Shown one piece after another: positions 1 to 40,856 of a DNA stretch of 40,856 bases. Under the pieces are notes generated by a model. The model was not told the DNA's origin, ran no database searches, and saw only the letters and a program-made list of their open reading frames with translations. The position numbers were made by a program, and so were the translations under genes. The DNA is from Tsukamurella conjunctivitidis (lineage in GTDB: Bacteria; Actinomycetota; Actinomycetes; Mycobacteriales; Mycobacteriaceae). The stretch lies in NCBI RefSeq assembly GCF_007858475.1, contig NZ_VIGX01000025.1, positions 1-40,856 on the forward strand. Direction: 5' to 3'. The stretch's first letter is position 1. Each line of letters starts with the position of its first letter.

Positions 1-39
1 CGGCGCAACCACACTGCGCACCCGCGGCCGCCCATCCAC
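1..39 (-). CDS. 5' fragment of small hypothetical protein, runs off the window
   Basis: Starting at GTG 39 and reading left, the first 13 codons give MDGRPRVRSVVAP. This is nearly identical to the start of the 83-residue protein encoded rightward from 8915 (MDGRPRVRRVVAP). The two copies face outward from the 8.7-kb block, each downstream of one copy of the inverted repeat. The rest of this copy lies outside the window, so completeness is unknown. Function is not recognised. Confidence 0.5.
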   Translation of the reverse strand, partial: MDGRPRVRSVVAP

Positions 40-125
40 ACCCCGGACTCTAGCGGCTCAGGGCCCCACTCAGGTGGGGCCGAATGAAACCGCCCTACCG
101 GGGCCAGATCAACTTGACATAGCCA
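1..125. repeat. Left arm of a large inverted repeat (core 73-125)
   Basis: Bases 73-125 are the reverse complement of 8836-8888 with one mismatch over 53 bases. The similarity continues with more differences through 1-72, matching the reverse complement of about 8889-8960. The core contains a GATCTGGCCCCGGTAGGGCGG-like block (in reverse here). A related block (TGATCTGG, a 4-base insertion, CCCCGG, AGGGCGG) lies just upstream of an IS3-type transposase start at 40751-40782, so the core may be a relic of an insertion-sequence end. Seen directly; the IS-end reading is inference. Confidence 0.85.
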
Positions 126-154
126 TGCGCTGCCCGCCTGGCGTTCTCGACCGA

Positions 155-400
155 TCACTGACCTCTGCCTCCGTGCGACAGCGTCCGTAGCCGGTTCAGC
201 GCGAGTGCGGCACTACCGACAGCTCCGGCGATCCCAACTATGAGCATCCCGAGGGCGATCTTGCCTATCAGAAACGGGGTGGCTTCGAAGACGAAGACCA
301 GAACCAGCGCCGCTGCGAGGCAGGCCCCCGCCCCAATCAGGCTCTCGTAGAGTTTGGTGCGGGCTACCTGCACAGCTTCCGCCTGATGGTTCGTCCTCAC
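155..400 (-). CDS. Small membrane protein, two predicted TM helices
   Basis: 81 residues from GTG 400, whose GTGA overlaps the stop of the preceding gene (397-900). A short charged N-terminus (residues 1-17) precedes two hydrophobic segments, about 20-40 and 46-69, and an Arg-rich tail, which suggests an inner-membrane hairpin protein. It is the last gene of a four-gene leftward operon (1534 to 155) in which every junction is a 4-base overlap. No family is recognised. The operon lies just inside the left inverted repeat, so this gene marks that end of the element's coding content. Confidence 0.7.
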   Translation of the reverse strand: MRTNHQAEAVQVARTKLYESLIGAGACLAAALVLVFVFEATPFLIGKIALGMLIVGIAGAVGSAALALNRLRTLSHGGRGQ

Positions 401-900
401 GTTGTGACTCCCTCGTTCTCGGTCTGTTCCGCGAACCGCTGCGCAAGGCCGCACCAACCGCTGACGAGACCCTCCGTGGTCTCTATGGTTTCGGTACCTG
501 ACCAACCAGCAGGGCGCGAGGTGAGAAGTCCGGCAAGGAGGAACTTGGCCAGGCCGGCATGCTCGTTTCGTCGCGCTGCGGGTGATGGCGCCTCGGACAG
601 CACGGCGGCCAGATCCGCCTCGGCAAACGCCCCGGCGACGCCACCGCCGCACACGAGGACGGGGTCTATCACGTGGGGTGAACGCGAGAACACGTCGACC
701 AGGACCCCGACCAACACCTTCGTGTCGGCGGTCCCGCGGTCAAGGATCGCGTAAGGCATCCTTAGCCCGTCCAAGCGACGGGCGGTGAGACGGACGACGT
801 CGACGTTCACCTCGCCAGCATCGAACCCTGCAGCATTGAGTGTGGCCACAGTCCGCACCAGCGGCCAGGAAGACGCCTTGTCGTACTGGCTTTTCCGCAT
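397..900 (-). CDS. Hypothetical protein, accessory element operon
   Basis: 167 residues, ATG 900 overlapping the stop of the upstream gene (ATGA). No signal peptide or membrane segment is evident. The sequence is mixed alpha/beta in look, with a hydrophobic stretch near residues 61-72 (KVLVGVLVDVF) and Ala-rich helices in the C-terminal half. Co-translated with two small membrane proteins and a coiled-coil-like protein, which suggests they act together. No homologous family is recognised, and no function is assigned. Confidence 0.7.
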   Translation of the reverse strand: MRKSQYDKASSWPLVRTVATLNAAGFDAGEVNVDVVRLTARRLDGLRMPYAILDRGTADTKVLVGVLVDVFSRSPHVIDPVLVCGGGVAGAFAEADLAAVLSEAPSPAARRNEHAGLAKFLLAGLLTSRPAGWSGTETIETTEGLVSGWCGLAQRFAEQTENEGVTT

Positions 901-1172
901 CAGACGTTGCGCAGTCTGCTCGTGTGGCGCATGGCCGCGTAGACCGCATCCTGCGCGAGAGCGACGGCGCGGTCGACGTCGCCCAGGCCGGCGCTGGCTG
1001 CCTGCACGGTCACCCCTGCAGTCGTGGTGTCTCCGATCTCGTCGACGTCGAGCTCATCTGGATCGAGGCGCGCGAACTCATGCTTGATCTCGCTGAGCCG
1101 ACGTCGGGTTCCCTGCAGGGCATCGAGCAGATCCACGACCTCGTCGTGAAGCTCTGCGGCAGTTTTGCTCAT
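900..1172 (-). CDS. Small helical (coiled-coil-like) hypothetical protein
   Basis: 90 residues, ATG 1172. Residues 5-38 show heptad-like hydrophobic spacing (VVDLLDALQGTRRRL and on), and the rest is acidic then Ala-rich, so the whole protein looks helical and soluble. Both ends overlap neighbours by 4 bases (upstream membrane protein stop at 1169, downstream start at 900). The length and organisation resemble the ESX/WXG100-size helical proteins, but no WxG motif is present, so that family is not claimed. Confidence 0.65.
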   Translation of the reverse strand: MSKTAAELHDEVVDLLDALQGTRRRLSEIKHEFARLDPDELDVDEIGDTTTAGVTVQAASAGLGDVDRAVALAQDAVYAAMRHTSRLRNV

Positions 1173-1534
1173 GGGTCCATCCTCCCTCGAAGGATGAGCA
1201 GGTCGGCAGGGGTGTACGTTCCGCGTGCGAGCCGATCGTTCCGCTCGATGGTGAGCTGGAGCGAGGCCATTGCTGCGTCGAGGCGCGCCAGCTCAGGGTC
1301 CTCCTCGGCGTGATTCGGGCCGGTGTCATTCATCGGAAGTCTGTTGCTCCGGATCTGCTCCGCACGTCGGTACGAGGGCCACAGGGGGCGCGTCGCCGCG
1401 ACCATCGCACCCATGTAGAGCGCGGCGATCAGCAGGTGCGGCCAGAGGTCCGCCGTACCGGTTGCAGATACAACGCAGGCAACGACCGCCCCAGCAATGC
1501 TGAGCACCAGCGTCGGCATGAATGGTCGGATCAT
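1169..1534 (-). CDS. Small membrane protein with helical cytosolic tail
   Basis: 121 residues, ATG 1534. Two hydrophobic segments (about 7-24 and 30-50) are followed by a basic patch and a helical tail (residues 75-115). It is the first gene of the 1534-to-155 operon. Its upstream region (1541-1562) carries the same TAGTCC...CGAAGGGAG motif that precedes many genes of the 3-6 kb operon, with GGGAG acting as the ribosome-binding site. That links this operon to the second one although an IS remnant and a rightward regulator lie between them. Confidence 0.7.
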   Translation of the reverse strand: MIRPFMPTLVLSIAGAVVACVVSATGTADLWPHLLIAALYMGAMVAATRPLWPSYRRAEQIRSNRLPMNDTGPNHAEEDPELARLDAAMASLQLTIERNDRLARGTYTPADLLILRGRMDP

Positions 1535-1607
1535 GCTGTACTCCCTTCGGCTTCCGGACTACTCGACCCTTGGTGCCCAGGCTCGACACAATCGGTACTG
1601 TGCTCTT

Positions 1608-1640
1608 TAGTCTACATCGAGTGTGCGGTATGGTCTACAT
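1608..1640 (+). promoter_or_regulatory. Promoter/operator of the Xre-type regulator
   Basis: Two direct repeats of GTCTACAT lie at 1610-1617 and 1633-1640, 23 bases apart (about two helical turns). Two TANNNT boxes are present: TAGTCT (1608-1613) and TATGGT (1629-1634). The second ends 6 bases before GTG 1641, the geometry of a leaderless actinobacterial transcript. The repeats are placed where an autoregulatory Xre dimer would cover the promoter. Repeats are seen directly; autoregulation is inference. Confidence 0.5.
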
Positions 1641-1862
1641 GTGACGGAGGATCAAGCAGCCCGACTCAAGGAGCTCGGAGAGCGCCTCCGCGCGGCACGC
1701 GAAGGCGTCGATGAGACTCAAAGTCGCGCCGCGGAAAGCGTTGGCCTGCACCGCACCTACATCAGTCGGGTGGAGAACGGCGGCGAGAACATCACGGTGG
1801 GGGCGTTGTACCGTCTCGCGGATCACTACGGCGTACCAGCGAGCCGGATTCTGCCCGACTGA
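1641..1862 (+). CDS. Xre-family helix-turn-helix regulator
   Basis: 73 residues from GTG 1641; an in-frame GTG at 1623 would add six residues but leaves the TATGGT promoter box inside the gene, so 1641 is preferred. Residues 8-70 form a lambda-repressor-like HTH: RLRAAREG, then TQSRAAESVGLHRTYISRVENG as helices 2-3, then the PASRIL end typical of short Xre proteins. It probably binds DNA as a dimer and controls the element. It is the only rightward gene in the first 6.2 kb and stands divergent from the 1534-to-155 operon. Confidence 0.85.
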   Translation: MTEDQAARLKELGERLRAAREGVDETQSRAAESVGLHRTYISRVENGGENITVGALYRLADHYGVPASRILPD

Positions 1863-1923
1863 GGCCCCTTCCAGGGGGTTGCGACGTTTGCCCCCGCAGC
1901 CCCTGGAAATCTGGGGCCCGCGG

Positions 1924-2238
1924 TCAGTCGAACGAGATCACGTCGATCGGGGCCACCAGCTCCCAGTCCGGGATGCCCTTGCTCGGCGCCCAGCACGCCA
2001 GCTTCCGGTGCGGCTCCGCGATCCATCCACCTCGGGCGTTGAGGTCACGCAAGCAGTCAGCCTCGGAAACGTACTTGCCACAGACGAAGACCAGCCCCGA
2101 AGCAGGGCATGACTGCGTCGGTGTGGGTCCGGCGTTGGCGGCGCCAGCGGGTCCGATGGCGCTGATGCCAACGGCGGCAGCCGCCGCGGCGAGGAGAATC
2201 GTTGCGCGGGCATGCCCACGCGAGATCTGAGTGTTCAT
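1924..2238 (-). CDS. Small secreted Cys-containing protein
   Basis: 104 residues from ATG 2238, with GAAGGA 8-13 bases upstream. A basic N-terminus and an Ala-rich hydrophobic core (residues 13-30) end in AGAANA/GPT, a likely signal-peptidase site near residue 36. The mature part has four cysteines (44, 53, 62, 82), consistent with two disulfides outside the membrane. No known domain is recognised. Its 5' leader is a near duplicate of that of the next gene upstream (2399-2725), so the two are probably controlled together although they do not share an operon. Confidence 0.7.
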   Translation of the reverse strand: MNTQISRGHARATILLAAAAAAVGISAIGPAGAANAGPTPTQSCPASGLVFVCGKYVSEADCLRDLNARGGWIAEPHRKLACWAPSKGIPDWELVAPIDVISFD

Positions 2239-2335
2239 ATGCGCTGTCCTTCTTCTTGGTGGGCGGTCACTACTCCGCCCACGCCTACTGGTCGCGGACC
2301 TCACGGTCCACACCTTCGATGCTAGCCGTTTTCGC
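2239..2335 (-). promoter_or_regulatory. Duplicated promoter/leader module, copy 1
   Basis: Minus strand. This stretch shares with 2726-2815 a GCTAGCATCGAAGGTG block (containing a TAGCAT -10-like box), a palindrome GGCGG-AGTAGTGA-CCGCC, and the RBS segment AAGGACAGCGCA just before ATG. The spacing between the blocks is conserved while the intervening bases vary. That argues for a functional leader (operator or RNA hairpin) rather than a recent duplication. Confidence 0.6.
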
Positions 2336-2398
2336 AGCTCGGGAGAGGTGCTGACGAGTCGCGGATAGGGCGACCCTGCCACTGGGACTGAAGTATCC

Positions 2399-2725
2399 TC
2401 ACCGCCCCATTCCATTCTGCCGGGAAGCCTGCTCACGGCTGCTGCTGTACGGGCGTCCCCCCATCGGCAGGCGCGCCCCTGCTTCAACCGCACCAGACTT
2501 CGCGCGGTGAGTCTTGTTGGGCAGCTTCCCGAAAGCTCTTGCGACAACAGATGGTCGGTTGACGCTGGCTACGGTGCGAAGATACTTGACCGCCCTCTTG
2601 GGATCCGAGGCGGAAAGTGCCGCCGCTACGTCTACGTCGTAATGCGAGACGTTGTCCGCGATCTTCGGGTTCCCCAGTTCCGCTGCTATCGGGTCGCCCT
2701 GTTGCTCTGGTTTCTGTCCACTCAT
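2399..2725 (-). CDS. Hypothetical basic protein, accessory element
   Basis: 108 residues from ATG 2725, preceded by AAAGGAC. The first half is mixed (a SHYDVDVAAALSASDP stretch near 27-42), while the last 40 residues are Gly/Arg/Ser-rich and look disordered. It shares its 5' leader with the secreted-protein gene at 1924-2238. No family is recognised. Its position right after an IS481 scrap leaves open that the gene is an old cargo gene. Confidence 0.6.
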   Translation of the reverse strand: MSGQKPEQQGDPIAAELGNPKIADNVSHYDVDVAAALSASDPKRAVKYLRTVASVNRPSVVARAFGKLPNKTHRAKSGAVEAGARLPMGGRPYSSSREQASRQNGMGR

Positions 2726-2815
2726 TGCGCTGTCCTTTCGGTAGGGCGGTCACTACTCCGCCATGACGACCGATCGCCAGAGCTCTCGGCCTGCACCTTC
2801 GATGCTAGCTGTGCT
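2726..2815 (-). promoter_or_regulatory. Duplicated promoter/leader module, copy 2
   Basis: Second copy of the leader described at 2239-2335: the same GCTAGCATCGAAGGTG block, GGCGGAGTAGTGACCGCC palindrome and AAGGACAGCGCA RBS region, ending directly before ATG 2725 on the minus strand. Confidence 0.6.
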
Positions 2816-2842
2816 GCCTCGTGAGGTTGGTGACACGGCCGA

Positions 2843-3012
2843 TCACGCGGTGAGGTCGTCGAACGAAAGCTGCTGAGGGCATGCTGGCAGGTCCGGAACC
2901 ACGATCCCGCTCGCCGTGAGGCGGTAGTCCTTCCACGGCACGCGGCTCACGGGCGGCCGGTGACCGAGGTCGGCGTGCGGCCGGTCGTGGTTGTAGAAGT
3001 TCAGGAACGTGG
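2843..3012 (-). pseudogene. IS481-family transposase, C-terminal remnant
   Basis: Minus-strand reading with no start codon gives FLNFYNHDRPHADLGHRPPV and on to a stop at 2843-2845. The YNxxRPHxxLGxRPP pattern is the C-terminal end of the DDE domain in IS481/IS3-type transposases. Only about 55 codons remain. The breakpoint near 3012 falls in the 3' end of the neighbouring small gene (3001-3198), whose last residues look replaced. An old insertion followed by deletion is the simplest reading. Confidence 0.75.
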
Positions 3013-3198
3013 GTGTCCGCCGAGCGCTTCGACGACGGCCCCGTGCGCCGCGGCGTAGCGCTGAGCCTCGTCGGCCTCAGCGTCGGTGAACGTACGGACG
3101 TCGGCCGGACGGCCCGGGACCCGCACGATCATGGTCAGATCCGCGAGCTTCGCGGCACTTCGTGGACGCCGGCGCTCGGCGCGTTCGTCGTCAGCCAT
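3001..3198 (-). CDS. Small hypothetical protein, paralogue of 5989-6180
   Basis: 65 residues, ATG 3198. It aligns end to end with the 63-residue product of 5989-6180 (both begin MADDE, both contain AERRRPR, AAKLADLT, IVRVPGRPADVR and FTDAE). The C-terminus diverges after AAHGAVVEALGG because an IS481 scrap joins here. The core looks like a short beta-rich domain with a basic N-terminal linker. Function is unknown. Keeping two copies at opposite ends of one operon is unusual. Confidence 0.7.
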   Translation of the reverse strand: MADDERAERRRPRSAAKLADLTMIVRVPGRPADVRTFTDAEADEAQRYAAAHGAVVEALGGHPRS

Positions 3199-3225
3199 CG
3201 CTACCTCCTCGTTCGGTTTCCTGGA

Positions 3226-3396
3226 CTATGCCAATGTCGCGAACACGCCACCTGTGGCCGTGATCGCCGAGCCTGCCCACACGGCCAGCGCCTTGATGCT
3301 CGTGACCCGCCCCGCCCCAACACGCGCAACGGTGATCACCTGGACCGCAATGAACACAGCGATGATGACCAGGGCGGAACCTTGCGATGCGCTCAT
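3226..3396 (-). CDS. Small membrane protein (56 residues)
   Basis: A short gene from ATG 3396 with GGAGAGG as its RBS; its TAG stop is part of the next TAGTCC motif. Two hydrophobic stretches, residues 8-24 (ALVIIAVFIAVQVITVA) and 36-55 (KALAVWAGSAITATGGVFAT), are separated by a small basic loop. That indicates a two-helix membrane hairpin, holin-like in size only. It fits exactly between its neighbours in the leftward operon. Confidence 0.7.
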   Translation of the reverse strand: MSASQGSALVIIAVFIAVQVITVARVGAGRVTSIKALAVWAGSAITATGGVFATLA

Positions 3397-3423
3397 CCGC
3401 TCACCTCTCCTTCGATTGATGGA

Positions 3424-3663
3424 CTACTGGGCTGCCTGGTTGCGCCTAGGCACTTTTGCCCCTGTCGATGCGGCCGTGTGATTTCGGACCGTCCCGTCAC
3501 CGACGAGCGCGATCCCCCTTCCGCAGACGGGACAGGTCCCCCGAGGGTGCGCGTACCCGAGGTACCTGCGGTCAAGACACTCCGCCTCAGCGCGCATTCG
3601 GCTGCCCGCGCACTTCTCGTACTGGCCCATCTTCGCCCTCGACTCCGCGCTCACCTCTCTCAT
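3424..3663 (-). CDS. Actinophage-type zinc-ribbon protein
   Basis: 79 residues from ATG 3663, overlapping the upstream gene by 4 bases (ATGA). C18, C29, then CPVC (44-47) and H62 could bind zinc. The TCPVCGRGI...RNH arrangement is familiar from short zinc-finger proteins in the early regions of actinobacteriophages. Probably a nucleic-acid-binding or regulatory protein. The stop TAG is the first part of the shared TAGTCC intercistronic motif. Confidence 0.7.
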   Translation of the reverse strand: MREVSAESRAKMGQYEKCAGSRMRAEAECLDRRYLGYAHPRGTCPVCGRGIALVGDGTVRNHTAASTGAKVPRRNQAAQ

Positions 3664-4064
3664 GAGGCCAGCTCCCGGGTGATGGCGGCGCGGATCGCGT
3701 CTGCGAGCTCACGGAGGTCGATCGGGCCTTGATAGCCGACGAAGTACGGGTCGGGGTCCTCTTCGATGTACTCGCCGGCGTCATCGGTACGCCGAACGGC
3801 CGAGTTGTAGCACCACTCCTTGGTGACCAAGACCTCGCGCATGGTCTCTGCGAGCAGGTCGGATTCCATGCGTTCGGCTCGCTCGTTCAGAGCCTCCGCG
3901 GTCGCAGTCGCCTGATGGTCGATGAACTGGTCGATGCCGTCGCCCTTGCGCCGGATCTTTCGGACCCAGCCGCATCGGCACGCAACCGTACCGTTGCCGT
4001 AGGTCTGCTTGCGCTGGTGCTGCTGCGCGACGAGCCGGAGCGCCGCGTGTGGATACTCGGTCAT
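3660..4064 (-). CDS. Hypothetical protein with N-terminal zinc-finger-like motif
   Basis: 134 residues from ATG 4064, with GAGGAGG as RBS. Residues 29-50 contain CRCGWV...DQFIDHQ, a CxCGW...H pattern common in short actinophage proteins. The C-terminal part is acidic (EYIEEDPDPYF) and then helical (residues 114-134). It overlaps the next gene by 4 bases. It is likely a phage-derived DNA-binding or regulatory protein of unknown target. Confidence 0.65.
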   Translation of the reverse strand: MTEYPHAALRLVAQQHQRKQTYGNGTVACRCGWVRKIRRKGDGIDQFIDHQATATAEALNERAERMESDLLAETMREVLVTKEWCYNSAVRRTDDAGEYIEEDPDPYFVGYQGPIDLRELADAIRAAITRELAS

Positions 4065-4106
4065 GGCGTTCCTCCTCGTCGGGCCGGTTCGGTTTCAGTT
4101 CGGTTT

Positions 4107-4463
4107 TCAGACGTCTTCCGGGTGCAGCTTCATCAGCTCGGCTCGACGGGTGCCGAGCATGTGCTCGATCACGATTCCGTCGAACCAATGCTCATCACGC
4201 CCGTCGTCGAGCTCGTAGAGCTTCGGACGCACGACCCGGACGTACGCGTCGTCTGGATAGTCGGCCGCGGCCGCGAGCGCCGCGCGGAGATTTCCCAGCA
4301 TGAACCCGTCGCCGTCCGAGTCGACCGGCTCTATCGCTTCGATGATGCGAGAGGCGACGCCGCGTTCGATCACCTCGAAGGCGCCGTTGTCCGCCCACTT
4401 CCACGACTCGTTGTCGACGGGCGCTCTCGCGCTGTCCGGCCAGAACGGCTCAGCCTCAGACAT
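4107..4463 (-). CDS. Hypothetical protein, leftward accessory operon
   Basis: 118 residues from ATG 4463, RBS GGGAG within the shared motif copy at 4474-4495. The sequence is acidic and globular, with an Ala-rich helix (LRAALAAAADYP) and a Trp-rich N-terminal segment (FWPDS, SWKWADN). No domain is recognised. Codon use matches the operon, so it is a real gene. Confidence 0.6.
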   Translation of the reverse strand: MSEAEPFWPDSARAPVDNESWKWADNGAFEVIERGVASRIIEAIEPVDSDGDGFMLGNLRAALAAAADYPDDAYVRVVRPKLYELDDGRDEHWFDGIVIEHMLGTRRAELMKLHPEDV

Positions 4464-4497
4464 TTTCTGCCATCTCCCTTCGGTTCTCAGACGTAGA

Positions 4498-4839
4498 TCA
4501 GTTCGGTCCGCCGTCGGTCGGCGGATGGTCCGCGACGTACGCGCTCGCGGAGAGTAGCGCCTGCGCGATCCGCCGAGCAGTGGCACGGGTGATGTGGCAC
4601 TCGTCCGGGTAGTGGTCGAATCGGCGCCCAGCAGCGAAGGCGACCGTGCCGTCTTCTGTGATGATCGACAGCTCCTCAGACTCGTACCAGACTGCGCGCT
4701 TCCACTCCCCGTGATCTTCGATCCTCAGCGGCTGGGACATGAGGTAGGAGGTCGACGCCTGGGCAGCCAGCCGCTCGAGGTCGCGATGCAGTGCCCGCAG
4801 CGCGTCGTCTGCACTCGGCAGCCGTTCCACGTTCGTCAC
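4498..4839 (-). CDS. Hypothetical protein, leftward accessory operon
   Basis: 113 residues from GTG 4839, chosen because it follows the motif copy at 4843-4870 that supplies the RBS (AGGAGG). Helical N-terminal part (residues 8-30), then a beta-rich middle (ERAVWYESEELSIITEDGTVAF-like region, residues 50-70) and a helical C-terminus. It resembles a small single-domain phage protein; no family is recognised. Confidence 0.6.
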   Translation of the reverse strand: MTNVERLPSADDALRALHRDLERLAAQASTSYLMSQPLRIEDHGEWKRAVWYESEELSIITEDGTVAFAAGRRFDHYPDECHITRATARRIAQALLSASAYVADHPPTDGGPN

Positions 4840-4858
4840 AGCGCTCCTCCTCTGTTCG

Positions 4859-5107
4859 CTATCCGGACGTTTCTTTGGTGCCGTCGGTGAGCAGGTCGTG
4901 CGCTGCGAGCATGGTGCGGAGTCGTTCAACCTCCTGCGCCAGCTCAAGGTGTAGCGCGTTTCCGCCGCCCCATTGGTACGCATATCGTGCTCGCACAACC
5001 ACGTCGAGATCGTCTGCTCGGCCTTCATCGATTGCGCGGTTGACTAGGTCGCGAAGCTCCCTGTTGGGGATGTGTCCCTCGAAGGTCTGTGAATTGCGCT
5101 GCTGCAT
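4859..5107 (-). CDS. Hypothetical protein, leftward accessory operon
   Basis: 82 residues from ATG 5107. Residues 14-30 (IPNRELRDLVNRAIDEGR) and 52-72 (LELAQEVERLRTMLAAHDLL) are predicted helices; the latter is leucine-rich and may be a coiled coil. Its stop TAG begins in the TAGC/TCCGGACG variant of the shared motif. No function can be assigned. Confidence 0.6.
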   Translation of the reverse strand: MQQRNSQTFEGHIPNRELRDLVNRAIDEGRADDLDVVVRARYAYQWGGGNALHLELAQEVERLRTMLAAHDLLTDGTKETSG

Positions 5108-5151
5108 GGTGTTCCGATCTTCGATTTGTGGATGGTTGGGAGCGGATTCCA

Positions 5152-5405
5152 TCACTGGAGATCGCCGGTGGTCGCCCGCTCGAATACGGCCACGGTGCCC
5201 AGGACACCTGCCGCCAGCCAGTGCTGGTCGGCTTTGAACCGGTCGAGCCGGATCCGCACGCGCTTCCCACCCGCGAGGTATCCGCACACACCGCGTGGGT
5301 CTCGTCGAGCTCGAGGACCCGCACCTTCCGGCCGGCCATCCGCCTGTCGTTGTCGGCCCACACCTGCCCGGGCTCGACACCGTGGGGGTTGTTGTTGGAT
5401 GCCAT
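5152..5405 (-). pseudogene. Frameshifted actinophage conserved small protein
   Basis: The start at ATG 5405 reads VEPGQVWADNDRRMAGRKVR, typical of a widespread actinophage family whose members continue to TSRVG, then RIRLDRF, then PTSTGYR. Here TSRVG (frame 1), KRVRIRLDRFK (frame 2) and KPTSTGWRQVS (frame 1) sit in alternating frames. This points to one base lost near the GTGGGAAG run and one gained near TTCAAAG. Frame 2 then runs to a stop at 5152. Either the gene is decaying or the assembly has indels. Confidence 0.65.
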
Positions 5406-5447
5406 CGTCGTCCTCGTGTTCTTTCTCGCGGCGCTTCGGTTTCTGGA

Positions 5448-5756
5448 CTAGAGGCTGGCGCCGTTCCGCCGGCGCCGAAAGGTCACGGTCAAGAAGACCC
5501 CGACCGCAACGACCGCGTGGGCGCCGTAGAAGGCCACGGCTGCGATGGGGGTAAGGGGCGTGGGTTGTACCCACACGGCGAACCCAACCCCGAAGACCGT
5601 CATGGCCGGGTAGAAAGCCGCCGCGCTCACCATCTGGCCATGGCGCTCCTCGGGTGGGCGGATACTCCGCTGCGTCACGAAGAATGCGAACCAGAAGTCA
5701 GCAAGCAACACGACGACCGTGATTAGTGTTCCGATCAACGTCACGGGGTTCTCCAT
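5448..5756 (-). CDS. Small membrane protein, three predicted TM helices
   Basis: 102 residues from ATG 5756. Hydrophobic segments at about 5-27, 45-66 and 72-94, and a basic C-terminus (RRRRN), indicate an integral membrane protein with an N-out or N-in topology that cannot be settled here. The stop TAG forms part of the TAGTCC motif copy at 5433-5450. No family is recognised. Several operon members are tiny membrane proteins. Confidence 0.65.
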   Translation of the reverse strand: MENPVTLIGTLITVVVLLADFWFAFFVTQRSIRPPEERHGQMVSAAAFYPAMTVFGVGFAVWVQPTPLTPIAAVAFYGAHAVVAVGVFLTVTFRRRRNGASL

Positions 5757-5778
5757 GGCTATTCCTTCGATTCGTGGA

Positions 5779-5973
5779 CTAGGCCGGGGGATGATCTCGG
5801 TACTCGGCCACCGTCTCGCCCAGCAGCTTCGTCATGTCCGGCATCTTCGGCTCCCAGCGTCGGGACGGCGGCGTCTGAATCCGCGCCACTCGCCCCTCTC
5901 GACGCGGCTCCGCAGCCGTCGAATCGTGGTGCTCGCAGCAGCCGCCGTAGGTGGTGTCGTGCTCGTCGCTCAT
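5779..5973 (-). CDS. Small hypothetical Cys/His-bearing protein
   Basis: 64 residues from ATG 5973. The N-terminus has CCEHHD (residues 12-17), possibly metal binding, followed by a basic linker and a short helical segment (MTKLLGETVAEYRDH). Too short for confident family assignment. Its stop overlaps the TAGTCC motif copy at 5762-5781, and its RBS GGAG lies in the copy at 5979-5998. Confidence 0.55.
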   Translation of the reverse strand: MSDEHDTTYGGCCEHHDSTAAEPRREGRVARIQTPPSRRWEPKMPDMTKLLGETVAEYRDHPPA

Positions 5974-5988
5974 CGTGGTCTCCTTCGG

Positions 5989-6180
5989 TTACTGAACAGT
6001 GCCGAGCGGTTCGACGGTGGCCCCGTGCTCCGCGGCGTAGCGCTCGGCGTCGGGGCCCTCAGCGTCGGTGAATACACGGACGTCGGCCGGACGGCCGGGG
6101 ACCCGCACGATCAAGGTCAGATCCGCGAGCTTTGCAGCGCCCCGTGGACGCCGGCGCTCGGCCTGTTCGTCGTCAGCCAT
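5989..6180 (-). CDS. Small hypothetical protein, first gene of leftward operon
   Basis: 63 residues from ATG 6180, RBS GGAG in the motif copy at 6183-6203. It is the intact paralogue of 3001-3198, with the same MADDE start and the VRVPGRPADVR core. As the promoter-proximal gene it would be the most strongly expressed member of the operon driven from the 6205-6262 switch region. It may be a DNA-associated protein given the basic RRRPR segment, but no known domain is seen. Confidence 0.7.
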   Translation of the reverse strand: MADDEQAERRRPRGAAKLADLTLIVRVPGRPADVRVFTDAEGPDAERYAAEHGATVEPLGTVQ

Positions 6181-6204
6181 CGTCTCTCCTTCGGTATGCC
6201 TCCA

Positions 6205-6262
6205 TGGTAGCCTATTCTCGAATCATTGACAATCATTTGTAGCAATAGGCTGGTGGTGCATC
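6205..6262. promoter_or_regulatory. Divergent promoter/operator switch
   Basis: A perfect inverted pair AGCCTATT (6209-6216) and AATAGGCT (6244-6251) gives each strand a TAGGCT -10-like box. Between them lie TTGACA (6226-6231, plus strand) and TTGTCA (minus strand), overlapping at the centre, plus a direct repeat AATCATT at 6221-6227 and 6231-6237. The layout would let one regulator control the leftward operon and the rightward winged-helix gene in opposite senses, as in a phage lysis/lysogeny switch. Elements seen; function inferred. Confidence 0.55.
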
Positions 6263-6574
6263 GTGGCACGGATGGACGAAGGGGAATTGATTGTGCGACA
6301 GATCCTTTCCCAGACCTCGCCTGGGCAGAGGGTGGGCTCGGTCGATAGCATCTGCGAGGCCACTGGCCTGTCCACCGGCGGAGCGATTGCGGTGATGAAA
6401 CGCCTCATCGAACAGGGTCTCGTCCGAAGCGAGCGCGGCCCCAAGGGCGGGTACTGGCGGACCGACGCCCCCGTGCCGGCGGCCGGCGCTCAAGACGAGC
6501 TGCGCGAGATCGCTAAGGCACTTGAGAGCATCACCGCCCGGGTCAACGCCCTCATCGCCGACGCCAATACGTAG
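6263..6574 (+). CDS. Winged helix-turn-helix regulator
   Basis: 103 residues from GTG 6263. Residues 9-66 form a winged HTH: a DSICEATGLSTGGAIAVMKR recognition region followed by LIEQGLVRSERGPKGGYW as the wing. Residues 78-100 are a helical, possibly coiled-coil, dimerisation tail. Length and layout match small Rrf2/MarR-like or phage repressor-type regulators, but no cofactor site is visible. It is divergent from the long leftward operon and shares the switch region with it, so it is the likely controller of that operon. Confidence 0.75.
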   Translation: MARMDEGELIVRQILSQTSPGQRVGSVDSICEATGLSTGGAIAVMKRLIEQGLVRSERGPKGGYWRTDAPVPAAGAQDELREIAKALESITARVNALIADANT

Positions 6575-6672
6575 GGGTCTGGTGTCTGGAAAGTGCATCT
6601 CTTGATGGAATCGAAGTGCAGACAATGAATCCAGACTCCCGCACCTGCCAGATCAGTGAGTTCTTTAGCGGT

Positions 6673-6825
6673 TCAGGGTGTCTGGCTCAACGGGGGCGTG
6701 GATGCGCGGATCGCGGCGATGATCCAGGCGTCGAGGTCTGGTCTCTCCGCGACTTCGGGTGCGAATCGGCCAGCTTCTGCGGCGAGAAGGGCGTCGAGGG
6801 CACGTTCGTACAGTTCATCGGTCAC
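6673..6825 (-). CDS. Possible small protein (50 residues)
   Basis: GTG 6825 reads VTDELYERALDALLAAEAGR, then an acidic helical stretch ending PPLSQTP at a stop (6673-6675). The amphipathic helix pattern and operon-like codon use suggest a real gene downstream of the split recombinase. The remainder of 6575-6861 shows no further coding signal. Too short to be certain; no family is recognised. Confidence 0.4.
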   Translation of the reverse strand: MTDELYERALDALLAAEAGRFAPEVAERPDLDAWIIAAIRASTPPLSQTP

Positions 6826-6861
6826 ATGAATTGGACGCGCCAGCTCGGCGTTTGGTTCCCG

Positions 6862-7527
6862 TCAGGGTGCGGTTGCGTCGTCGAGCAGCTGGAGGAGCAC
6901 CTCGAGGAGCTTGCTCGCTCGGGCATCGACCTCGTCGAGCACGTCATCGACGACGTGGTGCTGTAGTGCGCGTAGGTGCAGCCACTCCTCGAGCACGGCG
7001 GCTGGCGAGAGTCCGGCCGCGGGTAGGTCAGGCGCGGTGGTGTACTCTTCGCCGCCGTCGGCGGTGGTGGTGATGTGGAGCTCGTCGGTCTCGTCGTCGA
7101 CGTAGATCGCGCCGGCGGTGAGCCGGGACAGCGCGGTCGGGCGGATCCCGCTTGTGGCGAGCACGAGGAGTAGCGTGTCGCGGCGGGCGAACAGCGCGGC
7201 GGGCCAGCCGTCGGGCAGGTGGGTCGCGACGTCGACCGCAAGGTCGGTGAGGTGGCGCCGGCGCGCCGCGCGGGTGGCGTCGATCGCCTCGCGCACCGCC
7301 TCGGCGATGCCGGGCGGGCGGTGGCCGGCGCGGCGGTGCGCGCCGTTGAGGACCGCGACCCGGCGGCGCTGCGTGCGAGGCGCCGCGGGGTTGGCGGCGA
7401 TGAACCGGGCCAGCACGGCGGGGGTCGCGGGCACCGGGTGCTCGTCGACGGCCGCGCACCAGTCCGCCCAGAGGGTCCAGGTGGCGCGATCGCGGGCATC
7501 GAGGTCGCCTGCGGCGGGGATGGTCAT
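6862..7527 (-). CDS. Tyrosine recombinase, N-terminal half (core-binding plus Arg-I)
   Basis: 221 residues from ATG 7527, overlapping the stop of the upstream gene by 4 bases. Residues 15-90 match the SAM-like core-binding domain (WTLWADWCAAV, then VLARFIAAN). Residues 115-145 match the start of the catalytic domain (RRDTLLLVLATSGIRPTALSRLT, with R129 as the first catalytic Arg). The His/Arg/His/Tyr part is absent; instead there is an acidic helical tail. The missing half is encoded by the upstream gene 7524-8237, so the two products may assemble into one recombinase. Alternatively both are remnants. Confidence 0.7.
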   Translation of the reverse strand: MTIPAAGDLDARDRATWTLWADWCAAVDEHPVPATPAVLARFIAANPAAPRTQRRRVAVLNGAHRRAGHRPPGIAEAVREAIDATRAARRRHLTDLAVDVATHLPDGWPAALFARRDTLLLVLATSGIRPTALSRLTAGAIYVDDETDELHITTTADGGEEYTTAPDLPAAGLSPAAVLEEWLHLRALQHHVVDDVLDEVDARASKLLEVLLQLLDDATAP

Positions 7528-8237
7528 AGGCCTAGTTTCGTGACGGAATTGGCGACGAGGGGCGCGTTTTCGCGGCGGTAGCGCAGGACCGTGCTGACGG
7601 TGTTGTGCCCGGTCTGGGCCATGACCTCCTCGAAGCTGGCGCCGTTGCGCAGGGTCTGCGTGACGTGACCGGTCCGGAGACTGTGCGCGCCGAGTCGTGC
7701 GATCACTGCGGGATCGATGCCGGCGCGCAGCGCCCGGCGCCGCACGATCGCGTGCACCGACGACTCCGACAGGGCAGCGTCGGAGAGTAGGCCGTTGCGG
7801 GCGGTGGACCGGAAGAACGGGCGGCGCGCTGCGACCCAGCGGACGGCGCGCTGGTAGGAGTTCGTGCCGACGTGGCCAGCCTCGAGTGGGGCAGCCTCGG
7901 TGAGCAGCCGGATGACGACGCGGCGGCCGTAGCGGTCGCTCGCGGAAGCGACCTCGGCCCAGCGGACCGCGGCGCACACCGGGCACCGTCGGGGATCCTC
8001 GGCGCGCGGCGTGGGGTGCCGCCCGGGCCCCTCAGCCCAGCCCTCGCCGGCTGCCACCGCACCGCACCACGCCGACGCCGACTCGAGCTCGTCGGCGGTG
8101 CACGCCACGCAGTACCGCGCCCCACCGCATCGCACCACGACACCGTCCGGACGGCGATAGATGTGCCCGTGACCGGCATTCGCGTCGCACGCAGAGTAGT
8201 TCGGCCACGAACCGAGGTCCGTCACGGGGATCTGCAT
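7524..8237 (-). CDS. Tyrosine recombinase, C-terminal catalytic half with Zn-binding N-terminus
   Basis: 237 residues from ATG 8237, preferred because GAGAGG lies 8-13 bases upstream; ATG 8264 would add nine residues without an RBS. The C-terminal 80 residues contain AHSLRTGHVT (the H-x-x-R box), MAQTGHNTV (the second His) and RYRRE (the nucleophile Tyr), the catalytic half of an integrase. RCPVCAAVRW sits where complete integrases have a CPVRALRAW-like segment. The first 90 residues carry several Cys and His (CxxC pairs) suggesting a zinc ribbon. The first catalytic Arg is missing and is supplied by the downstream gene. Confidence 0.75.
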   Translation of the reverse strand: MQIPVTDLGSWPNYSACDANAGHGHIYRRPDGVVVRCGGARYCVACTADELESASAWCGAVAAGEGWAEGPGRHPTPRAEDPRRCPVCAAVRWAEVASASDRYGRRVVIRLLTEAAPLEAGHVGTNSYQRAVRWVAARRPFFRSTARNGLLSDAALSESSVHAIVRRRALRAGIDPAVIARLGAHSLRTGHVTQTLRNGASFEEVMAQTGHNTVSTVLRYRRENAPLVANSVTKLGL

Positions 8238-8414
8238 ATCGCCAACCTCTCTGATCCCGCTCATTATCGCGATCGAGGGGCAAACCGGGCAACCAACTTC
8301 TCACGCCGGCGCCGGCGTGTTGGCCAGGCCTACGCCGACCAGCACGGCAGCACCGTCGAGACGATGCGGGCCTAACAGCACTCATCGGCCCAGAGGGGGG
8401 GGGAGCGGCTCCGA
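8238..8414. other. Intergenic stretch upstream of the recombinase pair
   Basis: No convincing gene. It holds a TATCGCGATCGA palindrome (8266-8277 area), a GC palindrome CGCCGGCGCCGGCG and a run of nine G near 8395-8403. A recombination (attachment) site would be expected close to the integrase genes, and this is the most palindromic stretch there, but no direct-repeat partner was found by eye. Confidence 0.3.
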
Positions 8415-8799
8415 TCACTCCGCGTCGTCATCGTGCTGCGCCGACTGCACCACGCCGTCGAAGTTGATCACGCCGACCTTCGCGCTCAGCGACGCCGTTC
8501 CCTCGCTCGAGCTGCCGCTGCACTGCCGTCGCCCCGGGCCACCCGCGCAGCCTCTCCAAAGACGCCTGCAGCGGCTCCTCCACCAGCGTATGCAGCTCCG
8601 CGATCGACGAGACCAACGACAGATCGGACCCGAGCTGCTCCAGCATCCCGAACGTCTCCAGGCCAGCACCCGGATCTACGGACCCATCCTTGAGCCCGAC
8701 GAAGAACCCCACGTCGTCGGTGCCGTCGAGCACCCCCACCTCTACGCCGCCTGGCGACGGCGCCTGTTCCGCACCCGGTGCCGTCGTCTTCGGCAGCAA
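8415..8799 (-). pseudogene. Possible frameshifted hypothetical gene
   Basis: From TTG 8799 the minus strand reads a plausible globular protein (VGFFVGLKDG, LETFGMLEQLGSDLSLVSSI, LVEEPLQASLERLRG). Coding character then moves to another frame (GTASLSAKVGVINFDGVVQ, ending HDDDAE at 8415) around a GAGGGAACG stretch near 8490-8500. Together they look like one gene split by a single-base insertion. No family is recognised, and the start is uncertain. Confidence 0.35.
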
Positions 8800-8835
8800 G
8801 GGCCTCCTCGCCGCATCTCTCGCCGGAAGTGTGAG

Positions 8836-8960
8836 TGGCTATGTCAAGTTGATCTGGCCCCGGTAGGGCGGTTTCGTTCGGCCCCACCGGCGAACGAGGT
8901 TTAGTGTTCTGGGTGTGGATGGGCGGCCGAGGGTGCGGCGCGTTGTTGCGCCGACTGGTT
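8836..8960. repeat. Right arm of the large inverted repeat (core 8836-8888)
   Basis: Inverted copy of 1-125. The core 8836-8888 matches 73-125 at 52 of 53 positions; the outer part (8889-8960) is more diverged but clearly related, including the start of the same small gene. The arms bracket an 8.7-kb block. Confidence 0.85.
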
Positions 8961-9166
8961 GGGATCGCGAGTCGGTGCGGGTGTATGCCGAGTTCGTGAT
9001 CGCGCGTGATGATCAGCTTGGTGATCAGTTATCGGTGCGGGTGAAGCTGCAGGATGAGGAGCCGTTGCCGAATCTGACGACGCGGTGGACCGTGGTTTAT
9101 GTCACTCACCATAGCCGGACCTTGCGCCGGCATCTGTCGGTGGTTAAGGACGAGCGCCGCGCCTAG
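8915..9166 (+). CDS. Small hypothetical protein linked to the inverted repeat
   Basis: 83 residues from GTG 8915. The sequence looks like a compact beta-rich domain (VYAEFVIARDDQLGDQLSVR, TTRWTVVYVTHHSRTLRRHL). The first codons duplicate those of the leftward fragment at 39-1. No known family is recognised. Because it travels with the repeat it may be an accessory gene of the mobile unit whose ends the repeats represent. The IS3-family element begins 45 bases downstream of its stop. Confidence 0.6.
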   Translation: MDGRPRVRRVVAPTGWDRESVRVYAEFVIARDDQLGDQLSVRVKLQDEEPLPNLTTRWTVVYVTHHSRTLRRHLSVVKDERRA

Positions 9167-9240
9167 CCTGTGGAGGTTGCTGCTTCGGTGTGGGCGAGTC
9201 GGTAGCTGTGGGTGAACCGTCCCGGCTTTCCTGCCGTGGT

Positions 9241-10214
9241 TTACGTGTGGGCGGGTAGCTCGCACACGTCTTGTTGGTCAGCGTAGTGGGCGGTTTCGTA
9301 TTCGTCTGGGGTGAGCATGCCGAGGCTGCCGTGCAGCCGTCGGGTGTTGTACCAATGAACCCAAGTGGCGGTGGCGAATTCAACGTCCTCACTGGTTCGG
9401 TAAGGACCGTTGTGGAAGACGTCCGTGCGGACGCATTCGGTCTTGTAGATCCCGTTGACGGTCTCCATCAGAGCGTTGTCATATGCATCGCCGACAGAGC
9501 CGATCGATGGGCGGATTCCTTCGAGGTGCAGGTGCTCGGTGAAGCGGATCGACGTGTACTGCGATCCCGCGTCCGAGTGGGCGATGAGCTGGTTCTTTGC
9601 GACTCTGTGCCCGGCTCGCTCGCGTTGCCACAGGGCCATCCGGACGGGGACGTCGACGAGCTCGACATCGCGGCGGGTGGAGTGTTCCAGCCGACGATCC
9701 GCTGCGAGAAGCAGTCCACGACGAACGCGACGTAGGTGAAGGTGGTGTGGGTGCGCACATACGTAAAGTCCGAGACCCATACCCGGTCCGGCGCCGGCGC
9801 GGTGAAATCCCGGTTAAGCAGGTCAGCAGCACGCAAGGCCCGCGAATCCGGGATCGTCGTCCGATGCGCCTTCCCACGGACCACCCCGGACAGGCCCAGG
9901 GATCGCATCGCCCGATCTACCGCACCGAACCCAGCACCAGGGAGCCTGCGGCGGGCGGCAGCGAGCATCTTCCGCCGCCCATACAGACCTTCTGGCGCAA
10001 GCTGTTTAGTCCCCTCCGGCGTGGTTGTGAAAGCGAGCTGCCGGATAGTGTCCTCCACGATCGCATCCGAGACGCCCCGCTCGGAAATCTCCTGGCTGCG
10101 CGCGCACCAGGCTCGTAGTGTTCGCGCCGCGACCTGCAAGCCTGCTACGTGCAGGGCCTGGTGGATCGACTCGACGGCGTGACCAGATGCCCGCATCTGG
10201 TAGATGAACGCCAC
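9241..10214 (-). pseudogene. IS3-family transposase OrfB (DDE), frameshifted
   Basis: From GTG 10214 the protein runs through the HTH_21-like region (GLYGRRKMLAAARRRL), RGKAHRTTIP and the first catalytic Asp (VWVSDFTYVRTH) to VVDCFSQRIVGWNT. Reading then leaves frame near 9680. The other frame continues RRDVELVDVP, AHSDAGSQYTS (second Asp), GSVGDAYDNALMETVNGIYK (catalytic Glu) and YNTRRLHGSLG. Restoring one C in the AACACTCCACC segment would rejoin the frames. IS3 programmed frameshifting occurs at the orfA/orfB junction, not here, so this is a true lesion or a sequence error. Confidence 0.85.
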
Positions 10215-10216
10215 GA

Positions 10217-10540
10217 TCAGCGGTTTCGGGGGTCGAGTTCCCCCGCGAAGAAAATCGCCGCAGACTTGAGCACGTCGTTGACCTCCCGAAGGCGACGGTT
10301 CTCCGCCCGCAACCGGCGCATCTCCTCACGTTCGGCGGTGCTGACCCCGACGGCGCGGCCGATCTCATGCTGGGAAACCCACCGACGAACCGACTCCGGC
10401 GAGACCCCCAACGATTCTGCGACCTGCACCCGCACCGCGGTCGCCGAAGAGTACTCACTGCGGTGCTCGGTCACCAGGCGAACAGCCCGACTCCGAAGTT
10501 CTTGGGTCAACCTTGCGTGGCATAGAAGCCATCCTCTCAA
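10217..10540 (-). CDS. IS3-family transposase OrfA
   Basis: 107 residues read from TTG 10540; the body LTQELRSRAVRLV...SVRRWVSQHE...LRRLRAENRRLREVNDVLKSAAIFFAGEL is a typical IS3 OrfA, with an HTH then a leucine-zipper-like helix. Family members normally start MPRK(Y)(P)QELR. That ATGCCACGCAAG is present but one frame off because of an extra G before TTGACC, so the natural start looks frameshifted. It ends 3 bases before the orfB start, as expected for IS3. Confidence 0.8.
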   Translation of the reverse strand: MRGWLLCHARLTQELRSRAVRLVTEHRSEYSSATAVRVQVAESLGVSPESVRRWVSQHEIGRAVGVSTAEREEMRRLRAENRRLREVNDVLKSAAIFFAGELDPRNR

Positions 10541-10639
10541 TCACTCACAAAGGAGCGGCAGAGAAGTCAGAACGGTTTACCTCTCGCGGGTGCTCCATCG
10601 CTGCCGGTCGAGGACGTTGCGCTGGCCCTTATCGGTGCA

Positions 10640-10856
10640 GCAGTCCCGACAGCCATCGCGGACCTTCGTCTCGTCGTCGCGGTCACACGTTGCGGGAGAT
10701 CGCGAACCAGCTGAACAGGTCCGCGTCGACCATCAGCAGAGAGCTGCGGCGCAATCACGCGCCAGACGGAACCTATCGACCGTTCCAAGCGCACCGGATG
10801 GGTCGCCACGGTCGGCGTACGGACCGCCGGGGATGCACTTGCCGTAGCCGACTGAT
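10640..10856 (+). pseudogene. IS30-family transposase, N-terminal fragment
   Basis: In one plus-strand frame the sequence reads GHTLREIANQLNRSASTISR, then ELRRN and GTYRPFQAHRM, which is the N-terminal HTH and following linker of IS30-family transposases. No DDE domain follows; the sequence breaks down after about 10830 and an unrelated AT-rich gene begins. The IS3 element ends about 60 bases to the left, so nested insertion and deletion is likely. Confidence 0.7.
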
Positions 10857-11495
10857 TCAAGGGTTCCTACGCAGGGCCTCGGTGCGAATATACCAGGCAT
10901 CAATCCGTTTCAGGCGCTGCATGCCAAGGCTTGCGAGAAGATCTTCTACTCGTCGTTTGTCAAGCAGTGCCTTAAACGAGTAATTCAACCCAATTTCGTA
11001 GTCCATCGGTACGCAAACCGCAAGAATGGAGGCACCAGGGACGATGCTAAAATAATCAGCCACTTCACGCAGGAGCTCTGTCTCGTAGATTCCCTGCGAA
11101 GAGGATGAATCCATGTTATCGACAACTATTAGAATGTCGGCTTCAGAATGAAGTCGCGACATCGGCCTAGAGTTCCTCGTTTCTATTAACTCGCTTGCGA
11201 TGGTGGATAACTTTCTGTCATTTGCTGCAGCTTCAAGAAGGCTTTCATTAGGTCCGCGCCGAAAGGAAATGATGGCCAGTTCGCACTCAATCAGCGTTAT
11301 CGCGTCTAGCGTGTTAAAAGTTCTATAATCAAACTTTTCGCGAATTAAGGAAGCGGAAAACCATCTTATAGATGGAAACTCCTCTCGCTCAAATCGCGAT
11401 GCTCGAGAAGACACTTTGAGAAGGATGTCATGGTCGAATTCACCAGTATTAGATCGATTGCTCTCGAATTTGTCTCCATTGGGTGCCTTGTTCAT
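10857..11495 (-). CDS. AT-rich orphan protein, unknown function
   Basis: 212 residues from ATG 11495. Base composition is clearly lower in GC than every neighbour, with many AAT, TTA and ATA codons. No signal peptide, TM helix or known motif is seen. The protein has a mixed alpha/beta pattern, with a hydrophobic strand plus acidic turn (ADILIVVDNMDSSSS, about residues 122-136) and a GASILAVCVP strand later. It lies between IS debris and the polysaccharide locus, so recent horizontal acquisition is likely. A glycan-related or defence role is possible, but nothing in the sequence shows it. Confidence 0.55.
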   Translation of the reverse strand: MNKAPNGDKFESNRSNTGEFDHDILLKVSSRASRFEREEFPSIRWFSASLIREKFDYRTFNTLDAITLIECELAIISFRRGPNESLLEAAANDRKLSTIASELIETRNSRPMSRLHSEADILIVVDNMDSSSSQGIYETELLREVADYFSIVPGASILAVCVPMDYEIGLNYSFKALLDKRRVEDLLASLGMQRLKRIDAWYIRTEALRRNP

Positions 11496-11605
11496 AATTT
11501 ATCTTTCGGATAGCTTTCCAAGGGGTATCACCTCTGCATCTGCCGGGCTACTGGCGAAGCTGCTCTCGCACGGCAAGAGCTAGAAGAAGCAGCAGCAGCC
11601 ATCGC
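11496..11605. terminator. Possible hairpin downstream of the polysaccharide operon
   Basis: GCTCT (11562-11566) and AGAGC (11576-11580) form a short stem about 25 bases after the stop of the minus-strand lipoprotein gene. There is no T-run, so termination is only suggested. Confidence 0.25.
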
Positions 11606-13255
11606 TCAACGGACATCGATCTTCCCCACTGGATATGCGCCATCGCAGTCCCGACCGCGCAGTGCGAGATTCATAGGGGGCAGTTCCATCCTGTGGGTAG
11701 CGTCCAGCTTATGCTCGCTCCACGCCACTTTTACCCACAGAACATATGCGCCGGGGAGTAGCGGCACCGCGACGGTATCGGTTGTCTCCGCTACAGGCGG
11801 GCTGGCCGCAGTGTCCTCGTAGGGAACCGTCGGGCTCGCGAATAGGGTAGAGAGGTCGACACCCGCTGGCACGGAGGCGACTGATCGACCTTCGCCATCG
11901 ACGAACTCGTACGTGGTCGTCCACCGGTCGTACGTCGGGGCCGAACCGAAGTTCGCCCAGCGGATGGTCAGCGTGGCAGGATCGCGGTCGGACGCGGGCG
12001 CTAGCCCGGCGGCGGTGACGGCGTACCGGTATCCCGCGTACTTCGTCGCGCGCGACCACAGGTCGTACTGTTCCGAGGTCATCCGCTCGGGCCGGCTCTG
12101 CGCCGGGAAACCGGTACTCGACGTCATCGAGACGTGTCCGTCGACGACCTGCGACACCGCCCGCCGGTAGTAGTCGAGGACTGTGCCTCCGGTCAGCATC
12201 TGCGGCGGCCACTCGGTGAGCACCGGCGCAGTCCGGTATCGCCGGCTCAGCAGCGCCACGATCGGATCGCGCTCGACGACGTACTGCGACCACTGGTTCT
12301 CCGCCCACGTCGGGATGACCGGATACGTGCCCAGCGAGTCGCTCCGCACGCCCACGGGGTGCCGGACACCCGCCAGTGCAGCGCTGTCCCTGAGCAGCAG
12401 GCGCGCGATCTCCGGGTTGCCCATCGCGGACACCACGCGCGTCGAGCGGAACGCGCGCAACGTCGCGTCCACGAGCCGCGCGGCGGAACCCGAGGTGATG
12501 TACTGGTCGCGGTACTGGCTGTAGTACCCGAGGCGCGCCCGGCTCTCCTCGGGCGAGGGCCCCGGGGTGCGCGCGTCGTCGCGGACGAATGCGACGTGGT
12601 TCTCACTGAAGTCCCCGTACCCCGACATCTCGTAGATCGCCAGCCGCTCGTCACGGTCGTACCGACGGCCGAGTGCCGCAACCAGATCGGTGAACCGATC
12701 CAGGTACTCGGCGCTGTTCCACTGCGGCACGACGTATCGGACGCCGTCCACGACATAGGTCTCAGTGGCGTCCGGTATCCCGCGGAGCCAGTCGGGCACG
12801 GACGACACCGTGCCGCCCCGCTGCGTGACATCGCAGCACGAGTCGAACGCCGTCACCCGGAACCCGAAGCGCTTGCCCTGCGCGGCCGCGTCGGCGATCG
12901 CCCGGTCGAGGGCGGAGAAGTCGTAGCGGCGCGAGTCCGGCGCCCCGGGCGGCAGCCGCCGCGGATCCTTCGGTTGCAGCGACTTCCACGGGATCCGTGC
13001 GCTGACGTCCGAAGCGCCGGGCCACGCCGGAAGCCCGCGGTTGAGGTCGGACCCCTGCGGGAACAGCGGTTCCATCAGGTTCTGGTACTGCCCCCGGAGC
13101 GGATTGACGAGATCGGGTTCGGAGAACGGGATCACGCCGATGGTCGGCGAGGCGGGCCGCGAAGCGGGGGATTCGGCGCAGCCCGCCAATCCCGTGACCA
13201 TGACCGCTACGACCACGACGACCGCGAGCACCCGGGCCCGGACCGAGCGGGTCAC
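11606..13255 (-). CDS. Secreted lipoprotein with DUF4874/DUF4832-type glycosidase-like domains
   Basis: 549 residues from GTG 13255, which overlaps the Wzy stop by 4 bases (GTGA). The N-terminus (basic start, VLAVVVVVAVMVTGLAGC) is a lipoprotein signal with a LAGC lipobox. The mature part begins near VNPLRGQYQNLMEPL, the NPxRG opening of the DUF4874/DUF4832 family of TIM-barrel, glycoside-hydrolase-like proteins. Further family-like segments are YEMSGYGDFSENH and VVSAMGN. A C-terminal beta domain (residues 430-545) would fit a carbohydrate-binding fold. Co-transcribed with wzz- and wzy-like genes, so it probably trims, edits or binds the exported glycan. Confidence 0.75.
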   Translation of the reverse strand: MTRSVRARVLAVVVVVAVMVTGLAGCAESPASRPASPTIGVIPFSEPDLVNPLRGQYQNLMEPLFPQGSDLNRGLPAWPGASDVSARIPWKSLQPKDPRRLPPGAPDSRRYDFSALDRAIADAAAQGKRFGFRVTAFDSCCDVTQRGGTVSSVPDWLRGIPDATETYVVDGVRYVVPQWNSAEYLDRFTDLVAALGRRYDRDERLAIYEMSGYGDFSENHVAFVRDDARTPGPSPEESRARLGYYSQYRDQYITSGSAARLVDATLRAFRSTRVVSAMGNPEIARLLLRDSAALAGVRHPVGVRSDSLGTYPVIPTWAENQWSQYVVERDPIVALLSRRYRTAPVLTEWPPQMLTGGTVLDYYRRAVSQVVDGHVSMTSSTGFPAQSRPERMTSEQYDLWSRATKYAGYRYAVTAAGLAPASDRDPATLTIRWANFGSAPTYDRWTTTYEFVDGEGRSVASVPAGVDLSTLFASPTVPYEDTAASPPVAETTDTVAVPLLPGAYVLWVKVAWSEHKLDATHRMELPPMNLALRGRDCDGAYPVGKIDVR

Positions 13256-14571
13256 GGCGCGGCCCGGGACAACCGGAACAACACACCCGCGAGCGCTACC
13301 AGGATCCACGTGAGGTACCAGACCTGGAGGAAGCCGGACGTGTCGAGGATCAGGGCGATCACCGCGAGTGCCGCCAATGCGCCGCTGACGCCGGAGCCGA
13401 GTTCGGCGGTGGGCCCGTCCGCGGCGGCGGAAGCGCGGACGGCCAGCACGAGTGCCACCGCCAGCGCGACGCAGAAGGCCACGAATCCGACCACCCCGGC
13501 CTCCATCAGTCGCGACAGGTACTGGTTGTCCAGGACCGGTTGCCGGAGCGCCGGATACGCGCCGACACCCTGGCCGACCCATAGGTGCTCCTGCACGTGC
13601 GCGGTCACGTACTCGATCCCCACCTGCCGGGACTTGATCGACGAGTCGGTACCGGACCCCGCGAAGGTCTGGACCAACGCGGAGACGACGTTGATCTGGG
13701 CCGCTATGCCCACGAGAGCGACGACCGCACATCCCACCACCAGACCGGCGAGCCGCCGGATCGGCCAGCGCCAGCACATCACCACGACAGCGGCGATGGT
13801 CCCGACGACGGCGGATCGCGAGACGGTGACCAGGTCGCCCACGACGAGGATCACCAAGCACACCGCCCAGGGCAGCGCCGATGCGCCCCGGGCGCGCGCG
13901 TTGAGGCACAGTGCCGCGGCGAGGGGAATGAGGACCGTCAGGATCGCGCTCAGCTCCAACGGGTGCCCGGCGCTGCCCTGCGGGCGGTCGAGTCCCTCCC
14001 GGGTGGCGTTCTGGACGATGACGAAGTCGTTGGCCTTGGTCAGCCCGGGGATCCGGAAATCCGGGGCGACGTCGATGCCCGTGCCGAACCGTACGAGCGC
14101 GAAGAGCGCGCTCAGCGTGCCGCCGAGAACGAGTCCCGCCAGCACGATCCGTACACCGTGTTCCGAGCGGAGCACCGCCAGTAGCAGGAGCACCACGCCG
14201 ACGAGGCACAGGTCGACCACCACGTACCGGTCCATCGGCATGAGCGCCACGCCCGGCACACCGCGGGCGGTGGCGGCCCCGTACGAGAGGAACGACGCGA
14301 ACACGTAGCCCGAGACCGCGACCACGACGGCCCGATCGGAGACCGGGCGCGCGTTGCCGGTGAGCCACGCGCCGAGCCACACCAGGGCGCCGGCCGCGAA
14401 CAGGGTCTGCGCGAGGCTCATCCCGAAGGTCGCGGGGACGGTGATCGCCTGCCGCATCGAGAGCAGGAAGAATCCGGCGGTGCCCACGAACAGCGCGCCC
14501 GGAGGCCCGAAGCGCTCCAGCCGGGAGGTCAGTGCCGACCCGGCGGCCACCGGGTCCTGAAGCCGCATCAC
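13252..14571 (-). CDS. wzy-like: O-antigen polymerase/ligase-like membrane protein
   Basis: 439 residues from GTG 14571 (an ATG follows at once). About ten to twelve hydrophobic segments span residues 28-435. A large non-membrane loop around 290-335 contains VGQGVGAYPALRQ and DNQYLSRLMEAGVVGF, the conserved end of the WaaL/Wzy family loop (DNxYLxxLxExGxxG). SRSA at about residue 240 is also typical. It would polymerise lipid-linked repeats, or ligate glycan, on the outer face of the membrane. It overlaps its neighbours by 4 bases on both sides (Wzz-like upstream, lipoprotein downstream). Confidence 0.8.
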   Translation of the reverse strand: MMRLQDPVAAGSALTSRLERFGPPGALFVGTAGFFLLSMRQAITVPATFGMSLAQTLFAAGALVWLGAWLTGNARPVSDRAVVVAVSGYVFASFLSYGAATARGVPGVALMPMDRYVVVDLCLVGVVLLLLAVLRSEHGVRIVLAGLVLGGTLSALFALVRFGTGIDVAPDFRIPGLTKANDFVIVQNATREGLDRPQGSAGHPLELSAILTVLIPLAAALCLNARARGASALPWAVCLVILVVGDLVTVSRSAVVGTIAAVVVMCWRWPIRRLAGLVVGCAVVALVGIAAQINVVSALVQTFAGSGTDSSIKSRQVGIEYVTAHVQEHLWVGQGVGAYPALRQPVLDNQYLSRLMEAGVVGFVAFCVALAVALVLAVRASAAADGPTAELGSGVSGALAALAVIALILDTSGFLQVWYLTWILVALAGVLFRLSRAAP

Positions 14572-15338
14572 GCCACTGGCTGCGACCGGGCCGAGCCCTC
14601 CGCGTCGGCGGGAGGATCGTCGTCGGTGTCGGCCGCGTCGTCGGCGACTACTGCGTCGGCGGGAACGGCAGCGTCAGTGTCTACGGCAGAGTCGGCGTCC
14701 GGCTCACCGTTCCGGCGTCCGCGCAGCACGTCGGCTGCGGCACCCACCAGCAGCAGGACGAGGACGGTCCCCAGCAGCCCGCCGGACGCGTATCCGACCG
14801 CGGCCCGCAGCGCGCTTCCGCTCACCGCGGCCCCGTCCGTCGGCTCCACGGGCACCCGGAGATCGGCGAACGTCCCGTCCACCACGCCGGCCTCGCGCTG
14901 CATCCGCTGCAGCCGGTCGCGCATGAAATCGATCAACGCCGTCGCCCCGCGCCGCGCCGCCTCCGGGTCCGGAGCCGACACCGAGAACGTGACCTGCGGC
15001 GACAACTGGGCGTAGTTGGCCGCGTCCCCCGCCACGGTGGACAGCTGATAGTCGGGCGACGCGCCCGCCTTGGCGACCGCATCGCGAGCCTCGTCGCGCT
15101 CGGCGGCGGTCGCGAGAACGTACGCCAGCTGCGCGGTACTGGCGACGTTGACGAACGGATTCAATCCGGCGTCCCGGTTGCCCGCCCCCGGCGGGATGAC
15201 GACGACGGCCGAATTCGTCACGTAGTGCGTCGAGGTGGACGACCACCCGAACACACCCGCGGCGACGGTGACGACCAGCACGGCCAGCACCGCCAGCCGG
15301 CGCGCGAGAATCGTCCGAACGAATCCTGCGACACTCAT
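14568..15338 (-). CDS. wzz-like: Wzz-like polysaccharide chain-length/co-polymerase protein
   Basis: 256 residues from ATG 15338, RBS GAGGGAAG. A TM helix at residues 12-33 is followed by an extracytoplasmic region with helical, Ala-rich segments (to about 175), a second TM at about 178-203 and an acidic Asp-rich tail (residues 215-250). Two TMs flanking a periplasm-side domain are the signature of Wzz polysaccharide co-polymerases. No C-terminal BY-kinase is fused. It is the first gene of a three-gene operon with the polymerase and the lipoprotein, divergent from the GNAT-WecG gene. Confidence 0.7.
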   Translation of the reverse strand: MSVAGFVRTILARRLAVLAVLVVTVAAGVFGWSSTSTHYVTNSAVVVIPPGAGNRDAGLNPFVNVASTAQLAYVLATAAERDEARDAVAKAGASPDYQLSTVAGDAANYAQLSPQVTFSVSAPDPEAARRGATALIDFMRDRLQRMQREAGVVDGTFADLRVPVEPTDGAAVSGSALRAAVGYASGGLLGTVLVLLLVGAAADVLRGRRNGEPDADSAVDTDAAVPADAVVADDAADTDDDPPADAEGSARSQPVA

Positions 15339-15474
15339 ACTTCCCTCTATCTTCTCGGTCGGAGCGGGCCGGGATCGACACCCCGCACGGGTCCGGCCGG
15401 CGCTCGTCCGGGACCGTCGCGCCCGGAGACGCGACCCGGTTCGGGTCGCACAGTGACGCAGCCGACACGCACTT

Positions 15475-15486
15475 TACTATGATGCA
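15475..15486 (+). promoter_or_regulatory. -10 box placed for a leaderless transcript
   Basis: TACTAT at 15475-15480 ends 6 bases before ATG 15487, the spacing expected when transcription begins at the start codon. It lies in the 148-base gap between the divergent wzz-like and GNAT-WecG genes; the rest of that gap shows no gene. Confidence 0.45.
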
Positions 15487-16917
15487 ATGTCCTGGATCCG
15501 AGGCCGCCCCGCGGCCTTCAGAGGCGCCCGCGAGGCGACCCTGCGCGCTGGTTCCACCGAGTACTCCGTGCGGCGTCCCCGGATCCGGGACTACCCGCAC
15601 TGGCGGAGGACGCGGATCGACGAAAAGGCACGGCTTGCAGCCGCCTTCGGGTCCCCGGACGCGGACTGGCCCGACCTCCACTCACCGTCCGCGTGGGTGG
15701 AGTGGGTCACGTCCGTCCGGAGCGCGGCGCGGCGGCGCGAGGCACTGCCGTTCGTGCTCCTCGAGCACGGCGCCGACGGTCCCCGCTTGGTGGGCGAGAT
15801 CGGCGTGGGCGCCGTCGACCCGCGCACCGGAACCGGCGAACTGTACGCGTGGGCGGTCCGCACCGCCCCCGAGGTCGTTCCGTGGGCGGTGGCGCAGGTG
15901 ATCTCCCGGACCTTCGACCCGCCGTTCGCATTGGACCGGATCGTCGCCCCGACGGCGCGCGGCAACAGATCGGTGCACCGAGCGCTCGAAGTCCTGCGGT
16001 TCGAACACCGTGCGACTCGGCGACGGTTCCGCATGTACGCCGGCGAGCCGACCGATCACGACCTCTGGGTCATGGACAACACCCCCGACAACCGTGCCCG
16101 AATCCGGAGGCTCGCAAAGATGAAGACCACGCCCGTCATGCGGATCGACGACACAGTCGTCGTGAGGATGACCCATACCGAGGTCATCGACCTGGTGGAG
16201 CGCCGCGCCGCCGAACCGAGCGGCGCCCCGCTCGCGCTGTGCTCCGCGAACCTCGACCATCTGCATCACTTCCGGCCGGGCCGGCACCGCCTGGGCCGCG
16301 ACGTCGACTGGGTGGTCGTCGCCGACGGTGCCCCCATCGCCCGGCGGGGGGCCCACCTCGCCGGCACCGATTGGCCGCGGGTCACCGGTGCCGACCTGCT
16401 GCCCGATGTGATCGCATTGTGCGAGGCCCGCGGGTGGCCGATCGGCTTCCTCGGCGGCACCGCCCACGCGCACGGACTGCTGCGCGACGCCCTGCACCGG
16501 GACCATCCGGGCCTCTCGGTCGCGGGGTACTGGTCCCCAGAGCGTGCCGAGCTCGACGACCCGGTCTCCGGGGCGCGCATCGCGGACGAGATCCGGTCGG
16601 CAGCGCCGACGGTGCTCGTGGTCGGCCTCGGCAAACCCCGTCAGGAGCAGTGGATCGACGATTGGGGGACACGCTCCAGCGCGGCAGTCCTCCTGCCCTT
16701 CGGCGCGGCCGCCGACTTCGTGGCCGGGACCGTCGAGCGTGCCCCCGAGCGGTGGCAGCGGAGTGGCCTCGAATGGCTCTACCGGCTGCAGCAGGAGCCT
16801 CGGCGCCTGGCCCGCCGCTACCTGATCCAGGGCCCTCCGGCGCTGGCGCGGCTCCGCGCCGCCACGATCGGGGAGATCACATCGCCCGCAGCATTCGAGC
16901 CAGGTGATCGGCCATGA
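15487..16917 (+). CDS. GNAT acetyltransferase fused to WecG/TagA/CpsF glycosyltransferase
   Basis: 476 residues from ATG 15487. Residues 25-190 resemble a RimJ/RimL-type GNAT (RRPRIRDYPHWRRTR, LVGEIGVGAVDPRTGTGEL, the NRSVHRALEVLRF acetyl-CoA end). Residues 215-460 are a complete GT26 WecG/TagA/CpsF domain (ADLLPDVIALCEARGWPIGF, GLGKPRQEQWI, PFGAAADFVAGTVERAP, GLEWLYRLQQEPRR). GT26 enzymes add an amino sugar such as ManNAc(A) to a lipid-linked sugar on the cytosolic face. The GNAT part could acetylate an amino sugar or the acceptor. Its 3' end overlaps the convergent GT gene by 41 bases. The fusion is uncommon as far as I know. Confidence 0.85.
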   Translation: MSWIRGRPAAFRGAREATLRAGSTEYSVRRPRIRDYPHWRRTRIDEKARLAAAFGSPDADWPDLHSPSAWVEWVTSVRSAARRREALPFVLLEHGADGPRLVGEIGVGAVDPRTGTGELYAWAVRTAPEVVPWAVAQVISRTFDPPFALDRIVAPTARGNRSVHRALEVLRFEHRATRRRFRMYAGEPTDHDLWVMDNTPDNRARIRRLAKMKTTPVMRIDDTVVVRMTHTEVIDLVERRAAEPSGAPLALCSANLDHLHHFRPGRHRLGRDVDWVVVADGAPIARRGAHLAGTDWPRVTGADLLPDVIALCEARGWPIGFLGGTAHAHGLLRDALHRDHPGLSVAGYWSPERAELDDPVSGARIADEIRSAAPTVLVVGLGKPRQEQWIDDWGTRSSAAVLLPFGAAADFVAGTVERAPERWQRSGLEWLYRLQQEPRRLARRYLIQGPPALARLRAATIGEITSPAAFEPGDRP

Positions 16918-17938
16918 CCTCCGTCGTGAACCGCTCCCGGACTCGCGCTGCCGCCAGCCGCCCCATCTCGATCCGGCGGTCGTCGTCGGCGAGCAGTTCC
17001 TCGGTGGCCCCGGCGAACGCGTCGACGTCGCCTGCCAGCACCAGGAGGCCGGTTTCCCCGTGGTCCACGTAATCCGCTACGCCGGGGTTCGCGGTCACCA
17101 CGACCGGCCTGCCGCTGGCCATCGCCTCGAGCACGACAGTCAGGCCCGACCCGGTGACCGTCGGGTGCAGCGCCACCGCGGCGACCGATGCCCGGCGGTA
17201 CACGTCCCGGATGCGTCCGTTCAAACGCTCCGTGTGCAGCGTGACCAGGCCCTCGGGCGCCTGGAAGGGCAGGCCGGACGCGAGTTCGAGACGTACCTCC
17301 GGACGCCGGTCCCGGACGGCGCTCACGGCTCGGATCAGCAGCCCGTGGTCGCGGAACCGGTCCTCGCCCGCGCTCATCACCAGGCCGGGTTCGGCGGGGA
17401 GCGGCTGCTCCGTGTAGAAGTCCGTGTCGATTCCGAGAGGTATGAAATGCAGCCGCGATCGGGCCACGCCCCAGTCGGAGTCCATGAGCGGGAGAACGGC
17501 CGAGCACTGGGCCCAGACCGCGGCCGCGCGGGGCAGCGTCCGGGCCGCGAGAGCGCCGTGCACCCGGCCGGCTGCGGCCCGCGTCGTGAGCCAGCCGATA
17601 CCGGCCGCGACCGGCGCACCACCGTCCAGCAGCGCGGGAACACCGGTCCGCTCGTCGTACGCCAGCACCGCGTCGGCGCCGCGACCACGGAAGTGATCGG
17701 CCGCGGCCTCGACGATCTCGTAGCCGTCGGTCCGGTGCCGCACGGCGCGCGCGAGACGCGCGGCGGCGCGGCCGGACCGGCCCGGACCGAAGCCGGCGGA
17801 CGCGAACCGCACGTCCACTCCGCGATCCGTCAGCCGGTGGAGGCCGTACGGTGACCGATCCGGAACCTCCCCGGCGGCATGCCGCCGTGCCCAGTCCGAC
17901 GCCGACAGACCACCCGCCAACGGCACCGTCACCAGCAC
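16877..17938 (-). CDS. GT4-type glycosyltransferase
   Basis: 353 residues from GTG 17938. The N-terminal half begins VLVTVPLAGGLSASDWARRH like a GT-B donor fold. The C-terminal half has FIPLGIDTDFY, then VTGSGLTVVLEAMASGRPVV with the nucleotide-sugar glutamate (E in LEAM), and DHGETGLLVLAGD, as in GT4 retaining enzymes. It likely adds one sugar of the repeat unit on the cytosolic side. It stands alone on the minus strand, overlapping the GNAT-WecG gene at its 3' end and divergent from the flippase gene with almost no gap. Confidence 0.8.
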   Translation of the reverse strand: MLVTVPLAGGLSASDWARRHAAGEVPDRSPYGLHRLTDRGVDVRFASAGFGPGRSGRAAARLARAVRHRTDGYEIVEAAADHFRGRGADAVLAYDERTGVPALLDGGAPVAAGIGWLTTRAAAGRVHGALAARTLPRAAAVWAQCSAVLPLMDSDWGVARSRLHFIPLGIDTDFYTEQPLPAEPGLVMSAGEDRFRDHGLLIRAVSAVRDRRPEVRLELASGLPFQAPEGLVTLHTERLNGRIRDVYRRASVAAVALHPTVTGSGLTVVLEAMASGRPVVVTANPGVADYVDHGETGLLVLAGDVDAFAGATEELLADDDRRIEMGRLAAARVRERFTTEVMADHLARMLRAM

Positions 17939-17940
17939 TC

Positions 17941-19491
17941 GTGCATCCTCTCGAACCGGCCGTGATCGACCTCACGGCGCCCGTTAACGATGGTAACGGT
18001 CCGTCGAACGCGACACTTCGTGGTCGCGCATCGTCGGGTCGGATCGCTCGCGCGTTCGGGCTCCAGGTCGGCGCACGGATGGTGGGCCTGCTCGCGTCGA
18101 TCGTCACGGTCGCGGTCACCACCCGCCATCTCGGCCCGGTGTCGTACGGCCATCTGACGACCGCGATCGTCTTCGTCGGGCTCTGGACCAGCCTCACCGA
18201 GCTGGGCATCGGTGCGGTGATCGTGCGGCGGGTGACCTCCGGCGTGGGGGACTTGACTCACCTCGTCCGGGTGAACGCGGGGCTCTCGCTCGTGTACTGC
18301 GTGCCGCTGACTCTTCTGACCTGCCTCACCGGCTGGGCCGTGTACGGCGACGACCCGCAGGTCGTGTGGATGATCGCCATCGTGGGTGGCACACTGCTGC
18401 TCACCACGCTGAGCTCGTGCTTCCAGCCGGTCTTCCTCACCGACGTGCGGTTCGGTGCGATCGCGGCCTCGGACGTGCTCGGGCGCGTGCTGTCGCTGGT
18501 GGGCACCGTCGTCCTGATCGCGATTCGTGCCGACCTCGTGTGGTTCGCCGCGGTGCAACTGATCCCGCCCGCGGTGGCGCTGCTGGTGCAGGGGATCGTC
18601 GCGCACCGGTTGGTCGGGGTGCGACCGATCTTCTCGGCGAAGGAGAGCTGGCACCTCGTTCGCGAGAGCCTGCCGCAGACCGGAGTCCTCATCGTGGCCG
18701 CGTTGTACTGGCGCGCGGACGGTTTCCTGCTCAGCCTGCTGAGCACGGCCGACCAGGTGGGTGCCTACGGCCTGGCGTACACGATCGCCTTCAACGCCAC
18801 CGTGATCTCCGCGGTGTACCTCACGTCCGCCCTGTCGACCATGACGAACCTGTTCGCCACCGACAAGCAGGCTTTCGCGCGGTTCGCGGAGCGCAGCGTC
18901 GAGGCGCTGCTGTTCATCGGCGCACCCCTCGCGGTCGTGGGAATGATCCTCTCCCCCGGCCTCATCCGCCTACTCGGCTCGGCGGAGTTCGTGGCGGCCG
19001 GCGGGCTCACCCTCGGCCTGCTGTTCGTCGCGGTCGCCGTCACCTTCCTCACCGCGGCCCTCAGCCAGGCGCTGTTCGCCGCACACGATCAGGTGTTCCT
19101 GCTGCGCCTGAACGTCCTGAACCTTCTCGGCAACATCGTGCTCAACCTGGTGCTGATTCCGCACTACGGTGCCGCGGGCGCCGGGATCTCGCTCGCGGTG
19201 AGCGAGCTGATCGGCCTCGTCGTGGCCGGCTGGCGGCTGACCCGCCGCAGCCCGTACCGCACGCCGTGGCGGTTCGGCCTGCACCTCTGCGTCCCCCTCG
19301 CGGCGTCCTCGGCGACCTGCCTCGTGCTGTCCGACCTCCCCGTGCTCGTCACCGGAGCGGCCGCGGCCACCGTGTACCTCGCGGCCAACCTGATCGTCGG
19401 ACCGGTCCACCTGAAGTCCGTGAAAGCCATGTTGACACAACGCGACCCCGCTCCCGCAGGCGAGCCGGGCACAGAAGGGAACGCATCGTGA
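17941..19491 (+). CDS. wzx-like: Wzx-like oligosaccharide flippase
   Basis: 516 residues from GTG 17941; an in-frame GTG at 17851 is possible but would overlap the divergent gene by 88 bases, and GTG 17962 is another option. After a polar N-terminal tail the protein is a chain of about 12-14 hydrophobic helices (ARMVGLLASIVTVAVTTRHL onward) with the PxxYG and GALGVGxA-like spacing (LGPVSYGHLTTAIVF, LIPHYGAAGAGISLAVSE) of polysaccharide transporters in the MATE/MOP group. It would move lipid-linked repeats across the membrane. Its stop overlaps the next start (GTGA). Confidence 0.85.
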   Translation: MHPLEPAVIDLTAPVNDGNGPSNATLRGRASSGRIARAFGLQVGARMVGLLASIVTVAVTTRHLGPVSYGHLTTAIVFVGLWTSLTELGIGAVIVRRVTSGVGDLTHLVRVNAGLSLVYCVPLTLLTCLTGWAVYGDDPQVVWMIAIVGGTLLLTTLSSCFQPVFLTDVRFGAIAASDVLGRVLSLVGTVVLIAIRADLVWFAAVQLIPPAVALLVQGIVAHRLVGVRPIFSAKESWHLVRESLPQTGVLIVAALYWRADGFLLSLLSTADQVGAYGLAYTIAFNATVISAVYLTSALSTMTNLFATDKQAFARFAERSVEALLFIGAPLAVVGMILSPGLIRLLGSAEFVAAGGLTLGLLFVAVAVTFLTAALSQALFAAHDQVFLLRLNVLNLLGNIVLNLVLIPHYGAAGAGISLAVSELIGLVVAGWRLTRRSPYRTPWRFGLHLCVPLAASSATCLVLSDLPVLVTGAAAATVYLAANLIVGPVHLKSVKAMLTQRDPAPAGEPGTEGNAS

Positions 19492-21470
19492 GCGCAGAAC
19501 TGGACCGCGCGTACCTACCGGGCGGGCCCGTCGCGTCCCCGCCGCCGGCGGTACCGACCGCCCGCGAGCTGGCGGTCCTCGTGGTGGCCTACCGGAATGC
19601 GGACGACCTGCGGTCCTGCCTGGACTCGGTGCGCCGCCACCTCCCCGACCATCCGGTGCTGGTGTGGGACAACTCCGGACCGGACTACCCCGGCATCGCC
19701 GACGTGGCGAGCGAGTTCGACGAGGTGCGCTGGCTGTCGAACGGCGCCAACCTGGGCTTCGCCGCCGGCGTGAACCGGCTGGCCACCGAAGTGCCGGAGC
19801 ACGACATCCTGCTGCTCAACCCCGACGCCGTGCTGCTGGACGACCTGTCGCGCACCCGGGAGGCACTGCGTCGCCCGGGCATCGCCGCGGCCGCGCCCGG
19901 GGTCCACGATCCGCACGACGCCGGTGGGCGGCGCCGTCCGTGGGACGTTGCGCACCGTCGGCGCGGCGTCATCCGCGCGCTGGTCTCGCACGCGGGTTAC
20001 GCGGAACGGCTCCGCGGCACCCCGTTCTCCGACCTGTACGGGTCCAGCCCGGATCACATCGACGGCTATCTGACGGGCGCCTGCCTCGCGGTCTCCCGCG
20101 ACGCCTGGACCGCCGTCGGCCCCTTCGACGAGGAGTTCTTCCTGTACGGGGAGGAATCGGATTGGCAGGAGCGGGCCCGGGCAGCCGGCTGGTGCGTGGC
20201 GCTCACCGCCGACCGGGGCGTCGACCACTCGGGGCACGGCACCGTCCGGGGCGATTCCGTGGCGAGCCGGCGCTCCGCCGATCTGCTGCGGGCGAACGTA
20301 GCCCTGAACATCGAGCACGCGTCGGGGCCTCGCGCCGCCGGCGCGTTCCTCGCCGGGCTGGCCGCACTCGACCGCGTCCAGCGTTCCAAGCGGGCCGCCC
20401 GCACCGTCGCGGCCGGCACTCCCGGCCGTCCGGCCGTCGTGATCACCACCAACCGCCTGGTCTTCGGCGGAGCCGAGCGTCAGCACGTCTTGCTCGCCAC
20501 CGAGCTGCAGCGCCGCGGCTACCCGGTCACCATCGTCTGCATGCAACGGTTCGGCCCGTTGATCGGCGAGATCCCGCACTCGATCCGCGTCGTGCGCCAG
20601 CCCTGGTGGGCGCCCGCCCCCGACCTCCCACCCGGGCCGGCCGTGCTGATCAGCGGCGACACCAACACCGAGACCGGCTACGCCTCATTGTGGCGGGCGG
20701 CGGGCAGGGACCGGCGCTGGCTGGTCGCCGCGCACATCCCGCCCGAGCCCGACGGGCCGACGTACTCCGCGGGCCTCGCCGCGGCGATCCGCCGCGCGGA
20801 CGGATTCATCGCGCTGTCCCCGCGGCACTGGGCCGAGGCGACGGCGTTCCAGGATCTCGGCCGGCGGGTGTTCACCGCCCCGAACGGCGTCGCCGGTGCG
20901 GCCACGCTGGACGACGTCCCGGACCGCCCGGCGGTCGCGCCGCGACCCCGCCTCGTGATGCTGTCCCGCATCGTCGAACACAAGAACCCGCACCTGCTGG
21001 TCGAGGCACTCCACGGGCTCCGGCACCGGGATTGGGACCTGTCGATCTACGGCGACGGCCCCGACCGGGAGCGCCTGGAGGCACTCACCCCCGACGACCT
21101 CCGGGACCGCGTGCACTGGCGCGGCTGGTCGCCGGGACCGGATCACGCGCTCGCCGATTGCGACCTGTTGTGCGTGCCCAGCCGGTCCGAGGCGTTCCCC
21201 CTGGTGATCCTCGAGGCGATGGCCCGCAGGGTGCCCGTGGTGGCGTCGTCGGTGTGCGCGGTTCCCGACATGCTCGACGGTGGGCGGGCCGGCGCCCTGG
21301 TGGACGACATCTCCGTCGCGGGGTGGACGGCCGCGCTCGACGACCTCCTCCCCCGCCCGGAGACCTGGCGGGAGATGGGCGAACACGGCTTCGCGCGGAT
21401 GCGGGAGCGGTACACGATCGAGGCGATGGCCGACGCGTACGAGCGCGCCTTCGACGGGATCGCCGAATGA
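19488..21470 (+). CDS. Bifunctional GT2-GT4 glycosyltransferase
   Basis: 660 residues from GTG 19488, overlapping the flippase stop. Residues 25-310 are a GT2 rhamnosyltransferase-like domain (LAVLVVAYRNADDLRSCLDS, NGANLGFAAGVN, LLLNPDA as the metal-site equivalent, DGYLTGACLAVSRDA, FDEEFFLYGEESDWQERAR). Residues 325-655 are a GT4 domain (VITTNRLVFGGAERQHVLLA, PNGV, LSRIVEHKNPHLLVEAL, SRSEAFPLVILEAMARRVPV). One chain could add two successive sugars. Rhamnose or a related deoxysugar is a plausible donor, since rmlABC lie downstream. It overlaps the next gene by 4 bases (ATGA). Confidence 0.85.
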   Translation: MSAELDRAYLPGGPVASPPPAVPTARELAVLVVAYRNADDLRSCLDSVRRHLPDHPVLVWDNSGPDYPGIADVASEFDEVRWLSNGANLGFAAGVNRLATEVPEHDILLLNPDAVLLDDLSRTREALRRPGIAAAAPGVHDPHDAGGRRRPWDVAHRRRGVIRALVSHAGYAERLRGTPFSDLYGSSPDHIDGYLTGACLAVSRDAWTAVGPFDEEFFLYGEESDWQERARAAGWCVALTADRGVDHSGHGTVRGDSVASRRSADLLRANVALNIEHASGPRAAGAFLAGLAALDRVQRSKRAARTVAAGTPGRPAVVITTNRLVFGGAERQHVLLATELQRRGYPVTIVCMQRFGPLIGEIPHSIRVVRQPWWAPAPDLPPGPAVLISGDTNTETGYASLWRAAGRDRRWLVAAHIPPEPDGPTYSAGLAAAIRRADGFIALSPRHWAEATAFQDLGRRVFTAPNGVAGAATLDDVPDRPAVAPRPRLVMLSRIVEHKNPHLLVEALHGLRHRDWDLSIYGDGPDRERLEALTPDDLRDRVHWRGWSPGPDHALADCDLLCVPSRSEAFPLVILEAMARRVPVVASSVCAVPDMLDGGRAGALVDDISVAGWTAALDDLLPRPETWREMGEHGFARMRERYTIEAMADAYERAFDGIAE

Positions 21471-22516
21471 CCGGCCGGCTCCTGTGGTTGTCGCCGTGGA
21501 TGCGGCCGTTGGCGCGGGTGTACTGCGAGGGCCTGCGGGAGCGGGGCTGGGAGGTCGTTCTGGTGACCTCCGATCAGCATCCCGAGTCGGACGGGGCCCG
21601 CCCCCGCCCGTACGAATGGGTGCTGGACCCGCGGCCGAAGACCCCGTCGACCTGGCCGCAGTACGCGACCGCCCTGCGCCGGGCCCGGGGGTTCGCGGCC
21701 GATGTCGTGGTCACCGAGCTCGTCCGCGATCCCCGCTGGATCGCCCTCGCCGGGCGCGCCCCGCGGGTGCGGCTCGTGCACGACGACCGCCCGCACGGCG
21801 CCGACGAGCACCTGCCCGGCTGGGAACGCGCACTGTTCGGCCGGTGGGGCCGATCGGCCGCGGCGACACTCGCGTTCAGCGAGTACGTCGCCGACGCGAT
21901 CGGCGCGGACGCGCACGTACCGCTCACCAGCGACCTCGACCCGGCCCGCGTCCCCGCGCTCGTGCCCGCGGAGGACAGGCGGGACTTCGTGGCCGTCGGG
22001 CGGCTCAACACCTACAAGAACCTCGATGTGACGCTGGCGGCGTGGGACCGGCACGTCTCGGGGCCGGGCTGGCGCGGTGACGAGCTGGTCCTGATCGGCG
22101 ACGGGGACGGGCCCGCGGACCTCGCGCCGCACGTGCGCTGGGAGCGGGGCCCGTACTCCTACGCCGACGTGCTCGGCCCGATGTCCGCCGCCAAGGGGTC
22201 GATCGCCCACTACCGGCGTGCCACGCAGAGCGGCGTCCAGGTGCTCGCGATGCAGCTGGGCGTCACGCCGATCGTCTCGCTCGAGGGTGCGCTACCCGAG
22301 TTCCAGCCGATGGGCGAGCCCGGCATCCCCGCCGACGACGTGGCCGGGCTCGCGCGGGCGCTCGACGACCTCGCCGACCCCGCGGCCGCGGCGCGGCGCG
22401 GCGCGGCCGCGCGCGAGCACTACCTCGCGAACTACGCCGTCGACGTGTCTGCGGGCCGGCTGGACGCGCTGCTGCGCGGCGTCATCGACGCGCGAGGCCG
22501 ATCCACAGCTCGCTGA
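21467..22516 (+). CDS. GT4-like glycosyltransferase
   Basis: 349 residues from ATG 21467. The N-terminal half has WLSPWMRPLARVYCEGLRER and a conserved-looking RLVHDDRPHGADEH; the C-terminal half has FVAVGRLNTYKNLDVTLAAW, LIGDGDG, and LAMQLGVTPIVS in place of the usual EAM motif. GT-B fold is likely, but the donor-site glutamate region is atypical, so the enzyme may be a divergent GT4 or act as a partner of the GT2-GT4 protein. Third gene of a rightward operon with the flippase; its 3' end overlaps a convergent GT by 35 bases. Confidence 0.75.
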   Translation: MTGRLLWLSPWMRPLARVYCEGLRERGWEVVLVTSDQHPESDGARPRPYEWVLDPRPKTPSTWPQYATALRRARGFAADVVVTELVRDPRWIALAGRAPRVRLVHDDRPHGADEHLPGWERALFGRWGRSAAATLAFSEYVADAIGADAHVPLTSDLDPARVPALVPAEDRRDFVAVGRLNTYKNLDVTLAAWDRHVSGPGWRGDELVLIGDGDGPADLAPHVRWERGPYSYADVLGPMSAAKGSIAHYRRATQSGVQVLAMQLGVTPIVSLEGALPEFQPMGEPGIPADDVAGLARALDDLADPAAAARRGAAAREHYLANYAVDVSAGRLDALLRGVIDARGRSTAR

Positions 22517-23567
22517 GCCGGTCGTACCAGCGGGAGACGGCGAAGTCCTCGGACCGGCGGCGCGCCGCCTCGGCCAGCTCCGCCGCGCGGGCCCGGTCGT
22601 GGACCAGCCCCGTGAGCGCGGCCGCGATGGCCGGCGCGTCCCCCGGCTCGACGAGCAGGCCGTCGACCCCGTCGGTGATCGCCTCCGGGATGCCGCCGAT
22701 CGGCGTGCTGATCGGCACCAGCCCCGCCCCCATCGCCTCGAGCAGGGCCATCGGCAGCCCCTCGTCGTAGCTGGGCAGCGTGAAGACATCGGCACGGGCC
22801 AACAACCGATCGCGCTCGGCGGCGTCCACCCAGTCGCGCACCGTCACCGCACCGTCCAGCCCCGCGGTGCGCACCGCCGCCCGGACCTCGTCCACCTCGC
22901 CGTCGCCCGCCAGCGTCAGGTGCACCCGGCCGGCCACATCGGCCGGCAACCCGGCGACGGCCCGGACCAGGTCGTAACTCCCCTTGCGGTGTCCCAGGCG
23001 GCCCAGCGCCACCACCTCGACCACGTCCCCTGGGCGGTCGTCCGCGCCGGACACGGCGTCCGGGAGGACGACGGGGTTGTACAGCACCTCGACGACGCCC
23101 TCCGGCAACCCGAGCGCGGCGCGGTACTCGGCGGCGAGACCGGCACCGAGCACGAGCCAACGATCCGCGGGCAGCGCCACCCGGACCAGCCGGCGGACGG
23201 GCGCGGGCAGCCGCCCCATCCAGCCCCCGAAGTCGAAGCTGTGGCCGTGGATCACCGCCGGCACCCCGCGCAGTCGCGCGGCCCACAACGCGGGAGACTT
23301 CCGGATCACGCTGCCGCCGTGCGACAGATGCACGTGCAGCACGTCGACCCGACCCGCGAGCACCAGCCACACCGCGGTCGCCATGCCCGTCAAACCCACC
23401 CGAAGACGCTCAACGGTGCCGGCGTCGACGTACGTGGGCACGACCCGGATCCGCAGCCGCGTATCCGGGTGGTCACGCATGTGTCCGATCACGGTGGCCA
23501 TGCCACCACGACTGCGGGAACCGGGGGGCGCGGGGCCGATCACGAGGACACGATGCGGTGCGGTCAC
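22482..23567 (-). CDS. GT4-family glycosyltransferase
   Basis: 361 residues from GTG 23567. Classic GT4 features: VIGPAPPGSRSRGGMATVIG at the N-terminus, VDVLHVHLSHGGSVIRKSP, then VVALGRLGHRKGSYDLVRAV, LTLAGDGEVDEVRAAV and FTLPSYDEGLPMALLEAMGAGLVPI with the EGLPMxxLEAM donor motif. It probably transfers a hexose or deoxyhexose to the growing lipid-linked unit. A TACTCT box (23574-23579, minus strand) 6-7 bases before GTG suggests a leaderless transcript. Confidence 0.85.
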   Translation of the reverse strand: MTAPHRVLVIGPAPPGSRSRGGMATVIGHMRDHPDTRLRIRVVPTYVDAGTVERLRVGLTGMATAVWLVLAGRVDVLHVHLSHGGSVIRKSPALWAARLRGVPAVIHGHSFDFGGWMGRLPAPVRRLVRVALPADRWLVLGAGLAAEYRAALGLPEGVVEVLYNPVVLPDAVSGADDRPGDVVEVVALGRLGHRKGSYDLVRAVAGLPADVAGRVHLTLAGDGEVDEVRAAVRTAGLDGAVTVRDWVDAAERDRLLARADVFTLPSYDEGLPMALLEAMGAGLVPISTPIGGIPEAITDGVDGLLVEPGDAPAIAAALTGLVHDRARAAELAEAARRRSEDFAVSRWYDRLSELWIGLARR

Positions 23568-23573
23568 CGGTAC

Positions 23574-23605
23574 AGAGTAACCAATATCGATTACACTTCC
23601 GTCAC
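23574..23605. promoter_or_regulatory. Back-to-back leaderless-type promoters
   Basis: Only 38 bases separate two divergent start codons. The minus strand carries TACTCT (23574-23579) about 6 bases before GTG 23567. The plus strand carries TACACT (23592-23597) 8 bases before ATG 23606. Both match TANNNT at leaderless spacing. Confidence 0.45.
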
Positions 23606-25253
<1,648 letters not shown>

Positions 25254-25296
25254 CGCCGGAACCCGCTGCCGCTCCGGGCCGTCCGGGAACGGGAGG

Positions 25297-25884
25297 TCAG
25301 TGCGCCGGGGCCGGCCCGGTCCCGAACGCCGCCCGCAGCGTGGGCGCCGCGGCGTCCTTCCCGGAGCGCACGTACTCGAGCGGCGCACCGTCGCGCCCGG
25401 TGGATGGCCAGGCGATGCCGAGCTCCGGGTCGAGGGCGTCGAGGTCGTGATCGAGCTCCGGGCTGTACTCGAGCGAACACAGGTACATCACCGTCGACTG
25501 GTCCTCCAGCGACAGGATGGCGTGCCCCAGCCCCGCCGGCAGGTGCACGACGCGCCGGTCCACATCGTCGAGCAGGACGTGATCCCAATGCCCGAACGTG
25601 GGCGAGCCGGGCCGCAGGTCCACCACCACGTCGAGGAACGCGCCGCGCACGCACGTCACGTACTTCGCCTGGCCGGGCGGGTCATCGGTGTAGTGGATGC
25701 CGCGCAGCACCCCGGCGGCCGACACCGAGCAGTTCGCCTGCAGGAGCGTCAGCGGCGCGCCGACCACGGCCTCGAACTCCGACGCCTTGAACCACTCCAG
25801 GAAGCGCCCCCGGTCGTCGCCGAACTGCTGCGGCGTGAACTCCCACGCCCCCGGGACGGACAACTGCCGTGCCTTCATCGTCAT
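25297..25884 (-). CDS. rmlC: dTDP-4-dehydrorhamnose 3,5-epimerase
   Basis: 195 residues from ATG 25884, which overlaps the rmlA stop (ATGA). RmlC epimerises dTDP-4-keto-6-deoxyglucose at C3 and C5. Cupin features: [13 protein letters not shown] (21-33), [17 protein letters not shown] with the catalytic His64, [33 protein letters not shown], and [12 protein letters not shown] with the active-site Tyr region (134-140). Length is normal. Last gene of a five-gene leftward operon (methyltransferase, aminotransferase, GT, rmlA, rmlC). Confidence 0.92.
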
Positions 25885-26756
25885 CGGTTCCGCTCGCTCT
25901 CCAGAAGGCTCAACAGGTACGCACCGTATCCCGATTTCACGAGCGGCTCGGCGCGCGCACGCAATTCGTCGTCGGTGAGGAAACCGCGGCGCCACGCGAC
26001 CTCCTCCGGGACGCCGATGCGCAGTCCCTGGCGTTGCTCGATCGTGCGGACGTAGGTCCCGGCGTCCAGCAGGGAGTCGACGGTGCCGGTGTCGAGCCAC
26101 GCCGTTCCCCGCGGGAGCACGTGCACCTGCAGGCGCCCCTGTTCGAGGTAGGTGCGGTTGATGTCGGTGATCTCCAGTTCGCCGCGCGCCGACGGGCGCA
26201 GTCCGGCGGCGATGTCCAGCACGTCGTTGTCGTAGAAGTACAGGCCGGGGACCGCGTAGTTCGACCGCGGACGCTCGGGCTTCTCCACCAGGGACAGCGC
26301 CGTGCCGGCCTCGTCGAACTCGATGACGCCGTACCGCTCGGGGTCGCTGACCCGGTAGGCGAAGACGGCGCCGCCGTCGAGGTCGCCGAACCGCGCCAGC
26401 TGCGTCCCGAGACCGGGGCCGTAGAAGATGTTGTCGCCCAACACCAGTGCCGCCGAGTCGTCGCCCACGTGCTCGCGGCCGATGATGAAGGCGCTGGCCA
26501 GACCGTCGGGTTCGGGTTGCACCGCGTAGCTGATCGACACTCCGAACTGGGAGCCGTCGCCCAGCAGGCGGGTGAAGGCCTCGCTGTCGTGGGGTGTCGT
26601 GATCACCAGCACGTCCGAGATCCCCGCGAGGATCAGCGTCGAGAGCGGGTAGTAGATCATCGGCTTGTCGTAGACCGGGACCAGCTGCTTGCTCACGCCC
26701 AGGGTGATCGGATGCAGACGGGATCCGGTGCCGCCCGCCAGGATTATTCCGCGCAC
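25881..26756 (-). CDS. rmlA: Glucose-1-phosphate thymidylyltransferase
   Basis: 291 residues from GTG 26756, chosen because the conserved core starts at once ([15 protein letters not shown]; the frame's upstream extension is unrelated). RmlA makes dTDP-glucose from dTTP and glucose-1-phosphate. GGTGSR (8-13) binds the nucleotide phosphates; [46 protein letters not shown] and [16 protein letters not shown] are all standard. It is 4 bases from the upstream GT and overlaps rmlC. Confidence 0.95.
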
Positions 26757-26760
26757 TCGC

Positions 26761-27759
26761 CTATCCTTCCTCGGTCCGCCCGCGACCGCCGCGCACGTCG
26801 TCCGCGACCAGGTCATCTATGCGGGCCAGGTACTCGTCCATCGTGCCGCCGCGCGCACGGGCCGCGGTCCGCAGCGCATCGCGCCGCGGCGGGTCCGCCA
26901 GGAGACGATCTATCGCAGCTCGCAGTGCCGCCGCATCGCCGGGCGGCACCAGTTCGGCGCACGAGGCATCGAGGTATCCGTGCAGCCCCGAGACATCGCT
27001 CGCCACGATCGGCACCCCCGCCTGGGTCGCGTTCATCACCCGGATCTGGCCGATGCTGGCGCCGGTCTCCGGCACGGGGATCACGTACACGGTCGCGGCG
27101 TCCACGATCGCCTGGTGTTCGTCGGCGGGAACGTCGTGCCGCACCACGACGCCCGCGGCGGCGAGCCGGCGGACCAGCGACAGGTCCTCGCCGGTGCACA
27201 CCACCCGGACGTCCCAATCTGCACCGTCCGCCGCGGCGAAGAAGGTCTCCCAGTCCGTCCGCCGGCCCGTGGCGACCACGATCCGGCCGTCGTTCCGCGC
27301 GGCGAGCGGCGTGTCGTCGAAGCGACCGGGCCACTGCACCACGCGGAACCGGTCGGCCGGCACCCGCTGGACCGCGGCGAACCGCTCCACCTCGGCGGCG
27401 GTGAGTACCTGCGCGCGCAGCAGCGCGCGGCGGAGGAGTACCCGCCGCAACAGATGGAATCGCACGCGGGCGAGGCGGCCCGGCCCCTCCGGCGGGTGCA
27501 CGATGTACTCGAGCAGCACGAGCCGGCGCCGGCCGATCAGTCCGTAGAGGATCAGGCAGACCGTCGCGCCGGGACTCGGGTTCGTGGTCACCACCGCGTC
27601 GGCGCGCAGCCCGACCGCCGCGAGCGCGAGCCCGCGAACGGTGCCGTTGCGCGCGGCCAGCCACCGGATCCGGGGCGGTAGCGCGCCGTCGAGCCGGGTG
27701 GCGCCGGAGATGGACGGCGCGTACCACGAGTCGGCGACGATCGTGCGGGGCCGGCTCAC
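26761..27759 (-). CDS. Divergent GT4-like glycosyltransferase
   Basis: 332 residues from GTG 27759, overlapping the aminotransferase stop (GTGA). The N-terminus ([20 protein letters not shown]) and middle ([15 protein letters not shown]-like, [13 protein letters not shown]) fit a GT-B fold. The C-terminal half has [51 protein letters not shown] and [14 protein letters not shown], matching the donor half with GQIRVMNA in place of EAM. It probably transfers the amino sugar or branched sugar made by the adjacent enzymes. A large frame runs upstream through the aminotransferase gene, but its codons there are a shadow. Confidence 0.7.
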
Positions 27760-29105
27760 GCTCCGCCCCCGAGCCGCCGCGGTTCGGCCCGCCGCCGCAG
27801 GGCGGGCGCCACGGGGCGCCCGTGCAGCAGCCCGTCGACGGTACCCGCCGCGATCGCCCGTGCGTACACCTCGAGCGCCTCGGCCGTCGCGGCGACCGTC
27901 TCGGCCACGTCGGTGTCCGTGTGCGCCGCCGAGATCACGAACGACTGCCCGAGGACTCCCCGCTCGAGCAACTCCTGCAGCAGCAGGGTGCGGTAGGCCT
28001 GGGAGGGAGCACCGTCGGGTCCGCGCGTCACGAACACCTCGCACGAGGGCCTGCCGGCCACCAGCACGTGGTCGGCGACGCCCGCGGCCCGCGCGGCGGC
28101 GTTCACGCCGTCGGACAGGTCGCGCCCGGCGGCCTCCATCCGGCCGACGGGGTCGCCCTCGCGGTAGGCACGCACCACCGCCCGGAACGCGCTCAGGGAC
28201 GCCGTCTCCGGACCGTGGGTCGTGGACAGCAGGAAGGCGCGGTCCCGGTCGGTGTTGAGGCCGCCGAGTTCCATGTACTCGCGCCGCCCCGCCAGCGCTG
28301 CCAGCGGGAAGCCGTTCGCCATCGCCTTTCCCCAGCACGACAGGTCCGGGGTCACGCCGTACACGGACTGCGCGCCACGCTCGGACCACCGGAATCCCGT
28401 GATCATCTCGTCGAAGACGAGGAGCGCGCCGTGCTCGTCGCACAGTGCGCGCACGGACTGCAGGAATCCCGGCTCCGGTTCGGCCATCGCGGTGGCGGCC
28501 TCGAGGAAGACGGCGGCGATGCGGCCCGGATGGGCGGCGAACACCTCGGCCAACGACTCCGGGTCGTTGTAGCGGAAACGCACAGTCGCCGCACGGATCC
28601 CGTCCGGGATGCCCGCGGACATCTCGGTGGTGCCGATGAACCAGTCGTCCACGGAGAAGAACGGCTGGTCGCAGACCGCGACCAGGTCGCGCCCGGTCGC
28701 GGCGCGGGCCAGGCGCACGGCCGCCGTGGTCGCGTCGGAGCCGTTCTTGGCGAACTTGACCATGTCCGCCGTCGGGACGAGCTCCAGGAAGTCCTCGACG
28801 GCCGCGAGCTCCAGCTCGGTGGGCCGGGTGAAGTTGACCCCGTCCCGGATGGCCTCCGCGACCGCGTCGACCACGGGGCGGTAGCCGTGGCCGAGGGTCA
28901 CGGACCGCAGGCCCATGCCGTACTCGATGTACTCGTTCCCGTCGACGTCCCACACCCTGGCGCCCGCACCGCGCGCCAGGACGGGTGTCAGATGCTCCGG
29001 GTACTGGTCGGATCCCCGGGCGTAGGTGTGTGCCCCGCCGGGCACCGTCTCGTGCAGCCGCGCCTGCAGGCGCGCCGAGCGGCTCAGGTCGCGACGATCG
29101 CTCAC
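27756..29105 (-). CDS. Class III PLP aminotransferase (GSA aminomutase-like)
   Basis: 449 residues from GTG 29105, overlapping the upstream methyltransferase stop by 4 bases. Fold type I features: VPGGAHTYARG (21-31), VWDVDGNEYIEYGMG, KFAKNGSDATTAAVRLAR (cofactor phosphate site), FDEMITGFR with D232, and SCWGKAMANGFPLAA with the Schiff-base Lys260. The nearest named relative is glutamate-1-semialdehyde 2,1-aminomutase, but its place in a sugar operon argues for amination of a keto-sugar or a small ligand. A family of GSA-like proteins is found in glycan loci; the substrate is unknown. Confidence 0.82.
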   Translation of the reverse strand: MSDRRDLSRSARLQARLHETVPGGAHTYARGSDQYPEHLTPVLARGAGARVWDVDGNEYIEYGMGLRSVTLGHGYRPVVDAVAEAIRDGVNFTRPTELELAAVEDFLELVPTADMVKFAKNGSDATTAAVRLARAATGRDLVAVCDQPFFSVDDWFIGTTEMSAGIPDGIRAATVRFRYNDPESLAEVFAAHPGRIAAVFLEAATAMAEPEPGFLQSVRALCDEHGALLVFDEMITGFRWSERGAQSVYGVTPDLSCWGKAMANGFPLAALAGRREYMELGGLNTDRDRAFLLSTTHGPETASLSAFRAVVRAYREGDPVGRMEAAGRDLSDGVNAAARAAGVADHVLVAGRPSCEVFVTRGPDGAPSQAYRTLLLQELLERGVLGQSFVISAAHTDTDVAETVAATAEALEVYARAIAAGTVDGLLHGRPVAPALRRRAEPRRLGGGA

Positions 29106-30205
29106 GCGGACGTCCTCTCGGGTCGCGGGTCACAGGTCAGCCGGTGCGCCAGTTCGGGATACCGCCCCGCGACCTCGGCCCGCAGGTCCGGCACCGTGAG
29201 GAAGACGGTATCCGGCCGGGCGGCGATCAGCTCGTCGGGCGAGATGATCGGGATGTCGGTCCCGGGCATGCGCCGGCCCTGTTTGGCGGGTGAGGCGTCC
29301 GCGACGCCGGCCACCGTCGAGCGGTCCACGCCGGCGAGGGCGAACAGCGCGACCGCGCGGGAGGCGGCGCCGTAGGCGTACGCCCGGCGTCCGGCCGCGG
29401 CGTGCTCGCGCGCCCACGCGCGCAGGTCGCGCACCTGTTCGGCGCACGCGCGGCCGAGCCCGGACACCGCGTCCGGCGTGGTGATCCCCGAGGCCGCCTC
29501 GGCGGCCAGGATGAGCCGCAGCGCGGGGTCCGTGACCGGCTGCGTCCCGTCCCCGTGCTCGGCCGCCACCAGCACCGTGCCGCCGTACAGATCGAACTCC
29601 CACGCGGTGCGCAGGCGCATACCCGTGCCGGCCAGCAGCCGCCGGACCGATGTCAACGAGTAGTACGCGAAGTGGCCGTGCCGCAGCGCGTTCCATTGCC
29701 GTCCGGCCACGATCGCGGTCAAGGAGTGGAACTGCAGGAGGAGCACTCCGTCGGGCGCGGTGGCGGCGGCCCGCCGGGCGAACGCCGCCCGCTGATCGGG
29801 CTCGTGCATGATGCCGAAGCAGTCCAGGACCACATCGGCCGGAAGGGTGGACTCGGCGAAGCCGCGCTCGCCGAGCAGCGGCAGCCACGTGCCGCCGTGG
29901 GGACTGCCGAACTCCCGCACCGTCGTCCCCGAGAGGTAGCCCGCGGCCGCGACCCGGGCGACGGCGTCCGCGGCCTGCTCGCGCAATGCCGCCGGCTCCA
30001 CGCCGCGCGGCTCCTCGGTGACCGTGTCGTCGTCGGCGAGCTGCGCGAGCCCGCACGACGGACACAGGTCCATCGCCAGGGGGTGCGCCGACTCCGCCGC
30101 CGAGATCGGCTCGTCCACCGGCGGGAAGTGATCCGCGGCCGGCACCGCACCGACGTCGAGGACGCGGTGGCCGCCGTGTTCGCCGCAACCCCGGCACCCG
30201 CTCAT
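29102..30205 (-). CDS. Zinc-finger SAM methyltransferase-like protein
   Basis: 367 residues from ATG 30205. An N-terminal zinc module (C4, C7, C48, C51) is followed by a SAM methyltransferase fold (TTVREFGSPHGGTWLPLLGE, VVLDCFGIMHEPD, LLLQFHSL) and a C-terminal Rossmann-like domain (YAYGAASRAVALFALAG). This three-part build is that of sugar C-methyltransferases such as TylCIII/NovU. The SAM motif I (EFGSPHGG) departs from the usual ExGxNDG, so activity or substrate may differ. It is the first gene of the leftward operon, only 14 bases from the divergent RmlC-like gene. Confidence 0.7.
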   Translation of the reverse strand: MSGCRGCGEHGGHRVLDVGAVPAADHFPPVDEPISAAESAHPLAMDLCPSCGLAQLADDDTVTEEPRGVEPAALREQAADAVARVAAAGYLSGTTVREFGSPHGGTWLPLLGERGFAESTLPADVVLDCFGIMHEPDQRAAFARRAAATAPDGVLLLQFHSLTAIVAGRQWNALRHGHFAYYSLTSVRRLLAGTGMRLRTAWEFDLYGGTVLVAAEHGDGTQPVTDPALRLILAAEAASGITTPDAVSGLGRACAEQVRDLRAWAREHAAAGRRAYAYGAASRAVALFALAGVDRSTVAGVADASPAKQGRRMPGTDIPIISPDELIAARPDTVFLTVPDLRAEVAGRYPELAHRLTCDPRPERTSA

Positions 30206-30219
30206 GGCACGATCACCCC

Positions 30220-30771
30220 GTGCGCATCGAGTACACAGACCTGGACGACGTCGTCCTGTTCGTCCCGCAGCCGCACCACGACGACCGCGGGCTCTTCACC
30301 CGGACCTTCGACGCCGACGTCTTCGACCGGCACCTCGGCCGGCCCGCGGCCGCGGCGTTCGTGCAGGACTCGCAGTCCCGCTCGCGCCGCGGCGTGGTCC
30401 GCGGGATGCACGGCCGGGCCGGGCGCGGCGAGGCGAAGCTCGTGCGCTGCGCGCAGGGCGCGATCCACGACGTGCTGGTGGACATCCGCCCGGAGTCCGC
30501 GACGTTCGGGCGCCGGCAGGCCTTCCTGCTCGACGGTGCGGACTTCCACCATCTCTACGTGCCCCCGGGGTTCCTGCACGGCTTCTAGGCGCTGACGGAG
30601 ACCGCCGACGTCTGCTACCGGATCGACCGGCCGCACGATCCGTCGGAGGACCTGGCGGTGGCCTACGACGACCCCGAGCTCGGCATCGCCTGGCCGGAGC
30701 CGGTGACCGCGGTCTCGGCGCGGGACGCCGCCGCACCCGGCTGGGCGGACCTGCTGGCCCGCCTGACCTGA
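30220..30771 (+). pseudogene. RmlC-like NDP-sugar epimerase interrupted by an in-frame amber codon
   Basis: GTG 30220 reads an RmlC-type cupin (HDDRGLFTRTFDADVFDRHL, QDSQSRSRRGVVRGMHGRAG, HDVLVDIRPES, FHHLYVPPGFLHGF), then TAG at 30586-30588. The same frame goes on with ALTETADVCYRID, LGIAWPEP and a final TGA at 30769-30771. Relatives normally have Gln at the TAG position, so one C-to-T change (CAG to TAG) explains it. The first 122 residues lack the end of the cupin and the Tyr region. Possible readings are a decayed gene, a sequencing error or amber readthrough. Confidence 0.8.
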
Positions 30772-30800
30772 GCGGCGGGCGGATCGGGGAGCGGACATCG

Positions 30801-31817
30801 TCAGGTCCAGCGCATCGACGGGTCGAGCGCGCCGTCGGCGCGCAGGTGCTCGAGGTGCGCGAGGCGGGTGAACCGCTCGAAGAAGGCCTCCGACGTGAGG
30901 CCGCGCGCGGTGTACTCGCGGTACAGCTCGGCGGCACCGTCGGGGATCGACCATTCCGCCTCGAACCCGAGCCCCTCACGCGCGCGGCTGAAGTCGACCC
31001 GGTAGGAGCGCGGGTCCGCCCCCGCCTCGCCGGTGATGTTGAGCGTCGAGCCGGGGACGGCCGCCACGACCGACTCGGCGATCTCCGCGACGGTGAGGTT
31101 GTTGCGCTCGGTGCCGATGTTGTAGGCCCGGCAGGAGATGTTCTCGACGGGCGCGGTCAGGCACACCGCGAACGCGCGCGCGATGTCCTGGGCGTGCACC
31201 AGGGGCCGCCATGGCGTCCCGTCCGAGAGCACCTTGACCTCCCCGGTCAGCACCGCGTAGCCCACCAGGTTGTTCAGCACGATGTCGGCGCGCAACCGCG
31301 GGGAGAAGCCGAAGGCGGTGGCGTTGCGCAGGAAGACCGGCGCGAAGCCGGAATCGGCGAGCGCCGCGGCGTCGTCCTCGACCCGGACCTTGCTCTCCGC
31401 GTAGGGCGTCAGGGGGCGCAGCGGGGCGTCCTCGTCGACGAGTCCGTCGCCGGCGGCGCCGTACACCGAGCACGTGGAGGCGTACAGGAACCGGGACACG
31501 CCCGCCTCCTTGGCCAGGCGCGCCAGCCGGGTGGAGGCGTGGTGGTTGATGTCGTAGGTGATCTCCGGCGCGAGGGCGCCCAGCGGGTCGTTCGACAGCG
31601 CGGCCAGGTGGATCACCGCGTCGAAGCCCGCCAACTGCGCCACGGTCAGGTCGCGCAGGTCGACGGCGATCGTGGGGGTGTCGTCGGCGAGTCCGCCGAG
31701 AACGCAGTCCGCGAAGTAGCCGGTGTCGAGGCCGACCACGTCGTGCCCCTCCGCCCGCAGGATCGGGACCAAGACGGTGCCCAGGTACCCCTGGTGGCCG
31801 GTGACGAGAACTCTCAT
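30801..31817 (-). CDS. NAD-dependent sugar epimerase/dehydratase (extended SDR)
   Basis: 338 residues from ATG 31817, overlapping the PIG-L gene stop (ATGA). Rossmann motif VTGHQGYLG (5-13), [17 protein letters not shown] (112-120) and YAESK (Y139, K143) give a complete SDR active site. [19 protein letters not shown] is the usual C-terminal NAD(P)-epimerase segment. The substrate is probably a CDP- or dTDP-keto-sugar. It ends a four-gene leftward operon (methyltransferase, cytidylyltransferase, PIG-L, SDR) and converges on the interrupted epimerase gene. Confidence 0.85.
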
Positions 31818-32470
31818 GACGGGGAACCTCCGAAGTCGATCGCCGCCTTCTCGATGAGGAAGGCCTCGGCGTGGGTGGAGCGGCACTGGACGCCGCGCAG
31901 GCGCGAGAGTCCCGCGAAGGACTGCTCGTCGAACCAGTCGTGTTCGACCTGGGACGGGTAGTGCCGGTGCAGCAGGCGGACCTTCTCCGCAGCGACCTCG
32001 TCCGTGATCGGGTGGAACAGCGTGGGCCGGGGGGTGTCGGTCTCCCACTTGAGGATCTCGTACCCCAGGATCAGGTGGTCCCGGAACTCGGTGGGCGCCA
32101 ACTCGGCGAGCAGCCGGTGGTCCTGGTGCGCGTCGGCCCGGTGCGGTGCGAAGACCAAGTCGGGTGCGCTGTCGCGACGGAAGGCCGCGAGCGCGTCCTT
32201 GAGCCGGTCCCAGTGGGCGGGAGCGCGGCCGTCGGGCAGGTCGAGCACCGTCACGGCGACGTCCGCGCCGGGCGCGAAGGCCGCGAGGGCGGCGCGCTCC
32301 TCGGCCTCGCGTGCGGTGCCCGCGCCGCTGCCGACGAAGGCACGGACCCGCAGGCCCGGCCGGGACCGCGCCAGCGTGAGCAGCGTGCCGCCCATACCGA
32401 TGGCGATGTCGTCGCAGTGCGCGCCGAGTACCGCGATCACCCGGATCGGTTGCGCGGCGAGTGCGATCAC
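31814..32470 (-). CDS. PIG-L/LmbE-family deacetylase
   Basis: 218 residues from GTG 32470, overlapping the cytidylyltransferase stop. Zinc motif [13 protein letters not shown] with H18/D20/D21 near the N-terminus and HRADAHQDH further on are the two metal-binding boxes of the family. PIG-L enzymes remove N-acetyl groups from GlcNAc conjugates (MshB, Mca and others). Within a nucleotide-sugar cassette it may deacetylate an NDP-amino sugar or a lipid-linked sugar. An N-terminal Rossmann-like layout is intact and length is typical. Confidence 0.87.
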
Positions 32471-33246
32471 CGCGCGTGATCCCAGAGCATCCAGGGACGG
32501 TCGCCGCGCCCGTAGCCGGCGTCCAACTCGGCGCGCTCCTTGAAGGTGTCGGCGGGCTTCCAGAAGCCGTTGTGCTTGTAGCCGATCAGGCGGCGCTCCC
32601 GGGCGAGGGCGCCGCACGCGTCCTCCACCAGGTCGCCCCCTTCGGGCAGCACGTCGAAGACCTCCTGGGTCAACACGAAGTAGCCGCCGTTCTCCCAGAT
32701 CGGGAACTTGGAGACGGGCGTGATCCCGGTGACGAGCGCGGACTCGTCCACGTCCACGCAATGGAATGACGACTGCGGCGGGACCAGCAGCATCGACGCC
32801 GCGGCGCCGCTCTCGCGCACGCGCTCGACGATGCGGTCCATCGGCGCGTCGCTCAGCACGTCGGCGTAGTTGGCGAGGAAGTACTCGTCGCCGCCCAGGT
32901 GCGCACGCACGCGCCGCAGCCGCTCACCGATGGCCGATTCGAGGCCGGTGTCGACGAAGGTGATCGTCCAGTCGCTCATGTCGGACTGGAGCAGCTCCAC
33001 GTCGCCACCGCGGATCACGAAGTCGTTCGACGCGGTCTCGCGGTAGTTGAGGAAGTAGTCCTTGATGTGGCTCGCCCCGTAGCCCAGGCACAGGATGAAG
33101 TCCTTGTGCCCGAAGTGGGCGTAGTACCGCATCACGTGCCAGATCAGCGGACGCGGACCCACCATCTGCATCGGCTTCGGCACCATGTCGTCCGGGCTGT
33201 TGCGCATCCGCATCCCGTAGCCGCCGCAGAAGAGAACGACCTTCAT
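32467..33246 (-). CDS. rfbF-like: Glucose-1-phosphate cytidylyltransferase
   Basis: 259 residues from ATG 33246, overlapping the methyltransferase stop (ATGA). The enzyme joins glucose-1-phosphate to CTP giving CDP-glucose. Seen: [13 protein letters not shown] (3-15), [30 protein letters not shown]-type region with the Lys24 and the HxMxxYxxxG segment, [19 protein letters not shown], and [13 protein letters not shown]. The usual partner, CDP-glucose 4,6-dehydratase (rfbG), is not present; the SDR two genes later may take its place. Confidence 0.87.
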
Positions 33247-34514
33247 GATTGACTCGCTTTCGTCGGTACGGCATCGGAGACGTGCAGTTCCGGCAGCGGG
33301 ATCACCAGCTCCGCGCCCCAGTCCGCGATGTGCGCCAGCTGCGCGGAGATCTCGTCCGCCAGGTTCCACGGCAGTACGACGACCACGTCCGGACGGTCCT
33401 CGTCGATCCGCTCCGGAGCGTGGATCGGGATCCGCGTCCCCGGGGTGAACCTGCCGTGCTTGTACGGGTTGCGGTCCACGGTGTACTCGAGCAGGTCGGC
33501 CCGGATCCCGCAGAAGGTCAGCAGGGTGTTGCCCTTGCCCGGCGCGCCGTAGCCGACGATGCGCTTCCCCTCGGACTTGCGGTCCAAGAGGTACCGCAGC
33601 AGGTCGTGCTTGACCCGTTCGGTCCGCGGGCGCAGCGCGAGGTAGCCGTCGAGTGCGTGCAGCCCGGCCCGCTCCTCGAGGTCGAGCACGTCGGCGACCC
33701 GAGGATCGGGCTCGCCCGCGGCGGCCTCTGGCCGGGCCCAGAGCCGGATAGAGCCGCCGTGGGTGGGGATCAGCTCGACGTCCACGACCGCGAGCCCGGC
33801 CGTGGCCAGCGCGCGCTGCGCCGAGAGCACGGTGTAGTACTGGAAGTGCTCGTGGTAGATGGTGTCGAACTGCCCCAGCTCGACCAGGTTCAGCGCGTGG
33901 TGCACCTCGATGCTCAGCCAGCCGTCGTCCGCGAGGAGGGCACGCAGCGACCGGGTGAACCCGAGCAGGTCGGGGATGTGGGCGTAGACGTTGTTGGCGA
34001 CTACCAGGTCGGCTGGGCCGTGCTCGGCGCGAACGGCCTGCGCGGTCCCCTCGTCGAGGAAGGCGGTGTGGGTGGGCACACCGCGCTCGCGGGCCGCGGC
34101 GCCCACGTTCTGCGAGGGCTCGATCCCGACGCAGGGGATCCCGGCGGCCACGACGTGCTGAAGCAGGTATCCGTCGTTGCTGGCCACCTCGACGACGAGA
34201 CTGTCGGATCCCAGGTCCAGCCCCAGCCGGTCGCGGGCGGCGTCGACGAACCGTTTCGCGTGCGCCACCCAGCTGTCCGAGTACGACGAGTAGTACGCGT
34301 ACTCGGTGAACGTCTCCTCCGGCAGGATCAGCGCGGGTATCTGCAGGAGCAGACACTCCTCGCATACCCGCAGGTGGAGGGGGTACGTGGGCTCCGGCAA
34401 GTCCAGCTCGTCGGCGGTGAGGAACTTCTCGCACGGCGGGGTGGCGCCGAGGTCCAACACGCTGTGCAAGCGGTCCGCTCCGCACAAGCGGCAATTCATC
34501 GACACCTGAGACAT
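33243..34514 (-). CDS. Sugar C-methyltransferase-like SAM enzyme (zinc-finger type)
   Basis: 423 residues from ATG 34514 (ATG 34499, five codons on, is an alternative). N-terminal zinc module C8, C11, C51, C54; SAM domain with VVEVASNDGYLLQHV (107-121) as motif I and VVANNVYAHIPDL; IEVHHALNLVELGQFDTIYHEHF-like catalytic segment; C-terminal Rossmann-like domain with VGYGAPGKGNTLL. All match the TylCIII/NovU C-methyltransferase group that methylates NDP-4-keto-deoxysugars at C3 or C5. First gene of the second leftward sugar operon. It makes a branched-chain sugar a fair guess. Confidence 0.85.
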   Translation of the reverse strand: MSQVSMNCRLCGADRLHSVLDLGATPPCEKFLTADELDLPEPTYPLHLRVCEECLLLQIPALILPEETFTEYAYYSSYSDSWVAHAKRFVDAARDRLGLDLGSDSLVVEVASNDGYLLQHVVAAGIPCVGIEPSQNVGAAARERGVPTHTAFLDEGTAQAVRAEHGPADLVVANNVYAHIPDLLGFTRSLRALLADDGWLSIEVHHALNLVELGQFDTIYHEHFQYYTVLSAQRALATAGLAVVDVELIPTHGGSIRLWARPEAAAGEPDPRVADVLDLEERAGLHALDGYLALRPRTERVKHDLLRYLLDRKSEGKRIVGYGAPGKGNTLLTFCGIRADLLEYTVDRNPYKHGRFTPGTRIPIHAPERIDEDRPDVVVVLPWNLADEISAQLAHIADWGAELVIPLPELHVSDAVPTKASQS

Positions 34515-34737
34515 TCCTCACTCACCGTGGATACACACTTTAACATGACCAATAATCGGCCCGTCATGGCTACTCCGGGCGAGAGCCGCTCGGCATCATG
34601 AGTAATATCACAACACGGAAGCCGATGTTCAAGACCCTTGACATCGTCCTCGATCACACCTGATTTCTTCGCGCTACTTCATGACAGTGGGAAGACCGCG
34701 ACGGCAGGGACAGGCAGCGACGTCGAGAGGTACAGCG
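34515..34737. promoter_or_regulatory. AT-richer divergent intergenic region with promoter
   Basis: Between the methyltransferase operon and the sugar transferase gene. On the plus strand TTGACA (34638-34643) is followed after 17 bases by TGATTT, a weak -10 match. On the minus strand TAAAGT lies near 34536-34541. The stretch is visibly less GC-rich than the genes around it, and no gene is seen. Confidence 0.35.
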
Positions 34738-36201
34738 GTGACGGATCACCCAGCGGAGGGGGCCGCGTTCGGCTCGGAGCCGGCATCGCTGCGCCTCCAC
34801 AGGTCCGCCCCGTCCACCGCGGCGTGGGGCGTCGTCGACGCGGTGATCGCGGTGATCGCCACAGCGGCCGGTGCGGTCTGGTCGACCGAACACGGCGGCG
34901 GCGTCCTGACCAGCGCGTTCACGGCGGCAACCGCAGCCTTCCTCTGGTTCGTCCTGTTGCAGTGGTCGAAGGCCCTCGCGGTTCCGCTCCTGCGTTCCGG
35001 GACGCCGGAACTGCGGCACGTGGTGGTGACGACCTTCGTCGTCTTCGGTGGAGCCGCCATCCTGAACGAATTCGTCCGAGCCCCGATCCTGGACGGCCTG
35101 GCCAAGGTCTCGCTGCCGATCGCCCTGATCGCGATCGTGGTCTGCCGACTCGTGCGCGGAAGCTGGCTGCGCGCCTCCGACGGGCGCGCGCGCAACGACA
35201 CCCCGACCCTCGTCGTCGGCGGCTACTACTCGGTGCGCGCCACCTGCCTCGCGCTCGGGCGTGCGCGGGCGACCGGGGCGCGCATCGTGGGGGCCTGCGT
35301 GCCCGAAGAGGTCGGCCGAGCGCACCGGACGATCGACCTCGGCGAGCAGGTCGTGCCGATCGTGGGCACCGACCGGGAGGTCATCGCCGCGGTCACCACC
35401 ACGGGCGCCACTGTGGTCGCGCTGACCGCGACGGATTCGCTCGGCCCCGGCGATCTGCGGACCCTGATCTGGGAGCTGCAGGAGCTGTCGGTGGAGCTGA
35501 TCGTCACCCCGGGCGTCGTCGACATCGCCGGGCACCGGATCGCGTACGCGAGCGTGGGCGACATGCCGATGCTGCACATCGCGATGCCCCAGCACGCGCG
35601 CGCGGATTCACTCGCGAAGCGGCTGTTCGACATCGTCTTCTCGGCCGCCGCGATCCTCGCGTCCGCCCCCGTCATGATCGCGGCCGCCGTCGCGATCAAG
35701 GTCGACAGCAGCGGGCCGGTCTTCTACCGGTCCACCAGGATCGGCGAAGACGACGCGCCCTTCGAGATGATCAAGTTTCGGAGCATGTTCGAGGACGCCG
35801 ACCAACGCCTCGAGGACCTGCGCGCGGCGAACCAGGGCAGCGGCGCGCTGTTCAAGATGCACGACGATCCGCGCGTCACCCGGGTGGGACGGTTCCTCCG
35901 GCGCTACAGCATCGACGAACTCCCCCAGTTCTTCAACGTGCTCCGTGGCGAGATGTCCGTGGTGGGCCCCCGCCCGGCGCTGGGTCGCGAGGTCGACGAA
36001 TACTCGCCCGTGATGCGCCGGCGGCTGCTGGTGAAACCCGGCATCACCGGGGCGTGGCAGGTGAGCGGCCGCTCCGACCTGAGCTGGAACGAGTCGATCC
36101 GGATGGACGTCGGCTACGTCGAGAACTGGTCGCTCGCCCGGGACCTCATGATCGTGGTCCGCACCGTCCGCGCGGTCCTGGCCAGCGACGGCGCGTATTG
36201 A
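34738..36201 (+). CDS. Polyprenyl glycosylphosphotransferase (initiating sugar transferase)
   Basis: 487 residues from GTG 34738 (GAGAGG 8-13 bases upstream); ATG 34681 would add 19 residues without an RBS. Four or five TM helices occupy the first 140 residues, then a Rossmann-like middle (TLVVGGYYSVRATCLAL). The C-terminal bacterial sugar transferase domain has KRLFDIVFSAAAILA, SSGPVFYRSTRIGE, FEMIKFRSM, SIDELPQFFNVLRGEMSVVG, PRPAL and KPGITGAWQVSGRSDL. It starts repeat synthesis by moving a sugar-1-phosphate onto undecaprenyl (or decaprenyl) phosphate at the membrane. Confidence 0.93.
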   Translation: MTDHPAEGAAFGSEPASLRLHRSAPSTAAWGVVDAVIAVIATAAGAVWSTEHGGGVLTSAFTAATAAFLWFVLLQWSKALAVPLLRSGTPELRHVVVTTFVVFGGAAILNEFVRAPILDGLAKVSLPIALIAIVVCRLVRGSWLRASDGRARNDTPTLVVGGYYSVRATCLALGRARATGARIVGACVPEEVGRAHRTIDLGEQVVPIVGTDREVIAAVTTTGATVVALTATDSLGPGDLRTLIWELQELSVELIVTPGVVDIAGHRIAYASVGDMPMLHIAMPQHARADSLAKRLFDIVFSAAAILASAPVMIAAAVAIKVDSSGPVFYRSTRIGEDDAPFEMIKFRSMFEDADQRLEDLRAANQGSGALFKMHDDPRVTRVGRFLRRYSIDELPQFFNVLRGEMSVVGPRPALGREVDEYSPVMRRRLLVKPGITGAWQVSGRSDLSWNESIRMDVGYVENWSLARDLMIVVRTVRAVLASDGAY

Positions 36202-36220
36202 CACGGACCGGGACGCTACC

Positions 36221-36424
36221 GTGGTGGCCGTGACCGACGACCGGAGCCGCACCGCGCCGCCATCGCGACCCGAACCGCGCGCTGGGCACTCATCGGGACG
36301 GCCCCTGGGCGATGCGGGTTTCGCCGCGCGGGAGCTCGTCGTGACCGTCGTCGGCTGCGCCCTGCTCGGGGTGCTCTCCGGGGCCGTCGGCGGCCTGCCG
36401 GAGCGGATGGCCGGAGGACGATAG
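36221..36424 (+). CDS. Small hypothetical single-TM protein, possibly truncated
   Basis: 67 residues from GTG 36221 (GTG 36230 also possible). A polar N-terminal half is followed by one hydrophobic helix (ELVVTVVGCALLGVLSGAVGG). It ends abruptly in a Gly/Arg tail. It could be the first part of a longer membrane protein that lost the rest, since the gene next to it (36454-37030) is also damaged. No family is recognised. Confidence 0.4.
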   Translation: MVAVTDDRSRTAPPSRPEPRAGHSSGRPLGDAGFAARELVVTVVGCALLGVLSGAVGGLPERMAGGR

Positions 36425-36453
36425 GTTCCGCGGCAATCGCGGTATGGAGCGGA

Positions 36454-37030
36454 TCAGGCCCGGCAGTCGCCCCGGACGAAGGCTTTGAGCATGCCCACCG
36501 CCTGGTAGCTGTACGTCAGCGCCAGTCCGCGAGGTTGAACCGGTACTGCCGCGGCACCGCGCGCATCACGGTGCCGCCGTCGAAGCAGTGCCCGAAGACG
36601 TACCTCGCGCGGACCAGGTGGTACCCCCAGCTGACCACGATCACGGAGCACCATCCGTACCGCTCGGCAAGCCGCTGGGCGAAGATCGCCTCGCCGCGGG
36701 TCGTGTTGGCTCGAGCGTCTCGCACAGGACGCGGATGCCGCCGGCGTCCCCGGCGCACAGCCGGTCCATCAGCGGGGCGCCGCTGCCGTACGGATCGGAC
36801 AGGACCACCGTTCCCGCGTAGCCCGCCCGCGCGAGGTCCAATCCGTACTCCTCGCGGCCGTCGTGCTCGGGGGCGAGCACGACGATCGCGTCGACCCGGG
36901 TCAGCGGATCTTCGGACGAGCGCCCGTACACCAGCCACCCCGCCGAGAGCACCGTCGCGACCACGACCGTCATCACGGCGGCGAGCCCCCAGACCGACCG
37001 CCGGAGCCTCGCTCCCCGCCTCACGCCCAC
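36454..37030 (-). pseudogene. YdcF/DUF218-family membrane protein with two frameshifts
   Basis: From GTG 37030: one N-terminal TM helix (VWGLAAVMTVVVATVLSAGW), then VDAIVVLAPEHDGREEYGLDLARAGYAGT as in YdcF-family proteins. Coding then jumps frame near 36712 (ANTTRGEAIFAQRLAERYGW, VIVVSWGYHLVRARYVF) and again near 36518 (ALTYSYQAVGMLKAFVRGDC, stop 36454). Each jump is repaired by adding one G to a short G run (GAGCC to GAGGCC; TGGCG to TGGGCG). The family is thought to act in envelope-related metabolism. True decay or homopolymer errors. Confidence 0.75.
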
Positions 37031-37158
37031 CGGATCGAGAGTACCGCCGGCCCCGACGACCGGCCCCTCCCTGTTCGGGCGTGACGACGCGGCGGCCCAA
37101 TGATCCGCGTAGGGTGCTCATCACCACGAGCCGCGCACCGCTTTCAGGAGTGACATCC

Positions 37159-38202
37159 ATGGAGATCCTCGTTCCGGGTCCGGAGGCCGACGCCCGCGTG
37201 ACCGAGCTGCGCGCCGCAGGGTTCGACCTCGTGGACGGCTGGTCCGCCGGAGGCCCGGAACTCACCGCGCTCGCCGCCCTGCCGCAGCCGCCGGCCGGAT
37301 GCCCCGAAGCCTGGGACCCGGGCGACGAAGAGCGCGTGGAGGAACTGAGCCGCTACGTGGTGTGCAAGTGGCGGCGGACGATCGCCCGCCTGCCCCGGTC
37401 CGACGTCTACCACCTGCTCCGGACCGCCCGAAATCGCCACCTCATCTCCGACGCCGACCAGGCCTCGTGGTCGGCGTCGCTGGTCGGGGTCGTGGGGCTC
37501 AGTGTCGGCTCGTCGGCCGCGACCGCGTGCCAGCTCACGGGGGTCCGTCGCTTCCGCATCGGCGACGGCGACGAACTCGGGATCACCAATCTCAATCGCA
37601 TCGTCGACTCCGCTTTCAACGTGGGCACGGCCAAGACCGAGTCACTGCGTCGCCGGCTACTCGAATGCGATCCGTACGCGTCGGTCGACACTTTTCCGCA
37701 AGGAATATCCGAATCCGACATCGATTCTTTTCTCTGTGGGGATTCGGGGGACGAACAGCTTTCGGTGCTGATCGAGGAGATCGACGGCATCCACATGAAG
37801 GTGGCCCTCCGCCGGCGCGCACGCGAGCTCCGCATTCCGGTGGTGATGGCGACGGATCTCGGTGACGACGTGGTACTCGACGTCGAACGGTTCGACATCG
37901 ACGAGCACACCCCGATCCTGGGCGACCGTCTGGCGTCGTTCAGTGACGATCAACTGCGCGACCGGGAGCCGAGTACGGCGGTCGCGCTCGCCGGCGCCCT
38001 CCTCGCCGACGTCGTCACCCCCCGGATGCTGGAGGTCGCCGGCGAGGTCGGGCGGAGCCTGAGCTCGTGGCCGCAGCTCGGCAGCACCGCCATGCACTCC
38101 GGTGCTGTGGCCGCCCACGCCGCCAGGCTGATCTGCACGGGCCACGAGCTCGCCACGGGGCGCTATCTGCTGCGTTCCGAATTCACTACTACACACAACT
38201 GA
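37159..38202 (+). CDS. ThiF/E1-like adenylyltransferase, stand-alone
   Basis: 347 residues from ATG 37159 with AGGAG 9-13 bases upstream. After a unique 100-residue N-terminal region, residues 105-250 are a ThiF/MoeB/E1 fold: VGVVGLSVGSSAA (nucleotide loop), GDGDELGITNLNRI with D138 and the N-x-N-R arm, VGTAKTESL with Lys159, and LIEEIDG. Such enzymes adenylate a C-terminal carboxylate or a small substrate. The CxxC zinc ligands of ThiF/MoeB and any ubiquitin-like partner are absent here. The core resembles the ThiF part of MoeY-type proteins. Immediate downstream gene is a GNAT/LuxI-like protein. Confidence 0.85.
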   Translation: MEILVPGPEADARVTELRAAGFDLVDGWSAGGPELTALAALPQPPAGCPEAWDPGDEERVEELSRYVVCKWRRTIARLPRSDVYHLLRTARNRHLISDADQASWSASLVGVVGLSVGSSAATACQLTGVRRFRIGDGDELGITNLNRIVDSAFNVGTAKTESLRRRLLECDPYASVDTFPQGISESDIDSFLCGDSGDEQLSVLIEEIDGIHMKVALRRRARELRIPVVMATDLGDDVVLDVERFDIDEHTPILGDRLASFSDDQLRDREPSTAVALAGALLADVVTPRMLEVAGEVGRSLSSWPQLGSTAMHSGAVAAHAARLICTGHELATGRYLLRSEFTTTHN

Positions 38203-38291
38203 CGTGCGAATCGGGTAATCGCCCGAGCGCTTGCACCCCAGCTGAACGCAGTACGTCTTGTCGGTCTGCGATCGCACAGTTCACGACACCA

Positions 38292-38309
38292 CCGCGTGAT
38301 GCGGTTTTC
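38292..38309 (+). terminator. Weak intrinsic terminator after the ThiF-like gene
   Basis: ACCGC-GTGAT-GCGGT followed by TTTC: a 5-bp stem with a short T run, about 90 bases after the stop codon. Weak but correctly placed. Confidence 0.4.
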
Positions 38310-38368
38310 GTCATTGGAAAGTTCGCGACAGAACTTCTCATCCAATCCTGCGCGTTTACCCTTTGAGC

Positions 38369-38387
38369 ATTCGATCCGATATCGAAT
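38369..38387. promoter_or_regulatory. Palindromic operator upstream of the GNAT/LuxI-like gene
   Basis: ATTCGAT-CCGAT-ATCGAAT is a perfect 7-bp inverted repeat with a 5-base spacer, 54 bases before ATG 38442, in an AT-richer 239-base gap. The size and symmetry suit a dimeric repressor or activator. Confidence 0.5.
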
Positions 38388-38441
38388 ACCGCTCTCGGTC
38401 AAGAATACGACATGGCGTCGTCACAATTGAAAGGAACACAC

Positions 38442-39185
38442 ATGACCATCGATTCTGCCCTCGTCCGCGCGGTCACCGGTCCACCCGCCGCAACGCCTCT
38501 TCCCGAGCACGGCGTGGAGTTCGTCGATCGCCGCACCGGCGTGACCTGCATCTTGGACACCCCCGCGCGCCGCCCGGACCTCTGGCGCCAGTACCTCGAC
38601 GGCGTCGAGCGCGCGTACCGGTCCTGGGGCGTCGAAGAAGCCTTCGATCGGCACGAGGTCGAGACCGGTTCGTCGACGACGCTGTTCTGCGCGATCGTGG
38701 ACGACCAGACCGGCCGGGTCGTCGCGGGGCACCGGATGCAGGGGACGTACTCGAGCGCGGCCGAATCGCACGCACTCATCGAGTGGGCGGGACAGCCGAG
38801 CCTGCACCTCCTCGTCGACGCCATCGACTCGCGGCTCGACGGAGGGCTCATCGAGGTGAAGTCCGCCTACGTCGGGCTCACCGACGAGCGCGCGGGTGGC
38901 GTTGCCAACCTCCTGTCCCGCGTGGGCCTGATCGTCATGGCGCTCACCGACGCGCGGTACATGATGGCGACGGCGGCGGAGCACGTGCTCAAGCGGTGGT
39001 CCCAGGGCGGCGGCCGGATCGACCGGTCGATCCCCGCTACGCCGTACCCGGGCCCGCAGTACCGCACCCAGGTGATGTTCTGGGATCGGGACCGGTTGCG
39101 CGCCGACGCCGAGCCCGGCCTGTGGCCGCTGATGCTGACCGAGTTCCACGAGGCATTTGGATCTAACCTGCAGTCTGCAGGCTAA
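38442..39185 (+). CDS. GNAT/LuxI-fold-like acyltransferase candidate
   Basis: 247 residues from ATG 38442 (GAAAGGA 6-12 bases upstream); an in-frame ATG at 38412 lacks an RBS. The order of segments, YLDGVERAYRSWGVEEAF, then an acidic strand, VDDQTGRVVAGHRMQG, GLIEVKSAYVGL, and GLIVMALTDARYMMATAAEHVLKRW, follows the beta/alpha plan of LuxI autoinducer synthases and FeeM-type N-acyl amino acid synthases (an E-x-K/R strand, then a helix with an Ala/Gly-rich turn). It is not identical to any family I can name with certainty. It lies between a ThiF-like enzyme and a GGDEF protein and has its own operator. Confidence 0.55.
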   Translation: MTIDSALVRAVTGPPAATPLPEHGVEFVDRRTGVTCILDTPARRPDLWRQYLDGVERAYRSWGVEEAFDRHEVETGSSTTLFCAIVDDQTGRVVAGHRMQGTYSSAAESHALIEWAGQPSLHLLVDAIDSRLDGGLIEVKSAYVGLTDERAGGVANLLSRVGLIVMALTDARYMMATAAEHVLKRWSQGGGRIDRSIPATPYPGPQYRTQVMFWDRDRLRADAEPGLWPLMLTEFHEAFGSNLQSAG

Positions 39186-39218
39186 ACAGCACATGCACCC
39201 GCGGCCACGTCGACAACC

Positions 39219-39256
39219 GGCGTTTCAATGACTGCCTAATCGCACCCATTGAACCG
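39219..39256. promoter_or_regulatory. Long hairpin between acyltransferase-like and GGDEF genes
   Basis: CCGG..TTTCAATG (39214-39231 area) and CATTGAACCGG (39248-39258 area) pair as an interrupted stem around a 15-base loop. It could end the upstream transcript or act in the leader of the GGDEF gene. No T-run follows, so a regulatory role is as likely as termination. Confidence 0.35.
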
Positions 39257-39357
39257 GCTGCATGAGGGATGCAATACAGTGTGTGCTTTGGTACGGAGGA
39301 CTCCAGTGCGAGGCTGTGTATGAGGCCGCGCTGCGCACGGCAGAAGGTGGACCGAAG

Positions 39358-40461
39358 ATGAAGCAGTCACCTGATGTATCCGGTAGACTACCGATGTCCG
39401 ATTTCACGGGCGGAATCTACTTCGGCTTCGATCTCCGCTCGCTCGGCCTCCTCTTCAGTGTTGGCGGCGCGGTTCCCCTGCCGCTACTGGCACTAGTCGA
39501 TCCTGGCCTGGTGGTCCCGGGCGCTCTACCTTGGTTGTCCGGGATCTGGTTCTATAGCGTGTTGTCGTTCATCGTCGTGGTCCGGGCGCGACCGGCGGTC
39601 AGCGATTGCACGTTCATCGCGCTCAGTTCGGGCGGAATGTTCGGCATCGGGCTGGCCTCATTCCTGGTGGCAGACGCCCCTGCGGCGAGCGTGATACTCT
39701 GCCTGAACGCAGCTATACCCGCACTCGCGGCAATGCAGTCACGGGCGGTAGTGGTAGTGGCGTTCCAGGTCGGCGCGCTGTTCTTCATCGTCGCGCACGC
39801 TGCTTCGGAGCGGGATGAGCCCGCAGTCGCCCTCGTCCGGTTCGGTGTCGCTACTCTGGCCACCTTATTCCCGACGCTTATCGTTCTCGGATTCCGCCGA
39901 TCGCTGGAGCACCTCCTCCGGGTTCAGATAGAGCTCGCTCGGATCGATCCCCTCACTGGTGTGTTCAATCGCCGCGGGCTAAGCGATCACGCAGCTCGAT
40001 TGCTCGCTTCCAACCAGAAAGTTGGTCTCCTGGCGATCGATATCGACAACTTCAAATCCATCAACGACGTCAACGGTCACGCACACGGCGACGAGGTTCT
40101 AGTCCGGACCGCCAGCCGCCTCGTAAGCCTCGCCGGGCCGGATGCGGTAACGGCTCGACTCGGTGGCGAAGAGTTCTTGATCGTGACGCCGGTCGATCAG
40201 CTCGAGTCGATCGAGCAATTAGCCGAGCAGATCCGTATCGCGATAGCTTGCGACGGCGAGGTCACTGTCAGCATCGGTGCTGTCATGCACCCAACACCGG
40301 TTCTTGGCCCGGAGACCCTTACCTGTAGTGCTGACGTTGGCGCAAACAAACCAGTGGCACTCTTTGACGACCTCATCAAATCAGCGGACCGACAGATGTA
40401 CGCAGCCAAACAAGCAGGCCGCAACCGTGTCGTCGTGGAATATGCGATCGATCAGGCGTGA
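39358..40461 (+). CDS. Membrane-bound GGDEF diguanylate cyclase
   Basis: 367 residues from ATG 39358 (AGAAGG upstream); ATG 39394 is a second option. About six TM helices (residues 27-180) form an unrecognised sensor, followed by a GGDEF domain: RIDPLTGVFNRRG (195-207), LLAIDIDNFKSINDVNGHAHGD with metal Asp228, and ARLGGEEF with the active GGEEF at 269-273. All catalytic residues are present, so c-di-GMP synthesis is likely. There is no RxxD inhibitory site in the usual place before GGEEF, so product inhibition may be absent. No EAL domain is attached. Confidence 0.9.
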   Translation: MKQSPDVSGRLPMSDFTGGIYFGFDLRSLGLLFSVGGAVPLPLLALVDPGLVVPGALPWLSGIWFYSVLSFIVVVRARPAVSDCTFIALSSGGMFGIGLASFLVADAPAASVILCLNAAIPALAAMQSRAVVVVAFQVGALFFIVAHAASERDEPAVALVRFGVATLATLFPTLIVLGFRRSLEHLLRVQIELARIDPLTGVFNRRGLSDHAARLLASNQKVGLLAIDIDNFKSINDVNGHAHGDEVLVRTASRLVSLAGPDAVTARLGGEEFLIVTPVDQLESIEQLAEQIRIAIACDGEVTVSIGAVMHPTPVLGPETLTCSADVGANKPVALFDDLIKSADRQMYAAKQAGRNRVVVEYAIDQA

Positions 40462-40624
40462 AAGGATTCTAATAATTCTCACTGGCGCCCACGTTGCATA
40501 CCTATTGGCGGGTGGTTGGATTCCCAGACCGGATAATCGGTTCGATTAGGTCGTTAGATCATCCCCCATACTACTAATCCAAGTTGGACGCGCATTAGTG
40601 AGGTGCCTGGGGTATTCTTGACGT
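40462..40624. other. AT-rich intergenic stretch
   Basis: No gene is seen. TATTCT (40613-40618) ends 6 bases before ATG 40625, a leaderless-type -10 box for the short ORF that follows. Confidence 0.35.
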
Positions 40625-40708
40625 ATGGCGAATACAGATCTCGCCCTGACCACCGCCCCTGCTACCGGTGACCTCCTTTACGGGCTCTTCCCATTCAGAG
40701 TGCGTTGA
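40625..40708 (+). CDS. Truncated N-terminal fragment of an unknown gene
   Basis: 27 codons (MANTDLALTTAPATGDLLYG and seven more) ending at TGA 40706-40708. The leaderless promoter box and start look genuine, but the frame stops within the upstream end of an IS3-type element, so insertion probably cut the gene. Right after it CCGGTC and GACCGG form an inverted pair (40710-40729 area). Confidence 0.4.
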   Translation: MANTDLALTTAPATGDLLYGLFPFRVR

Positions 40709-40792
40709 CCCGGTCGGCGAGCTGACCGGAGGGACTGGTGCACGGTTAGGTGACATCTGATCTGGCTTGCCCCGGGAGGGCGGCCTGGAAGG

Positions 40793-40856
40793 ATGACTAC
40801 TGTGCCTAAGCCTTATCCGAAAGAGTTCCGTGATGATGTGGTCCGGGTTGCCCGGG
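40793..40856 (+). CDS. IS3-family transposase OrfA, 5' end (partial)
   Basis: ATG 40793 (or GTG 40802, better spaced from GGAAGG) reads PKPYPKEFRDDVVRVAR, the characteristic start of IS3-family OrfA proteins, and runs off the window. The region just upstream (40751-40782) shares the TGATCTGG...CCCCGG.AGGGCGG block with the 53-bp inverted repeats near 1-125 and 8836-8888. Confidence 0.8.
   Translation, partial: MTTVPKPYPKEFRDDVVRVAR

Follow-up and report, generated by a model that had tools for sequence, protein, structure and literature searches.

A candidate oxazolone-type locus without a flavin oxidase beside a membrane diguanylate cyclase in Tsukamurella conjunctivitidis

In Tsukamurella conjunctivitidis a ThiF-like enzyme, a 247-residue protein and a GGDEF protein are encoded in a row within a stretch of 40,856 nucleotides that was analysed as a whole (the window). 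This arrangement raises the question which small molecule the two enzymes might make, and whether it is connected to c-di-GMP. Here it is proposed, with a probability of somewhat under 60%, that the locus is a variant of the oxazolone-type pathway that has no flavin oxidase (FDO) and has a dedicated membrane cyclase as partner.

The three genes and their surroundings

As the initial annotation had claimed, the ThiF-like, LuxI/GNAT-like and GGDEF reading frames are all present at the given positions and in the same direction (+), with the GGDEF protein last (Table 1). AGGAG is found at 37146-37150 ahead of the ThiF ATG, and AAGGA at 38431-38435 ahead of the acyltransferase gene. From the likelier start, the GGDEF protein would have 367 amino acids, and its counterpart in the same-genus relative L090 has 368. 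Because L090 keeps the identical trio in the same order, with identities of 57, 57 and 47%, the three frames are genes and not chance ORFs. The trio without oxidase is the smallest form of the locus seen and may be a handy model.

Table 1. Features of the trio and its surroundings in the window.
Feature	Position	Strand	Basis or remark
ThiF/E1-like cyclase, TrzS/TyzB-like, 347 aa, without C-terminal FDO domain (predicted)	37159..38202	+	Pfam ThiF; NF005901; ATP-site residues
7-bp inverted repeat, proposed earlier as operator	38369..38387	none	not above chance
N-acyl amino acid synthase-like acyltransferase, 247 aa, OxzA/TyzA/TrzA type (predicted)	38442..39185	+	predicted LuxI/FeeM-like GNAT fold
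Membrane diguanylate cyclase, GGDEF without EAL (predicted)	39262..40461	+	Pfam GGDEF; likely true start 39358
Membrane sensor part of cyclase	39394..39933	+	alignment A3; matches only at acyltransferase/ThiF loci in genomes searched
GGDEF catalytic domain	39934..40437	+	Pfam GGDEF

A palindromic operator had been assigned to the second gene. Between 38200 and 38445, ATTCGAT-N5-ATCGAAT is the single perfect inverted repeat with 7-bp arms, but at least one such repeat occurred in 11% of 500 letter shuffles, so that the palindrome is not above chance. The inverted repeats found in the corresponding gap of L090 are others. A promoter scan gave no sigma-70-like site, and one terminator-like site was counted against a shuffle average of 1.9.

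The suggested coupling to a surface-glycan locus could be followed to one other genome, that of Gordonia rhizosphera (L002), where four neighbouring glycan-type genes have 65-77% identity to those of the window. L090, however, the nearest relative, has the trio alone in common with the window, and a glycan cluster as obligate partner was therefore rejected. The trio of L090 converges on a P450-like gene in tail-to-tail arrangement.

The two enzymes and the missing oxidase

The ThiF protein matched Pfam ThiF (E 1.4e-17) and the N-terminal half only (positions 56-332 of 722) of NCBIfam NF005901, 'Rv1355c family' (E 4.3e-66). Its score of 223.6 bits stays below the family cut-off of 476 bits; the L002 protein, for comparison, reached 760.6 bits. 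The RNR arginines, GxSxG, DxD, NLNR, a lysine and D209 are invariant among 25 aligned sequences, the window included, and with these adenylation residues kept the protein is a predicted ATP-dependent cyclase. D209 probably corresponds to Asp217 of TrzS, judging from where that residue would be expected rather than from a direct alignment to TrzS, and the D217A variant of TrzS has lost its cyclase activity (PMC12856293). No CxxC motif was found when the ThiF sequence was scanned, and zinc ligands are thus missing, as had been noted before; no ubiquitin-like partner was recognised among the adjacent ORFs of the locus. An E1 of the molybdopterin or thiamine type (MoeB, ThiF) was rejected, since the NCBIfam scores lie far under the respective cut-offs. 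The predicted model of this protein (P0003) is poor (pLDDT 60).

For the 247-residue protein, no Pfam or NCBIfam match was obtained up to E 1, and searches of the acyltransferase alignment against Pfam and PDB profiles gave chance-level matches only, so that its fold was reached via the predicted model alone. LasI, TofI and FeeM head the VIA-align list for this model, with BjaI also close, while FeeM is 11th in Foldseek's own ranking, after other GNAT enzymes. A LuxI/FeeM-like GNAT fold is therefore predicted, in agreement with the initial annotation. TyzA has likewise been placed near FeeM and BjaI (PMC10404671). The protein is homologous to acyltransferases encoded beside ThiF-FDO genes and retains the invariant residues of the acyltransferase family.

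In the homologous pathway, others have demonstrated acylation of an aromatic amino acid, activation of its carboxylate with ATP and cyclisation, and finally desaturation (PMC12856293). By analogy, the 247-residue enzyme would use acyl-CoA (or acyl-ACP) to acylate an amino acid, probably an aromatic one. The ThiF-like enzyme would then adenylate the carboxylate at the expense of ATP, and ring closure by the amide oxygen would yield a five-membered ring, an N-acyl oxazolone. The initial annotation had proposed adenylation of a carboxylate followed by acyl or aminoacyl transfer to an amide product. Since related pairs are published oxazolone synthases, this chemistry came close: the published homologues do make products of the acyl-amino-acid kind, but the order of the steps is reversed, acylation preceding activation by ATP (PMC12856293).

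No FDO is encoded in the window locus. A search with the FDO-A domain gave 0 matches in the window genome (G000) and in G303, which also carries the trio, and the same search reached E 2.7e-55 or better in all six other genomes searched, including the genome from which the query was taken. With the FDO half missing and no such FDO found elsewhere in the genome, the product is predicted to be a saturated, AHL-like acyl-oxazolone. Such an azlactone would be similar to an acyl-homoserine lactone and should be prone to hydrolysis. When TyzA and TyzB were the only enzymes supplied in Rhodococcus jostii RHA1, a cyclised intermediate could not be detected (PMC12856293), so the saturated oxazolone may not accumulate.

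A flavoenzyme other than FDO-A would be compatible with the absence of FDO-A. Desaturation could then occur in trans by another flavoenzyme of the genome, with an ordinary unsaturated oxazolone as end product; in the tyz cluster of M. tuberculosis, TyzC is likewise a protein of its own (PMC10404671). Four ordinary nitroreductase matches are present in the window genome, but all lie off the contig of the window and 0/4 reached the Acg-type cut-off; together with the empty FDO-A searches in both trio-bearing genomes, this makes desaturation in trans distinctly unlikely.

The ThiF branch that leads to the window and L090 is very long (2.03 changes per column when measured to the midpoint root), and substrate or reaction may therefore have changed. 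The acyl-aminoacyl adenylate might be used otherwise, for instance to attach a third molecule through an amide or peptide bond in the manner of MccB-type E1 enzymes, so that no oxazolone would be formed. The loss of the FDO partner and the occurrence of MccB and TcdA among the PDB profile matches fit such a use. It is nevertheless considered unlikely, as the invariant residues of TrzS-type cyclases and of the acyltransferase family are both kept and the three trio genes alone are common to the window and its closest relative, although the latter has the P450-like gene next to its trio, tail to tail. The long branch and the missing half of the TrzS gene would also be expected of a decaying trzAS remnant, now without oxidase and without a useful product, and acyltransferase genes broken in two pieces do occur elsewhere (L088, L146). 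Three open frames in two species at 47-57% identity and the kept invariant residues make decay highly improbable. The preferred reading remains an oxazolone-type pair that acts without oxidase.

Linkage to ThiF, FDO and c-di-GMP genes

The acyltransferase search gave 51 match rows, one of them the window, and 48 of the 50 others were fetched, in 47 regions. The other two, G135:C323 and G188:C37, are not among the 49 loci that were counted, L090 was added from the ThiF search, and L002, L003 and the plasmid loci stand outside this set. A ThiF domain is present in the fetched region of 43/49 loci, the window included, and an FDO in 39/49; the linkage between ThiF and acyltransferase genes, on which the initial proposal was built, is hence conserved in other genomes. 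At G135:C323 (L146), a 4.5-kb contig without GGDEF, a ThiF-FDO gene accompanies the acyltransferase pieces. Both L088 pieces were omitted from the acyltransferase tree. The fetched stretches of L140 and L148 contain ThiF-FDO genes but neither an acyltransferase nor a GGDEF gene, and in 12 kb of L145 a short ThiF frame stands by itself.

The third protein matched Pfam GGDEF (E 6.7e-31, 107.7 bits, cut-off 23.8). By inspection its GGEEF motif is intact and the inhibitory RxxD site is absent. With an intact GG(D/E)EF motif, it is a predicted diguanylate cyclase.

A GGDEF gene lies within 5 kb of the acyltransferase at 42 of the 49 loci in the order, where 1.19 would be expected, although the counted loci are related by descent and not independent; 3 of the 7 loci lacking one are at contig ends. 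Outside the order, among the best 7 to 11 candidates per genome, loci were found in which a single frame encodes acyltransferase, ThiF and FDO, and a GGDEF-EAL gene adjoins 5/5 of these (L103-L107); a sixth locus, L003, shows GGDEF linkage too. In two genomes of the sample, G034 and G289, no GGDEF match occurs besides that at the oxazolone locus. At the fetched loci the partner is usually a GGDEF-EAL protein, with a GAF domain in 10/10 scanned. The membrane sensor family, in contrast, had 4 matches in 298 genomes of the order (best 7 to 11 candidates per genome), all at acyltransferase/ThiF loci, and the same sensor occurs in 5/5 Rhodococcus plasmid trios examined. The rows from which profile A3 was made are among those it recovers, so that the lack of other matches is the informative part. 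As 7 to 11 of the best first-look candidates were scored per genome, both in the sensor search and outside the order, some matches may be missed.

A single joint clade of the linked GGDEF proteins was rejected in a tree test (p 3.5e-5), as was a strict clade holding all linked GGDEF-EAL rows (p 0.0017); the tested groups were named once the tree had been seen. Five duplicate loci had been removed and the rows thinned from 83 to 61, and L056 was labelled background solely through a 1.6-kb threshold. Two distinct GGDEF lineages seem to have been recruited to these loci.

One sentence of PMC12856293 mentions that c-di-GMP genes adjoin the pair in M. tuberculosis, and in the literature found the link between acyltransferase and GGDEF is covered by that single sentence, for M. 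tuberculosis only. The linkage counts make the earlier suggestion of a c-di-GMP signalling role more plausible, but linkage is itself coupling, from which sensing is a further step that we infer. The membrane diguanylate cyclase would be the dedicated partner of the pair, its membrane domain most likely sensing the lipid product or precursor with altered c-di-GMP output as a result; alternatively, lipid output and c-di-GMP could be under common control.

Glycan production is commonly under c-di-GMP control, and glycan-type genes are nearby in the window and in Gordonia rhizosphera. The lipid might accordingly be an envelope component or surfactant, with the cyclase adjoining through joint control of envelope or biofilm and no lipid sensing. 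This is rather doubtful, as the nearest relative shares the trio only, the linkage recurs at six loci outside the order (L003, L103-L107) and the Rhodococcus plasmid trios have other neighbours.

Possible role and comparison with known systems

The physiological role of oxazolone lipids has been described as a major unresolved question (PMC12856293). The recurrent partnership in actinobacteria hints at a role as signal, and if the coupling reflects function, the lipid should alter the activity of the neighbouring cyclase. A wider, more speculative and less likely possibility is that a c-di-GMP circuit across much of Actinomycetota has its missing chemical input in acyl-oxazolones, as an actinobacterial counterpart of quorum sensing. 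The synthase would nearly always be coupled to its own GGDEF protein, by a coupling that arose on at least two occasions, with GAF-GGDEF-EAL and with membrane GGDEF proteins, and in the window form a saturated, short-lived AHL-like ring made without oxidase would be sensed by the membrane cyclase.

LuxI systems are not known to have a ThiF partner. FeeM and the LuxI-type synthases (PDB 2g0b, 1ro5, 3p2h, 5w8c) have the predicted fold in common with the 247-residue protein, at 8-14% identity in the VIA-align rows. An AHL synthase proper, of the LuxI sequence family and using S-adenosylmethionine, is disfavoured, the likeness being in fold only and a Pfam match being absent up to E 1.

Oxazolone synthases composed of acyltransferase, ThiF and FDO are already known; what differs here is the lack of the oxidase and the membrane sensor on the cyclase. 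The TrzAS tryptazolone synthases (Rv1356c-Rv1355c type, PMC12856293) have the same kinds of acyltransferase and ThiF-like cyclase and adjoining c-di-GMP genes, but TrzS has a fused FDO and the usual partner at such loci is a GGDEF-EAL protein, whereas the window has no FDO and a membrane GGDEF without EAL. According to PMC10404671, the tyrazolone synthase TyzACB of M. tuberculosis has, like the window, a stand-alone ThiF cyclase (TyzB, 318 aa) and a separate acyltransferase with FeeM-like fold; unlike the window it has TyzC (FDO), and the section consulted mentions no c-di-GMP gene next to it. By the accounts in PMC12856293 and PMC10404671, OxzAB of Pseudoalteromonas rubra also combines an acyltransferase with a ThiF-type cyclase, but OxzB is a ThiF-FDO fusion and the host belongs to the Proteobacteria. 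In the Rhodococcus plasmid trios (NZ_CP042915.1 twice, NZ_CP046101.1, NZ_CP088909.1 and NZ_CP096567.1) the acyltransferase, which is annotated as 'hypothetical', lies side by side with an Rv1355c family gene and a GGDEF gene with the same sensor as in the window; these trios differ from it in that the FDO domain is kept and that acyltransferase and Rv1355c-type gene are divergently oriented.

The trio and its missing oxidase

Close to the end of the contig, three co-directional genes encode a ThiF-like cyclase, an acyltransferase and a membrane GGDEF cyclase. The ThiF-like protein matched the NCBIfam 'Rv1355c family' with 223.6 bits (cut-off 476) at positions 56-332 of 722. Since this match is confined to the N-terminal half, the C-terminal half of the family, a flavin oxidase (FDO), is absent from the window protein. 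An alignment of 25 ThiF sequences showed no variation in the GxSxG loop, in DxD, in NLNR, in the RNR-motif arginines, or at one lysine and one aspartate, and the window protein keeps all of them, the aspartate as D209. In the ThiF tree, the window paired with L090, the nearest relative locus from the same genus, on a very long branch (2.03 changes per column, measured to the midpoint root).

Coordinates of the trio genes and of the single-frame loci
Feature	Locus	Coordinates	Direction	Pfam match
ThiF-like protein, 347 aa	window	37159-38202	same as other two	ThiF
Acyltransferase, 247 aa	window	38442-39185	same as other two	none
GGDEF protein	window	39262-40461 (probable start 39358)	same as other two	GGDEF
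Single frame	L103	7983-10787		
Single frame	L104	5407-8163		
Single frame	L105	4851-7673		
Single frame	L106	6015-8804		
Single frame	L107	5689-8481		
Single frame	L003	7821-10733		

No FDO domain was found at the window locus or at L090, and an FDO query gave no match in either whole genome; the six other genomes searched all gave matches with E-values of 2.7e-55 or better. Four nitroreductase matches were present in the window genome, none of whose proteins reached the cut-off of the Acg-type family (single match below cut-off, E 7.9e-4).

Across 298 Mycobacteriales genomes, 50 ThiF matches were strong (E 1e-100 or better). Of these, the frames on G160:C37, G067:C7 and G060:C42 (genome:contig) leave no room for an FDO, nor does the one in G183, which lies at a contig end, and the window adds another such case. 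On G060:C42, FDO, acyltransferase and GGDEF were all absent from the 12 kb fetched (L145), and its ThiF, located inside a 448-codon frame (L145:1912-2880), may be something else, another branch with a different role. The window and L090 acyltransferases cluster with those of L002 (Gordonia rhizosphera), L044, L043 and L060 (SH-aLRT 86); in the tree of ThiF proteins, L044/L092 and the FDO-bearing L002 form sister branches (support 95). These groupings suggest that loss or detachment of the oxidase probably happened on at least two occasions.

Apparent single-frame synthases and linked c-di-GMP enzymes

Searching 396 genomes of the phylum identified five further genomes with acyltransferase loci outside the order (L103-L107), and L003 from Acidimicrobiales is a sixth of the same kind. 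At all six, acyltransferase, ThiF and FDO are encoded in one open frame of about 970-1020 codons (987-1021 at L103-L107), so that these actinobacteria beyond the order apparently have an oxazolone synthase made as a single chain. The acyltransferase genes of L043, L047, L060 and L079 have no ThiF domain inside the fetched region, and their products may be plain N-acyl amino acids; at L060 and L079 a GGDEF gene is nearby despite this. Two further acyltransferases are split into two broken pieces (L146:1580-4263 and L088:7992-8623), the former adjoining a ThiF-FDO frame that looks intact.

A GGDEF domain lies within 5 kb at 42 of the 49 acyltransferase loci sampled from the order, compared with about 1.2 expected by chance from the number of GGDEF domains per genome. 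Four of the remaining seven have full flanks (L043, L047, L074, with GGDEF 6.1 kb away, and L088, whose acyltransferase is broken), and L055, L070 and L089 sit at contig ends. L140 and L148, which carry a ThiF-FDO gene and no GGDEF within the stretch fetched, count against the linkage. Outside the order, a GGDEF-EAL gene adjoins the single frame at L103-L107 (5/5), upstream at L103-L105 and downstream at L106-L107. Every GGDEF-EAL partner scanned contained a GAF domain (10/10; L045, L053, L066, L080 and L086 from the order, L103-L106 and L003 from outside it).

The cyclase of the window carries a membrane sensor but lacks an EAL domain. A profile of this sensor, built from six rows, gave four matches in the 298 genomes, every one at an acyltransferase or ThiF locus, and also matched the GGDEF gene in all five Rhodococcus plasmid trios examined (L138, L139, L141, L142 and L143). 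At L144, the sole Nocardia plasmid locus, the partner of the ThiF-FDO gene is a GGDEF-EAL protein. In the GGDEF tree the membrane type was placed among other EAL-less domains; a single clade with the linked GGDEF-EAL partners was rejected (p 3.5e-5), as was strict monophyly of the linked GGDEF-EAL rows taken together (p 0.0017), and the six membrane-type rows were compatible with one clade (p 0.78). From these clade tests, recruitment of c-di-GMP enzymes to oxazolone genes seems to have occurred two or more times.

Neighbourhood and portability

Near the trio, the window and L002 have four glycan-type genes in common (74, 65, 77 and 74% identity), which we take to be an aminotransferase, a methyltransferase and two epimerases. 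L090 and the window share only the trio. Recombinase or transposase genes occur near the trio on the Rhodococcus plasmids NZ_CP042915.1 and NZ_CP088909.1, the first of which carries two separate Rv1355c-family/acyltransferase/GGDEF trios (131354-135556, with recombinase and IS genes nearby, and 300967-305215; L138 and L141). ThiF matches of any strength, one of them weak, were confined to four of 16 genomes of the window genus, and the close form to the window genome and G303, that of L090. Given the plasmid setting with mobile genes, the patchy distribution and the differing neighbours, the three genes have the character of a portable module.

The minus-strand gene that precedes ThiF (36516-37030), presumably YdcF/DUF218-like, is seemingly split across two frames, either as a pseudogene or by sequencing error, and the contig breaks off within the opening part of what we assume to be an IS3-type transposase gene (40793-40856). 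Tail to tail with the L090 cyclase lies a presumed cytochrome P450-like gene (L090:4548-5963, by its heme motif), and on the Mycobacterium dioxanotrophicus plasmid NZ_CP020811.1 an annotated P450 adjoins an Rv1355c family gene.

Proposed chemistry and comparison with published systems

Published work likens the TyzA model to FeeM and BjaI (PMC10404671, JBC 2023). It also shows that Rv1356c (TrzA) acylates tryptophan, and that the ring closure and desaturation which turn the acylated amino acid into N-acyl tryptazolones are carried out by TrzS, a fusion of ThiF and FDO of the Rv1355c type, as seen in vitro with the M. smegmatis protein (PMC12856293, JBC 2025). Cyclisation precedes desaturation and is abolished by D217A (PMC12856293). 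The trio most likely works in three steps: an amino acid and acyl-CoA would give an N-acyl amino acid, ATP-dependent adenylation followed by ring closure would yield a saturated oxazolone, and the membrane cyclase would be controlled together with this compound or respond to it. The first two steps are proposed by analogy with these homologues characterised by others. The end product would be saturated because the oxidase is missing. The cyclised, saturated intermediate that accumulates with TrzS in vitro when O2 is limited argues for this; it is a point against it that no cyclised compound could be detected in Rhodococcus jostii RHA1 when TyzA and TyzB acted without a further enzyme (both PMC12856293). 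Gene linkage points to possible sensing of the product by the cyclase.

No description of the oxidase-less trio, of a membrane GGDEF partner of oxazolone genes or of the wider oxazolone/c-di-GMP linkage was found among the open-licence papers surveyed, most of them at listing level; the c-di-GMP link itself is already in print, in one sentence on M. tuberculosis in the accessible text of PMC12856293. In other phyla, N-acyl tyrosine clusters contain ThiF and nitroreductase genes, and in a strain making only saturated compounds the candidate cluster is without both (PMC12479983).
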